The position numbers and the translations under genes are program-made. Source: Methylophaga sp. UBA2689 (GTDB lineage: Bacteria > Pseudomonadota > Gammaproteobacteria > Nitrosococcales > Methylophagaceae). Taken from it: a stretch of 47,689 nt of DNA. The DNA lies in the NCBI GenBank assembly GCA_002354555.1, contig DELT01000057.1, positions 27,532 to 75,220 of the forward strand. Reading direction: 5' to 3'. This document shows, in pieces, positions 1 through 47,689 of this stretch (position 1 is its first letter; every line of letters starts with the position of its first letter). A model generated the notes under the pieces. The model saw nothing but the letters and a program-made list of their open reading frames with translations. It made no database searches and was not told the origin of the DNA.

Positions 1-15
1 TGAGAGTCATAAGAC

Positions 16-690
16 ATGAAACTGAAATATCTCGCTTTCCTTCCCGTTTTATTTGGAGCTAATGTAATGGCAGAAAACGCCACCCTCGATACCGAACAAC
101 AAAAACTCAGCTATATCTTCGGCATACAAGTCGGTCAACAAATGATGATGGAAGGTGTAGAGCTGGAAATGGATGCATTCAGTGCAGGCGTTGCCGACAT
201 GATGGCTGGTCGTCAACCACAAATGGATCAGGCAACTGCGCAGGAAATCATTGGTAAATACCAGCAGAAAAAATCACAGGAACTGGCTGCTACAATGAAC
301 AAAAAGCAGGCAGAATCTAAAGCTTATATGGAAGAAAATGCTAAAAAAGACGGTGTTGTCACAACTGACAGCGGTCTGCAGTATGAAATCCTTAAAGAAG
401 GTGATGGCGCAACACCAAAGGCAACTGATAAAGTCATTGCTCATTACGAAGGTACTTTGATTGACGGTACTGTGTTTGATAGCTCTATTGAACGCGGCGA
501 ACCAGCAACTTTCCCGGTGAATGGTGTTATTCAGGGCTGGCAGGAAGTCTTGCAGATGATGAAAGAAGGCGGCAAATGGCGCGTGGTCATCCCAGGCAAT
601 CTGGCTTACGGTCCACAAGGTGCCGGTGAAATGATTGGTCCTAACGAAACATTGATTTTTGATATCGAGCTGATTGCGATCACGCAGTGA
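16..690 (+). CDS. Periplasmic FKBP-type peptidyl-prolyl cis-trans isomerase (FklB/FkpA/Mip-like)
   Basis: This 224-residue protein should catalyse cis-trans isomerisation of prolyl bonds in exported proteins. Residues 1-19 form a signal peptide (Lys-rich start, hydrophobic core, cleavage after VMA). Residues 25-110 match the helical FKBP_N dimerisation domain, with a Met-rich and Gln-rich stretch. Residues 115-224 are the FKBP_C catalytic domain, with the typical VIQGWQEVL, LAYGPQGAG and LIFDIELI blocks. Length fits the FklB/Mip family. The ATG lies 15 bases from the window edge, so any promoter is outside. A strong hairpin follows the stop. Family assignment is firm; fklB, fkpA and mip cannot be told apart from this sequence alone. 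Confidence 0.93.
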   Translation: MKLKYLAFLPVLFGANVMAENATLDTEQQKLSYIFGIQVGQQMMMEGVELEMDAFSAGVADMMAGRQPQMDQATAQEIIGKYQQKKSQELAATMNKKQAESKAYMEENAKKDGVVTTDSGLQYEILKEGDGATPKATDKVIAHYEGTLIDGTVFDSSIERGEPATFPVNGVIQGWQEVLQMMKEGGKWRVVIPGNLAYGPQGAGEMIGPNETLIFDIELIAITQ

Positions 691-710
691 TAATCATTTA
701 ATATCAACTA

Positions 711-735
711 AAGCCGCCCACGGGCGGCTTTTTTT
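711..735 (+). terminator. Rho-independent terminator after the FKBP gene
   Basis: Nine-base arms AAGCCGCCC and GGGCGGCTT around a two-base loop are followed by a run of T on the plus strand. The hairpin sits between the convergent FKBP and ampD genes, and its T-run overlaps the ampD stop codon, so it may act in both directions. Confidence 0.9.
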
Positions 736-1285
736 ATGCTTGCAATACTTGTTTGAAGTAGACCCAATCAAAATGAGGTCCAGGATCGGTCTTACGTCCA
801 GGAGCAATATGTTCATGACCGGTAATTCGTTCTTTCGATAATAATGGATAGGTTGCAAACAATGCTTTGCTGACTTTAGCTAGTTGTTGATATTGCTCTT
901 CGGTGAATGCCGTTTCATCATCACCTTCCATTTCAATACCTACTGTAAAGTCATTACAACGTTCTCGCCCCTCCCAGCAGGATACCCCTGCATGCCATGC
1001 GCGTTTATGAAAAGGCACAAACTGCTGTATCAATCCATCTCGTCTTATCAACAAATGTGATGAAACTTTAAGATGCGCGATCTCAGCAAAATAAGGGTGT
1101 GCATTCTGATCGAGCTGGTTTAAAAACAGATCGGCAATCCAGCCACCGCCAAACTGGCCAGGAGGTAAACTGATATTGTGAATAACGATGCCGCTAATAT
1201 CGTTCTCGTCTGGACGATCATCACAATTGGTTGAAGGTAAAATCTCTGCCGCATCCAACCATCCGCTCTGTCTATCAATAATCAC
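734..1285 (-). CDS. ampD: 1,6-anhydro-N-acetylmuramyl-L-alanine amidase AmpD
   Basis: AmpD is a cytoplasmic zinc amidase. It removes the peptide from anhydro-muropeptides during peptidoglycan recycling and so indirectly sets beta-lactamase induction in species with AmpR. The 183-residue protein is a single Amidase_2 domain. Expected zinc ligands are His36 (in VIHNIS), His157 (in ITGHEHIAPGRKTDPG) and Asp167, matching E. coli H34/H154/D164 with small offsets. The start is GTG at 1285, with GGAG six bases upstream. It is divergent from nadC, with 85 bases between the starts. The recycling enzyme NagZ is encoded elsewhere in this window (20707-21756). Confidence 0.95.
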   Translation of the reverse strand: MIIDRQSGWLDAAEILPSTNCDDRPDENDISGIVIHNISLPPGQFGGGWIADLFLNQLDQNAHPYFAEIAHLKVSSHLLIRRDGLIQQFVPFHKRAWHAGVSCWEGRERCNDFTVGIEMEGDDETAFTEEQYQQLAKVSKALFATYPLLSKERITGHEHIAPGRKTDPGPHFDWVYFKQVLQA

Positions 1286-1370
1286 TGCTCACTCCATCAT
1301 AGGTTTCTGAATAGATTATCAGAGCTTTAACGGTTACCCTATCGGCTGTTTAAATTTAACCTTGAAGACT

Positions 1371-2219
1371 ATGACGATTCAAAACTTTATCCCGGCTAAT
1401 TTTATTAGCTCACAGGTCAAGCTCTCCTTGCTGGAAGATATTGGACAGCAGGATCTCACTGCTGATCTTATTCCTACTGATGCAATAGCCAAAGCCAGAC
1501 TGATCAGTCGTCAGAATGCCGTTTTATGTGGTCGTGACTGGTTTAATGAAGTATTCAATCAGCTGGATCCAGGGATTCAAATCAACTGGTTTTTTGAAGA
1601 TGCCGATCTGCTACGTGAAAACGCGGTGCTATGTGAACTTTCTGGCAATGCCCGGGCGTTATTGAGTGGTGAACGCACGGCTATGAATTTTTTGCAGACA
1701 TTTTCCGGCACCGCCACTCAGACCAAACTTTATGCTGACATTATCAAAGACTTGCCGGTTAAACTGCTTGATACCCGTAAAACCCTGCCAGGATTAAGAC
1801 TTGGTCAGAAATATGCGGTACGTTGTGGAGGCGGAGTTAATCATCGATTTGGGCTGTATGACGCCATATTGATTAAAGAGAACCATATACTTGCTGCTGG
1901 CTCAATTGCAGCGGCGGTGGCTCAGGCCAAAGCTTTGCATCCCAATGTATCAATTGAGGTCGAAGTCGAGTCTATGGATGAATTACATCAGGTACTCAAT
2001 ACTGCTGTGGATATTGTGTTGCTGGATAATTTTTCACTGGAGATGCTACATGAGGCTGTTACCGTTACTCAGGGTAAAGTTGCCCTTGAAGCCTCAGGGG
2101 GTGTGAATAAAGAGACGCTACGAGGTATTGCTGAAACCGGCGTTGATAGAATTTCAGTGGGACAATTAACCAAAGATTTACAGGCTGTGGACCTATCGAT
2201 GCGATTTATTGAGTTATAA
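1371..2219 (+). CDS. nadC: Nicotinate-nucleotide pyrophosphorylase (quinolinate phosphoribosyltransferase)
   Basis: NadC converts quinolinate and PRPP to nicotinate mononucleotide in de novo NAD synthesis. The protein (282 residues from the ATG) shows the family signature: LLDTRKTLPGLRLG, then KYAVRCGGGVNHR, then LYDAILIKENH. The C-terminal barrel carries VEVESMDEL, DIVLLDN and EASGGVN. A TTG nine bases earlier (1362) is in frame and would add three residues; I prefer the ATG because neither start has a well-spaced ribosome site and TTG is rarer. It is divergent from ampD and ends at a strong bidirectional terminator. Confidence 0.95.
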   Translation: MTIQNFIPANFISSQVKLSLLEDIGQQDLTADLIPTDAIAKARLISRQNAVLCGRDWFNEVFNQLDPGIQINWFFEDADLLRENAVLCELSGNARALLSGERTAMNFLQTFSGTATQTKLYADIIKDLPVKLLDTRKTLPGLRLGQKYAVRCGGGVNHRFGLYDAILIKENHILAAGSIAAAVAQAKALHPNVSIEVEVESMDELHQVLNTAVDIVLLDNFSLEMLHEAVTVTQGKVALEASGGVNKETLRGIAETGVDRISVGQLTKDLQAVDLSMRFIEL

Positions 2220-2223
2220 AAAA

Positions 2224-2250
2224 GAAAGGCCGCAAGTAGCGGCCTTTCTA
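2224..2250. terminator. Bidirectional terminator between nadC and the TonB receptor gene
   Basis: Perfect ten-base arms GAAAGGCCGC and GCGGCCTTTC flank a five-base loop, between the convergent nadC (stop 2219) and the receptor gene (stop 2268). T-rich sequence follows on the plus strand, and the A-rich lead (2217-2223) supplies the T-run on the minus strand. Confidence 0.85.
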
Positions 2251-2267
2251 TTAGCTAAACGATCGCA

Positions 2268-4580
2268 TTACATTGTAATTTTGAAACCAATCCAGCCGGC
2301 TCTCGGTGCACCTGCACCAACAAAGCGTGGGTCTTCATAATCAAGGCCTGGTGCTTCATCGGGTTCACCGTACAAACCAAAGTTCTCGTATTCGCTATCA
2401 AACAAATTGTCGACTTTGGCAAAGAACTGGACATTTTTGTTCAGCTTGTAACGACCATGCAGATTAACCAGTCCATAACCACTGATTTTCTTATCAACAT
2501 TCGCTTCATCGCCACGGTAATATTGGCTTGAATGATATGAAGCCGTTGCACCTAACGATAATTTCTGGGTAAATGCATAGTCGACACCGATCTTAATATT
2601 GTGTTCAGGAATACTTGGTAGGCGATCACCTTTACTGACACTATAGAGCTCGCCGTTTCGTGAATAATCGAAATCATCCTCAAAAGTCGCACGAACATAA
2701 CTATAGTTAGTGAACCACGCCAATTGTTGATATTGACCATTCAGTCCAAACTCAAGCCCGGCACGTGCTGTTTTATCAATATTTCTGAAGTTACCTAAAC
2801 CTAAACGACCACTAACTTCCTCAGATACTTCCTCATCCTCAGAGAAGAAGAACAAATCATCCGTTAGCTGTGTGTAATAAATATTGCTATACCAGTTAAA
2901 CATTTCTTGCTGACCGCGCAAACCTGCCTCAACTGTTTTAGCAACAACATCATCCAAAGGTGGATCTGCTAAAAAAGCATTAGGATAAGCACAAGGTGAC
3001 TCTGGTTCAGCACAAGTCAGCTCTGAGGCGGTCGGGGCACGATTAGATTCACTGTAATTACCATAGACAGTCAGGTTATCCTGTAATGCATAGGTCAAGC
3101 CGATTGTAGGATTAAAGCGTTTGAATACATGTTTATTACCAGACTCATTAAGATCCTGTTCACCACCTTCACTGGTCCCAGAAATATCAATCTGAATCCA
3201 GTTATAACGTCCACCCAAAGTTAAATCGAGACGTTCAGTTAATGAGTGTGTGTTAGTGAAAAACAAACTGAATGTGTCTGTTTCAATATCACCATCAACT
3301 ACTGTTTCATCAATAATGAAGCCTGTTCCATCGGTACCACGCGAATCAGTAAATTCTGCTATTTCAGATTGTGATGAATATTTAACATCTGAAGTATCGT
3401 AGGAAGCACCAACAATCAATTGGTTTTCCCGATCAAATAAATCATTCAAAAAGGTTGACTGTAAAGCAAAACCATAACTATCTTGTTCAGTTTCACTGGT
3501 GTTATTCAGGGCTACATCATCACCATCTGCAAAGCCGAGTGAATCAGTACTAATGATTTCGTCATCACCATCAAATACACCTTCAACACCATCCTCGTCT
3601 TCGCCGATTTGTCCACCAATTACACTTAACTCAGAACCATCACCATTAAACGTACTGCGATCACTGCGACGATAATAGGTATTCGCTGACAACATCACAT
3701 TGTCATTTATCCAATGTGAGCCATTCAAGGTAAACATACGCAATTCATTTTGCGTGTTATCCGGATGGGTGAACACAGCTTCCCGATCGTCAGCAACTAA
3801 CTCAATTGGTGATGCACCATTTCCGTTCAGATCACTGTCAACAGCAGTGATACCAAAATCCAAACTGCTGGTTTCATTACGATAGCTCAAGTTGGAAAAG
3901 AACTGTTCTACTCTCGATGGTGAAAAATCACGCCAACCATCTTCTTTGGTAATAGAACCGGTCACAAAATAACCAAAATTGCCGTCATTACCACCGCTTT
4001 CAATGGTTCCTGAATCTCGGCCAAATGAACCGGTGTAAGCTTCAAGACTATGTCCCGGGTGCGTAAAACCATTTTTGGTTTGAATCGATAGAGCCCCACC
4101 TAAAGTATTCAAACCAAACAAAGGATTTGAACCTGACATCATATTCATGCTGGCAATCGCTGATTTCGGTATTAATTCAAAGTTGATAGCATCACCGAAA
4201 GGTTCATTGATACGGACACCATCCTGATAAACCGAAATACCTTGAGCATTACCTACAAGTGGAGAAGCCGTAAAGCCACGGAATTTCAAATCTGGTTGGA
4301 ATGGATTATTTTGAGCATTGTTGATACTTACACTGTCCATTGTCTGATTCATAAAATCAGAAATATCTAGGCTTTGAGTGCGCTCAATATCTTCATCTGT
4401 AGCAGTTTGAACATGGCTAGGAATTTTATCTGCCTCCAGTCCTACACCATGTAGTGGCGTAAGGCTGATGACTTCTATATTTTCAAGTTGAAGATCCGGT
4501 TCTGCAGCTAAGCTGAGTCCCGGAGTCAATACACTAGCTAATAACGCAGGCAGGACACCGCGTCGGAATGGAATCGCCAT
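2268..4580 (-). CDS. TonB-dependent outer-membrane receptor
   Basis: A 770-residue outer-membrane transporter that should import a scarce metal complex or cofactor using TonB energy. Residues 1-26 are a signal peptide. Residues about 45-170 are the plug domain (DLKFRGF, GISVYQDGVRINEPFGD, LGGALSIQTKNGF). The rest is a beta-barrel with a typical receptor C-terminus (LVNLHGRYKL, KVDNLFDSEYENFG). The last residue is Met rather than the usual Phe. A predicted surface loop at residues 313-368 is very rich in Asp and Glu, and another loop carries two nearby Cys. ATG is preceded by GGGAG at good spacing. No clear Fur box is visible upstream, but a perfect inverted repeat lies at 4676-4692. The substrate is not identifiable; iron siderophore, heme, cobalamin or lanthanide complexes are all possible. 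Confidence 0.92.
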   Translation of the reverse strand: MAIPFRRGVLPALLASVLTPGLSLAAEPDLQLENIEVISLTPLHGVGLEADKIPSHVQTATDEDIERTQSLDISDFMNQTMDSVSINNAQNNPFQPDLKFRGFTASPLVGNAQGISVYQDGVRINEPFGDAINFELIPKSAIASMNMMSGSNPLFGLNTLGGALSIQTKNGFTHPGHSLEAYTGSFGRDSGTIESGGNDGNFGYFVTGSITKEDGWRDFSPSRVEQFFSNLSYRNETSSLDFGITAVDSDLNGNGASPIELVADDREAVFTHPDNTQNELRMFTLNGSHWINDNVMLSANTYYRRSDRSTFNGDGSELSVIGGQIGEDEDGVEGVFDGDDEIISTDSLGFADGDDVALNNTSETEQDSYGFALQSTFLNDLFDRENQLIVGASYDTSDVKYSSQSEIAEFTDSRGTDGTGFIIDETVVDGDIETDTFSLFFTNTHSLTERLDLTLGGRYNWIQIDISGTSEGGEQDLNESGNKHVFKRFNPTIGLTYALQDNLTVYGNYSESNRAPTASELTCAEPESPCAYPNAFLADPPLDDVVAKTVEAGLRGQQEMFNWYSNIYYTQLTDDLFFFSEDEEVSEEVSGRLGLGNFRNIDKTARAGLEFGLNGQYQQLAWFTNYSYVRATFEDDFDYSRNGELYSVSKGDRLPSIPEHNIKIGVDYAFTQKLSLGATASYHSSQYYRGDEANVDKKISGYGLVNLHGRYKLNKNVQFFAKVDNLFDSEYENFGLYGEPDEAPGLDYEDPRFVGAGAPRAGWIGFKITM

Positions 4581-4675
4581 CTTTAATCTCCCAGATTAAT
4601 ATTTTGTAAATACTTTTTATATATAGCTTTCTATGAAGCTTAGGACGATGCTAGCATGACGTTTCACACATAGAA

Positions 4676-4692
4676 TTAGGAAAAATTCCTAA
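4676..4692. promoter_or_regulatory. 7-3-7 inverted repeat upstream of the TonB receptor gene
   Basis: TTAGGAA, AAA, TTCCTAA form a perfect dyad 96 bases upstream of the receptor ATG and 33 bases from the cysG stop. Its position fits an operator. A related dyad (43297-43317) lies upstream of the OmpR-type regulator gene. No binding protein can be assigned from the sequence. Confidence 0.45.
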
Positions 4693-4724
4693 AACAATAC
4701 GGGAAGATTAATCTGTTGTTTTTA

Positions 4725-6119
4725 TTAAGAAAACCAAGCTAGTTGATTATGCAGTTGTACAACTTCACCAATAATCAGTAGCGTTGGTGCGACAGGTTGT
4801 TGTTTTTTTGCCAATTCAGGAAGCTCGGCAATAGTACTTGTCCAGACCTTTTGATTCTCTGTTGTGCCTTGCTGAACCAGCGCGGCCGGCATATCTGCTC
4901 TCATGCCGTGCTGTTGTAACTTCTGGCTAAGTATATCAAGGCCTGCGAGGCCCATATAAACCACTACTGTCTGACGTGGTTGCACTAACGCCTGCCAGTT
5001 CAAATCCAGCTCACCTTCTTTTAATTGTCCTGTTACAAACACACAACTTTGGGAATAATCACGATGCGTTAATGGAATACCAGAGTAGCAAGCAACACCC
5101 GAAGCGGCTGTGATACCCGGTACGACCTGAAAAGGAATTTTCTGTTCAGCCAACGTGGCAATTTCCTCTCCTCCACGACCAAAAATAAACGGATCGCCAC
5201 CTTTCAAACGTAAAACGCGTTTGCCAGCCTGAGCATGTTCCAGCAATAACAGATTTATTTCATCCTGACGTTTGCTGTGCCATGCCCGCTGCTTCCCGAC
5301 ATAAATCATTTCAGCTTCTTTACGTACTAATGCCAGCACTTCCTTACTGACCAGACGATCGTAAAAAACCACATCGGCCTGTTGCATCAATCGTAAGGCT
5401 TTAAAGGTTAATAAATCCGGATCACCTGGGCCTGCTCCCACCAGATAGACTTCACCTTGTTGCAGAGCATTATCAGCGGTTTCATCAAGCAGAGTTTCAA
5501 GCGTTTTGCTGGCCAGTTCATCACGTCCAGCCAATACATGATCGGCAACAGGGCCTTGTAAAACTGATTCCCAGAAACGACGACGCTGTTTAATATGGCC
5601 AAACTTTGCCTTCACCCGTTCACGATATTCACCCACCAGTAATCCCAATTTACTGTAAGCAGGTGGAATCAGTGTTTCCAGCCGTGCGCGTAATTGTCTG
5701 GCTAAAATAGGTGACTGACCACCACTGGATATCGCCACCACAATGGGCGAACGATCTAGAACCGAAGGCAAAATAAAGTCACACATCTCGGGTTGATCAG
5801 CCACATTGGTGAGAATATTTCTGGCTTTGGCTGTCTGATAGACTTCGAGATTAACTTTTTCATCATTGGTTGCCGCGATCACCAGCGTTTGCTGATTAAG
5901 ATAGCTTGAATCAAATCTATCATTGATCCAGTGCACCCTGTTCTTATAGTCAGGATCTTCCAGCAATTGGCGCGTCATCTCAGCAATATCTGGGGCAACA
6001 ATAATTACTGATGCCTGAGCTTTCAATAGTAATGCTGCTTTACGAGCTGCAATTTCGCCGCCACCAACCACCAGACAATGGCGTTGTTTTAAATCTATAA
6101 ATATAGGTAAATAATCCAT
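4725..6119 (-). CDS. cysG: Siroheme synthase (multifunctional CysG)
   Basis: CysG makes siroheme from uroporphyrinogen III for sulfite and nitrite reductases. The 464-residue protein has both expected parts. The N-terminal precorrin-2 dehydrogenase/ferrochelatase region (residues 1 to about 205) carries the nucleotide-binding VVGGGEIAARKAALLL and the VADQPEMCDFILPS segment. The C-terminal SUMT methyltransferase begins at about residue 220, with VYLVGAGPGDPDLLT, VFYDRLVS, RLKGGDPFIFGRGGEE and VPGITAASGVA. The length matches E. coli CysG (457). It starts 7 bases after the stop of the DUF1223 gene on the opposite sense of reading order only; both genes are on the minus strand and cysG precedes the DUF1223 gene in transcription, so they probably share a transcript. 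Confidence 0.96.
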   Translation of the reverse strand: MDYLPIFIDLKQRHCLVVGGGEIAARKAALLLKAQASVIIVAPDIAEMTRQLLEDPDYKNRVHWINDRFDSSYLNQQTLVIAATNDEKVNLEVYQTAKARNILTNVADQPEMCDFILPSVLDRSPIVVAISSGGQSPILARQLRARLETLIPPAYSKLGLLVGEYRERVKAKFGHIKQRRRFWESVLQGPVADHVLAGRDELASKTLETLLDETADNALQQGEVYLVGAGPGDPDLLTFKALRLMQQADVVFYDRLVSKEVLALVRKEAEMIYVGKQRAWHSKRQDEINLLLLEHAQAGKRVLRLKGGDPFIFGRGGEEIATLAEQKIPFQVVPGITAASGVACYSGIPLTHRDYSQSCVFVTGQLKEGELDLNWQALVQPRQTVVVYMGLAGLDILSQKLQQHGMRADMPAALVQQGTTENQKVWTSTIAELPELAKKQQPVAPTLLIIGEVVQLHNQLAWFS

Positions 6120-6126
6120 CTAACTT

Positions 6127-6900
6127 CTATTGTGTAAAAGGTAATTCCACGGCCTGCAAAATATATCCGTCGGATAAATTTTGAATAATTGCCACCAGTT
6201 TCAGTTTGTCCTGCTGCCATTCAGGTGACAATTTCACTTGATGTTCAATAAAGGTTTCACCAGAATCATCAAGTTCAAACGGTCCCAACCATCGACGAAC
6301 CAGGTTTTGATGATTAAATGTCTGTCCGGCATTATCTCCACCAAGGACCAGACTACTGACATCATCCTCAGTAATAGCAAGATACAGTTTGCTGTGTTGA
6401 CGATTTTCCTTACCTGTTACCTGGCTTCGGCTATCGATCATCAACTGATCATTAATCAGATAAGCTCTTAGATTAATCTGTGCCTGAGCATCAAATTCAT
6501 TGAGGAAACTTACTGCTTCTGCGAAATTCGCCCGCCAATTTGGCAGGGACTCACCACTCAATACAAATTCCGGAGTGTAAATAGTCTGATATCGGTTCAA
6601 CCGCGCCAGTTGTTTCTGACGTTCGGAAAATGCCGGTTTGGCAAATGCATCCACCCAGCCTTTCTTATCGTTCAGATAATCAATATGAAAACCCAGAACA
6701 ATATAATCAAGCTCTGCCTGCTGCTGTTGATATAACCAGCGTTCGGCAGGAGGGCAAAGCCCACAGCCTTCTGAAGTAAATAATTCCAGTACGGCAGTAT
6801 GTTTATCGCCACTTGACGTCTGCCAACGGTCTACTGCCTGAACAGTAAAAGGGATATAGCATAAAACCAGCAACAACATCTTAATCATGGAGTGATTCAT
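6127..6900 (-). CDS. Secreted DUF1223 thioredoxin-fold protein
   Basis: A 257-residue exported protein of unknown function. Residues 1-22 form a signal peptide. The mature part opens with the DUF1223 hallmark LFTSEGCGLCPPAE, placing a CxxC pair at Cys46 and Cys49, as in thioredoxin-like redox proteins; VLGFHIDYLNDKKGWVDAF is also typical. GGAGG five bases before the ATG makes the start secure. It lies between truD and cysG on the same strand. The redox role and the partner protein are inferences. Confidence 0.82.
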   Translation of the reverse strand: MNHSMIKMLLLVLCYIPFTVQAVDRWQTSSGDKHTAVLELFTSEGCGLCPPAERWLYQQQQAELDYIVLGFHIDYLNDKKGWVDAFAKPAFSERQKQLARLNRYQTIYTPEFVLSGESLPNWRANFAEAVSFLNEFDAQAQINLRAYLINDQLMIDSRSQVTGKENRQHSKLYLAITEDDVSSLVLGGDNAGQTFNHQNLVRRWLGPFELDDSGETFIEHQVKLSPEWQQDKLKLVAIIQNLSDGYILQAVELPFTQ

Positions 6901-6928
6901 ATCAGCCTCCTTCAGAGATCACTGAATC

Positions 6929-8005
6929 CTATTCACTAGGTGACACTGTGGAAATTTTCTGCGACATATCCTGAATTTCAGCGAGTTCTCGCAAAACAGC
7001 CGTTGCATAACTGCCCGGCCCCAATTCAAACTCTAACAGTAAACTGGTTTGGTTGATAAATTGCCATTTAAGATTCTGTGGAAATAATCTAAGTGCACGA
7101 CGTTCCTGCGATAAACCAATTTTCTCCAACTGCTGCTGCCAATCCAGCCAATCTGTTAATACGCTCTGTTCCAGAGCCAGCGTATCATTCTTACTGATAG
7201 CCTCCCCCTTACCCCAGAGTGGCCCGGTCGGATGGATGTCCATTTCATTAATCCGCTGTTCAAGCACATCATCTTTAGTCTCAGCGACAAAATAACTGGC
7301 ACGGGTACCGGCCAGTAACATCACGTCACCCGCCAGCATTTGATTCCAGTTGCCTTGGCGGATTCGTTCGGCCAACACCAGATTGAACAGCCAGGAACGT
7401 GCTGCTGAAATAATAATACTGCGTTGATTTCGCTTTTTCGGCTCGGTTCCTTCTGTGAACCATTGCTCTGCTTTTTTCAGGTTATTACCGTGATGACCGA
7501 AACGTTGTTCGGCGAAATAATTAGGTACTCCCTGCTCCGCAATTAATTGCAGATTCTGCTCCCAGATACTCGGGTCACCGACAATGTCGGTTAATCGCAA
7601 ACGGAAACGGTTTCCGGCAAGTGCCCCACGTTTTAATTTTTTGCTGTGACGAACCGCTTTAAGAATTTTAATTTGTTCATTTTCAAATGCCAGCCAATCC
7701 GGTTCCGGCAAACCCTGTAAATTAACACTGAACCATTGGGATGTAACTGCATGACGATCCTTAAGTCCGGCGTATCCGACAGCAACAGGCGACACACCGG
7801 CAAATCGGGCAATTTCCTGGGCCAACCAGTCAGTGTTGGTATCGGTTTTCTGCACATATAACCAGACATGCGATCCTTCGCCCTCCGGCGAAAATGGCAG
7901 ATGTTCCTCTACTTCAAAATAAACCGCTTTTTCACGTAGCTTGGCACTACAGCCTGAAGCAGTTTCAGAATGGCGTGGCAGGGATAAATAATCGAAATGT
8001 TTCAA
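6929..8005 (-). CDS. truD: tRNA pseudouridine(13) synthase TruD
   Basis: TruD isomerises uridine 13 of tRNA-Glu to pseudouridine. The 358-residue protein contains the catalytic block [16 protein letters not shown], where Asp83 corresponds to E. coli Asp80. Later come [29 protein letters not shown] and [13 protein letters not shown], all characteristic. The ATG overlaps the ispF stop by four bases, so translation is probably coupled. The order ftsB-ispD-ispF-truD is a classic gammaproteobacterial operon, here without surE or pcm following. Confidence 0.96.
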
Positions 8006-8484
8006 ACAGATTCAACCTTTTGGATAAGCGCCACAGCATGAGCCGATATGCCCTCCTGGCGGCCGACAAATCCCAGTTTTTCGGTGGTTGTCGCTTTGAT
8101 ATTAATTGCCGAGGACTCAATATGCAGGTCTGTGGCCAGCAATTCTCGCATTTGCGGGATATACGGCGCCAGTTTAGGTACTTGTGCTACCACTGTAGAA
8201 TCGACATTGCTCACCTGCCAGCCTGCCGCCGCTAAATCGTCATATACACGACGTAACAGTACCCGACTATCAATTCCCGCAAAAGCCATATCATCATCAG
8301 GAAAATGGTGACCAATATCCCACCAGCCTGCAGCGCCGAGCAAAGCATCACATATTGCATGAATCAATACATCCCCATCGGAGTGAGCCTCAAGTCCATG
8401 CGTGTGAGGAATATTTACACCACCAATAATTAATGAACAGTTTTCAGCAAACCGATGAACATCATAACCATGGCCTATTTTCAC
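8002..8484 (-). CDS. ispF: 2-C-methyl-D-erythritol 2,4-cyclodiphosphate synthase
   Basis: IspF forms the cyclic diphosphate of the MEP isoprenoid pathway. The 160-residue protein begins [12 protein letters not shown], giving the metal ligands Asp8 and His10; His42 in [17 protein letters not shown] is the third. IGHHFPDDD and [13 protein letters not shown] are family blocks. The gene overlaps ispD upstream and truD downstream by four bases each, so the three are translated as one operon. Confidence 0.97.
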
Positions 8485-9191
8485 GCAGCTTCTCCATTAT
8501 TCTGTTGTTGTAAAAATAGCGCTGCTAATGCCAGATCCTGTGGCAGAGTAATTTTGATATTGTCAGCATGCCCGGCAACCATTTTGGGTACTAAGCCCAT
8601 AAATTCCATTGCACTGGCCTCATCTGTAACATTGATATTGCATTGTTTCGCTTGAGTTAATGCCTCAGCCAGGCCTTTCAATCGAAACATCTGAGGAGTG
8701 GATGCCCGCCATAATCCAGTTCGATCTACTGTTGCTTCGATGGTGTTATCTGCGTTCACACGTTTGATCGTCTCACTGAGCGGCACACCTAAAATACCAC
8801 CTACCGGATCATCACTTAATTGCTGCAACATGGAATCGATATCACTGTGACGAATGCAGGGACGTGCGGCATCATGCACCAATACCCAAGGATCCTGCTG
8901 GGTAAGATTTTTTAGAAACTCTAGCGCGTTGCTCACTGAATCCGCCCGATGCTCTCCCCCAAGTGTTGTATGGATGGGCCAGTGTGATGGCAGATTCAGT
9001 GAGGGCCAGTACGGATCATTGGCTGAAAGCGCAACAACGACCCCTTCGATTAAAGGATGACTGATAAGCCGTTGCAGACTATGAACAATTACTGGTTGAT
9101 TATTCAGTAATAGATACTGCTTAGGGCGATCGGCCTGCATTCTGCTGCCAATCCCCGCCGCAGGCACCACCGCCCAGACTTTATTGTTCAT
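8481..9191 (-). CDS. ispD: 2-C-methyl-D-erythritol 4-phosphate cytidylyltransferase
   Basis: IspD couples CTP to MEP in isoprenoid synthesis. Near the N-terminus is the nucleotide-binding [31 protein letters not shown] and DEASAME follow, as expected. I start at the ATG at 9191 (236 residues), overlapping ftsB by 11 bases. An in-frame TTG at 9206 would add five residues but has no ribosome site. The four-base overlap with ispF supports coupling. Confidence 0.95.
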
Positions 9192-9468
9192 CTTCAGGAA
9201 GTTCAATTATGTGAAAAAAGGTTTCTTCCGGCTTAACCATCCCCAGTTCACTGCGAGCACGCTCTTCCAATGCATCCAAACCGCTTTTAAGATCAGCAAC
9301 TTCTGCAGCCAGTACCTGATTGCGCTCTTCAAGTTTTGCATTATCAATACGTTGTTTTTCAACTGTGTGATGAAGTCTTAACAAAGCTGGTAAGCCGTCA
9401 TGACTCAACCACAATCTGTATTGCAGCATGACAAAAATTAACGTCAGCACAATCAGTACTGTTTTCAT
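9181..9468 (-). CDS. ftsB: Cell division protein FtsB
   Basis: FtsB is a bitopic inner-membrane protein that joins FtsL and FtsQ in the divisome. The 95-residue product has one N-terminal transmembrane helix (residues 3-20) and a coiled coil (about 30-70, NAKLEERNQVLAAEVADLKSG). It ends in the ARSELGMVKPEETFF block common to FtsB. It is 10 bases downstream of eno and overlaps ispD, reproducing the conserved eno-ftsB-ispD order. Confidence 0.95.
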   Translation of the reverse strand: MKTVLIVLTLIFVMLQYRLWLSHDGLPALLRLHHTVEKQRIDNAKLEERNQVLAAEVADLKSGLDALEERARSELGMVKPEETFFHIIELPEDEQ

Positions 9469-9478
9469 ACGTCAAACT

Positions 9479-10771
<1,293 letters not shown>

Positions 10772-10784
10772 CTATAGTTGAAGT

Positions 10785-10810
10785 TGCCAGACAATAACCC
10801 TTTTCTGGCA
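10785..10810. other. Intercistronic hairpin between kdsA and eno
   Basis: Seven-base arms TGCCAGA and TCTGGCA enclose a 12-base loop in the 60-base gap between kdsA and eno. There is no T-run on the minus strand, so it looks like an RNA-processing or stability hairpin rather than a terminator. Confidence 0.35.
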
Positions 10811-10819
10811 TGCCACCTG

Positions 10820-11655
10820 TTACAGGTAAGCGTCTTCAATAAAGTCTTGTTGTTTAACTGTTTTATCGATAGCAATCAGCGTTTCCAGTAAAGCCTGCAT
10901 TTTATGCAGTGGCCAGGAATTCGGTCCATCACTGAGGGCTTTTTCAGGATCCGGATGCGTTTCCATGAACAAGCCAGCAATGCCAGCAGCTACTGCAGAA
11001 CGTGCCAGTACAGGTACAAACTGTCTCTGGCCACCGCTTTTGCCACCCTGACCACCGGGTTGCTGCACCGAGTGGGTGGCATCAAATACTACCGGGCAAT
11101 CCATATGACGCATGGTCGGTAAACCACGCATATCTGAAATCAACGTGTTATAACCAAATGAGGTACCACGTTCACATAACATGATCTGCTGGTTACCAGT
11201 TGATTTGGCTTTATCTGCGACATGCTGCATATCCCATGGCGCCAGAAACTGACCTTTTTTAATGTTTACCGGTAAGCCCTGACTGGCGACATTAATAATG
11301 AAATTGGTCTGACGACACAAGAAAGCCGGGGTTTGCAATACATCGACCACACTGGCAACTTCAGCCAGCGGTGTGTCTTCATGAACGTCTGTCAGAATAG
11401 GCAGGCCGAATTCTTTTTTGACCTTTTCCAGAATCGCCATACCCGCTTCAAGACCGGGACCGCGATAGGTATTAGTAGAAGTACGATTGGCTTTATCGAA
11501 AGAGGATTTGTAGATAAAGGGGATACCCAGTTTGTCTGTCATCTCTTTTAACTGACCAGCCACATCCATGGTCATTTGTTCACTTTCGATGACACAGGTG
11601 CCGGCAATCAAAAATAACGGTTGTTTACCGCCAACTTCGTGACCACATAATTGCA

Positions 11656-11656
<1 letters not shown>
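10820..11656 (-). CDS. kdsA: 3-deoxy-8-phosphooctulonate (KDO-8-P) synthase, probably metal-dependent class
   Basis: KdsA condenses phosphoenolpyruvate with arabinose 5-phosphate, the first step to KDO of lipopolysaccharide. Family blocks include [51 protein letters not shown] and [16 protein letters not shown]. In the N-terminal block AGTCVIES a Cys (Cys21) stands where the metal-independent E. coli enzyme has Asn26. That substitution is the known marker of the metal-dependent class. The ATG shares one base with the pyrG stop (TAATG), so the two are translationally coupled. Confidence 0.96.
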
Positions 11657-13380
<1,724 letters not shown>

Positions 13381-13398
13381 TCAATCAAAATATCCCCA

Positions 13399-14727
13399 TC
13401 AAGTCTGCTCAATCACTGGTAACCAGCCAGTTTCGTCGGATAGCGGCTTTGCTGTTTCTGCAAAGGCATATCCGACAATTGCGACTAATTGCTGACTGGC
13501 AAACAACAACGGAATTGAATCGCGTTGCCAAACAGGGATTTGCCATTCCTGGAACAACTTTTTTAATGACTGATGATGAGACTTGCCGGCTAGCTGAATT
13601 TTTTCTCCGCCCTGACGAAATGTTAGAGCCAAACCAGAGCTAAACAATTCAGCACGAATCCCTTCCCCCCTTGCAGCTTTCCAAACTAACTGATGATCAG
13701 CATCTAACAATATGGGCTGTTGATCATAAAGCAGATTAACGGAAGAAAGCGTTAAAGGTTGTTGCGTTAACCTACTGATATAAAGTGTGTTCTGATAACG
13801 TCTGGCAATGTATTGGCTCCAACTGACCTGAGGCTGCCCATCTACAGCAGCATGACAGACTTCAGTCAAAATTCGTTGCAGATTTGTGCGTGATGGCAGC
13901 ACTATATTTAACTGTTTTATAAAAAACCGCAGCACATTGCGTTGCCGTGGCTCGCTCAACATAAGCAGTTTAATAATGTTTAAACTGCCGTCATTTGAAT
14001 TCGCTTCGACAGAATTTAGATCATCTTGCGCTAGCTCATCCAACAAAATCTGGCTTTCCTGCAGGTTATTTGCGGAACGTGCCAGATTTCGATTTATGGC
14101 AGGCCAACGCCGTTGTAACAATGGCCAGATTTGATGACGTAAGAAGTTACGATTTATCTGGGTATTTTGGTTACTGGGGTCTTCAATCCACTGCAACTGA
14201 TGTGTTGTTGCATATTCTAATAAAGCTTCTCTGGAAATAGTCAGCAAGGGCCGGACAATCTGCATATTCTGCCATTGAGAAATTGCTTTCATCGCTCCTA
14301 ATCCACGATTGCCAGCCCCTCGCAGTAATTGCAACATCAAGGTTTCAGACTGATCTTGCAAATGTTGTCCAGTTAGCAAAACGCCATCATCGTTAATCAG
14401 TTGTTCAATAGCTTGATAACGCGCGGTGCGTGCGGCTGATTCAACACCTGACTGATTAATATCTGTAACTGTCACTTTCAGGCAGTGAAATGACATGTGT
14501 AATGAAGCAGCAACCTGTCGGCAGTGTTCTGCCCAATGGGCAGATTGCGATTGCAGCTGATGGTCGACATGCACGACCTGGATCTTTTGTGGAAATTGCT
14601 CACGATGCGTTGCCAAAAAATGCAGCAGCACATGAGAGTCCATGCCACCGCTGTAGGCCACCCATAAAGTAGAAGATCCGCAATATTTGCGGATCTTCTG
14701 AATAACTAATTCTGTGTCAAAAGACAC
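13399..14727 (-). CDS. tilS: tRNA(Ile)-lysidine synthase TilS
   Basis: TilS attaches lysine to C34 of the tRNA-Ile with a CAU anticodon, so that it reads AUA. The N-type ATP pyrophosphatase loop SGGMDS lies at residues 26-31, followed by VVHVDHQLQ, TGQHLQDQSETLMLQLLRGAG and LLTISREALLEYA. The C-terminal domain ends with the substrate-binding KKLFQEWQIPVWQRDSIPLL segment. The start is GTG at 14727, 20 bases after accA; the two are probably cotranscribed, an arrangement common in gammaproteobacteria. Confidence 0.95.
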   Translation of the reverse strand: MSFDTELVIQKIRKYCGSSTLWVAYSGGMDSHVLLHFLATHREQFPQKIQVVHVDHQLQSQSAHWAEHCRQVAASLHMSFHCLKVTVTDINQSGVESAARTARYQAIEQLINDDGVLLTGQHLQDQSETLMLQLLRGAGNRGLGAMKAISQWQNMQIVRPLLTISREALLEYATTHQLQWIEDPSNQNTQINRNFLRHQIWPLLQRRWPAINRNLARSANNLQESQILLDELAQDDLNSVEANSNDGSLNIIKLLMLSEPRQRNVLRFFIKQLNIVLPSRTNLQRILTEVCHAAVDGQPQVSWSQYIARRYQNTLYISRLTQQPLTLSSVNLLYDQQPILLDADHQLVWKAARGEGIRAELFSSGLALTFRQGGEKIQLAGKSHHQSLKKLFQEWQIPVWQRDSIPLLFASQQLVAIVGYAFAETAKPLSDETGWLPVIEQT

Positions 14728-14747
14728 TTTTATAAACCAGGGCCTGT

Positions 14748-15704
14748 TTATCCTTCAAAGGCACCATAATCAAGCAAACGCTTTTGACGACGCTTAACCA
14801 GTTCATCTACTGGCATCGCCTGTAACTGTTTAATTTTAGTGTTGATTGCTGTTTTCATGTTTGCCATCAGTGCTTCAGGATCACGATGCGCACCACCCAG
14901 GGGTTCTTTGACAATTTCATCTATCAAACCCAGTGATTTCAGACGATCTGAAGTCACACCTAGCGTTGCGGCAGCATCAGAAGCTTTTTCAGCGCTCTTC
15001 CAAAGAATGGATGCACAGCCTTCCGGTGAAATAACTGAATAAATACTGTATTGCAACATCATTAGATGGTCGGCAACACCAATTGCCAGCGCACCGCCTG
15101 AGCCACCCTCACCGATAACGGTACTTATAATGGGGGTTTTCAACTTGGCCATTTCAAACAGATTCCGAGCAATGGCTTCACTCTGACCGCGCTCTTCAGC
15201 ACCGATACCGGGATAAGCACCTGGCGTATCAATAAAGGTCAATACTGGCATGCCAAAGCGCTCGGCCAATTTCATCACACGTAACGCTTTACGATAGCCT
15301 TCAGGGCGTGGCATACCGAAATTACGTGCCACTTTCTCTTTAGTATCACGGCCTTTCTGATGACCAATAACAATCACAGGCTGACCGTTGAAACGGCCCA
15401 TTCCGGTAATTAATGCCTGGTCATCGGCGTAGGCGCGATCACCATGCAATTCTTCGAAGTCTGTGATTAGATGTTTGATGTAATCGAACGTATAAGGACG
15501 CTGAGGATGGCGCGCCATTTGGGTGACTTGCCATGGCGTTAATCCGGAAAAAATCGAGCGCGTCAGCGATTCACTTTTTTCCTTAAGCTTCTGAATTTCT
15601 TCGGTGATATTCAGATCGCTGTCATTGCTCATGTAGCGAAGTTCGTCGATTTTGGCTTCCAGCTCGGCAATAGGCTGCTCGTAGTCAAGGAAATTCAACT
15701 GCAT
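14748..15704 (-). CDS. accA: Acetyl-CoA carboxylase carboxyltransferase subunit alpha
   Basis: AccA pairs with AccD to transfer carboxyl from biotin to acetyl-CoA, the first committed step of fatty-acid synthesis. The 318-residue protein begins [16 protein letters not shown] and has a short coiled-coil N-terminus. The carboxyltransferase blocks [16 protein letters not shown]-like [27 protein letters not shown] and [15 protein letters not shown] follow. Its 5' region (15705-15961) is occupied mostly by the MITE-like element. Confidence 0.97.
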
Positions 15705-15748
15705 TACAAAATTACCTTCGAATCAAAATAGTTCGATTATACACGCAC

Positions 15749-15952
15749 TAGGGCTTGTTGATCTTTCATATCCACCACTGGGCGTTGCTCGTCGTTTATT
15801 TAGAAAGATTACAAAAATGCCGGGAGCATGTTTGAGCGTAAGCCACGAAGAGGTGAGATACATGAATGTATCTCACAAACCGCAGTCCTAGCGCCTTGAT
15901 TGGTGGACTTTCAGTCACCAGAGAGGCGGCTAGGAAAGATCAGCAAGCCCTA
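15749..15952. mobile_element. MITE-like element copy 1 with TA target duplication
   Basis: A 200-bp non-coding element (15751-15950) has terminal inverted repeats. The left end reads GGGCTTGTTGATCTTTC, and the right end on the opposite strand reads GGGCTTGCTGATCTTTC. It is flanked by TA at both ends, as expected for an IS630/Tc1-mariner-type transposition product. Inside is a near-perfect hairpin at about 15851-15874 (GTGAGATACAT, GA, ATGTATCTCAC). The outer 30 bases match the element at 28809-28889 with one difference. No transposase is encoded, so movement would need a transposase elsewhere. Confidence 0.8.
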
Positions 15953-15961
15953 TGTTTACGC

Positions 15962-17065
15962 TCAGCTGAGGATTAATTCATCTTCCGAATCATTGTCATC
16001 ATGGGATGCCCCCATGCGGATTTCCAGACTCAGGTCATTACGCGAATCAGCATTACGTAATGCATCTTCCTGAGAAATTTTACCTTCCCGATACAGTGTC
16101 AACAAAGCCTGGTCAAAGGTAATAGTCCCCGGTTCACTACTTTCTTTCATCGCATCTTTGATCGCACCGATCTGACCTTTATTAATCAATTCTGCGATAT
16201 ACGGCGAGCTGAGCATGACTTCCACCGCCGGCACCAGATTGCCATCCTGCACCGAAGGTAATAAACGCTGCGAGATGATGGCACGCAAATTCAGTGACAG
16301 ATCCATCAGGATCTGACGATGCATCATTTCCGGGAAAAAGTTAATGATCCGGTCCAGTGCCTGATTAGCATTATTGGCATGCAATGTGGCTAAACACAGG
16401 TGACCGGTTTCAGAGTAATTGATTGCGTGCTTCATGGTGTCCATGTCGCGGATCTCACCAATCAGAATGACATCGGGCGCTTCACGCAGAGCATTTTTCA
16501 ATGCATTTTCATAAGACAGGGTATCAATACCGACTTCACGCTGCTGCACAATAGAGCGCTGATGGGAATGCACAAATTCCAGCGGATCTTCAATGGTCAG
16601 AATATGTGATCCGGAATTTCGATTCCGATGACCAATCATCGCGGCCAACGTCGTGGACTTACCACTGCCCGTGGCCCCTACCACCAGAATCAAACCACGT
16701 TTTTCCATCACCACATTGCCCAGTACAGGCGGCAAACTCATTTCTTCAAAATTAGGAATATGGGTACGGATATAGCGAATGACCATGGATACTTCGCCAC
16801 GCTGCCGGAAGATATTGACCCGGAACCGACCAACGCCATGGACTGGAACCGCAAAATTCATTTCCAGATTTTGTTCGAATTCAGCTATTTGTTGCTGATC
16901 CATTAATGAATAAGCGAGCTCTTTCACTTCCCCTGTCAGCATTTTTTTACTGCCAACGGGGCGAATCACCCCTTGAATTTTGACTTGCGGTTCGGTCGCA
17001 GTACAAAAAAACAAATCTGAGGCTTCCTTATCGGCCATCAGTTTCAGGTAAGGCATCATTTCCAC
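15962..17065 (-). CDS. pilU: Type IV pilus retraction ATPase, PilU type
   Basis: A 367-residue hexameric secretion-type ATPase that powers pilus retraction (twitching, DNA uptake) at the inner-membrane base of the pilus. Walker A is GATGSGKS (130-137). The Asp box around LTIEDPLEFVH, Walker B in APDVILIGEIRDM and the His box in TGHLCLATLHAN are all present. The N-terminus (PYLKLMADKEASDLFF) and the acidic C-terminal tail fit PilU better than PilT. The start is GTG at 17065, with AAGGA eight bases upstream. No pilT is adjacent, which is unusual because the two are often neighbours. Confidence 0.88.
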   Translation of the reverse strand: MEMMPYLKLMADKEASDLFFCTATEPQVKIQGVIRPVGSKKMLTGEVKELAYSLMDQQQIAEFEQNLEMNFAVPVHGVGRFRVNIFRQRGEVSMVIRYIRTHIPNFEEMSLPPVLGNVVMEKRGLILVVGATGSGKSTTLAAMIGHRNRNSGSHILTIEDPLEFVHSHQRSIVQQREVGIDTLSYENALKNALREAPDVILIGEIRDMDTMKHAINYSETGHLCLATLHANNANQALDRIINFFPEMMHRQILMDLSLNLRAIISQRLLPSVQDGNLVPAVEVMLSSPYIAELINKGQIGAIKDAMKESSEPGTITFDQALLTLYREGKISQEDALRNADSRNDLSLEIRMGASHDDNDSEDELILS

Positions 17066-17145
17066 GTCAGCAATCCTTAGAGTAAACGTTTGAGTTGCAT
17101 TAATCGTACACGATTGACATCAGCCAACAAAGCCGATTAAGTCGC

Positions 17146-20100
17146 TTAATAGCGCACCGTCACAGTTTCACTAATCGGTAAATCCGCCAGCTCTTTCAAC
17201 AGGGTATCCGATGGGGTGATTTGCCAGTCATGACCCAGTCGAATCATTACTTCAGCATTCTGATTATGGTACTTGAGCTCCACTGGGATGACGCCACCGC
17301 AGAAGGGTGACATCACGGCTTGCATCTGCGAGATCCATTGTGCGTCATCACCCTGCTGTTTCACCGTCAATTGTACTGACTTACCAAATAATTCACGGGC
17401 TTTCTGTAAATCATAAACGGACTCTGCTGTACCAGCGAGACCACCGCTGAAATTATCCTGACCAATCTTTCCTTGAATCACCACCAATTTATCCGGTTGT
17501 ATAACACTTTGATATTGCTCATAGACCTCGCCAAAAACCCGCACTTCGAGGCGTGCTGTCTGATCATCCAGAGTAATAAATGCCATCCGGCTGCCATTTT
17601 TGGATTTCATCGTACGAATTGCCACGATCAACCCGGCAGTCAGTAATGGAATTTCATTACGTTGATAGCCTTTGGATTCAGGCGCATCCAGTTCACTGAT
17701 TTTTTTTGGAATAAATTGGGCCAGCTCATCAGCATAGCGATCGATCGGGTGCCCACTTAAATATAACCCCAGTGTTTCTTTTTCAGCACGTAATAACTGC
17801 TCTTCCTGCCATTCAGGCACATCTTCCAGTAAATCGGTTTGCGGTTGATCAGCATGGGACGGCTCAGCCAGGCCAAACAAATCATTCTGTCCACTGGCGG
17901 CATCACGCCGATGCTGCTCTGCAATCTGCATCGCCCGGCTAAGGCTGGATTCAAGACTGGCACGATGACCGCCAAGCGAATCAAATGCGCCAGCTTTAAC
18001 CAGCGATTCCATTACCCGGCGGTTAATTTTTTTCAGCTCTACTCGACGACAAAAATCAAATAATGAGGTAAATGCTTCCCCCTGCTCGCGTTCTGAAACG
18101 ATACCGGCCAGGGCTGATTCCCCCACGCCTTTTATGGCGCCCATGCCGTAACGGATGGTGGTTTCGTTTTCTACGGTAAACTGGATTTTGCTGAAATTAA
18201 CATCCGGCGGTAATACCGTCAGATTCATATCACGACATTCATCAATCAAGCCGACAACTTTATCGGTGTTGTCCATATCCGCTGATAATACTGCCGCCAT
18301 AAACGCTGCTGGATAATGGGCTTTCAGCCAGGCCGTTTGATAGGCAACCAATGCATAAGCAGCTGAATGCGATTTGTTAAAACCGTACTCAGCAAACTTT
18401 TCCATTAAGTCAAAAATCGGTCCTGCAGTGTTTTCCTCAATGCCTCGATTTTTAGCACCTTCCAGGAAAATCTGTCGTTGCTTGGCCATTTCTTCGGGCT
18501 TTTTCTTACCCATCGCCCGGCGCAGCATGTCGGCTTCACCGAGACTATAGCCCGCCAGAACCTGGGCGATCTGCATAACCTGTTCCTGATAAACAATGAC
18601 GCCATAGGTAGGTTTCAGAACGGGTTCAAGATCAGGATGTGGATAATCGACTTTGGCACGGCCATGTTTACGATTAACAAAGTCATCTACCATGCCCGAC
18701 TGCAACGGCCCAGGTCGGAACAATGCCACCAACGCGATAATATCTTCAAAATTATCCGGTTGCAGTCGCTTGATAAGCTCTTTCATACCACGCGATTCCA
18801 ATTGGAATACCGCCGTGGTTTCACACCGTTTTAACAAGTCGTAACTGGGCTTGTCATCCAATGGCAGAATGGCGATATCAATCTTATCCGCTTCTTCAGC
18901 TGGCAAAACCGCTTTTACGTTTTTAACCGCCCAGTCAATAACGGTCAGGGTTTTCAGACCCAGAAAGTCGAATTTAACCAGACCGACACTTTCAACGTCG
19001 TCTTTATCATATTGTGACACCAGGCCGGCACCATTCTGTTCACAATATAGCGGGGTGTAATCAGTCAGTTTTTTTGGTGCGATAACCACACCACCGGCAT
19101 GTTTACCGACGTTTCGGGTCAGACCTTCCAGCTGCAATGCCAGATCGATCAAGTTACGAACTTCTTCTTCCTTATCATAACGTTCTTTAAGCTGCGGCTC
19201 TTGTTCCAGTGCCTTGCTCAGCGTCATTTTCAGTTCAAATGGCACCAGTTTAGCCAATTGATCAACAAAGCCATAAGGATGACCTAAAACGCGACCAACA
19301 TCGCGCAATACCGCCTTGGCCGCCATAGTACCGAAGGTAATAATCTGCGAGACATGATCCCGGCCATAATGCCGGGATACATAATCGATAACGCGATCAC
19401 GGCCATCCATGCAAAAGTCGACGTCAAAGTCAGGCAATGATACCCGTTCCGGATTCAAAAACCGTTCAAACAGCAAGTCGTATTGCAGTGGATCAATATC
19501 GGTAATTTTTAATGCATAGGCCACCAGAGAGCCAGCACCGGAACCCCGTCCCGGTCCAACCGGAACCCCATTGTTTTTGGCCCAGCGAATAAAGTCGGCA
19601 ACGATTAAAAAGTAGCCGGGAAAACCCATTTCATTGATAACGTCGAGTTCAATCTGTAGCCGTGATTCATATTCAGCGCGCTTTTGTTCACGCTCTGTCT
19701 CATCCGGAAACAATACTGGTAAGCGTTCAGCAAGCCCGTCAAATGATTCCTTGGAGAAAAATTCAGCCAGCGTCATGCCATCAGGTACCGGGAAATCCGG
19801 AAGGTAATGCTCACCCAGTGTTAATTCAACATTACAACGTTTGGCGATTTCAACCGTATTGGTAATGGCTTCCGGAATATCAGCAAATAAACGCACCATT
19901 TCTTCAGGGCTACGCAGATATTGCTGTTCGGAATACATTCTTGGGCGACGTGGGTCATCCAACAGCCGGCCTTCGTTAATACAGACCTTGGCTTCATGGG
20001 CTTCAAACTGATCCGGGGTTAAAAAGCGCACATCGTTGGTCGCCACTACAGGCAAGTCTAGCTCACTGGCCAGTTGCAACGCCTGTTGAATATAACGTTC

Positions 20101-20631
20101 TTCATCATCACGGCCAGTACGCACCAGCTCCAGATAAAACCGATCGGGAAACAATTGCATCCAATGTCTGGCCAATTGTTCAGCTTCTGTTTGTCGCCCC
20201 CCCAACAGATCTCGACCTAACAACCCTTCACGCCCACCACTTAAACAAATCAACCCGTCAGTTTGTCCATCAAGCCATTCAGGTTCCAGCATTGGCACAC
20301 CCAGATGCTGTCCTTCGGTATAGGCTCTTGAAATTAACCGTGACAGGTTGTGATAGCCCTCCATGGTGCTGCACAGCAGTACCATTCGCAGGCTTTTTTT
20401 ACTGTCGTTGCTGTCACGCAGCCGGATATCGGCGCCCAGAATGGGTTTGACCCCGGCTTGCATTGCCGCGCTGTAGAGTTTGACAGCGGCAAACAGGTTA
20501 TGTTGATCGGTTATAGCAATTGCAGGCATGCCAGAGGCAGCCGCTGCCTTGACCAGAGGTTTGATACGGACCAGTCCGTCAACCAGTGAATAATCAGTGT
20601 GTAAATGCAGGTGTACGAATTGCGAGGTCAT
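17146..20631 (-). CDS. dnaE: DNA polymerase III alpha subunit
   Basis: DnaE is the replicative polymerase subunit. From MTSQFVHLHLHTDYS the protein is 1161 residues, almost the same as E. coli (1160). It carries the PHP domain (HLHTDYSLVDG), the catalytic Asp cluster PDFDVDFCMDG in the palm, GPGRGSGAGSLVAY, and a QNDLFG clamp-binding motif near residue 900. A C-terminal OB fold and tau-binding region complete it. A GTG at 20667 is in frame, but homologues begin near the FVHLHLH block, so the ATG at 20631 is used. Flanked by pilU and nagZ. Confidence 0.97.
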   Translation of the reverse strand: MTSQFVHLHLHTDYSLVDGLVRIKPLVKAAAASGMPAIAITDQHNLFAAVKLYSAAMQAGVKPILGADIRLRDSNDSKKSLRMVLLCSTMEGYHNLSRLISRAYTEGQHLGVPMLEPEWLDGQTDGLICLSGGREGLLGRDLLGGRQTEAEQLARHWMQLFPDRFYLELVRTGRDDEERYIQQALQLASELDLPVVATNDVRFLTPDQFEAHEAKVCINEGRLLDDPRRPRMYSEQQYLRSPEEMVRLFADIPEAITNTVEIAKRCNVELTLGEHYLPDFPVPDGMTLAEFFSKESFDGLAERLPVLFPDETEREQKRAEYESRLQIELDVINEMGFPGYFLIVADFIRWAKNNGVPVGPGRGSGAGSLVAYALKITDIDPLQYDLLFERFLNPERVSLPDFDVDFCMDGRDRVIDYVSRHYGRDHVSQIITFGTMAAKAVLRDVGRVLGHPYGFVDQLAKLVPFELKMTLSKALEQEPQLKERYDKEEEVRNLIDLALQLEGLTRNVGKHAGGVVIAPKKLTDYTPLYCEQNGAGLVSQYDKDDVESVGLVKFDFLGLKTLTVIDWAVKNVKAVLPAEEADKIDIAILPLDDKPSYDLLKRCETTAVFQLESRGMKELIKRLQPDNFEDIIALVALFRPGPLQSGMVDDFVNRKHGRAKVDYPHPDLEPVLKPTYGVIVYQEQVMQIAQVLAGYSLGEADMLRRAMGKKKPEEMAKQRQIFLEGAKNRGIEENTAGPIFDLMEKFAEYGFNKSHSAAYALVAYQTAWLKAHYPAAFMAAVLSADMDNTDKVVGLIDECRDMNLTVLPPDVNFSKIQFTVENETTIRYGMGAIKGVGESALAGIVSEREQGEAFTSLFDFCRRVELKKINRRVMESLVKAGAFDSLGGHRASLESSLSRAMQIAEQHRRDAASGQNDLFGLAEPSHADQPQTDLLEDVPEWQEEQLLRAEKETLGLYLSGHPIDRYADELAQFIPKKISELDAPESKGYQRNEIPLLTAGLIVAIRTMKSKNGSRMAFITLDDQTARLEVRVFGEVYEQYQSVIQPDKLVVIQGKIGQDNFSGGLAGTAESVYDLQKARELFGKSVQLTVKQQGDDAQWISQMQAVMSPFCGGVIPVELKYHNQNAEVMIRLGHDWQITPSDTLLKELADLPISETVTVRY

Positions 20632-20706
20632 TAGACAGTTTTTTAATTCAAAGCAAAATGATAACACTGCCGGTAGGCAGCAGAAGATGAATCTACCGAA
20701 AAAATA

Positions 20707-21756
20707 TCAGGCAAGATCCAGTTGCCGATCGGTATCAGGTGCATAGTTGGCAACGGTATAAACTGCCTGTTTCCATTGGTCGCTGGCCATTAGCGTTTCG
20801 CGGTCAATCGGGTGACGACCATGCAGTCGTACCAGACGCATATGCCTTAGCGGATCGGCATCACATTTGAGGTTATCCAATACGCTTTCAACTTCTGAGG
20901 GGTTATTGCAAAGCAGCAACAAATCACACCCCGCCGCTAAAGCGGCTTCTGCACGAGCTGTGCTATCGCCCATAATGGCAGCCCCTGCCATACTTAGATC
21001 ATCACTGATTACTGCGCCCTGGAAACCCATTCGCTTACGCAGAATTTCCTGGATCCAATAGGGTGAAAAACCAGCCGGCAAACTGTCACATTTTTCATAA
21101 ACAATATGTGCTGGCATGATGCCCGCCAACGTTTGTGAGCAAAGTTGCCGAAACGGCAACATATCGGCCTGCCACATATCTTCCAGATGGCGTTTATCGA
21201 CCGGCAAACCTAAATGCGAGTCGATTTCCACTGCCCCATGACCGGGAAAATGTTTACCAACTGCAGCCATGTAAGCCTGTTTCATGCCGCTGATATAGGC
21301 AGCAGCCAGTTTGGTGACCGCTTGGGGATCTCGATGAAACGCACGGTCACCAATCACTTCACTGACGCCGTAATCCAGATCCAGAACCGGTGCAAAACTG
21401 AAATCTACTCCCACGGCACGAAGCTCTGCCGCCATTAACCAGCCGGTCACTTCAGCTTGTTTAAGGGACTGTTGAGGATGTTGCATGTAATGCTGGCCCA
21501 ACGTGCCAACAGGCGGAAGACGGCTGAAGCCTTCACGAAAACGTTGTACCCGCCCACCTTCATGATCCACAGCAATGATGAGATGTGGTTGACGTATTGC
21601 ATGGATTTCAGATGTCAGTGCAGCAATTTGTTCTGGAGATTCATAATTACGGCTAAACAGGATGACGCCACCAACCAATGGATGTTGAAGAATTTCTCTT
21701 TCTTTCTCACTGATCGTTACCCCGATCAGATCCACCATCAACGGGCCTAATGTCAT
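20707..21756 (-). CDS. nagZ: Beta-N-acetylhexosaminidase NagZ
   Basis: NagZ removes GlcNAc from anhydro-muropeptides in the cytoplasm, upstream of AmpD in peptidoglycan recycling. The 349-residue family-3 glycosidase shows VDHEGGRVQRFR, KHFPGHGAVEIDSHL (substrate-assisting His loop) and the nucleophile Asp in VISDDLSMAGA. AAGG is at suitable spacing before the ATG. It starts 9 bases after the L,D-transpeptidase gene, so it may be read as the last gene of the mxa transcript. Confidence 0.96.
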   Translation of the reverse strand: MTLGPLMVDLIGVTISEKEREILQHPLVGGVILFSRNYESPEQIAALTSEIHAIRQPHLIIAVDHEGGRVQRFREGFSRLPPVGTLGQHYMQHPQQSLKQAEVTGWLMAAELRAVGVDFSFAPVLDLDYGVSEVIGDRAFHRDPQAVTKLAAAYISGMKQAYMAAVGKHFPGHGAVEIDSHLGLPVDKRHLEDMWQADMLPFRQLCSQTLAGIMPAHIVYEKCDSLPAGFSPYWIQEILRKRMGFQGAVISDDLSMAGAAIMGDSTARAEAALAAGCDLLLLCNNPSEVESVLDNLKCDADPLRHMRLVRLHGRHPIDRETLMASDQWKQAVYTVANYAPDTDRQLDLA

Positions 21757-21765
21757 GTAATTACC

Positions 21766-22251
21766 TTATTCGTGAATGAGGACTTTCAAACCGGGTTTGA
21801 CCAGATCAAACAACGTCAGCAAATCCTGATTATGCATGCGGATACAACCGTGGGATTCAGCGATACCCATTGGCTCGCTATCCGGTGTGCCATGTATGTA
21901 AATATAGCGACGCATTGTATCAACATTTCCCAGTCGATTCCTGCCAAGTTCCAGTCCGCTTAACCAGAGTATGCGCGTTAAAATCCAGTCTTTATCGGGA
22001 AACTGTTCCGCCAGCTGTGGTGAAAAAATTTCGCCGGTGGGGCGTCTGCCACGAAACACTGTATTAACCGGTTGGCCGTCACCTATACATGCCCTGATTA
22101 TATGCCAGCCTCTAGGAGTGCATCCTGAACCTTCATGTTCACCGGGTCCATTTAAAGCCGTAGAAACAGATGCAGAAAACAGCACCTCATCATCCCGTTT
22201 TAGCTGGCAACGTTGCTGAGACAGAGAAATGTCGAGAAGATGATTTGCCAT
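21766..22251 (-). CDS. Small cytoplasmic-type L,D-transpeptidase (YkuD domain)
   Basis: A 161-residue single-domain YkuD protein. The catalytic motif is complete: IYIHGTPD followed by SHGCIRM, with the nucleophile Cys in HGC. EGSGCTPRGWHIIRA and FRGRRPTGEIFSP are typical of a short YkuD subfamily without a signal peptide. No export signal is visible at the ATG at 22251; a TTG at 22281 would add ten residues and also gives no signal peptide. It lies 36 bases after the second mxaC-like gene and 9 bases before nagZ. A role in peptidoglycan crosslinking or in muropeptide handling is inferred. Confidence 0.85.
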   Translation of the reverse strand: MANHLLDISLSQQRCQLKRDDEVLFSASVSTALNGPGEHEGSGCTPRGWHIIRACIGDGQPVNTVFRGRRPTGEIFSPQLAEQFPDKDWILTRILWLSGLELGRNRLGNVDTMRRYIYIHGTPDSEPMGIAESHGCIRMHNQDLLTLFDLVKPGLKVLIHE

Positions 22252-22287
22252 GGTTAGATTTAAATTCAGCCTGCTTTGCAAGAAACA

Positions 22288-23304
22288 TCAATGGCGTGTT
22301 GAACGATACGCACGCGAGACACCAGACCAAGTGTATATCTGTGATGCAGTCAGCAGCAACAACCCTACCATTGCTACCCAGAGGAAATAATCTGCCAGTG
22401 ATTCACGTGGCATTTTGCGTTCGACTAATAAAGTCTGATAATGCTGTTGGTCTATATTCTTCATAGCTGCTGCAAATTCATCGAGGGAACCCGCCTCAAA
22501 AGCCTGATATGGAACCGCCAGACTTTTAAAAAAAGTATGTAAGTGTCTTTCAGGCGCTCCTTGCCAGAGCACGCTTTCACCGGGCATTTCGTCGAGCGTC
22601 ATGCCACTTACGGAACGCAGATAGATCCAATACAAGCTTAGATTATTGTCCTGTAATATCTGGCTGATCCGTTGTTCCTGCTCAGCGGATAAAATTTGTC
22701 CACCATCAGAAATCAGCAACACAATTCGCGCTCCCCGATAGACTTCTCCCTCAAACATTTCACCGGCTTTTTTTAATGCCACAGAGATATCCGTTTTGGT
22801 CAATCCGCGACCCAATCCCCCTGCTTCAATGGTGGCCAGTGTGGTTTCCTTACTGTAGGTCAACGGCAAAATTCCGCTTGCCTGCTCACTGAAAAACACA
22901 TAGCCAAAGCGGTCATCAGGACGACTGGAGACAAACTCGGTCAAATAATAACGGGCGACACTACGCTTACTTTCCTTGAAATTCATTTTAGTGGAGAGAC
23001 GATAGGTATGACGGCGAGCAAATGGCTGATCCATACTGCGGCTGCGATCCAACAGAATAATCACTTCTGCTCCCTGACCGCTGCGTTGCACAGTATGTTC
23101 AGGTATATGCGGTTCGGCGACTGCCATAATTAATGCAGCAATAACGATTGATGCCACTACCCGCAGTGTATAACCAATAACCGTGGAAACAACATCCTGG
23201 GGTAATAATGATTCCCAGACAATTTGCTTTTCAGTATTTCGACTTAGCCATGGCAGCAACGCCAGTGGCAATAAATAAAGCAGATATGGATGTGACCAAC
23301 TCAT
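22288..23304 (-). CDS. VWA-domain membrane protein, second MxaC paralogue
   Basis: A 338-residue inner-membrane protein with the layout of MxaC: two N-terminal transmembrane helices (about 5-20 and 45-62), a periplasmic-side VWA domain, and a C-terminal helix (about 305-325). The metal-ion-dependent adhesion site is intact: Asp86, Ser88 and Ser90 in LLDRSRSMD. It is the same length as the MxaC at 24852-25868, and long stretches correspond (YLTEFV, RPDDRFGYVFFS, LPLTYSKE, ATIEA, FEAGSLDEFA). It therefore arose by duplication within the cluster. An 80-base gap, with a 14-base palindrome, separates it from mxaL. It probably acts in methanol dehydrogenase maturation, either replacing or complementing MxaC; the specific role is unknown. 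Confidence 0.82.
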   Translation of the reverse strand: MSWSHPYLLYLLPLALLPWLSRNTEKQIVWESLLPQDVVSTVIGYTLRVVASIVIAALIMAVAEPHIPEHTVQRSGQGAEVIILLDRSRSMDQPFARRHTYRLSTKMNFKESKRSVARYYLTEFVSSRPDDRFGYVFFSEQASGILPLTYSKETTLATIEAGGLGRGLTKTDISVALKKAGEMFEGEVYRGARIVLLISDGGQILSAEQEQRISQILQDNNLSLYWIYLRSVSGMTLDEMPGESVLWQGAPERHLHTFFKSLAVPYQAFEAGSLDEFAAAMKNIDQQHYQTLLVERKMPRESLADYFLWVAMVGLLLLTASQIYTWSGVSRAYRSTRH

Positions 23305-23335
23305 ACCTTACAGACAATCAAACAGGTCAGAGAAG

Positions 23336-23349
23336 TTTCAATATTGAAA
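23336..23349. promoter_or_regulatory. Perfect 14-base palindrome before the second mxaC paralogue
   Basis: TTTCAATATTGAAA is a perfect palindrome inside the only sizeable gap (80 bases) of the mxa cluster, 32 bases upstream of the paralogue's ATG. It could be an operator for an internal promoter. No convincing -35/-10 pair was found next to it. Confidence 0.35.
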
Positions 23350-23384
23350 TTCCATTTCGCCTGACAAAAAAAGTAAACAGCAAC

Positions 23385-24323
23385 TTACTCATGCTGTTTG
23401 GTGAACATACTGTAGGGTAAAAATACCAGAAGCAATAAAATCAATGCGATTGATGCCAACCAGACAAACAAGTCATATTTGACTGGTTGCTGACGGGTTT
23501 CAGAGATCTTCTGCATTTCTTTGATCAGATTCTGTGGGGATTTTGGGGACGAGATAAACTCAAAGCCAACCCGTCTTGACACGGTTTCCATATGGGATTT
23601 CTTCTGAGAAGATAAATGTTCTGTCCGTGGGCGGTTATCATTCAGCTCGGCCGCATCTCCTCGACTCGAAGCATAAACATCTTTATGCATAACCTCGTTT
23701 ATTTCCCAATATCCTTCTATTTCACCAAACTCATTGGTTTTTGGAATAGGTACCAGATCACTCCCACCGATACCGACAATCACCCCAGGTACTTCGCCTG
23801 GTGTGTCAGTAAATTTGGGGAAAAGTGTTTCATGAACCGGTGGCGCTTCGTGACCATCAGTTAAAAAAACCACAGTAGGTTGTGGGGTAATTTCTTTGGC
23901 CTGACGAATGGCCGTGTAGAGCGCTTTGGATACTTCACTGGAGCGAGCCCATGCCATCGTTGGACGAAACTGCGACAGCATCTGCATCAGATCGTGATAA
24001 TTGGCGCAAACTTCCACTGGTGTCATCAGAATCAGGCTGCGGGCTTCGCTGAAAATCGCCAGACCAGCATGAGAACCACATGGCATACTCAAAATTGACT
24101 GACGCGTATATTCCTTGGCCCATTCCAGTCGATTAATGGTTTCATTGCCAAAGCTGACATCTTCAACATTCATGCTGTCTGTTATATCAATAACAAACAG
24201 ACTGTCCATTACCTCTATTTCACGATCAACCTGAGGTAACCATAGCGCCGCCATAATCATTAACAAACTGATCAGCATGACCAGAGCGGTTAAAAATATC
24301 CGTTTGGGATAACTCAGACTCAT
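23385..24323 (-). CDS. mxaL: Methanol dehydrogenase accessory protein MxaL (VWA)
   Basis: MxaL is a membrane-anchored VWA protein. With MxaA and MxaK it is needed to insert calcium into PQQ methanol dehydrogenase in Methylobacterium (established for that system). The 312-residue protein has an N-terminal helix (9-30) and a VWA domain starting FVIDITDSMN. Its adhesion-site residues are Asp46, Thr48 and Ser50; TVVFLTDGHEAPP and GVIVGIGG follow. A C-terminal helix lies at about 283-303. The ATG overlaps the mxaK stop by four bases. Confidence 0.88.
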   Translation of the reverse strand: MSLSYPKRIFLTALVMLISLLMIMAALWLPQVDREIEVMDSLFVIDITDSMNVEDVSFGNETINRLEWAKEYTRQSILSMPCGSHAGLAIFSEARSLILMTPVEVCANYHDLMQMLSQFRPTMAWARSSEVSKALYTAIRQAKEITPQPTVVFLTDGHEAPPVHETLFPKFTDTPGEVPGVIVGIGGSDLVPIPKTNEFGEIEGYWEINEVMHKDVYASSRGDAAELNDNRPRTEHLSSQKKSHMETVSRRVGFEFISSPKSPQNLIKEMQKISETRQQPVKYDLFVWLASIALILLLLVFLPYSMFTKQHE

Positions 24324-24859
24324 GGCAAATCAACCTTGAATGCCTTGGTTTCAATACTGCGCTCGCTGTAGATTTCCTGCTTTTTAAAATTACCATTTAC
24401 TTCAGGATCTTCTGGCACTAAACGCAATGCGACCTCAAGATTAAAGCGGGCATCCCAGAATTCCGGCTGTTGTTTCAATGCACTGCGGTAATCCTGTTTA
24501 GCTAATTCAACCAGTGGAATCATCTGCGGATCGTTGCCATCCATTGCCATCGCTTCACGTAAATTGATGTTGCCACGATTGAAATAGGCAGCAGGTAACC
24601 ATTCTGTTTGCTGGCTGCCAAGCACCAACGTGTATTGCTCTAAAGCTGCATCGTTTTCGTTTTGTTCAACCAGATAGCGGCCTTGTGCAAAATGTGCCCG
24701 AGGATGATCCGGAATCGTTTCATATTGTTCAGGAGCTGAAACAAAGGCTTCAACTCTTTTTTGTTGCCATAACTGCCAACTTGAAAGCAACATCACAACA
24801 ATGCTGATAACAAAAATCGACAGCAACACCCAGCGTAATAATTTTAATGTGTTACTCAT
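24320..24859 (-). CDS. mxaK: Methanol dehydrogenase accessory protein MxaK
   Basis: A 179-residue protein with one N-terminal transmembrane helix (about 11-29) and a periplasmic part. The periplasmic part has TPR-like pattern (ARFAQGRY-like AHFAQGRYLVEQNENDAA, LPAAYFNRGNINL). In Methylobacterium, MxaK acts with MxaA and MxaL in calcium loading of methanol dehydrogenase. I use the ATG at 24859; an in-frame upstream start inside mxaC (24919) would add a non-homologous Cys-rich leader. The assignment rests on position (mxaC-K-L) and architecture, because MxaK sequences are poorly conserved. Confidence 0.82.
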   Translation of the reverse strand: MSNTLKLLRWVLLSIFVISIVVMLLSSWQLWQQKRVEAFVSAPEQYETIPDHPRAHFAQGRYLVEQNENDAALEQYTLVLGSQQTEWLPAAYFNRGNINLREAMAMDGNDPQMIPLVELAKQDYRSALKQQPEFWDARFNLEVALRLVPEDPEVNGNFKKQEIYSERSIETKAFKVDLP

Positions 24860-25868
24860 GCGCTTTTCGAACTCCCCAGTAACTGTATAGATGTGAACTT
24901 GCCAACGGCAGCATGGCAAGCAAAGCTAACCATAAAAACAAATCTGCCTTGGGTTCGTGCGGCACCAGCTCTTCGACAATCAAGGTCTGATATTGCTGTT
25001 CGTCAATTTCATCCATCGCCTTGGCAAACTCATCAAGTGAGCCGGCCTCAAATGCCCGATAAGGGATGCCAATGCCTTTAAAGAACTCGTGAACCTTACG
25101 TTCGGGCAGATCGGTATAGAGAATATTGTCATTTTCCGAGGGTTCCAGCGTCATTTCCTGTCTGGCTTTAAGATAAATCCAGTAAATACTCAGATTCATT
25201 TCTTTGTAACGTTTGGTGATTAATTCCATTGCCTCATCGGTCATTAATTGACCGCCATCAGAGACCAGCAATACAATACGTGAACCTCGATAAGGCTGAT
25301 CCTCAAACATTAAAGCCGAATTCATTAACGCATCAGCGAGATTGGTATCTGACAGGCCTTTGCCTAATGAATTGGCCTCAATGGTGGCCAGAATGGCCTC
25401 CTTGCTATAAGTCAGCGGCAGCAGGTTGATGGAGTTAGTACTGAAAAAAACAAAACCAAACCGATCATCAGGACGTTTCTTCACAAACTCAGTCAGATAG
25501 GTTCGGGCAACCCGGCGTTTCGAATTGTCCCCTGCAACTGAATAATTGGCCGCCTGAGTGGTCACAGCAAACGCATCATCCATACTGCGACTGCGATCTA
25601 GCAGCAATACAATCTCTGCTCCTTCACCAAACCGCTCAACGGTACGTTCCGGTATAGCCGGGCTGGCAACAGCCAGTAATAAGGCAGCAATAACTACGGA
25701 AGATAAAACTTTCAGCGCCAGGCTAATGGTTCGGGATAACGGGTCATGTGGAACAAGCGCTGTCCAGGCCACCGTTTTATCCAGATTGTTATTAAACCAT
25801 GGCAATAACGCCATCGGTAATAACAACAGTACCAGGGGGAAAGCCCATTCGAGCCCAAACAGCATCAT
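24852..25868 (-). CDS. mxaC: Methanol dehydrogenase accessory protein MxaC (VWA)
   Basis: A 338-residue inner-membrane VWA protein. Helices lie at about 8-25 and 50-68, and a C-terminal helix at about 310-328. The adhesion site is Asp91, Ser93, Ser95 in LLLDRSRSMDD. In the canonical mxaFJGIRSACKLD operon, MxaC follows MxaA, as here; it is required for active methanol dehydrogenase, although its exact step is unresolved. The ATG overlaps the mxaA stop by four bases, and the stop overlaps mxaK by eight. A paralogue of equal length lies after mxaL. Confidence 0.88.
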   Translation of the reverse strand: MMLFGLEWAFPLVLLLLPMALLPWFNNNLDKTVAWTALVPHDPLSRTISLALKVLSSVVIAALLLAVASPAIPERTVERFGEGAEIVLLLDRSRSMDDAFAVTTQAANYSVAGDNSKRRVARTYLTEFVKKRPDDRFGFVFFSTNSINLLPLTYSKEAILATIEANSLGKGLSDTNLADALMNSALMFEDQPYRGSRIVLLVSDGGQLMTDEAMELITKRYKEMNLSIYWIYLKARQEMTLEPSENDNILYTDLPERKVHEFFKGIGIPYRAFEAGSLDEFAKAMDEIDEQQYQTLIVEELVPHEPKADLFLWLALLAMLPLASSHLYSYWGVRKAHE

Positions 25869-26704
25869 GCCATTTTCTCCCTCGCCCGGCAGGCACGAGC
25901 CAGTTTAATCAAACTGTCAAAATCTGCATTTTGCTGAGGATCGCGGCTGAAATAATGTGATGCTGATTGCTGATAAAACCCGGTAATCTCTGGCTGCAAA
26001 TCAGCTAACCATGGACAGGCATCCCACAATTGCTGAATCTGACTGTAAATCACCACAGTGCCGGCACTGTCATTAAATGCGTGATGCATAACGCGTGTGG
26101 CAGCATCCACGTCTTTATGACCAAACCAACGTAATTTGTTCATTGAAAAAACGGCTCTAGCAAACGGCAGTCGTTTGCCAGGGCGCAAGCCAATATGCCA
26201 AACGAGCCAAATAAGTGCCGTAATCAAAGCGACGGCAATAGCATAAGTCAGTTGTTTTTGCAGCGGAGCAAAGTCTGCAGGGAGTAATTGCTGATCACCA
26301 CGCAACGGAATTTCCATCGCATTTTCTGCTGTGGCATTCAAAAATGACCCGGCAGAAAACTCGGCTGATGGGATATTCAGCAACTCACCCGCATTAGTTC
26401 TGAAGGTATAGGTGGGAGTCTGTAATGTGCGTGTTTCAGCAGGAACATTAACTAACTGATACTGCAGCTCAAGCACATTATTGTTACTGGAAACCTGCAT
26501 CAAATTAAGCCATGGCCCATGCCGTTTGTTCAATTGCGGCAAACTGTCAGCATCAATATCACTGACGCTTATCGGCAAGACAATGCTGGTCGTTACAATG
26601 TCACCAATCAACAGACCCCAACTGCGATCCATATTGATGGACACATCCTGAGCCATGAGCTGACTGCTGAAAATAAAACTGATAAAGAGGATCCAACGGC
26701 GCAT
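25865..26704 (-). CDS. mxaA: Methanol dehydrogenase accessory protein MxaA
   Basis: MxaA is a periplasmic protein tethered to the membrane and required for calcium insertion into methanol dehydrogenase in Methylobacterium. The 279-residue protein has a signal peptide (RRWILFISFIFSSQLMAQ), a beta-rich domain, and a transmembrane helix at about residues 152-170 (TYAIAVALITALIWLVW). A cytoplasmic tail ends in RACRAREKM. ATG 26704 is preferred over 26713 because AGGA lies nine bases upstream of the former and abuts the latter. It follows mxaS by 11 bases from the preferred start. Confidence 0.86.
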   Translation of the reverse strand: MRRWILFISFIFSSQLMAQDVSINMDRSWGLLIGDIVTTSIVLPISVSDIDADSLPQLNKRHGPWLNLMQVSSNNNVLELQYQLVNVPAETRTLQTPTYTFRTNAGELLNIPSAEFSAGSFLNATAENAMEIPLRGDQQLLPADFAPLQKQLTYAIAVALITALIWLVWHIGLRPGKRLPFARAVFSMNKLRWFGHKDVDAATRVMHHAFNDSAGTVVIYSQIQQLWDACPWLADLQPEITGFYQQSASHYFSRDPQQNADFDSLIKLARACRAREKMA

Positions 26705-26715
26705 TATGTGCATTC

Positions 26716-27600
26716 CTATGATTTTTTCATGGCGGAGAAATACTGGGTCAACTGTTGTGGGGTGATCTCTCCAGAGACAAAAAGCGGCTTAACGCGATAG
26801 CGCATAAAACAGGCCGTCAATTTCTCAAAATGTTCATCTAATTGCTGCTGCCAACGTTTTTTGATACCTGGCCGAATCCAAACGCTATGACGTTTTCCGG
26901 TCTCAGAATCCCGGGTTTCGGTCCAACCGGCATGTGAAGGCAGATGATCCACTTCATCATGTTGCCAGACGATAGGTATCACCGTGTAATGTGCCAACTT
27001 GCGTAAAGTGCGATCCACCAGGTCAATATCACAACAAAAGTCTGACGCAATAAACACCATAGCTTTAGGGCTGGTAATCAAATCTGCAGCATCAAATAAA
27101 CCCGCTGCGCCTGGCTCTGAAGGGGGGCTTGCATGAATGATTTTTTCAGCAGCCAAGGCAGGCATACTCCGTTGTCTGGTAGGCATCACTGAAACATCTT
27201 TGCGCCACATGGCATCAAATCCAGCCATGGCAAATCGATCGCCAAAGCCAATAGAGCTGTGAGCAATCATGTGCGCCAGACGCGCCACCCGTTCATTACT
27301 GACACTGGAAACCGACATCGATCTACTTAAATCGGCAAGTAGCCACAAAGTAATGGAAGAGCGTTGCTGATAACGGCGTACCAGCCACCGTTCCTGATTA
27401 CCTAAGGCGGAATCGGCAATATTAGTGCGTAAGCTGGCACGCACATCCAAACGCCGTGGATCGGGGTAATCAAACAAATCGGCAAAACCGGCAAAACGAT
27501 CACCACTTCCCATTGCGGTTCCATTATGTGCACCTGGCACATGTCCGAAAACCTTATCTGGAAAGCGGTAGCTAAATTCCTGAGGTTGAATAGGCTTCAT
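26716..27600 (-). CDS. mxaS: Methanol dehydrogenase accessory protein MxaS (DUF58)
   Basis: A 294-residue DUF58 protein, a cytoplasmic VWA-like partner of MoxR ATPases. The DUF58 core DYPDPRRLDVRASLRTN is followed by the adhesion-site motif Asp90, Ser92, Ser94 in LLADLSRSMS. A second conserved stretch is MVFIASDFCCDID. It lies directly behind mxaR (12 bases), the standard R-S order. It presumably bridges the ATPase to the membrane VWA proteins MxaC and MxaL. Confidence 0.88.
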   Translation of the reverse strand: MKPIQPQEFSYRFPDKVFGHVPGAHNGTAMGSGDRFAGFADLFDYPDPRRLDVRASLRTNIADSALGNQERWLVRRYQQRSSITLWLLADLSRSMSVSSVSNERVARLAHMIAHSSIGFGDRFAMAGFDAMWRKDVSVMPTRQRSMPALAAEKIIHASPPSEPGAAGLFDAADLITSPKAMVFIASDFCCDIDLVDRTLRKLAHYTVIPIVWQHDEVDHLPSHAGWTETRDSETGKRHSVWIRPGIKKRWQQQLDEHFEKLTACFMRYRVKPLFVSGEITPQQLTQYFSAMKKS

Positions 27601-27612
27601 GATGATGCCCGC

Positions 27613-28632
27613 TTACGGCGTAGCGATATGGTCGCGTAACGCCTGTACAAACTGTGGCATCAACTGCTCACGACGGCCATCATAAACCGGTGACAGGAAT
27701 ACGCGATGAGTCAGTGATGGCAGTAACACAAAATGAATATCGTCAGGCATCACGTGGTCACGTCCTTCCAGCCAGGCACAGACTTTGGCTGCACGAACCA
27801 TCGCTGACATACCACGAACACTGGCTCCGGCAACCACCAGATCCTCGACATAGACATCGGGTAAGGTAATACCCAGTTTATGCGGTTCCCAGCTGGCATC
27901 CCATAACCGTACTACATAGTTTTCAATTTCCGGAGAAACATAAACACTATTCTGGATATCCCGATCCAGAGCATTCAAGTCACGATAGTTCAGCAGAGGA
28001 TCGCCTATTGAACTCAGTAATTCATCCACATCATGAAACGCCGGATCAAAAATCAGTTTACGACGCTGCTCATCTTCAAGTGGTCGACTGATATTAATCT
28101 CAAACAGGAAACGATCTCGCGCTGCAGCACTGAGTTCAAATGTTTCCTCTTTTTCCACCGCATTGCGATCAGCAAAAACGATCATGTGTGGAAAACGATA
28201 CTCTTTACCAAACGCTTCAGCACTGCGCTCGGCCATCGCTCTGAGCAGCAGGGACTGAACCTGGGGACGGGCACGGTTGATTTCATTAAAGAAAAACACC
28301 GCCGTTTCCTCGCCTTTGGCAATCAGCGGACCGGGTTCGATTACCGGTTTTCCATCCGCATTTACCCAGGCACTGTAAAGCAGATCGTTAGGCATTAAAT
28401 CCACACTACCTTCGATACGACCAAATGCCCCACCCAATGCTTTGGAGAAAGCCCGTAACAACGTAGTTTTCCCTACACCAACACCACCTTCAAGCAGTAC
28501 GTGACCGCGAGCATGCAATGCGATCAGGATCAAACGAATCGCCTGCTGCTGACCAATCACCACATTATTGACGACCTTTTCCAGTGCCAATGCATGTTCA
28601 CGAGCAGTAGCTAATTGCTGCTTATCCGACAT
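27613..28632 (-). CDS. mxaR: MoxR-family AAA+ ATPase MxaR with altered Walker B
   Basis: MxaR is the founding type of the MoxR AAA+ ATPases, chaperone-like enzymes that help mature methanol dehydrogenase. The 339-residue protein has Walker A GGVGVGKT (49-56). The Walker B strand reads VFFFNE (112-117), with Asn116 where the usual motif has Asp. FADRNAVEKEETFEL (sensor-1 region) and AARDRFLFEI follow, then the C-terminal lid (RDHVMPDDIHFVLLPSLTHRVFL). GGGGAG precedes the ATG. It is the first gene of the mxa cluster and diverges from the kinase gene at 29165. Confidence 0.92.
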   Translation of the reverse strand: MSDKQQLATAREHALALEKVVNNVVIGQQQAIRLILIALHARGHVLLEGGVGVGKTTLLRAFSKALGGAFGRIEGSVDLMPNDLLYSAWVNADGKPVIEPGPLIAKGEETAVFFFNEINRARPQVQSLLLRAMAERSAEAFGKEYRFPHMIVFADRNAVEKEETFELSAAARDRFLFEINISRPLEDEQRRKLIFDPAFHDVDELLSSIGDPLLNYRDLNALDRDIQNSVYVSPEIENYVVRLWDASWEPHKLGITLPDVYVEDLVVAGASVRGMSAMVRAAKVCAWLEGRDHVMPDDIHFVLLPSLTHRVFLSPVYDGRREQLMPQFVQALRDHIATP

Positions 28633-28668
28633 TCTCTCTCCCCTTTAATAGGTAATTTTTTATTTTGA

Positions 28669-28701
28669 GCCTTATTCGAAAATCATTTTTCAAATGAAGG
28701 C
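28669..28701. promoter_or_regulatory. Imperfect inverted repeat in the mxaR leader
   Basis: GCCTT-ATTCGAAAAT pairs imperfectly with ATTTTTCAAATG-AAGGC across a one-base centre. It starts 37 bases upstream of the mxaR ATG, so it could be an operator or a leader-RNA hairpin. Confidence 0.4.
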
Positions 28702-28747
28702 TACTTATCTAACGCATCTTTGCAAAGCGAGCAAAACCGTAGACTGA

Positions 28748-28780
28748 CAGTAAATGCTGGAAAATCCCAGTTATTTACTG
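28748..28780. promoter_or_regulatory. Extended inverted repeat upstream of mxaR
   Basis: Outer arms CAGTAAAT and ATTTACTG are perfect, and inner arms CTGG and CCAG continue the dyad. It lies 116 bases upstream of the mxaR ATG and 27 bases from the MITE-like element. It is a candidate binding site for the adjacent NarL-type regulator. Confidence 0.45.
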
Positions 28781-28806
28781 TTTAGTTTTGATTTTTATCG
28801 TTTGAC

Positions 28807-28890
28807 TAGGGCTTGTTTATCTTTCATATCCACCACTGCTGGCGGCTATTTTTTCATCCTACAAGGCGGAGATGAAAGATCAAAAGCCCT
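28807..28890. mobile_element. MITE-like element copy 2 (short derivative)
   Basis: The left end GGGCTTGTTTATCTTTC and following bases up to CCACCACTG match copy 1 (15751 onward) except for one base. The right end, on the opposite strand, reads GGGCTTTTGATCTTTCAT. The element is about 81 bases (28809-28889), with TA on the left and TG on the right, so the target duplication may have decayed. It lacks most of the interior of copy 1, including its hairpin. Confidence 0.72.
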
Positions 28891-29062
28891 GGTAAGCTTT
28901 GGTGTTTTGTTATCACAGGAATTTATCACTGAATATCAAAATGTGGAACCAGCTAACTAACAATAGATTTAAAATAAATACTCCATAAGTACATAAAATG
29001 TTGTATCAGCTTTATATGCATAACGTTGCTTATTAAACAGTGAAAGCCAGTATCACACATCA

Positions 29063-29093
29063 GATATTTGCCCATGGACGTCGGGCAAATATC
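29063..29093. promoter_or_regulatory. Perfect 11-base inverted repeat upstream of the kinase gene
   Basis: GATATTTGCCC and GGGCAAATATC are exact reverse complements with a nine-base spacer. The repeat ends 71 bases before the kinase ATG at 29165. It is not followed by a T-run, so an operator or leader hairpin is more likely than a terminator. Confidence 0.5.
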
Positions 29094-29164
29094 CCGTTAA
29101 CTGTGGTTCAGCTTTGCAGAGCCTATATCTGCGCCTAGACTATAGCGATTGTTTAGATGGATAC

Positions 29165-30547
29165 ATGATGAATCTCAGACTACAGCTTTTCTTTAGAATC
29201 ATGCTGATAGGCTTTGTCTGTCTGGTCGTTAGTGCTGGGTATGTGCTTTATCAGACCGATCAACAAGCCAAAATGGAAGCCGATCTGACTGCTTTGCGTA
29301 TTGAAAAGCAACTGACTCAGCAGTTACTGAAAATGTTTTCTCGTTATGATTACTCGGTTGCATTCCCCGATACCAATATTTTGCAGCAACTGAATGGCGT
29401 ACCAGGCTCGTGTGTTCAGTTTTTATCACGCACGGAAAGCCGTCGTCGTAGTTTGTGTAATGAAGTTGTTCATGATGAAACACGTTGGCCTCAATGGTTT
29501 GGTGAAGTATATCAACAGCTTTTTCAACCAAACTATGAATCCAGTCGGCGGTTTTCTTTTAATGCCATCACCTATGGCAACATTATTGTTTCGCTGAATA
29601 TGGAAACCGAGATTGCCCGTGCCTGGAGTAACCTGCGTGCAGTGTTCGGTATTTTATCGGTCAGTATTCTGGCTGTATCGTTGTTGGTGTTTATGACCAT
29701 TCACCGGATGCTGCGCCCGGCACAGCTTATCGTTCATGGTCTGGAAAAAATGCGCCAGGGCGAGTTGCAGACCCGTATTCCCAGTTTTGAAATAGGCGAA
29801 TGGCGGCGTACCAGTGAAGCAATCAATGCGCTGGCCTCCACCCAACAACAGATTATGGATGAGAACCGCCAACTCGCACTGAAATTGATCAATGCACAGG
29901 AAGAAGAACATCGTTTTATCAGTCGAGAACTACATGATGAGTTCGGTCAGTGTCTTGCAGGTATTAATGCATTAACCACTTCTATCAGTCAGACTGCGCG
30001 TAAGGATTGTCCTTCAATTATCAGTGAAACCGAGGGTATCAGTCATATAACAGCCCATATGATGTCAGCTTTGCGTGGATTATTAACCCGTTTACGTCCA
30101 GCAGATGTCGATGAGCTGGGACTAACAAGAAGTCTGGAAAAACTGATAAAAAGCTGGAATCAGCGCACTGGTGGAGAAACCCGATTTAATCTTCAAATAG
30201 ACGATGGAGTTGATTCCTTGCCAGAGCCCTTACCGGTCAATCTCTATCGGATTGTGCAGGAAGCACTGACCAATATTGCCAAGCATGCAGATGCCAGTGA
30301 AGCCAACATCCAATTGAAATATGTTCATCAAAATCAATTAACCCTGCAGGTTGAGGATAATGGCCAAGCCAAACGTGACAGCTTCAATCAACAGATGGGC
30401 GTAGGGTTATTGGGAATATCGGAACGCGTTAATGCTTTGGGCGGTAAAATTACCATGGATATCCAGAGCAAGGGCGGGTTGAAACTGCTAATCAATTTAC
30501 CGGTTAATCCATCACCTGCATCGACAACGGAGCAACTCCATGTCTGA
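29165..30547 (+). CDS. NarX/DegS-type sensor histidine kinase, divergent from mxaR
   Basis: A 460-residue membrane kinase. One helix lies at about 8-29, then a periplasmic domain of roughly 130 residues containing two Cys (83 and 98), and a second helix (160-179). A HAMP domain (181-232) precedes the HisKA_3 dimerisation domain with phospho-acceptor His257 in FISRELHDEFGQ. The HATPase_c domain shows RIVQEALTNIAKHA and EDNGQ. I start at the ATG at 29165; a TTG at 29114 is in frame but only adds a poorly hydrophobic leader. The gene overlaps the regulator gene by eight bases. By position it is a candidate sensor for methanol or for C1 growth, but the ligand is not known. Confidence 0.9.
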   Translation: MMNLRLQLFFRIMLIGFVCLVVSAGYVLYQTDQQAKMEADLTALRIEKQLTQQLLKMFSRYDYSVAFPDTNILQQLNGVPGSCVQFLSRTESRRRSLCNEVVHDETRWPQWFGEVYQQLFQPNYESSRRFSFNAITYGNIIVSLNMETEIARAWSNLRAVFGILSVSILAVSLLVFMTIHRMLRPAQLIVHGLEKMRQGELQTRIPSFEIGEWRRTSEAINALASTQQQIMDENRQLALKLINAQEEEHRFISRELHDEFGQCLAGINALTTSISQTARKDCPSIISETEGISHITAHMMSALRGLLTRLRPADVDELGLTRSLEKLIKSWNQRTGGETRFNLQIDDGVDSLPEPLPVNLYRIVQEALTNIAKHADASEANIQLKYVHQNQLTLQVEDNGQAKRDSFNQQMGVGLLGISERVNALGGKITMDIQSKGGLKLLINLPVNPSPASTTEQLHV

Positions 30548-31208
30548 AAAATCGATTCAAATTCTGTTGGTCGATGACCATGCTATTGTGCGTGAAGGTT
30601 ATCGCTCGTTATTACAAAAACAACCCAATTTAACCGTAATAGCGGATGCCCGTGATGCTGCCGAAGCCTATCAGAATTACAAAACCTTCCAGCCAGATGT
30701 GGTTATTATGGATATATCCATGCCAGGACAAAGTGGTCTGGAAGCCATTTCACGCATCAGACAATATGATGGTCAGGCACGTATTCTGGTGTTTAGCATG
30801 CATCAGAACCCCAGCTTTGCATTACAAGCGATTCGAGCTGGTGCGCTGGGTTATGTCACCAAAAGCAGCGATCCGACCTTATTGATACACGGAATTTATC
30901 AGGTGTATGAAAACAAACTCAGTCTCAGTCCCGATGTGGCTCAGGCACTGGCCGTAGAAAAACTGGGTCAGGACAAAGCCAGGCTGGATGATTTAACGGT
31001 CAGGGAGTTTGAAATTTTGCGTTTATTATTGGAAGCCAAGAATAACCAACAGATAGCTGACATTCTGAATATCAGTCCGAAAACTGTCTCAAATTCGCAT
31101 TACATTATTAAACGCAAACTTGAGGTGAACTCAGATATCGAACTCACTCGCCTCGCCATTCGCATGAAGTTGTTGAACCTGCGCGACTTAATTGACGAGG
31201 CGGAATGA
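30540..31208 (+). CDS. NarL/FixJ-family response regulator (MxaB-like by context)
   Basis: A 222-residue regulator with a receiver domain and a LuxR-type helix-turn-helix. Phospho-acceptor Asp58 lies in VVIMDISMPG, acidic pocket Asp12-Asp13 in LLVDDHAIVREGY, and the Lys switch in GYVTKSS. The DNA-binding domain at about 150-210 reads LTVREFEILRLLLEAKNNQQIA and ISPKTVSNSHY. GGAG is eight bases before the ATG. Adjacent to the mxa cluster, it may play the MxaB role of activating methanol dehydrogenase genes; this is inference from position and family. Confidence 0.9.
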   Translation: MSEKSIQILLVDDHAIVREGYRSLLQKQPNLTVIADARDAAEAYQNYKTFQPDVVIMDISMPGQSGLEAISRIRQYDGQARILVFSMHQNPSFALQAIRAGALGYVTKSSDPTLLIHGIYQVYENKLSLSPDVAQALAVEKLGQDKARLDDLTVREFEILRLLLEAKNNQQIADILNISPKTVSNSHYIIKRKLEVNSDIELTRLAIRMKLLNLRDLIDEAE

Positions 31209-31231
31209 ACTCTGATTAACAGAAAACAGGG

Positions 31232-32803
31232 TTAAGCTGCTTTATCCTTGTCATCAAATTCATTACGAATAAGATAATCAAAAGCACCCAGGGCCGCTCT
31301 GGCACCCTCGCCCATTGCCATAATGATCTGTTTGTATGGAATGGTCGTTACATCACCGGCAGCAAAGACGCCGGGCATTGAGGTGGCTCCGTGAGAATCA
31401 ATTTCAATCTCACCGTATTTGCTCAATGTGAGTGTGTCTTTTAACCAGTCGGTGTTGGGCAACAAACCAATCTGCACAAACACACCAGCCAGCTCAACAT
31501 GATGCGATTCCTCAGTCGCACGATCTTTATAATTAAGACCGTTCACTTTCTTGCCATCGCCAGTAATTTCGGTGGTCTGCGCACCAATAATTACCGTTAC
31601 ATTATTCAGACTGTGCAGTTTTTTCTGCAATACCGCATCAGCTTTCAGTTGATCGGCATATTCCAGCAAGGTTACATGTCCAACAATACCTGCCAGATCA
31701 ATTGCGGCTTCGACACCGGAATTGCCGCCGCCAATTACCGCAACATGTTTGCCTTTGAATAACGGTCCATCACAGTGGGGGCAATAGGCAACGCCATGAC
31801 CACGGTATTCTGCTTCACCCTGCACGCCCAGTTCACGCCAGCGGGCACCGGTCGCAATGATGATTGACTTGCTGGTCAGTGTGGCACCACTTTCCAATTC
31901 CACTTCAAGCATTTTGCCTTTCTGACTTAATTTGTTAGCGCGCTGTAACTTCATCACGTCTACTTCATATTCTTTGACGTGTTCTTCAAGTGCGGCGACC
32001 AATTTTGGCCCTTCGGTCTCTTTGACTGAAATAAAGTTTTCAATCGCCAGCGTATCCATCACCTGCCCACCAAAACGTTCAGCCACAATACCGGTACGAA
32101 TACCTTTACGTGATGCATAAATTGATGCAGAAGCCCCTGCAGGACCACCACCAATAATTAATACATCATAAGGGTCACGCTGACTGATTTTTTCTGCTTC
32201 ACGTTTAATGGCACCCGTATCCAATTTGCCAATAATTTCTGTCAGGCTCATACGTCCCTGACCGAAGACCTCACCATTCATGTAAACAGTCGGCACTGCC
32301 ATAATTTGGCGTGCTTCGACTTCTTCCGGATACAACGCGCCATCGATCATAGTGTGATGAATATTTGGATTCAACACCGCCATCAGATTAAGCGCCTGTA
32401 CCACTTCAGGACAGTTCTGGCATGAAAGTGAAATATAGGTTTCAAATACAAACTCGCCGTCAAGCTGTTTGATTTGTTCAATCACTTCAGGCTCAGTCTT
32501 CATCGGATGCCCACCAGTGTGCAACAATGCCAAAACCAATGAGGTAAACTCATGGCCCATTGGGATTCCGGCAAAACGGATTTGCTCCTGGCCCTCAGGC
32601 TGTTTAATTCGGAATGAAGGTTTACGTGCATCATTATCGGCATCAGAAAAGCTGACTTTGTCTGACATATCAGCAATTTCCACCAGCAACTCACGCATTT
32701 CCAGAGATTTCTTGCCATCATCCAGTGACGCAATGATCTCAACCGGGCGTTGCAGATTCTGCAGATAAGTTTTTAATTGTGCAGCAATATTAGCATCCAA
32801 CAT
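31232..32803 (-). CDS. ahpF: Alkyl hydroperoxide reductase subunit F
   Basis: AhpF is the NADH-dependent flavoprotein that reduces AhpC. The 523-residue protein has the N-terminal tandem thioredoxin-like domain with CxxC at Cys128 and Cys131 (LSCQNCPEV). The thioredoxin-reductase-like part carries FAD-binding [15 protein letters not shown], the second redox pair Cys341/Cys344 (AYCPHCDGP), NADH-binding VIGGGNSG, and [15 protein letters not shown]. It is 139 bases downstream of ahpC, with a GC-rich hairpin in the gap. It converges on the response regulator gene with only 23 bases between, and no clear terminator. Confidence 0.96.
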
Positions 32804-32846
32804 AAGGCACCTGCCTGTCTAAAATTCTATAAAGTATTTGGGTGAT

Positions 32847-32868
32847 GTCCGGACCGGTCGGCCCGGAC
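32847..32868. other. GC-rich hairpin between ahpC and ahpF
   Basis: GTCCGGACCG and CGGCCCGGAC pair with one mismatch around a two-base turn. There is no T-run on the minus strand, so a processing or stabilising element that keeps ahpC mRNA above ahpF is more plausible than full termination. Confidence 0.45.
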
Positions 32869-32942
32869 ACACTGATCCAACGGATCAAGAATTTCGTGAG
32901 AAGTTGTCGTAAAATTAAACGAAAACTTGCTTCAGATTTTCT

Positions 32943-33509
32943 TTAGATTTTGCCAACCAGATCCAGAGATGGAGACAAGGTTTCTTCACCTGGCTGCCAT
33001 GAAGCTGGGCATACTTCACCATCATGTGAGGCAACATACTGAGCTGCCTGGATTTTACGAACCAGTTCTTTTGCACTACGGCCGATCCCCAGATCGTGAA
33101 CTTCAGACACTTTGATCACACCTTCTGGGTCGATAACAAATGTGCCGCGCAGTGCCAGACCTTCTTCTTCAATCATGACTTCAAAGTTACGGCTGATAGC
33201 ACCGGTTGCATCACCAAGCATTGGGAAGTTGATTTTCTTGATGGTTTCAGAAGCATCGTGCCATGCTTTGTGTGTGAAGTGGGTATCAGTGGATACTGAA
33301 TAAACTTCAACGCCCATTTCCTGCAGTTTTGCGTAATGGTCAGCCAAGTCACCCAGTTCAGTCGGGCAAACAAAGGTGAAATCAGCTGGGTAAAAGAATA
33401 CTACTGACCATTTACCTTTCAAATCAGCATCAGTAACAGGTATGAATTCGCCTTTGTGAAATGCAGTGGTTTTAAATGGTTTAACGGTTGTATTAATCAA
33501 AGTCGACAT
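32943..33509 (-). CDS. ahpC: Alkyl hydroperoxide reductase subunit C (peroxiredoxin)
   Basis: AhpC is a typical 2-Cys peroxiredoxin of 188 residues that removes H2O2 and organic peroxides. The peroxidatic Cys48 lies in [15 protein letters not shown], and the resolving Cys167 in [21 protein letters not shown] precedes the ATG, and a good sigma-70 type promoter lies at 33548-33576. It is transcribed ahead of ahpF. Confidence 0.97.
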
Positions 33510-33547
33510 GGTCTACTCCTTGTTGATTGTCAAAAGCGACAATGTTT

Positions 33548-33576
33548 ATTCTATGGTTCGATGATGCAACGGTCAA
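33548..33576 (-). promoter_or_regulatory. Sigma-70-like promoter of ahpC
   Basis: On the minus strand TTGACC (33571-33576) and TAGAAT (33548-33553) are separated by exactly 17 bases, 39 bases upstream of the ahpC ATG. No certain OxyR site was recognised. Confidence 0.6.
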
Positions 33577-33631
33577 ACAACTTAATTCTATTAATATAAT
33601 CGGATTAAACGATTGCTATACAGCCTGAATG

Positions 33632-33668
33632 AAAAAAGCCCCTGAAGCTAAGCTTCAGAGGCTTTTAA
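33632..33668. terminator. Bidirectional terminator between pqqA and ahpC
   Basis: A-rich/T-rich flanks surround arms AAAGCCCCTGAAGCT and AGCTTCAGAGGCTTT, with one mismatch. The structure starts 19 bases after the pqqA stop on the minus strand, so the pqqA transcript should end here. Confidence 0.85.
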
Positions 33669-33686
33669 AGTACATTTGAACCGATA

Positions 33687-33758
33687 TTAACGGTTGCAGA
33701 TGTACATTGTTACTTCAAAACCGAAACGCATATCTGAATATTCTGGTTTAGTCCACAT
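33687..33758 (-). CDS. pqqA: PQQ precursor peptide PqqA
   Basis: A 23-residue ribosomal peptide: start MWTKPEYSDMRFGF, end EVTMYICNR. The Glu15 and Tyr19 of the EVTMY core are the two residues that PqqE/PqqD machinery joins to make pyrroloquinoline quinone, the cofactor of MxaF methanol dehydrogenase. GGAG lies six bases before the ATG (GGAGAAATGATT context). A strong terminator follows directly, so the peptide is produced from its own short transcript. No pqqB, C, D or E gene is in the window. The unusual residue is Cys21 near the C-terminus, where Ala or similar is common. Confidence 0.93.
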   Translation of the reverse strand: MWTKPEYSDMRFGFEVTMYICNR

Positions 33759-33871
33759 AATCATTTCTCCATTCTATTTTAAGGGTATCGCTATCCGTTT
33801 TTTCTGGATAACGTGGTGAAGATATTACGCCGCAATATAAAGAAAACTATCAGGCATAAACTTGATCGGAC

Positions 33872-35176
33872 TCAGGATTTTACTGATTCATCCAACTTAT
33901 TCACGATAGACTTTATTGCGGTAGTCAACGTGGTTAACTGCTCCGAGGTAATGATATAAGGCGGCATGACATAAATCATCGAGCGAAATGGTCTTATCCA
34001 TACGCCCTGTTCCACAATAAATCCTGGCAGCCAGTCCATAAATTTATCCAAAGGCTGATTCAGCTCTACCACCCCAATCGCACCTTTAATCCGAACATCT
34101 TTAACCAGTGAGTGAGAAGATAGTTCATTCAGCTCATTCCTAAGCTGAGCTTCAATTGCCCGTACACTTTGTTGCCAGTTTGATTCAAGTAATACATCAA
34201 TACTTTCACAGGCTACGCGACATGCCAACGGGTTACCCATAAAGGTTGGGCCATGCATCAATACGCCCTGTCCGTCGGCTGAGATCCCTTGCGCCACTCT
34301 GGTTTGGCATAGAGTAGCCGCCAATGTCATGTACCCCCCTGTCAGTGCTTTACCCAGGCATAAAATATCTGGCACGACACCAGCGGTCTCGTAAGCGAAC
34401 AGATCGCCGGTCCGGCCAAAACCGGTGGCTATTTCATCAAAAATCAGCAACACATTATGCTTATCACACAAAGTCCGAAGCTCACGCAGATATTGCGGAC
34501 AATAAAAACGCATTCCCCCAGCGCCCTGAACCAACGGCTCCACAATCACGGCCGCCAGTTGTTCATGATTGGCTTCAATTAACGCACGCATTTCTGCAAT
34601 ATCACTGTCCTGCCAGTCAACATCGTCACGACAGGTGGGTGCTGGAGCAAACAGATGTTGTGGAAGTACTTTGGCAAACTGGGAATGCATGCCATTAACC
34701 GGATCGCAAACCGCCATTGCTCCAAAGGTATCACCGTGATAACCGCTTCTTAGAGAAAGCAGTTTCTGTTTCTCCGTTTTACCTTGTGCAAACCAGTATT
34801 GAATCGCCATTTTAATAGCGACTTCGACTGACACCGAGCCGGAATCTGCCAGGAAGACATATTGCAGGGCATCATCGGTGATATCGATTAAACGTCGTGC
34901 CAGACTAACGGCCGGATCATGCGTCAAGCCGCCAAACATCACATGCGACATTTTATCGAGCTGATCTTTAGCTGCGGCATTGAGGCGTGGATGCCCATAA
35001 CCATGAATAGCTGACCACCAAGAGGACATACCATCAATGATTTCCTGACCATCAGCCAGTGTTAAATAGACGCCTTTTGCCGAAACAACTTCATGTAAAA
35101 GCGGCGGATTTTCCACGCTACTATAGGGATGCCACAAATGCTGTGCATCAAATTGCAGATTGCTTAGTTCGGTCAT
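33872..35176 (-). CDS. bioA: Adenosylmethionine-8-amino-7-oxononanoate aminotransferase
   Basis: BioA transaminates KAPA to DAPA in biotin synthesis, using S-adenosylmethionine as amino donor. From MTELSNLQFDAQHLWHPYSS it is 434 residues, as expected. WWSAIHGYGHP, SGSVSVEVAIKMA, SLRSGYHGDTFGAM, LIFDEIATGFGRTG and the PLP-Lys region CLGKALTGGYM are present. An upstream ATG (35245) is in frame, but that segment contains the terminator of the isc operon, so it is rejected. No other bio gene is adjacent. Confidence 0.95.
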   Translation of the reverse strand: MTELSNLQFDAQHLWHPYSSVENPPLLHEVVSAKGVYLTLADGQEIIDGMSSWWSAIHGYGHPRLNAAAKDQLDKMSHVMFGGLTHDPAVSLARRLIDITDDALQYVFLADSGSVSVEVAIKMAIQYWFAQGKTEKQKLLSLRSGYHGDTFGAMAVCDPVNGMHSQFAKVLPQHLFAPAPTCRDDVDWQDSDIAEMRALIEANHEQLAAVIVEPLVQGAGGMRFYCPQYLRELRTLCDKHNVLLIFDEIATGFGRTGDLFAYETAGVVPDILCLGKALTGGYMTLAATLCQTRVAQGISADGQGVLMHGPTFMGNPLACRVACESIDVLLESNWQQSVRAIEAQLRNELNELSSHSLVKDVRIKGAIGVVELNQPLDKFMDWLPGFIVEQGVWIRPFRSMIYVMPPYIITSEQLTTLTTAIKSIVNKLDESVKS

Positions 35177-35208
35177 GGTCGGAATTAAATCACGCTTAAT
35201 GGTGGGAT

Positions 35209-35239
35209 AAAACAAAACTGCCCGTACTTGACGGGCAGT
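35209..35239 (-). terminator. Terminator of the iscR-iscS-iscA operon
   Basis: On the minus strand perfect arms ACTGCCCGT and ACGGGCAGT with a five-base loop are followed by TTTGTTTT. It lies 25 bases after the iscA-type stop and 33 bases before the bioA ATG. Confidence 0.82.
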
Positions 35240-35263
35240 ATTCATTATAAAAAATTAATCGTT

Positions 35264-35596
35264 TTATTTTGTTACGCTGAAGCTCTCACCACAGCCACAT
35301 TCAGAGGTGACATTCGGATTTATGAATTTAAAGCTCTGGTTCAGTCCTTCCTTAACAAAGTCCAAAATCATGCCTTCCAACAATGGCAGGTTGTCTTTAT
35401 CTACCACGACTTTGACATCGTCCTGCTCAATAATCATATCGTTAGCCGCAACGCTATCAGCGTAATCAAGGGCATAGCTGTAACCTGAGCAGCCACTTTT
35501 GACTACCCCTATTCGTAAGCCAATGCCACTGTCACGCTTGGCAACCATGTCGCGAACGCGTTTTACTGCTGTTTGTGTCAATGTAATTGTTGTCAT
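35264..35596 (-). CDS. iscA: A-type iron-sulfur carrier (IscA family)
   Basis: A 110-residue HesB/IscA-fold protein that carries iron or nascent clusters to target proteins. The three ligands are Cys36 (in KSGCSGYSY) and Cys100 and Cys102 (in SECGCGESF). FKFINPNV is typical. It follows iscS by four bases and ends the operon. Because iscU is absent next to it, ErpA- or SufA-like use cannot be excluded; the symbol reflects operon position. Confidence 0.87.
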   Translation of the reverse strand: MTTITLTQTAVKRVRDMVAKRDSGIGLRIGVVKSGCSGYSYALDYADSVAANDMIIEQDDVKVVVDKDNLPLLEGMILDFVKEGLNQSFKFINPNVTSECGCGESFSVTK

Positions 35597-35600
35597 TTCA

Positions 35601-36743
35601 TTACCTGTTCATCAAATGGTTAAAACGACTGGCTTCTTTTTCAATTACGACTGCCAGTTGTTCAATTTGTTCTGTAGTATTTTCTAATGAAACACTCACC
35701 CGGACAGCACCTAATGCCGTCATGTCATCTACACCCATGGCTTTAAGCACATGGCTTGGTATTTGTCGTCCAGTCCCACAGGCTGAACCACTGGAAACCG
35801 AAAACCCCTTGCGATCCAGTGACATCAGTAAGGTGTCGGAATCAAACCCCTGTAATGAAAAAAACACTGTATTTGGCAGACGTTCTGTTGACTGTGCAAA
35901 AACCGTAACCCCTGGTATTTCGCGTAATCGAATTTCCAGCAAATCTCTTAATTCACGACAATGATGCTGATAATGGGTTAATTGCTGCTTGGCTTTTTCA
36001 GCCGCTGCACCAAACCCGACTATTGCCGCAACATTCTCAGTACCACTGCGCTTTTCGTGTTCCTGACCACCACCTAATACATATGCAGGCCAGTCCAGTT
36101 TTTTATCAACAATCAGCGCGCCAACGCCTTTTGGACCACCAAATTTATGTGCGGACAGACTCATCATCTGAATCCCAGCAGCCTGAAAATCAATTTCCAA
36201 CTTGCCGGCTGCCTGCACCACATCGCAGTGAAATACAATATCCCGTTGCCTGGTCAGCTCGGTTAACTGAGCTATATTCTGTACTACGCCTGTTTCATTA
36301 TTTGCCCACATCACTGACACCAAACGGGTATCTTCGGTCAGTAAGGTTTCAAATATTTCAACGTTGATCAGTCCATCGGCTTTCACCGGAATGAACAACA
36401 CTTCAAAACCTTGCTGTTGTAATCTTTTGGCAGGTTCAAGCACAGCAGGGTGTTCGGTACTGCCAATTAAAACTCGCCCGGAATCGTACATCTGAGCAAC
36501 GCCACCAATGGCCTGATTATTCGACTCTGTGCCACCACTGGTAAATATAATTTGATCGGTTTCAACATTAACCAAATTAGCGACTTGTTGTCGTGCATGA
36601 TCAATTGCCGCGAGTGTATAACGACCAAAACGATGGCTGCTTGAAGGATTACCCTGTTGCTGTTTTAGATAGGGCAGCATCATATCCAGAACGCCTTCAG
36701 CCAGTCCGGTTCCGGCATTGTGATCTAAATAAGCAAAGGACAT
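35601..36743 (-). CDS. iscS: Cysteine desulfurase (IscS/NifS type)
   Basis: A 380-residue PLP enzyme that takes sulfur from cysteine. The PLP Lys200 lies in SLSAHKFGGPKG, and the persulfide Cys322 in SSGSACGTGRQIPSHVL. TSGGTESNNQAIGG, WANNETGVVQNI and EKRSGTENV are family blocks. It is about 24 residues shorter than E. coli IscS, and its active-site loop resembles NifS rather than the IscS SGSACTSASLEPS form. Encoded between iscR and iscA with short gaps. The IscS/NifS naming is the uncertain part, not the activity. Confidence 0.9.
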   Translation of the reverse strand: MSFAYLDHNAGTGLAEGVLDMMLPYLKQQQGNPSSSHRFGRYTLAAIDHARQQVANLVNVETDQIIFTSGGTESNNQAIGGVAQMYDSGRVLIGSTEHPAVLEPAKRLQQQGFEVLFIPVKADGLINVEIFETLLTEDTRLVSVMWANNETGVVQNIAQLTELTRQRDIVFHCDVVQAAGKLEIDFQAAGIQMMSLSAHKFGGPKGVGALIVDKKLDWPAYVLGGGQEHEKRSGTENVAAIVGFGAAAEKAKQQLTHYQHHCRELRDLLEIRLREIPGVTVFAQSTERLPNTVFFSLQGFDSDTLLMSLDRKGFSVSSGSACGTGRQIPSHVLKAMGVDDMTALGAVRVSVSLENTTEQIEQLAVVIEKEASRFNHLMNR

Positions 36744-36761
36744 AAGACTCAGTAACGAAAA

Positions 36762-37220
36762 TTAAAGCGCATCAAACTTGATGACTTTTTCGCTGTTACC
36801 CCGGTTGTTAAGATTACGTTCGTAGTCATTTACTACATGATGCAAGGTGATACCAGCCAGATAGACTCGAATCTGATCACTCAGACTCTGCCATAATTCA
36901 TGACTGACACATTGCTCATCTGCATGACAATTATGTTTGCCTTGGCATTGCGTGCTATCGACTTTTTCATCAACCGCTGAAATCACATCCAACACGGTAA
37001 TTTCGGTAGCCGCACGGCTTAAACGATAACCACCGCCGGGACCACGAGAACTGCTGACTAACCCCTGTTTACGCAATCTGGCAAATAACTGTTCCAAATA
37101 GGAAAGCGAGATACCCTGACGCTCGGATATATCAGCAAGCGTAATCGCGCCGACACCGTAATTGAGACTTAAATCGAGCATTGCTGTCACAGCATAGCGA
37201 CCCTTCGTCGTTAAGCGCAT
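36762..37220 (-). CDS. iscR: Iron-sulfur cluster regulator IscR
   Basis: IscR is an Rrf2-family repressor that senses cluster supply through a [2Fe-2S] cluster. The 152-residue protein has the N-terminal winged helix ([45 protein letters not shown]). Cluster ligands Cys92, Cys98, Cys104 and His107 fall at exactly the E. coli positions. AGGA precedes the ATG. Two IscR-like boxes lie just upstream, suggesting autoregulation of iscR-iscS-iscA. Confidence 0.96.
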
Positions 37221-37231
37221 ATTGATTTCCT

Positions 37232-37282
37232 ATCACTGACTATTTTGATAGTTTTCCATACCCGACTATTTTAGTCAACTTT
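37232..37282 (-). promoter_or_regulatory. Tandem IscR type-1-like boxes at the iscR promoter
   Basis: Box 1 (37258-37282) has the core GACTATTTTAGTC with flanks ATACCC and AACTTT, close to the type-1 consensus as known from E. coli (SYYGACTRWWWYAGTCRRS core). Box 2 (37232-37256) is weaker, with the core GACTATTTTGAT. Box 1 overlaps the last codons and the stop of cysE. The arrangement predicts repression of iscR-iscS-iscA by cluster-loaded IscR. Confidence 0.75.
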
Positions 37283-38065
37283 AGCTGAATCCTGATCTTT
37301 ATCCAACTCGCATCCTTCAAGTTCAGGCATAGAAACATCCGGCATTTCGCCGCCTAAACGATGAATTGTCTGGCACATGGCATCCATGCGCTTTTCCATT
37401 AAATGAATATGCTCAATCAATCCATGAATAGCAGATGCCACCGGATCCGGTGTTTGTGTTGAGGTACCGTAAGCATCAAAACCAACCGATTGCGCCAGCT
37501 TTTCCTGGGCTTTTTTGTCGGGGTTCTTCTGACTTCTGACTACACGTCCCGGAATACCAACAACGGTTTCATTCGCTGCAACATCTTTAACCACTACCGC
37601 ATTGGAACCAATACGAGCACCTTCATGAACAGTAATCGGACCTAACACTTTTGCCCCGGCACCCACAACAACATTGTTAGTTAACGTCGGATGGCGTTTA
37701 CCACCTTTCCAGGAGGTGCCCCCCAATGTCACACCATGATAGAGCGTGCAATCATCACCAATTTCGGCGGTTTCACCAATCACTACGCCCATGCCATGGT
37801 CAATAAAAAAGCGTCGACCGATTTTGGCACCCGGATGGATTTCAATGCCAGTCAACCAACGACCGATAGTCGACATAAAACGCGCCAGCCACATCCAGCC
37901 TTTTTTCCATAACCAATGACTGAAACGATGCAGTGTTAATGCATGCACACCCGGATAAGTGGTGACGATCTCAAACACATTGCGCGCCGCAGGATCTCTG
38001 TCAAATACACAGTAGATATCTTCTTTAAAACGCTGCCAGCGGGTCACATGTAATTGATCGTTCAT
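37271..38065 (-). CDS. cysE: Serine O-acetyltransferase
   Basis: CysE acetylates serine, the first step of cysteine synthesis and the supply line of the desulfurase downstream. The 264-residue protein shows a helical N-terminus, then the left-handed beta helix (hexapeptide repeats from about residue 75). The catalytic [17 protein letters not shown] and [12 protein letters not shown] blocks are present. The C-terminal extension after residue 190 is longer than in many homologues. It overlaps the trmJ stop by four bases. Confidence 0.95.
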
Positions 38066-38796
38066 TTTGAACTCCTCGCTTTGGTCTCTGCTGCACGCAA
38101 AATGCCATGCAAAATCTGAACTTCATTCCGGTCAAGGTCTGCACGATTAAATAAACGACGAATCCGCCGCATTAAATTACGTGGATTGCTCGGATCTAAA
38201 AAGCCGATGGTGGTCAAACTGCGCTCGAAATGATCATATAAATGCACCAGATCTTCGGCGTGAATAGCCTCACGTTCTTCTCCCACACGACCTCGTTCAA
38301 TGGTCGGATTGAAACTCATACGTAATTCATAGGCCATAACCTGAACCGCAGCAGCCAGGTTTAATGAACTATATTCTGGATTTGCCGGAATATTTATCAA
38401 GGTATGACATAGATCCAGTTCGTCATTTGATAACCCCGAATGCTCCCGCCCGAATACAATTGCAATATGGGTATCATCATTATATTTTTCAAGCGAGGCA
38501 ACCGCTTCGCGCGGGTTCATTAATGGTACTGCAAGGTGTCTAAGCCGAGCACTCATGCCAAACACATGCTGACAACCGGTTAATGCAGATTGCAAGTTGT
38601 CATGCACAACTGCTTTGGCCAACACATCATCTGCTCCAGAAGCCCGTGCTGTCGCCTCGGCACTGGGATATATTTTCGGCGATACCAGATGCAGATTTGA
38701 TAAGCCCATAGTTTTCATTGCCCGGGCAGAAGCACCGATATTACCTGGATGTGTGGTGCCAACCAGCACAAAGCGAACTTTGTCTAAAAGAGTCAT
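38062..38796 (-). CDS. trmJ: tRNA (cytidine/uridine-2'-O-)-methyltransferase TrmJ
   Basis: TrmJ is a SPOUT methyltransferase that methylates the 2'-O of residue 32 in tRNA. The 244-residue protein has [20 protein letters not shown] at the start. The knot motif follows with [18 protein letters not shown] and [25 protein letters not shown] in order. It overlaps queA and cysE by four bases each. The trmJ-cysE-iscR order is a well-known gammaproteobacterial arrangement, here without suhB next to trmJ. Confidence 0.95.
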
Positions 38797-39824
38797 GCAG
38801 TTTTCCTGGTGATAAACATGGCGTCACCGTAACTGAAAAAACGATAACGTTGCTCAATGGCGTGATGGTAGGCCGACATTATATGATCTCGTCCAGCAAA
38901 GGCTGAGACCAGCATTAATAAAGTCGATTCGGACAAATGAAAGTTAGTGACCATCGCATCTACTGAACGAAACTGGTAGCCCGGATAGATAAAGATATCT
39001 GTTTCACCAGAATAGGCCTCAATTTCGCCACTACGTGAAGCACTTTCCAATGCTCTAACACTGGTGGTACCTATTGCAATAACTCGTCCACCTTTTTCTC
39101 GGGTTTGACGAACCTTTTCACAAACGGTTTCGCTGACTTCAATACGTTCAGAATGCATTTGATGCGTACGAATATCCTCAACCCGTACCGGCTGAAATGT
39201 TCCTGCTCCGACATGCAAAGTGACTTCTGTCATGTCTATACCACTGTCGCGGATACGCTGCATCAGCTCATTATCAAAGTGCAACCCGGCTGTCGGGGCA
39301 GCTACCGCACCGATTTGCTTGGCATAAACGGTTTGGTAACGATCCAGATCGTTTTTATCAACTTCACGCTCTATATAAGGGGGTAAAGGTAAGCGTCCGT
39401 ATTGTTCGAGCGCCTCAATCACATCGCCTTCTATATCAAACTTAAGTTCAAATAACGCATCCTGACGGCCAAGAACCTCAACCCGAAGCGCAGTTTCCAG
39501 AATTAAAATTCGACCCGCACCGGGAGATTTGCTGCTGCGAATATGCGCCAGCACACGTTTATCATCCAAAACCCGTTCTACCAATACCTCGATTTTACCG
39601 CCGGTTTCTTTTTCACCTAATAACCGGGCCGGAATGACCTTGGTATTATTAAAAACCAATAGATCATTGGGTTTGAGTAACTCCAGAAAGTCACTGAACT
39701 GGCGATCAGCCAGCTCACCATTATTTCCACCAAGTGTCAGCAATCGGCTGGCAGTTCGGTGTTTGGACGGATACTGGGCGATTAACTCCGGTGGGAGTTC
39801 AAATTGAAAGTCGGTACGTTGCAT
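38793..39824 (-). CDS. queA: S-adenosylmethionine:tRNA ribosyltransferase-isomerase
   Basis: QueA builds the cyclopentene ring of queuosine in tRNA. The 343-residue protein begins [14 protein letters not shown] and carries [32 protein letters not shown]-like [11 protein letters not shown], and [18 protein letters not shown]. It opens the queA-trmJ-cysE unit. No tgt follows it here, although queA-tgt pairing is common. A tRNA gene starts 128 bases away in the opposite direction. Confidence 0.96.
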
Positions 39825-39910
39825 GGCGAGATCATAGCAGAGCTCTTGTGTTTTTCGTTAGGTAATATCGCTTCCCGCTATGAAAATATCATCAAAACGT
39901 TAAAACGGGC

Positions 39911-39939
39911 TTTCATAATCGGACAGCCCTCGTTATAAT
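39911..39939 (+). promoter_or_regulatory. Promoter of tRNA-Leu
   Basis: A perfect TATAAT (39934-39939) lies 13 bases before the mature tRNA. A weak TTTCAT is spaced 17 bases upstream, and a GC-rich discriminator (GCTCGGC) follows, as is usual for stringently controlled stable RNA genes. Confidence 0.65.
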
Positions 39940-39951
39940 GCTCGGCTTGTT

Positions 39952-40036
39952 GCCGGGGTGGCGGAACTGGTAGACGCGCCGGATTCAAAATCCGGTTTCT
40001 TCGGAAGTGCGAGTTCGATTCTCGCCCTCGGTACCA
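39952..40036 (+). tRNA. tRNA-Leu (anticodon CAA)
   Basis: The 85-base gene folds as a class II tRNA. The acceptor strands are GCCGGGG and CCTCGGT (two G-U pairs). The D arm is GCGGAACTGGTAGACGC, and the anticodon stem CCGGA/TCCGG has loop TTCAAAA, so the anticodon is CAA and it reads UUG. The variable arm is long, the T arm is GCGAGTTCGATTCTCGC, and A73 with CCA is encoded. Confidence 0.95.
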
Positions 40037-40077
40037 ACATTAAACCTTTTAAAATCAACAGGTTTATCCAGAATATT

Positions 40078-40110
40078 AAAGCCCCATCAGTTATGCTGTT
40101 GGGGCTTTTT
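40078..40110. terminator. Terminator between tRNA-Leu and the alcohol dehydrogenase gene
   Basis: Arms AAAGCCCCA and TGGGGCTTT, extended by CAG/CTG, are followed by a T-run on the plus strand. On the minus strand the tail is also T-rich, so it can end the convergent dehydrogenase transcript. Confidence 0.85.
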
Positions 40111-40152
40111 ATTTACCAGCATTAAACGTAAATTACCGCCTGTTTTGCTGTT

Positions 40153-41151
40153 TTAATGCTCAAGAACGATTCGATAACGTACATCCCCTTTTCGCAGTTT
40201 TTCAATCGCTTCATTTATCTGATCAAACGGATACATTTCCACAATTGGCTTGACCTGATGACGCTGAGCAAATTCCAGCATTATGCTGCAGGTTTGCATA
40301 CTGCCGGTATCTGACCCGGAAATACTTCTTTGCGCTTCTGTCAGGTTAAATACTCTAATATCCAATGGCTCCATCGTTGCACCGACAAAATGCAGCCGCC
40401 CTTTTGGTTTTAATTTACTCAGGTACAGATTCCAGTCCAATTTGACGTTGACTGTAGATAAAATCATATCGAATTTTCTGGGCAATTCTGCCATAACGAT
40501 GGCATCACGCGAATCCACACTGTAATGGGCCCCCATATCCAGAGCTTCCTGTAACTTTGCTGCGCTGGTAAATGCTGTGACTTCGCATCCCCAAGCTTGC
40601 AGAAATTGCAAAGCAATATGTCCTAGCCCGCCAATACCAATAACTGCCACCTTATCTGTTGGTTTGATATCAAATTGCACTAATGGATTGAAGACCGTCA
40701 ATCCACCACAAAGCAAAGGCCCGACAGATTTAAGATCAATAGCTTCAGGTAATCGAATAACACTATTGGCATTTGCCCTCACCTTATCGGCAAAACCACC
40801 ATGATGACCGACAATGGTAGGCGTAAGATCTGAACAGATATTTTCATCACCGTTATGGCATTGTTCGCAGGTTTCACAGTAATCGGCATACCAGCCCAAT
40901 CCGACAGTTTGTCCGACTTCCAGATTGGTTACAGCAGTGCCTACCTTGTTTATTGTTCCCACTACCTCATGTCCAGCTATGACCGGGTAAGAAGACATTC
41001 CCCAATCGTTGTCGATAATGCTTATATCGCTATGACAGATACCACAATATCGCACCTCAATCTCGACCTGATGCTCTCCTAACAGGCCAGGGTCATATTG
41101 ATATGGAGTAAGTTTGGCCCCCGGCTCCAACGCAGCAAAAGCATTAATCAT
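40153..41151 (-). CDS. Zinc-dependent alcohol/aldehyde dehydrogenase (YahK/cinnamyl-type)
   Basis: A 332-residue medium-chain dehydrogenase/reductase. Catalytic-zinc ligands are Cys36 (CGICHSD), His61 with Glu62 (GHEVVG) and Cys148 (LLCGG). Structural-zinc Cys92, 95, 98 and 106 are all present. The Rossmann motif GIGGLGHIA binds the nucleotide; no acidic residue follows strand 2 (TAFTSAAK), which suggests NADP. Homologues reduce aldehydes to alcohols. In a methylotroph it might detoxify aldehydes, but it is not a methanol dehydrogenase. AAGGA precedes the ATG. It stands alone. Confidence 0.87.
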   Translation of the reverse strand: MINAFAALEPGAKLTPYQYDPGLLGEHQVEIEVRYCGICHSDISIIDNDWGMSSYPVIAGHEVVGTINKVGTAVTNLEVGQTVGLGWYADYCETCEQCHNGDENICSDLTPTIVGHHGGFADKVRANANSVIRLPEAIDLKSVGPLLCGGLTVFNPLVQFDIKPTDKVAVIGIGGLGHIALQFLQAWGCEVTAFTSAAKLQEALDMGAHYSVDSRDAIVMAELPRKFDMILSTVNVKLDWNLYLSKLKPKGRLHFVGATMEPLDIRVFNLTEAQRSISGSDTGSMQTCSIMLEFAQRHQVKPIVEMYPFDQINEAIEKLRKGDVRYRIVLEH

Positions 41152-41541
41152 TTGATGTCCTTTTTACAGTCAGGATTTTTAATCAGGTGATGATTATAAG
41201 TCAGCCTGGTCAGGGCTTTTATCTCAAACTGGCAAACTTTCAATGAAATATGACAGCCCGGTGACAAATGCAGATTTCACTTTTTATCTTTTGCTTTATT
41301 CAATGTCTTTAATGAATTAAATATCACTCAGCTATCCGACATGACAGCGCGTTGGTTTCATCAGTGAATCTGGAGCCGAATTTTTCATAACCCCGGACAG
41401 ATGTTATAGTCAAACAAACACGATATATAGCTCTGTTTCAGACCTTAACGATAGGTTTTTCTATCCTCTTTTTGCCAATTTCCTTTTCTTTAATCTATGG
41501 ATTCCGGTTTATCTCCCTGTAGTGATCTTTGAGAGGTATTT
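41152..41541. other. 390-base intergenic region, largely unexplained
   Basis: Between the divergent dehydrogenase and lipoprotein genes I see no coding sequence. A small hairpin (GATAG/CTATC at 41450-41465) is followed by CTCTTTTT, which could be a weak terminator of a short RNA, but no matching promoter was recognised. It must contain the promoters of both flanking genes. Confidence 0.4.
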
Positions 41542-41880
41542 ATGCATAAGAAATTAACAGTTTCAGTATTTTTAGTCTGTTCGGCATGTAGTCAAAATGA
41601 TGCGGATCTGACATTTTCTGAGTTGGAAGCTGCTGGTTTTGAAAAACATCAACAACAGTATTTTCAACTAGTAGGAGCAACCAACGCATGGTCGGGCAGA
41701 TGGGCCAATGAAGATGTCGAAGTGTATACCTTTGATGATCCCGATCTCGAAAATGCACCTTTTTATGAATCCATAAAAACGGAGGATCCCGGATCGACTT
41801 GGGCAGATAAATGTGTCCACAAGAATGTTATTTTGCTTAGTAAGGGTTATCAAGCCTGTGACCGTCTATACGAGCTTTAG
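41542..41880 (+). CDS. Small predicted lipoprotein of unknown function
   Basis: A 112-residue protein, family not recognised. The N-terminus has Lys-Lys, a short hydrophobic core and a lipobox-like end VCSAC, so Cys16 could be lipidated, though Cys at -3 is atypical. The mature part is acidic and contains a second pair of Cys (about 91 and 105) that could form a disulfide. GAGAGG precedes the ATG, which supports a real gene. The following hypothetical gene is 45 bases downstream, so the pair may be cotranscribed. Confidence 0.65.
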   Translation: MHKKLTVSVFLVCSACSQNDADLTFSELEAAGFEKHQQQYFQLVGATNAWSGRWANEDVEVYTFDDPDLENAPFYESIKTEDPGSTWADKCVHKNVILLSKGYQACDRLYEL

Positions 41881-41925
41881 ACCAAAAGATGATGACGATA
41901 ATTTAATTTATGCGAGGAAATGGAA

Positions 41926-42201
41926 ATGAGTGAGGAGTATGCTCAACAACTAATTGATATTCTGCTTTTATCTGATAATTTTCAAATGGACTTAAAAGCC
42001 CTGATTTCCAAGGTGGCCCATTTTGATAGCGATTCAGCTGGGGATAAAAAATGTCTGGCAGAAGCCTTTGATATGTTAATGAGAGAAAAACTAATTTGGG
42101 TAGAAGATGAACCCATTTATGAAAGCCAAGGGGATCACGTGCACTTCAACGACATGAGTATTGGCTTAACGAAAACAGGATCCAACGCATCGATAAACTA
42201 A
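41926..42201 (+). CDS. Hypothetical acidic cytoplasmic protein
   Basis: A 91-residue acidic protein without signal peptide or transmembrane helix; the family is not recognised. Predicted to be largely helical in its first half (SEEYAQQLIDILLLSDN). The segment CLAEAFDMLMREKLIWVEDEP could be a small winged-helix-like or helical-bundle fold, which is only a guess. The ATG at 41926 has GAGG eight bases upstream; an ATG six bases earlier is too close to that site. It ends at a terminator hairpin shared with bfr. Confidence 0.55.
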   Translation: MSEEYAQQLIDILLLSDNFQMDLKALISKVAHFDSDSAGDKKCLAEAFDMLMREKLIWVEDEPIYESQGDHVHFNDMSIGLTKTGSNASIN

Positions 42202-42208
42202 TAAAATA

Positions 42209-42233
42209 GCCCTTCCAGATAAACTGAAAGGGC
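42209..42233. terminator. Bidirectional terminator between the hypothetical gene and bfr
   Basis: Arms GCCCTTCCAG and CTGAAAGGGC pair with one mismatch around ATAAA, 16 bases after the bfr stop. The T-rich tail is better on the minus strand (TATTTTATT), so it chiefly ends bfr. Confidence 0.7.
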
Positions 42234-42249
42234 TTCTGTAAACGAAATA

Positions 42250-42729
42250 TTATTCGGCTTCTTTAACAATCTGTGCCTGATGGAAGTTTTCAATACCCAT
42301 TTTATCGATCAGACTAAGTTGTGTTTCCAGCCAGTCCACATGATCTTCTTCTGATTCAAGAATATTCTTGAATAAATCACGGGTGACGTAGTCACCAATT
42401 TGTTCGCAATATTGGATACCTTCTTTCAGGTCTGGTATTGCATCAAGTTCTAATGAGAGATCGGCTTCCAGCATTTCACGCGTATTTTCACCGATACGTA
42501 ACGCACCCAGATCTTGTAGATTCGGTAACCCTTCCAAAAACAGCACACGTTCAGTCAGGGCATCAGCATGTTTCATTTCATCAATCGATTCATGATATTC
42601 ATGCTCATAGAGATTTTTCAGCCCCCAGTCCTTATACATTTTTGCATGCAGAAAATATTGGTTAATGGCTACCAGCTCATTACCTAATACTTTATTCAAC
42701 AGCTCAATAACTTTTTTATCACCTTTCAT
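42250..42729 (-). CDS. bfr: Bacterioferritin
   Basis: Bfr forms a 24-subunit iron-storage shell with heme at the subunit interface. In this 159-residue protein the ferroxidase ligands Glu18, Glu51, His54, Glu94, Glu127 and His130 and the heme ligand Met52 fall at the same positions as in E. coli. AGGGAGA precedes the ATG. The upstream region holds a Fur-like box (42818-42836) and a possible promoter (TTGACA at 42787-42792, ATAATC at 42764-42769, 17-base spacer). The partner ferredoxin bfd is 272 bases upstream on the same strand. Confidence 0.97.
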
Positions 42730-42817
42730 CGGATTCTCCCTTATTCCTGGATCTGATGAAGACGATTATCGTTCATAAAGAATAAATGTCAAAGATAAGT
42801 TATTGATATTAAAGGCA

Positions 42818-42836
42818 AATGATAACAATTATCATC
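42818..42836. promoter_or_regulatory. Fur-like box upstream of bfr
   Basis: AAATGATAACAATTATCAT closely resembles the 19-base Fur consensus. It lies about 26 bases upstream of the candidate -35 element rather than over the promoter, which would suit activation by Fur-iron better than repression. Confidence 0.65.
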
Positions 42837-43001
42837 TACATTCTGTTCCAGATGAGGTGAAAAAATAACAATTAGTAATTAAAGCTAAGTAAATTAGTGA
42901 CTTGTTTGGTTGGCAAAAAGCCACATATAATTTATGGAAATAAAACGTTGGAAGTTTCTAAATTGAATTGGAGTTGAGATGGTTCTACTATCTGCGCAGA
43001 G

Positions 43002-43220
43002 TTAACGTGAACCGTTCACAGTTTGTGCAACCAGAAAGCTATCCTGCTCAATGGACTGTGGGGCATGTTGCTGCAAAACACGATTCACTTTGAACTGGCA
43101 TTTACCACAGCAAGCTGTTGCTCCCGTGGTTTCACGGATTGCTTCAAGCGTGTCTGAACCAGCATCAATTGATGCTTTTACTTTATCGACATTCACGTTG
43201 TTGCAAACACAAACTATCAT
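43002..43220 (-). CDS. bfd: Bacterioferritin-associated ferredoxin
   Basis: Bfd is a [2Fe-2S] protein that binds Bfr and reduces its mineral to release iron. The 72-residue protein begins MIVCVCNNV; ligands Cys4, Cys6, Cys38 and Cys41 are at the E. coli positions (an extra Cys37 is present). A Fur-like box ends 32 bases upstream of the ATG, consistent with expression under iron limitation. It is transcribed toward bfr but separated by 272 bases. Confidence 0.94.
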   Translation of the reverse strand: MIVCVCNNVNVDKVKASIDAGSDTLEAIRETTGATACCGKCQFKVNRVLQQHAPQSIEQDSFLVAQTVNGSR

Positions 43221-43251
43221 GAAATAAACCCTATTGGTTAACCTTGTTGCT

Positions 43252-43270
43252 AATGATAATGATTGTTATT
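43252..43270. promoter_or_regulatory. Fur-like box upstream of bfd
   Basis: AATGATAATGATTGTTATT matches most positions of the Fur consensus and lies 32 bases from the bfd ATG, where it would overlap a promoter. This is the normal place for iron-dependent repression. Confidence 0.72.
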
Positions 43271-43296
43271 TATTAAGTCAAAGGTCTTTTGTTATT

Positions 43297-43317
43297 TTTT
43301 GGGAGAAATTCCCAAAA
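43297..43317. promoter_or_regulatory. Inverted repeat upstream of the OmpR-type regulator gene
   Basis: TTTTGGGA and TCCCAAAA are perfect arms around GAAAT, 64 bases upstream of the regulator ATG and also upstream of bfd. The core GGAGAAATTCCC resembles the dyad before the TonB receptor gene (4676-4692). Confidence 0.5.
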
Positions 43318-43380
43318 TTGTTACTTGCGATGCAGATGTTAACATCGTAACGTAGCTGTAACAGGCCTTAAGAGAACAGT

Positions 43381-44079
43381 ATGAAAGCAATATCAGCGAC
43401 GGTATTAATAGTTGAAGATCATCGGGATTTAGCTGCTAATGTAGGTGATTATCTGGAAGTTGGCGGCTTTACCGTTGATTTTGCTACAGATGGCATTACC
43501 GCATTACAGTTGTGTGAAGAACACCATTACGACGCAATCGTTTTGGATATCATGCTTCCTGGAATTGATGGCTTTGAAGTCTGCCGCAGATTACGTCAGG
43601 AAATGCATTTACATACCCCAATCATCATGCTGACCGCCCGTGACACCATTAATGACAAGGTGAACGGTTTTGATTTGGGTGCTGATGATTATTTGATTAA
43701 ACCTTTTGAAATGCGTGAGCTCGAAGCCAGGCTGATTGCAATGATACGACGTCAACGGGGAGAACTCGAAGGTGGAAAATTAACGGTAGCCGATCTCACC
43801 TATGACCTCGATACCATGCGTGTTATGCGCGGCGATAAGCTTATCAAGCTGTCTCCGATAACTCTGCACATCTTGCGGATCCTGATGCGCGAATCGCCAA
43901 AAATTGTCAGTCGTGAACGTCTGGAAGCTGAAGTGTGGGGTGATGATGCACCCGATAGTGATACGCTACGCAGTCATTTATATAACCTGCGAAAAAGTCT
44001 GGATAAACCCTTTCAAAATCAATTAATGCATACCTTACCAGGTGTGGGTTATAAACTTTGCAGAGAAGAAGACCTTTAA
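43381..44079 (+). CDS. OmpR/PhoB-family response regulator
   Basis: A 232-residue regulator. Receiver domain: acidic Glu12-Asp13 (VLIVEDHRDL), phospho-acceptor Asp56 (AIVLDIMLPGIDG) and switch Lys in GADDYLIKPFE. The winged-helix Trans_reg_C domain follows from about 135 (KLSPITLHILRILM, LEAEVWGDDAPDSDTLRSHLYNLRK). The cognate kinase is probably the gene at 44092-45393, which is convergent with a 12-base gap instead of downstream in the same operon. The target is unknown; an inverted repeat in its own promoter region may be an autoregulatory site. Confidence 0.92.
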   Translation: MKAISATVLIVEDHRDLAANVGDYLEVGGFTVDFATDGITALQLCEEHHYDAIVLDIMLPGIDGFEVCRRLRQEMHLHTPIIMLTARDTINDKVNGFDLGADDYLIKPFEMRELEARLIAMIRRQRGELEGGKLTVADLTYDLDTMRVMRGDKLIKLSPITLHILRILMRESPKIVSRERLEAEVWGDDAPDSDTLRSHLYNLRKSLDKPFQNQLMHTLPGVGYKLCREEDL

Positions 44080-44091
44080 AGATTATGTAGA

Positions 44092-45393
44092 TTAACGGCT
44101 GCGAAACTGTGCTTTGGGAAAGTGCACACTGACCTCAGTCCCCTCGCCCATTTTGCTGGATAAACGCAGATTCCATTCATAACGATTACATAACCTTTTA
44201 ACAATAGTCATACCAATACCATAGCCCGTAACCTGTTGTTTTTCATCTGCACGGAAAAATGGTTTAAAGACTTTCTGCATTTGATCCCGATCCATACCAA
44301 TTCCGCTATCGGCAACCGAAAATCCGTCCGACCGGATAGAGACCGTAATATTGCCCCGCAGAGTGTAATTAAAGGCATTACGCAGTAGATTACCAATAAG
44401 AATCGGTAACACTCGTTCAGCAGCCAGTACGACTAAAATACCCGACTCTTCCACATTTACCGTGATCGGTTTATCGTGATGAATCATTCGCAGATTATCC
44501 AGTTCAGCAGCGATCAAATCATTGACGGTGATTTCCCTTAAAGGTAAAGCCTCTACCTGCTCTCTGGCTAATAACAACAACGTTTCAATCAGCGATTCCA
44601 TATCCGTCAGCGTACGATACATACGATTCATCTCGGTCACTGCCTGATCGCCGTATTTACGTTCAACCAATTCCAATGCACCACGAATTACAGCTATTGG
44701 AGTACGTAATTCATGACTGACGTCGCGGGTAAAATTTCGTTCACGTTCAACAAAATTTTCCAGACGGTTCGTAAATTCATCCAATGCCCGGACCAGACTG
44801 GAAACCTCGTCATCCGGAATGCTTCTCAAATCATGCAGATCCAATTGGGGAAAATTGCCTTCCCGAAAGTCCACTTCATTGACTGCCCGTGAAAGTTTCA
44901 TTATAGGTGAAACGGCCTTATGTGACTGTCGATAGGCAATCCAGGCCAACAGATAAAGCACTACCAGAACCATCGCCAGAGGTAATAGACCAAAGACTAA
45001 AGCCAGTCGGGAAACCTTCACTTCATCAAATATCAGATAGAGACGACGATCACCTTTATCCTCAACATAGACAATGGGCTGCTGGCCCGCCAGCTCAGCC
45101 CTTTTCAAACCTGGCCCCAGCTTCTGTAAGGCTGGTGGCAACTGGGAATAATTATCCCGTTCGGCCATGTAAGCTTTAAGGTTCATGGTGTTTGGTAATG
45201 GAAACGCTGGATCTTCTGAACGCATATCCCAGAAATGCTGGGCTTCACCCTCCAGAGCAGCACGCACCAATACATCTTCGAGAGTTGCCTTTGCAGCATA
45301 AATTCCTGCTATAGCCACCAGACTGATTAATGCAATTTGTATTAAAAAGACTTTAACCAGCTTGGCATGAAGATTGGTATTGGATTTAGCCAT
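44092..45393 (-). CDS. Sensor histidine kinase at the end of the lipid operon
   Basis: A 433-residue membrane kinase. Helix 1 (about 13-34), a periplasmic domain of about 95 residues, helix 2 (130-153), and a HAMP-like linker come first. The HisKA domain has His227 (FTRDVSHELRTPIAVIRG). The ATPase domain has an N-box (IGNLLRNAFNYT), DSGIGM and GYGIGMTIVKRL. The fold resembles QseC/PhoQ-type kinases. It begins four bases after the methyltransferase stop and converges on the OmpR-type regulator, its likely partner. Sensing of membrane-lipid state is an inference from operon context. Confidence 0.9.
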   Translation of the reverse strand: MAKSNTNLHAKLVKVFLIQIALISLVAIAGIYAAKATLEDVLVRAALEGEAQHFWDMRSEDPAFPLPNTMNLKAYMAERDNYSQLPPALQKLGPGLKRAELAGQQPIVYVEDKGDRRLYLIFDEVKVSRLALVFGLLPLAMVLVVLYLLAWIAYRQSHKAVSPIMKLSRAVNEVDFREGNFPQLDLHDLRSIPDDEVSSLVRALDEFTNRLENFVERERNFTRDVSHELRTPIAVIRGALELVERKYGDQAVTEMNRMYRTLTDMESLIETLLLLAREQVEALPLREITVNDLIAAELDNLRMIHHDKPITVNVEESGILVVLAAERVLPILIGNLLRNAFNYTLRGNITVSIRSDGFSVADSGIGMDRDQMQKVFKPFFRADEKQQVTGYGIGMTIVKRLCNRYEWNLRLSSKMGEGTEVSVHFPKAQFRSR

Positions 45394-45397
45394 CGAA

Positions 45398-46432
45398 TCA
45401 GTTTACTCGCTTGGAGAATAAATAATGCGTGACCAACCACTCGGTTCCATCGCGATAGCCAAATAATTCAGCACAGGCCATAAAGAATAACCGCCAGCGT
45501 TGTAGCCAGATAGTACCCTCACCTTTACCGTAGGTTTGATCAAACAATGCTTTAATCTGACTGGCATTTTTATCCGTATTTTCCAGCCAGGCTTCAGCTG
45601 TTTTCTGATAATGCTGACCATTGACCAACCATTGCTTTTCAATCTGCAAAGCCTCCTGAAAATGCAATAACGTGTCTGCTGAAGGCATCAATCCACCGGT
45701 AAAAAAGTAGCGTCCCATCCAGTTATCATCGCCTTCAGTTTCGAAAGGATAAACGACATTACGATGACAGAAAATATGCACAAAAAGCTTACCGTCAGAC
45801 TTAAGCCAGCAACTTACATTGTTAAGCAACTGCTGATAATTACGCATATGTTCGAACATTTCTATCGAGACAATTCGATCATACTGCGTGTTCAGTTCGA
45901 GTTTATTGACATCGCAGGTAATGATATGAATATTAGTTAATCCGCGGGCAAACGCCTGCTTTTCAATGTACTCACGTTGCGAATTGGAATTTGATACAGC
46001 AGTGATTCGTGAATACGGAAATCGTTCAGCCATATACAGAGTCAGTGAGCCCCAACCGCAGCCCAGTTCAAGAATATCCTGCCCGTTTTTGAAATCTCCC
46101 CGTTCGAGATAAATATCCAACATGGCCTTTTCAGCCTGATCCAGCGATATGGTGTAATCATCCCACCAGCAACCGCTGTATTTGAGATGTTTGCCTAATG
46201 ACAGTTGATAAAATTCAGCGGGTACTTCGTAGTGTTGTTCATTAGCCGCCTGGGTTTCTATCGCAATCGGGCTGTTTCGTAGCATTTCCATGCATTGATT
46301 TTTGATTTCACTGGCGGCTTCCGGATCATAGGCATTTTCATCTTGCAGGCGTTGCTTAAGCAGCCTGCGAATGCCAACTCTTACTAGCATGTCAGGCACC
46401 AGTCCTTTTTCAGCGATAGTGATCAGACTCAT
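45398..46432 (-). CDS. Cyclopropane-fatty-acid-synthase-like SAM methyltransferase
   Basis: A 344-residue class I methyltransferase of the CFA synthase family, shorter than classical Cfa (about 380). The SAM loop is ILELGCGWGSLTLYMA, followed by ITAVSNSNSQREYI, IVSIEMFEHM and RYFFTGGLMPS. HYEVPAEFYQLSLG and YSGCWWDD match the substrate-entry region of the coclaurine methyltransferase-like branch. It could methylate or cyclopropanate unsaturated phospholipid chains. GGAGG precedes the ATG. It overlaps the DUF1295 gene by four bases and is followed after four bases by the kinase gene. Confidence 0.83.
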   Translation of the reverse strand: MSLITIAEKGLVPDMLVRVGIRRLLKQRLQDENAYDPEAASEIKNQCMEMLRNSPIAIETQAANEQHYEVPAEFYQLSLGKHLKYSGCWWDDYTISLDQAEKAMLDIYLERGDFKNGQDILELGCGWGSLTLYMAERFPYSRITAVSNSNSQREYIEKQAFARGLTNIHIITCDVNKLELNTQYDRIVSIEMFEHMRNYQQLLNNVSCWLKSDGKLFVHIFCHRNVVYPFETEGDDNWMGRYFFTGGLMPSADTLLHFQEALQIEKQWLVNGQHYQKTAEAWLENTDKNASQIKALFDQTYGKGEGTIWLQRWRLFFMACAELFGYRDGTEWLVTHYLFSKRVN

Positions 46433-47193
46433 ATTTTTTTCCTCCAGGGAATAAATGCACTGGTTGTTTGTTGATAACGACGATATTTATCCCCACGACT
46501 GCGAATCGCGTGTTGTTCGGTGTAGGGTATGCCGGTAATGAAATACAGAAATAACAACATCACTAATGGCGCTAGCCAGAGCCACGCTGCGTGTTCGATG
46601 CCAATCGCCATTAAGGGATAGCTAAACCAATGTAACCACTCGAAAAAGTAATTCGGATGTCTGGAATAATTCCACAAGCCTGTTTCGCAGACTTCACCTT
46701 TATTTTTCGGATCAGCTTTGAAATTGGCTAATTGCTTATCCGCAACAGTGACGCCGGTAATGGCAATAATGGCGACAGCTAGACCGGCATATTGAGCTAG
46801 CCCTAAAGATTCAATCTGCCCCTGATTAATGAACCAGACTGGAATAGCAAATCCCCACGCCAATAAAGCCTGAAACTGGAAAAAGAAAAAGTGATAAAAA
46901 TTAGTTTTGCCCCCCCAGTACTGCCTCAGATATTTATAACGTCCATCTTCATCTTCTCCTAACACTCTTTGAGCAAGGTGTGTTCCCAAACGCAAATACC
47001 AAAGCAGCATGATGCCAGATGCCATAATGCTCAGTGGAAAATAGCCCTCACTGGTCAGCAAATGAAAGAAAGCCAGAAAACTTAATGAAAAAGCCCACAA
47101 CACGTCGACAATTCCAGCATTTTTACTGCGAATCTGCCAAAACCAACCGCACAGCATTATTAAAGATACAATGCAAAGACTAAACCACAGCAT
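46429..47193 (-). CDS. DUF1295 membrane protein (steroid-reductase/ICMT-like fold)
   Basis: A 254-residue integral membrane protein with about seven predicted helices. The DUF1295 signature is clear: GLWNYSRHPNYFFEWLHWFSY near residue 185, VDVLWAFSL near the N-terminus and PYTEQHAIRSRGDKYRRYQ near the C-terminus. Relatives include steroid 5-alpha reductases and isoprenylcysteine methyltransferases, so a NADPH-dependent lipid reductase or a lipid-modifying role is plausible. It overlaps the DUF2878 gene by 14 bases and the methyltransferase gene by four. Confidence 0.87.
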   Translation of the reverse strand: MLWFSLCIVSLIMLCGWFWQIRSKNAGIVDVLWAFSLSFLAFFHLLTSEGYFPLSIMASGIMLLWYLRLGTHLAQRVLGEDEDGRYKYLRQYWGGKTNFYHFFFFQFQALLAWGFAIPVWFINQGQIESLGLAQYAGLAVAIIAITGVTVADKQLANFKADPKNKGEVCETGLWNYSRHPNYFFEWLHWFSYPLMAIGIEHAAWLWLAPLVMLLFLYFITGIPYTEQHAIRSRGDKYRRYQQTTSAFIPWRKKI

Positions 47194-47689
47194 GTTGTTT
47201 TCCTGATTCTTGATTGCGCCAATAATTCGCCAATGTCATTAATAATGGAATTGCCAATCCCCAGCTAATGGCAAGTACTACGATTAATATCTCTGGTTGC
47301 AGCCAGTCTAGTGCACCAAGACGACTACCTGCATAGTAGGAAACCGGGCTAGCAATAGCAGAAAATATTCCTGCCATCACACGACGTTTTAATAACCATG
47401 AAAGTGAGTGGTTAAGCGTTAACGCAAAATTGATCCATAAACACCATATCCACCAGGGTGCAATCGGTTCAATAGTTTGAGCTTGATAAGCCATTAAATT
47501 CCAGGCTGACCAGCTCGAATCCAGCACGACACCGATTAAAATTGCCGCCAGCACCAGTTTGTAATCAGTCTGTTTCCAGCGATAAAAACGAAAATGAAAG
47601 ATCAAAAGGGCGACGGTAAAAATAACGGCCGGTGAATTCAACTCCGCGGCCCCGCTTAATACACAGACAAACCAACCGATTTGAAACAG
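47180..47689 (-). CDS. DUF2878 membrane protein, truncated by the window edge
   Basis: A polytopic membrane protein of unknown function. The frame stays open from the stop at 47180 to the right edge (170 codons). The residues before the first TTG (LFQIGWFVCVLSGAAE) fit the usual DUF2878 N-terminus, so the true start lies just outside. About five hydrophobic segments are visible, and the pattern DSSWSAWNLMAY, APWWIWCLWINFALTLNHSL is typical. DUF2878 genes are often found beside DUF1295 and CFA-synthase genes, as here, which ties it to membrane-lipid modification. Confidence 0.82.
   Translation of the reverse strand: MFQIGWFVCVLSGAAELNSPAVIFTVALLIFHFRFYRWKQTDYKLVLAAILIGVVLDSSWSAWNLMAYQAQTIEPIAPWWIWCLWINFALTLNHSLSWLLKRRVMAGIFSAIASPVSYYAGSRLGALDWLQPEILIVVLAISWGLAIPLLMTLANYWRNQESGKQHAVV

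Follow-up and report, generated by a model that had tools for sequence, protein, structure and literature searches.

In Bacillus subtilis, a fatty acid desaturase is controlled by the regulator of DesKR, a two-component system of the HisKA_3/NarL type with a membrane kinase. CreBC and BlrAB presumably combine an OmpR-type response regulator (RR) with a HisKA sensor histidine kinase (HK), the family types also present in the locus described here. Their operator, the cre/blr tag TTCACnnnnnnTTCAC, follows the consensus TTCAC-N6-TTCAC in the available extract of the published work (PMC3660660). Microbes, plants and fish are reported to contain furan fatty acids, which serve as antioxidants in membranes (PMC7380195). 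The enzymes that make these lipids in Rhodobacter (Cereibacter) sphaeroides and Rhodopseudomonas palustris are UfaM (a CFA-family methylase), UfaD (a FAD desaturase-like protein), UfaO (a DUF1365 protein) and FufM (a second SAM methyltransferase); in the accessible sections of that paper, the bacterial control described is that of sigma-E/ChrR (PMC7380195). Clusters of Ensifer (L190), Burkholderia (L192) and Salinivibrio (L193), as well as the V. cholerae blue-light response in the extract of PMC5241685, share a FAD protein, DUF1365 and a CFA-family or coclaurine-N-methyltransferase (CNMT)-like methylase and, in part, DUF1295, DUF2878, a lipocalin and a chalcone-isomerase-like (CHI) protein. 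The regulator beside these clusters is a sigma/anti-sigma (ChrR) pair or a MerR protein with a photolyase, and the inputs given for these enzyme families in other organisms, in the extracts available, are singlet oxygen or light.

The locus studied here lies at the right end of the window, that is, the whole stretch of 47,689 nucleotides that was analysed, and it carries an HK and an RR instead. Re-derivation of the coordinates reproduced the tight minus-strand run of the original prediction, with overlaps of 14 and 4 bases followed by a 4-base gap. It comprises a DUF2878 membrane protein (47180-47689; PF11086, 124 bits) whose 5' end is lost in an assembly gap, a steroid 5-alpha-reductase-like DUF1295 membrane protein (46429-47193; PF06966, 221 bits; PF02544, 33 bits), a CNMT-like SAM methyltransferase (45398-46432) and, as the final gene, the HK (44092-45393; HisKA, 50 bits; HATPase_c, 72 bits). 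An OmpR-family RR encoded on the plus strand (43381-44079; PF00072 Response_reg, 108 bits; PF00486 Trans_reg_C, 65 bits) converges on the HK, and the re-derived spacer between both stop codons is 12 bases long (44080-44091). This regulator is the plausible output of the kinase, as had been proposed. A scan of the minus strand in 43300-46500 gave no promoter-like match that could serve the HK on its own, which is weak evidence, and a search for structured RNAs in 40000-47689 returned none at gathering thresholds.

The window ends at an assembly gap of 148 Ns (positions 7222-7369 of L002) that interrupts the operon. Past the gap, touching or overlapping genes on the same strand (L002 7370-11561) encode a CFA-family methylase (CMAS, 260 bits), a DUF1365 protein with family-level likeness to UfaO (PF07103, 275 bits), a FAD amine-oxidase-like protein (75 bits with PF01593, a broad family) and a fatty acid desaturase; DUF1365 and amine-oxidase-like genes were the further lipid genes that the original prediction had sought beyond the right edge. 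We infer a co-transcribed operon of eight genes in the order desaturase, FAD desaturase-like protein, DUF1365, CFA-family methylase, DUF2878, DUF1295, CNMT-like methyltransferase and HK. This layout, its extension by lipid genes and the conserved linkage of the HK (see below) uphold the idea of a membrane-lipid modification operon with its own kinase. Unlike the Rhodobacter and Rhodopseudomonas pathway, the predicted enzymes share a single operon here with a desaturase, DUF2878, DUF1295 and an HK, and the product is predicted from the genes alone.

In order to assign the window methyltransferase, previously labelled CFA-synthase-like (CMAS, 138 bits), we compared its residues 3-341 with known structures and obtained 281.6 bits for coclaurine N-methyltransferase (6gkv) versus 102.8 bits for the best CFA synthase, so that the label had to be changed; the protein is a candidate FufM, the enzyme of the second furan methylation. 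Arabidopsis AT4G33110, our bridge from this methyltransferase to FufM, is, we assume, annotated as CNMT-like. FufM is 38% identical to AT4G33110 according to the accessible part of PMC10940516, and a CNMT-like nature appears to be common to FufM and the window enzyme. In the upstream CFA-family methylase, Ser and Gln occupy the positions of Cys and His in the aligned cyclopropane synthase 6bqc; Ser was present in 19 of the 20 seed rows (one row is truncated) and Gln in all 20. In L030, which belongs to the complete same-genus loci, and in L051, DUF1295 and the methyltransferase are read in a single open frame, a fusion in two genomes that points to a joint step. With activities that would correspond, by family, to UfaD, UfaO, UfaM and FufM, the operon probably yields a furan fatty acid with one or two methyl groups, located in the phospholipids of the membrane. 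The putative orthology to these four proteins rests on families and published identities.

An HK orthologue was present in 20 of 24 same-genus genomes, and the full gene set was found at 17 of 19 same-genus HK loci, the remaining two being cut by contig ends. Because it recurs in these loci and in other families, the arrangement goes beyond chance. In a class-wide survey of 369 genomes, HKs scoring at least 375 bits were taken as close, a threshold set after a gap had been seen in the scores (379 to 351 bits), which gave 24 HKs in 23 genomes, including two of the window's own genus. DUF1365 or DUF2878 lay within 12 kb of 17 of the 24 close HKs and of none of 43 weaker ones; the close homologues of the kinase are thus, for the most part, linked to lipid genes rather than usually unlinked. 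Every one of the 23 genomes carried DUF1365 or DUF2878. DUF1365 itself was present in 21 of them, against 114 among all 369 genomes surveyed (Fisher p 7e-10, without correction for relatedness); the two genomes that lack it have DUF2878 beside the HK. Linkage was clustered on the HK tree, with 6 changes versus a shuffled mean of 21 (0/500 shuffles as low). Only 15 of the 114 DUF1365 genomes had a close HK within 12 kb, and most DUF1365 clusters are therefore regulated otherwise.

The original prediction knew of no lipid cluster co-expressing a membrane sensor; we found the kinase linkage in Acinetobacter plasmids (6/7 typed mobilizable), Alloalcanivorax (in part) and other gammaproteobacteria as well. 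When genome contigs were scanned with the kinase alignment by way of a generic H-box pattern, the matches listed were mostly other kinases; the FAD gene was present at 3 of the 80 loci listed, and one more (L090) had other cluster genes. L090 is the Alloalcanivorax locus, and no FAD-DUF1365 genes were seen within its 21 kb. The RR is absent from the 20 kb of L051. Among the matches listed from the open-access literature, to which the search was confined, we recognised no description of a two-component system that governs genes for furan fatty acids or DUF1365. By its conserved linkage and co-occurrence with the lipid genes beyond the genus, the HK/RR pair is a candidate for a dedicated two-component system of the operon.

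Upstream of the operon, the direct repeat TTCAC-N6-TTCAC was detected at all 17 genus loci (34 hits; at most 3 for other spacers) and at 10 of 19 linked loci from other families (11 hits; at most 1 for other spacers), the other nine having no exact copy in their upstream windows, while 1 of 13 lipid loci devoid of the HK carried it (L182). The exact repeat was also located directly upstream of an unlinked lipocalin gene at 20 of 20 genus lipocalin loci, and it is a candidate operator shared by the operon and this target in trans. A -10-like TAnnnT lies exactly 11 bp downstream of the repeat in 18/18 desaturase promoters, and xAnnnT does so in 20/20 lipocalin promoters and in 8 of 15 hand-picked sites from other families, the offset of 11 bp having been chosen by inspection; where the repeat faces the SnoaL/CHI genes, a -10 at this offset was found in 0 of 18. 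The lipid loci of seven genomes with an unlinked HK had no exact repeat (one-mismatch hits in two), which counts against a universal operator. The HK of G041, among these seven, reaches only 351 bits. The genome of the window contains 15 exact matches versus 4 for a control pattern, and apart from the pair at the operon and the site at the lipocalin gene, these matches have no explanation. By eye, self-regulation of the RR is unconserved in the genus, with one-mismatch sites in part and none recognisable in the clade of the window.

As to the proteins, the AlphaFold2 model of the HK (mean pLDDT 82, about 90 across most of the sensor domain) predicts a periplasmic sensor domain at residues about 46-126 (45016-45258, minus strand). 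Against the PDB, this fold had no match at E up to 0.001, and the Cache-like matches that begin at E 0.04 are a hint only. Across the 28 kinases of alignment A2, a sensor motif P-x-T-x-N (residues 67-71; 45181-45195) and the phospho-acceptor histidine of the SHELRTP box (residue 227; 44713-44715), both encoded on the minus strand, are invariant. The RR contains the pattern LRSHxYxLR, which we take to be its recognition helix, in 16 of the 19 linked rows shown. L067 and L069 have the repeat and a recognition stretch of a different type.

The same two-component system could control an operon that makes something other than a furan, namely a fatty acid of the cyclopropane or methyl-branched kind, or a different lipid on which DUF1295 and the CNMT-like enzyme act. 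Such a product would agree with the CMAS-family scores of both methylases, and the accessible account of the furan pathway gives DUF2878 and DUF1295 no step (PMC7380195). We regard it as rather unlikely in view of the DUF1365 and UfaD-like proteins that adjoin the methylase and the CNMT-like enzyme, of the two replaced residues, and of the fact that much of the set neighbours sigma/ChrR in Ensifer and, in Burkholderia, a sigma/anti-sigma pair, ChrR being the known type of furan regulator. The CNMT-like nature of the second methyltransferase, together with the exchanged Cys- and His-aligned residues of the first, also disfavours a plain cyclopropane operon. Compared to the earlier caution that sequence does not settle the chemistry, the predicted product can be narrowed down further, and a furan fatty acid pathway is now favoured by the UfaO-type DUF1365, the UfaD-like FAD protein and the CNMT-like enzyme.

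Regarding the regulator, other OmpR-type RRs of the genus could bind the repeat, which equals the cre tag in the PMC3660660 extract, and they score about 200 bits on the CreB model versus 141 bits for the linked RR. A CreB-like protein would then read the repeats while the linked HK and RR serve another purpose. This is quite improbable, given that neither CreD nor an RR above the CreB cut-off was found in any of the 24 same-genus genomes and that presence of the repeat tracks the linked HK family across families. The same-genus genome G006 provides a natural contrast: it keeps other RRs (one of 199 bits), HK and lipocalin are absent, and its different FAD-DUF1365-CFA cluster is devoid of the repeat. 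The pair itself was rejected as CreBC despite the shared operator: the RR reaches 142 bits where the curated CreB cut-off is 273, and the HK 97.5 bits where that of CreC is 356. Unlike in CreBC/BlrAB, its predicted targets are lipid genes. Common descent can preserve bacterial gene order within a genus, and the kinase might accordingly be a passenger with no regulatory tie to its neighbours. However, other families and Acinetobacter plasmids show the linkage again in altered gene orders, the co-occurrence with lipid genes persists where the HK is unlinked, and the operator evidence (repeat at operon and lipocalin, -10 spacing) also speaks against it, so that we give a passenger very little credence.

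We consider it likely that a furan fatty acid operon and its regulon are switched on here by a two-component system of their own, through the repeat as putative operator. The HK would sense an envelope signal through its small periplasmic domain and phosphorylate the convergently encoded RR, which would bind TTCAC-N6-TTCAC in place of a -35 box, as in PhoB-like class II activation. For membrane fluidity as the signal, which the original prediction had suggested, the analysis gave no support. Once bound, the RR may activate its targets, namely the operon itself, the SnoaL/chalcone-isomerase-like genes that diverge from it, and the unlinked lipocalin. The kinase gene stands at the end of the very operon that the system would target, so that more kinase should be made on activation. 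In logic, that is, a kinase-regulator pair over a desaturase, the system resembles DesKR, and it differs in type, combining HisKA with Trans_reg_C. As proposed, it also departs from the sigma-E/ChrR control described in the Rhodobacter and Rhodopseudomonas extract (PMC7380195). More tentatively, we see it as possible, though doubtful, that gammaproteobacteria possess a membrane-lipid surveillance system in which Cache-like, P-x-T-x-N kinases read envelope-lipid chemistry (acyl chains that are oxidised or unsaturated, or the furan lipids themselves) and, via a cre-tag-type operator, drive furan fatty acids together with lipocalin, chalcone-isomerase-like and SnoaL handlers, the kinase amplifying itself from the end of the operon.

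A kinase/regulator pair with a defined candidate operator and a small predicted regulon, which includes an unlinked lipocalin, offers a handle on what bacteria sense when they make furan lipids. The same regulon gives access to the roles of DUF1295, DUF2878, lipocalin and chalcone-isomerase-like proteins, in a module that is also plasmid-borne in Acinetobacter, mostly on plasmids of mobilizable types.

The five reading frames of the original prediction were re-derived with the coordinates and spacing it had claimed, and Pfam assigned them to DUF2878, DUF1295, a CMAS-family methyltransferase (45398..46432, minus strand), a HisKA/HATPase histidine kinase (44092..45393, minus strand) and a convergent OmpR-type response regulator (43381..44079, plus strand). 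The window ends in a 148-base assembly gap, beyond which the genome contig goes on (locus L002). There, as the original prediction had suggested might be the case past the right edge, further lipid genes were present: a CFA-family methylase, a DUF1365 protein, an FAD amine-oxidase-like protein and a fatty acid desaturase are encoded by touching or overlapping genes on the operon strand, and SnoaL-like and chalcone-isomerase-like (CHI) genes are divergent to the operon. By layout, this is an eight-gene operon with the kinase at its end, co-transcription being presumed from that layout. Elsewhere in the window, a short minus-strand frame beginning MIVCVCNNVN (about 43018-43280), which resembles what we take to be a bacterioferritin-associated ferredoxin, lies beside bacterioferritin (42250-42729), with what is presumably a Fur-box-like sequence, AATGATAATGATTGTTATT, upstream. 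A third CFA-like gene, 36% identical to the operon's CFA-family gene, adjoins bacterioferritin in eight same-genus loci (L038-L045).

The methyltransferase adjoining the kinase scored 281.6 bits to coclaurine N-methyltransferase (CNMT; residues 3-341) versus 102.8 bits to the best cyclopropane synthase. The operon's CFA-family methylase has Ser and Gln at the positions of Cys and His in the aligned 6bqc enzyme, as do its seed rows (Ser in 19/20, one truncated; Gln in 20/20); in the E. coli enzyme, the replaced positions presumably belong to the bicarbonate site. In two loci, L030:8158-9996 (same genus) and L051:7520-9382 (another family), DUF1295 and the CNMT-like enzyme form a single open frame, which suggests that they share a joint step, unless a stop was lost by assembly error. 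Arabidopsis AT4G33110 is presumably CNMT-like. It is reported to share 38% identity with FufM (PMC10940516), which adds the second methyl onto a furan fatty acid made in monomethyl form by UfaM (a CFA-family methylase), UfaD and the DUF1365-carrying UfaO (PMC7380195). A study of Chlamydomonas describes a SAK1-dependent singlet oxygen induction of CFA1, CFA2, DUF1365 and DUF1295 genes, and CFA2 is also listed there as coclaurine N-methyltransferase (PMC4067076). The operon's FAD protein is predicted to be UfaD-like. The chemistry, left open in the original prediction, is thus narrowed by the DUF1365, UfaD-like and CNMT-like families, which lead us to predict, as product, a furan fatty acid with one or two methyl groups.

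Within the genus, the kinase was detected in 19/23 genomes in a first search and in 20/24 in a later one. The whole set with the convergent regulator was present in 17 of the 19 loci read, the other two ending at contig ends. Four genomes gave no kinase match: G004 carries the operon and its repeats on a contig that stops just past the CNMT-like gene, G016 and G019 are also without DUF1365 and lipocalin, and G006 carries a different cluster, FAD-DUF1365-CFA (L235:5275-12028; 33-39% identity). This cluster is preceded by a frame that reads as methionine sulfoxide reductase-like and by a distant regulator-kinase pair (35% and 23% identity, respectively), which may be a link between a two-component system and the pathway that formed independently.

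The class survey covered 369 genomes, 54 of which had a kinase match at E up to 1e-50. A threshold of 375 bits, chosen after a gap below it had been noticed (379 to 351 bits), retained 24 kinases in 23 genomes; the kinase of the window is among them, as is one from another genome of the genus. Of these kinases, 17/24 have DUF1365 or DUF2878 no more than 12 kb away, compared with 0/43 weaker kinases. DUF1365 was present in 21/23 of these genomes vs 114/369 overall (Fisher p 7e-10, relatedness ignored), and DUF2878 adjoins the kinase in the remaining two. Conversely, only 15/114 DUF1365 genomes had a kinase of at least 375 bits within 12 kb. When the linkage label was mapped onto a quick tree built from 62 kinases, 6 changes were needed, against a shuffled mean of 21 (0/500 shuffles as low). 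Carriers include Acinetobacter plasmids (the kinase is in 7 records, of which two were read), Acinetobacter sp. ANC 3781 and Alloalcanivorax marinus. The A. marinus locus comprises DUF2878-DUF1295-CNMT-like-kinase plus regulator, CHI and SnoaL, the FAD-DUF1365-CFA part not being found in it. No lipid genes were found in the loci of Xanthomonas and Stenotrophomonas relatives.

The region that separates the desaturase from the divergent SnoaL/CHI genes contains two TTCAC-N6-TTCAC direct repeats, one per direction. With other spacers (0 to 13) as control, N6 gave 34 upstream matches in 17/17 genus loci and every other spacer at most 3; away from promoters, N7 gave 10 matches. In 19 picked linked loci of other families, N6 gave 11 upstream matches in 10 loci and other spacers at most 1. 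The repeat occurred in 1/13 kinase-less lipid loci (an exact copy at L182:11526, 279 bp upstream of the FAD gene), in 0/7 lipid loci from genomes whose kinase is unlinked, and twice in 27 other kinase loci, one of which (L054) has DUF2878 nearby. A TAnnnT hexamer begins exactly 11 bp past the repeat in 18/18 desaturase promoters; xAnnnT stands at this offset in 20/20 lipocalin promoters and 8/15 hand-picked other-family sites (six TAnnnT). When the hexamer was sought at the remaining offsets between 6 and 17, xAnnnT counts peaked at 5 (desaturase), 4 (lipocalin) and 2 (other families). SnoaL/CHI-facing repeats had the hexamer at offset 11 in 0/18. PhoB-type activators are the model for an operator in place of the -35 box, and the layout is the one that would be expected of such an activator.

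Genus-wide, among the matches listed, repeats exceeded the reversed control in most genomes (own genome, at least 15 vs at least 4). Among 23 sites read in chosen regions, two of them intragenic, one pointed to a lipocalin gene (PF08212) that is not linked to the operon; it is present in 20/24 genus genomes, with an exact repeat just upstream in 20/20. On an Acinetobacter plasmid, the repeat lies just 5' of a lipocalin frame within the cluster; in L049:5025-5641, an Acinetobacter plasmid locus, the lipocalin region reads as two overlapping frames, the gene being annotated as one in L194. Intergenic repeats also lie 64-69 bp upstream of WG-repeat protein genes (PF14903; L205:2568 and L209:2837) in two genus genomes, possible further members of a regulon that may be wider than the operon and lipocalin.

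The repeat equals the published cre/blr tag of CreB/BlrA (PMC3660660). A true CreBC system was ruled out because CreD was found in 0/24 genus genomes and no regulator in them passed the CreB cut-off. Other OmpR-type regulators are present in the genus, some outscoring the linked one on the CreB model, and one of them might read the repeat instead; against this, repeat occurrence tracks the linked regulator's family, and the linked regulator is therefore favoured as the putative reader. G006, without kinase and lipocalin, has no repeat at its FAD-DUF1365-CFA cluster, nor was any found at the promoters of such clusters in two sister-genus genomes without the kinase (one unrelated exact match, L237). 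The pattern LRSHxYxLR occurs in 16/19 linked regulators shown; L067 and L069 have the repeat and a regulator without the pattern.

The kinase sensor is modelled as a small alpha/beta periplasmic domain, its fold weakly resembling Cache domains, and its P-x-T-x-N motif does not vary across the 28 kinases compared. Possible signals are fluidity, lipid oxidation and light-derived oxidants. Among the matches listed from the open-access literature, we recognised no description of the kinase-linked form. Much of the enzyme set adjoins other regulators elsewhere: a sigma factor and ChrR in Ensifer (CNMT-like present, no other CFA-family methylase listed), a sigma/anti-sigma pair in Burkholderia, MerR and photolyase in Salinivibrio (CNMT-like gene missing) and TetR in Cupriavidus. 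The kinase-linked form is therefore one among several regulatory solutions for one pathway.
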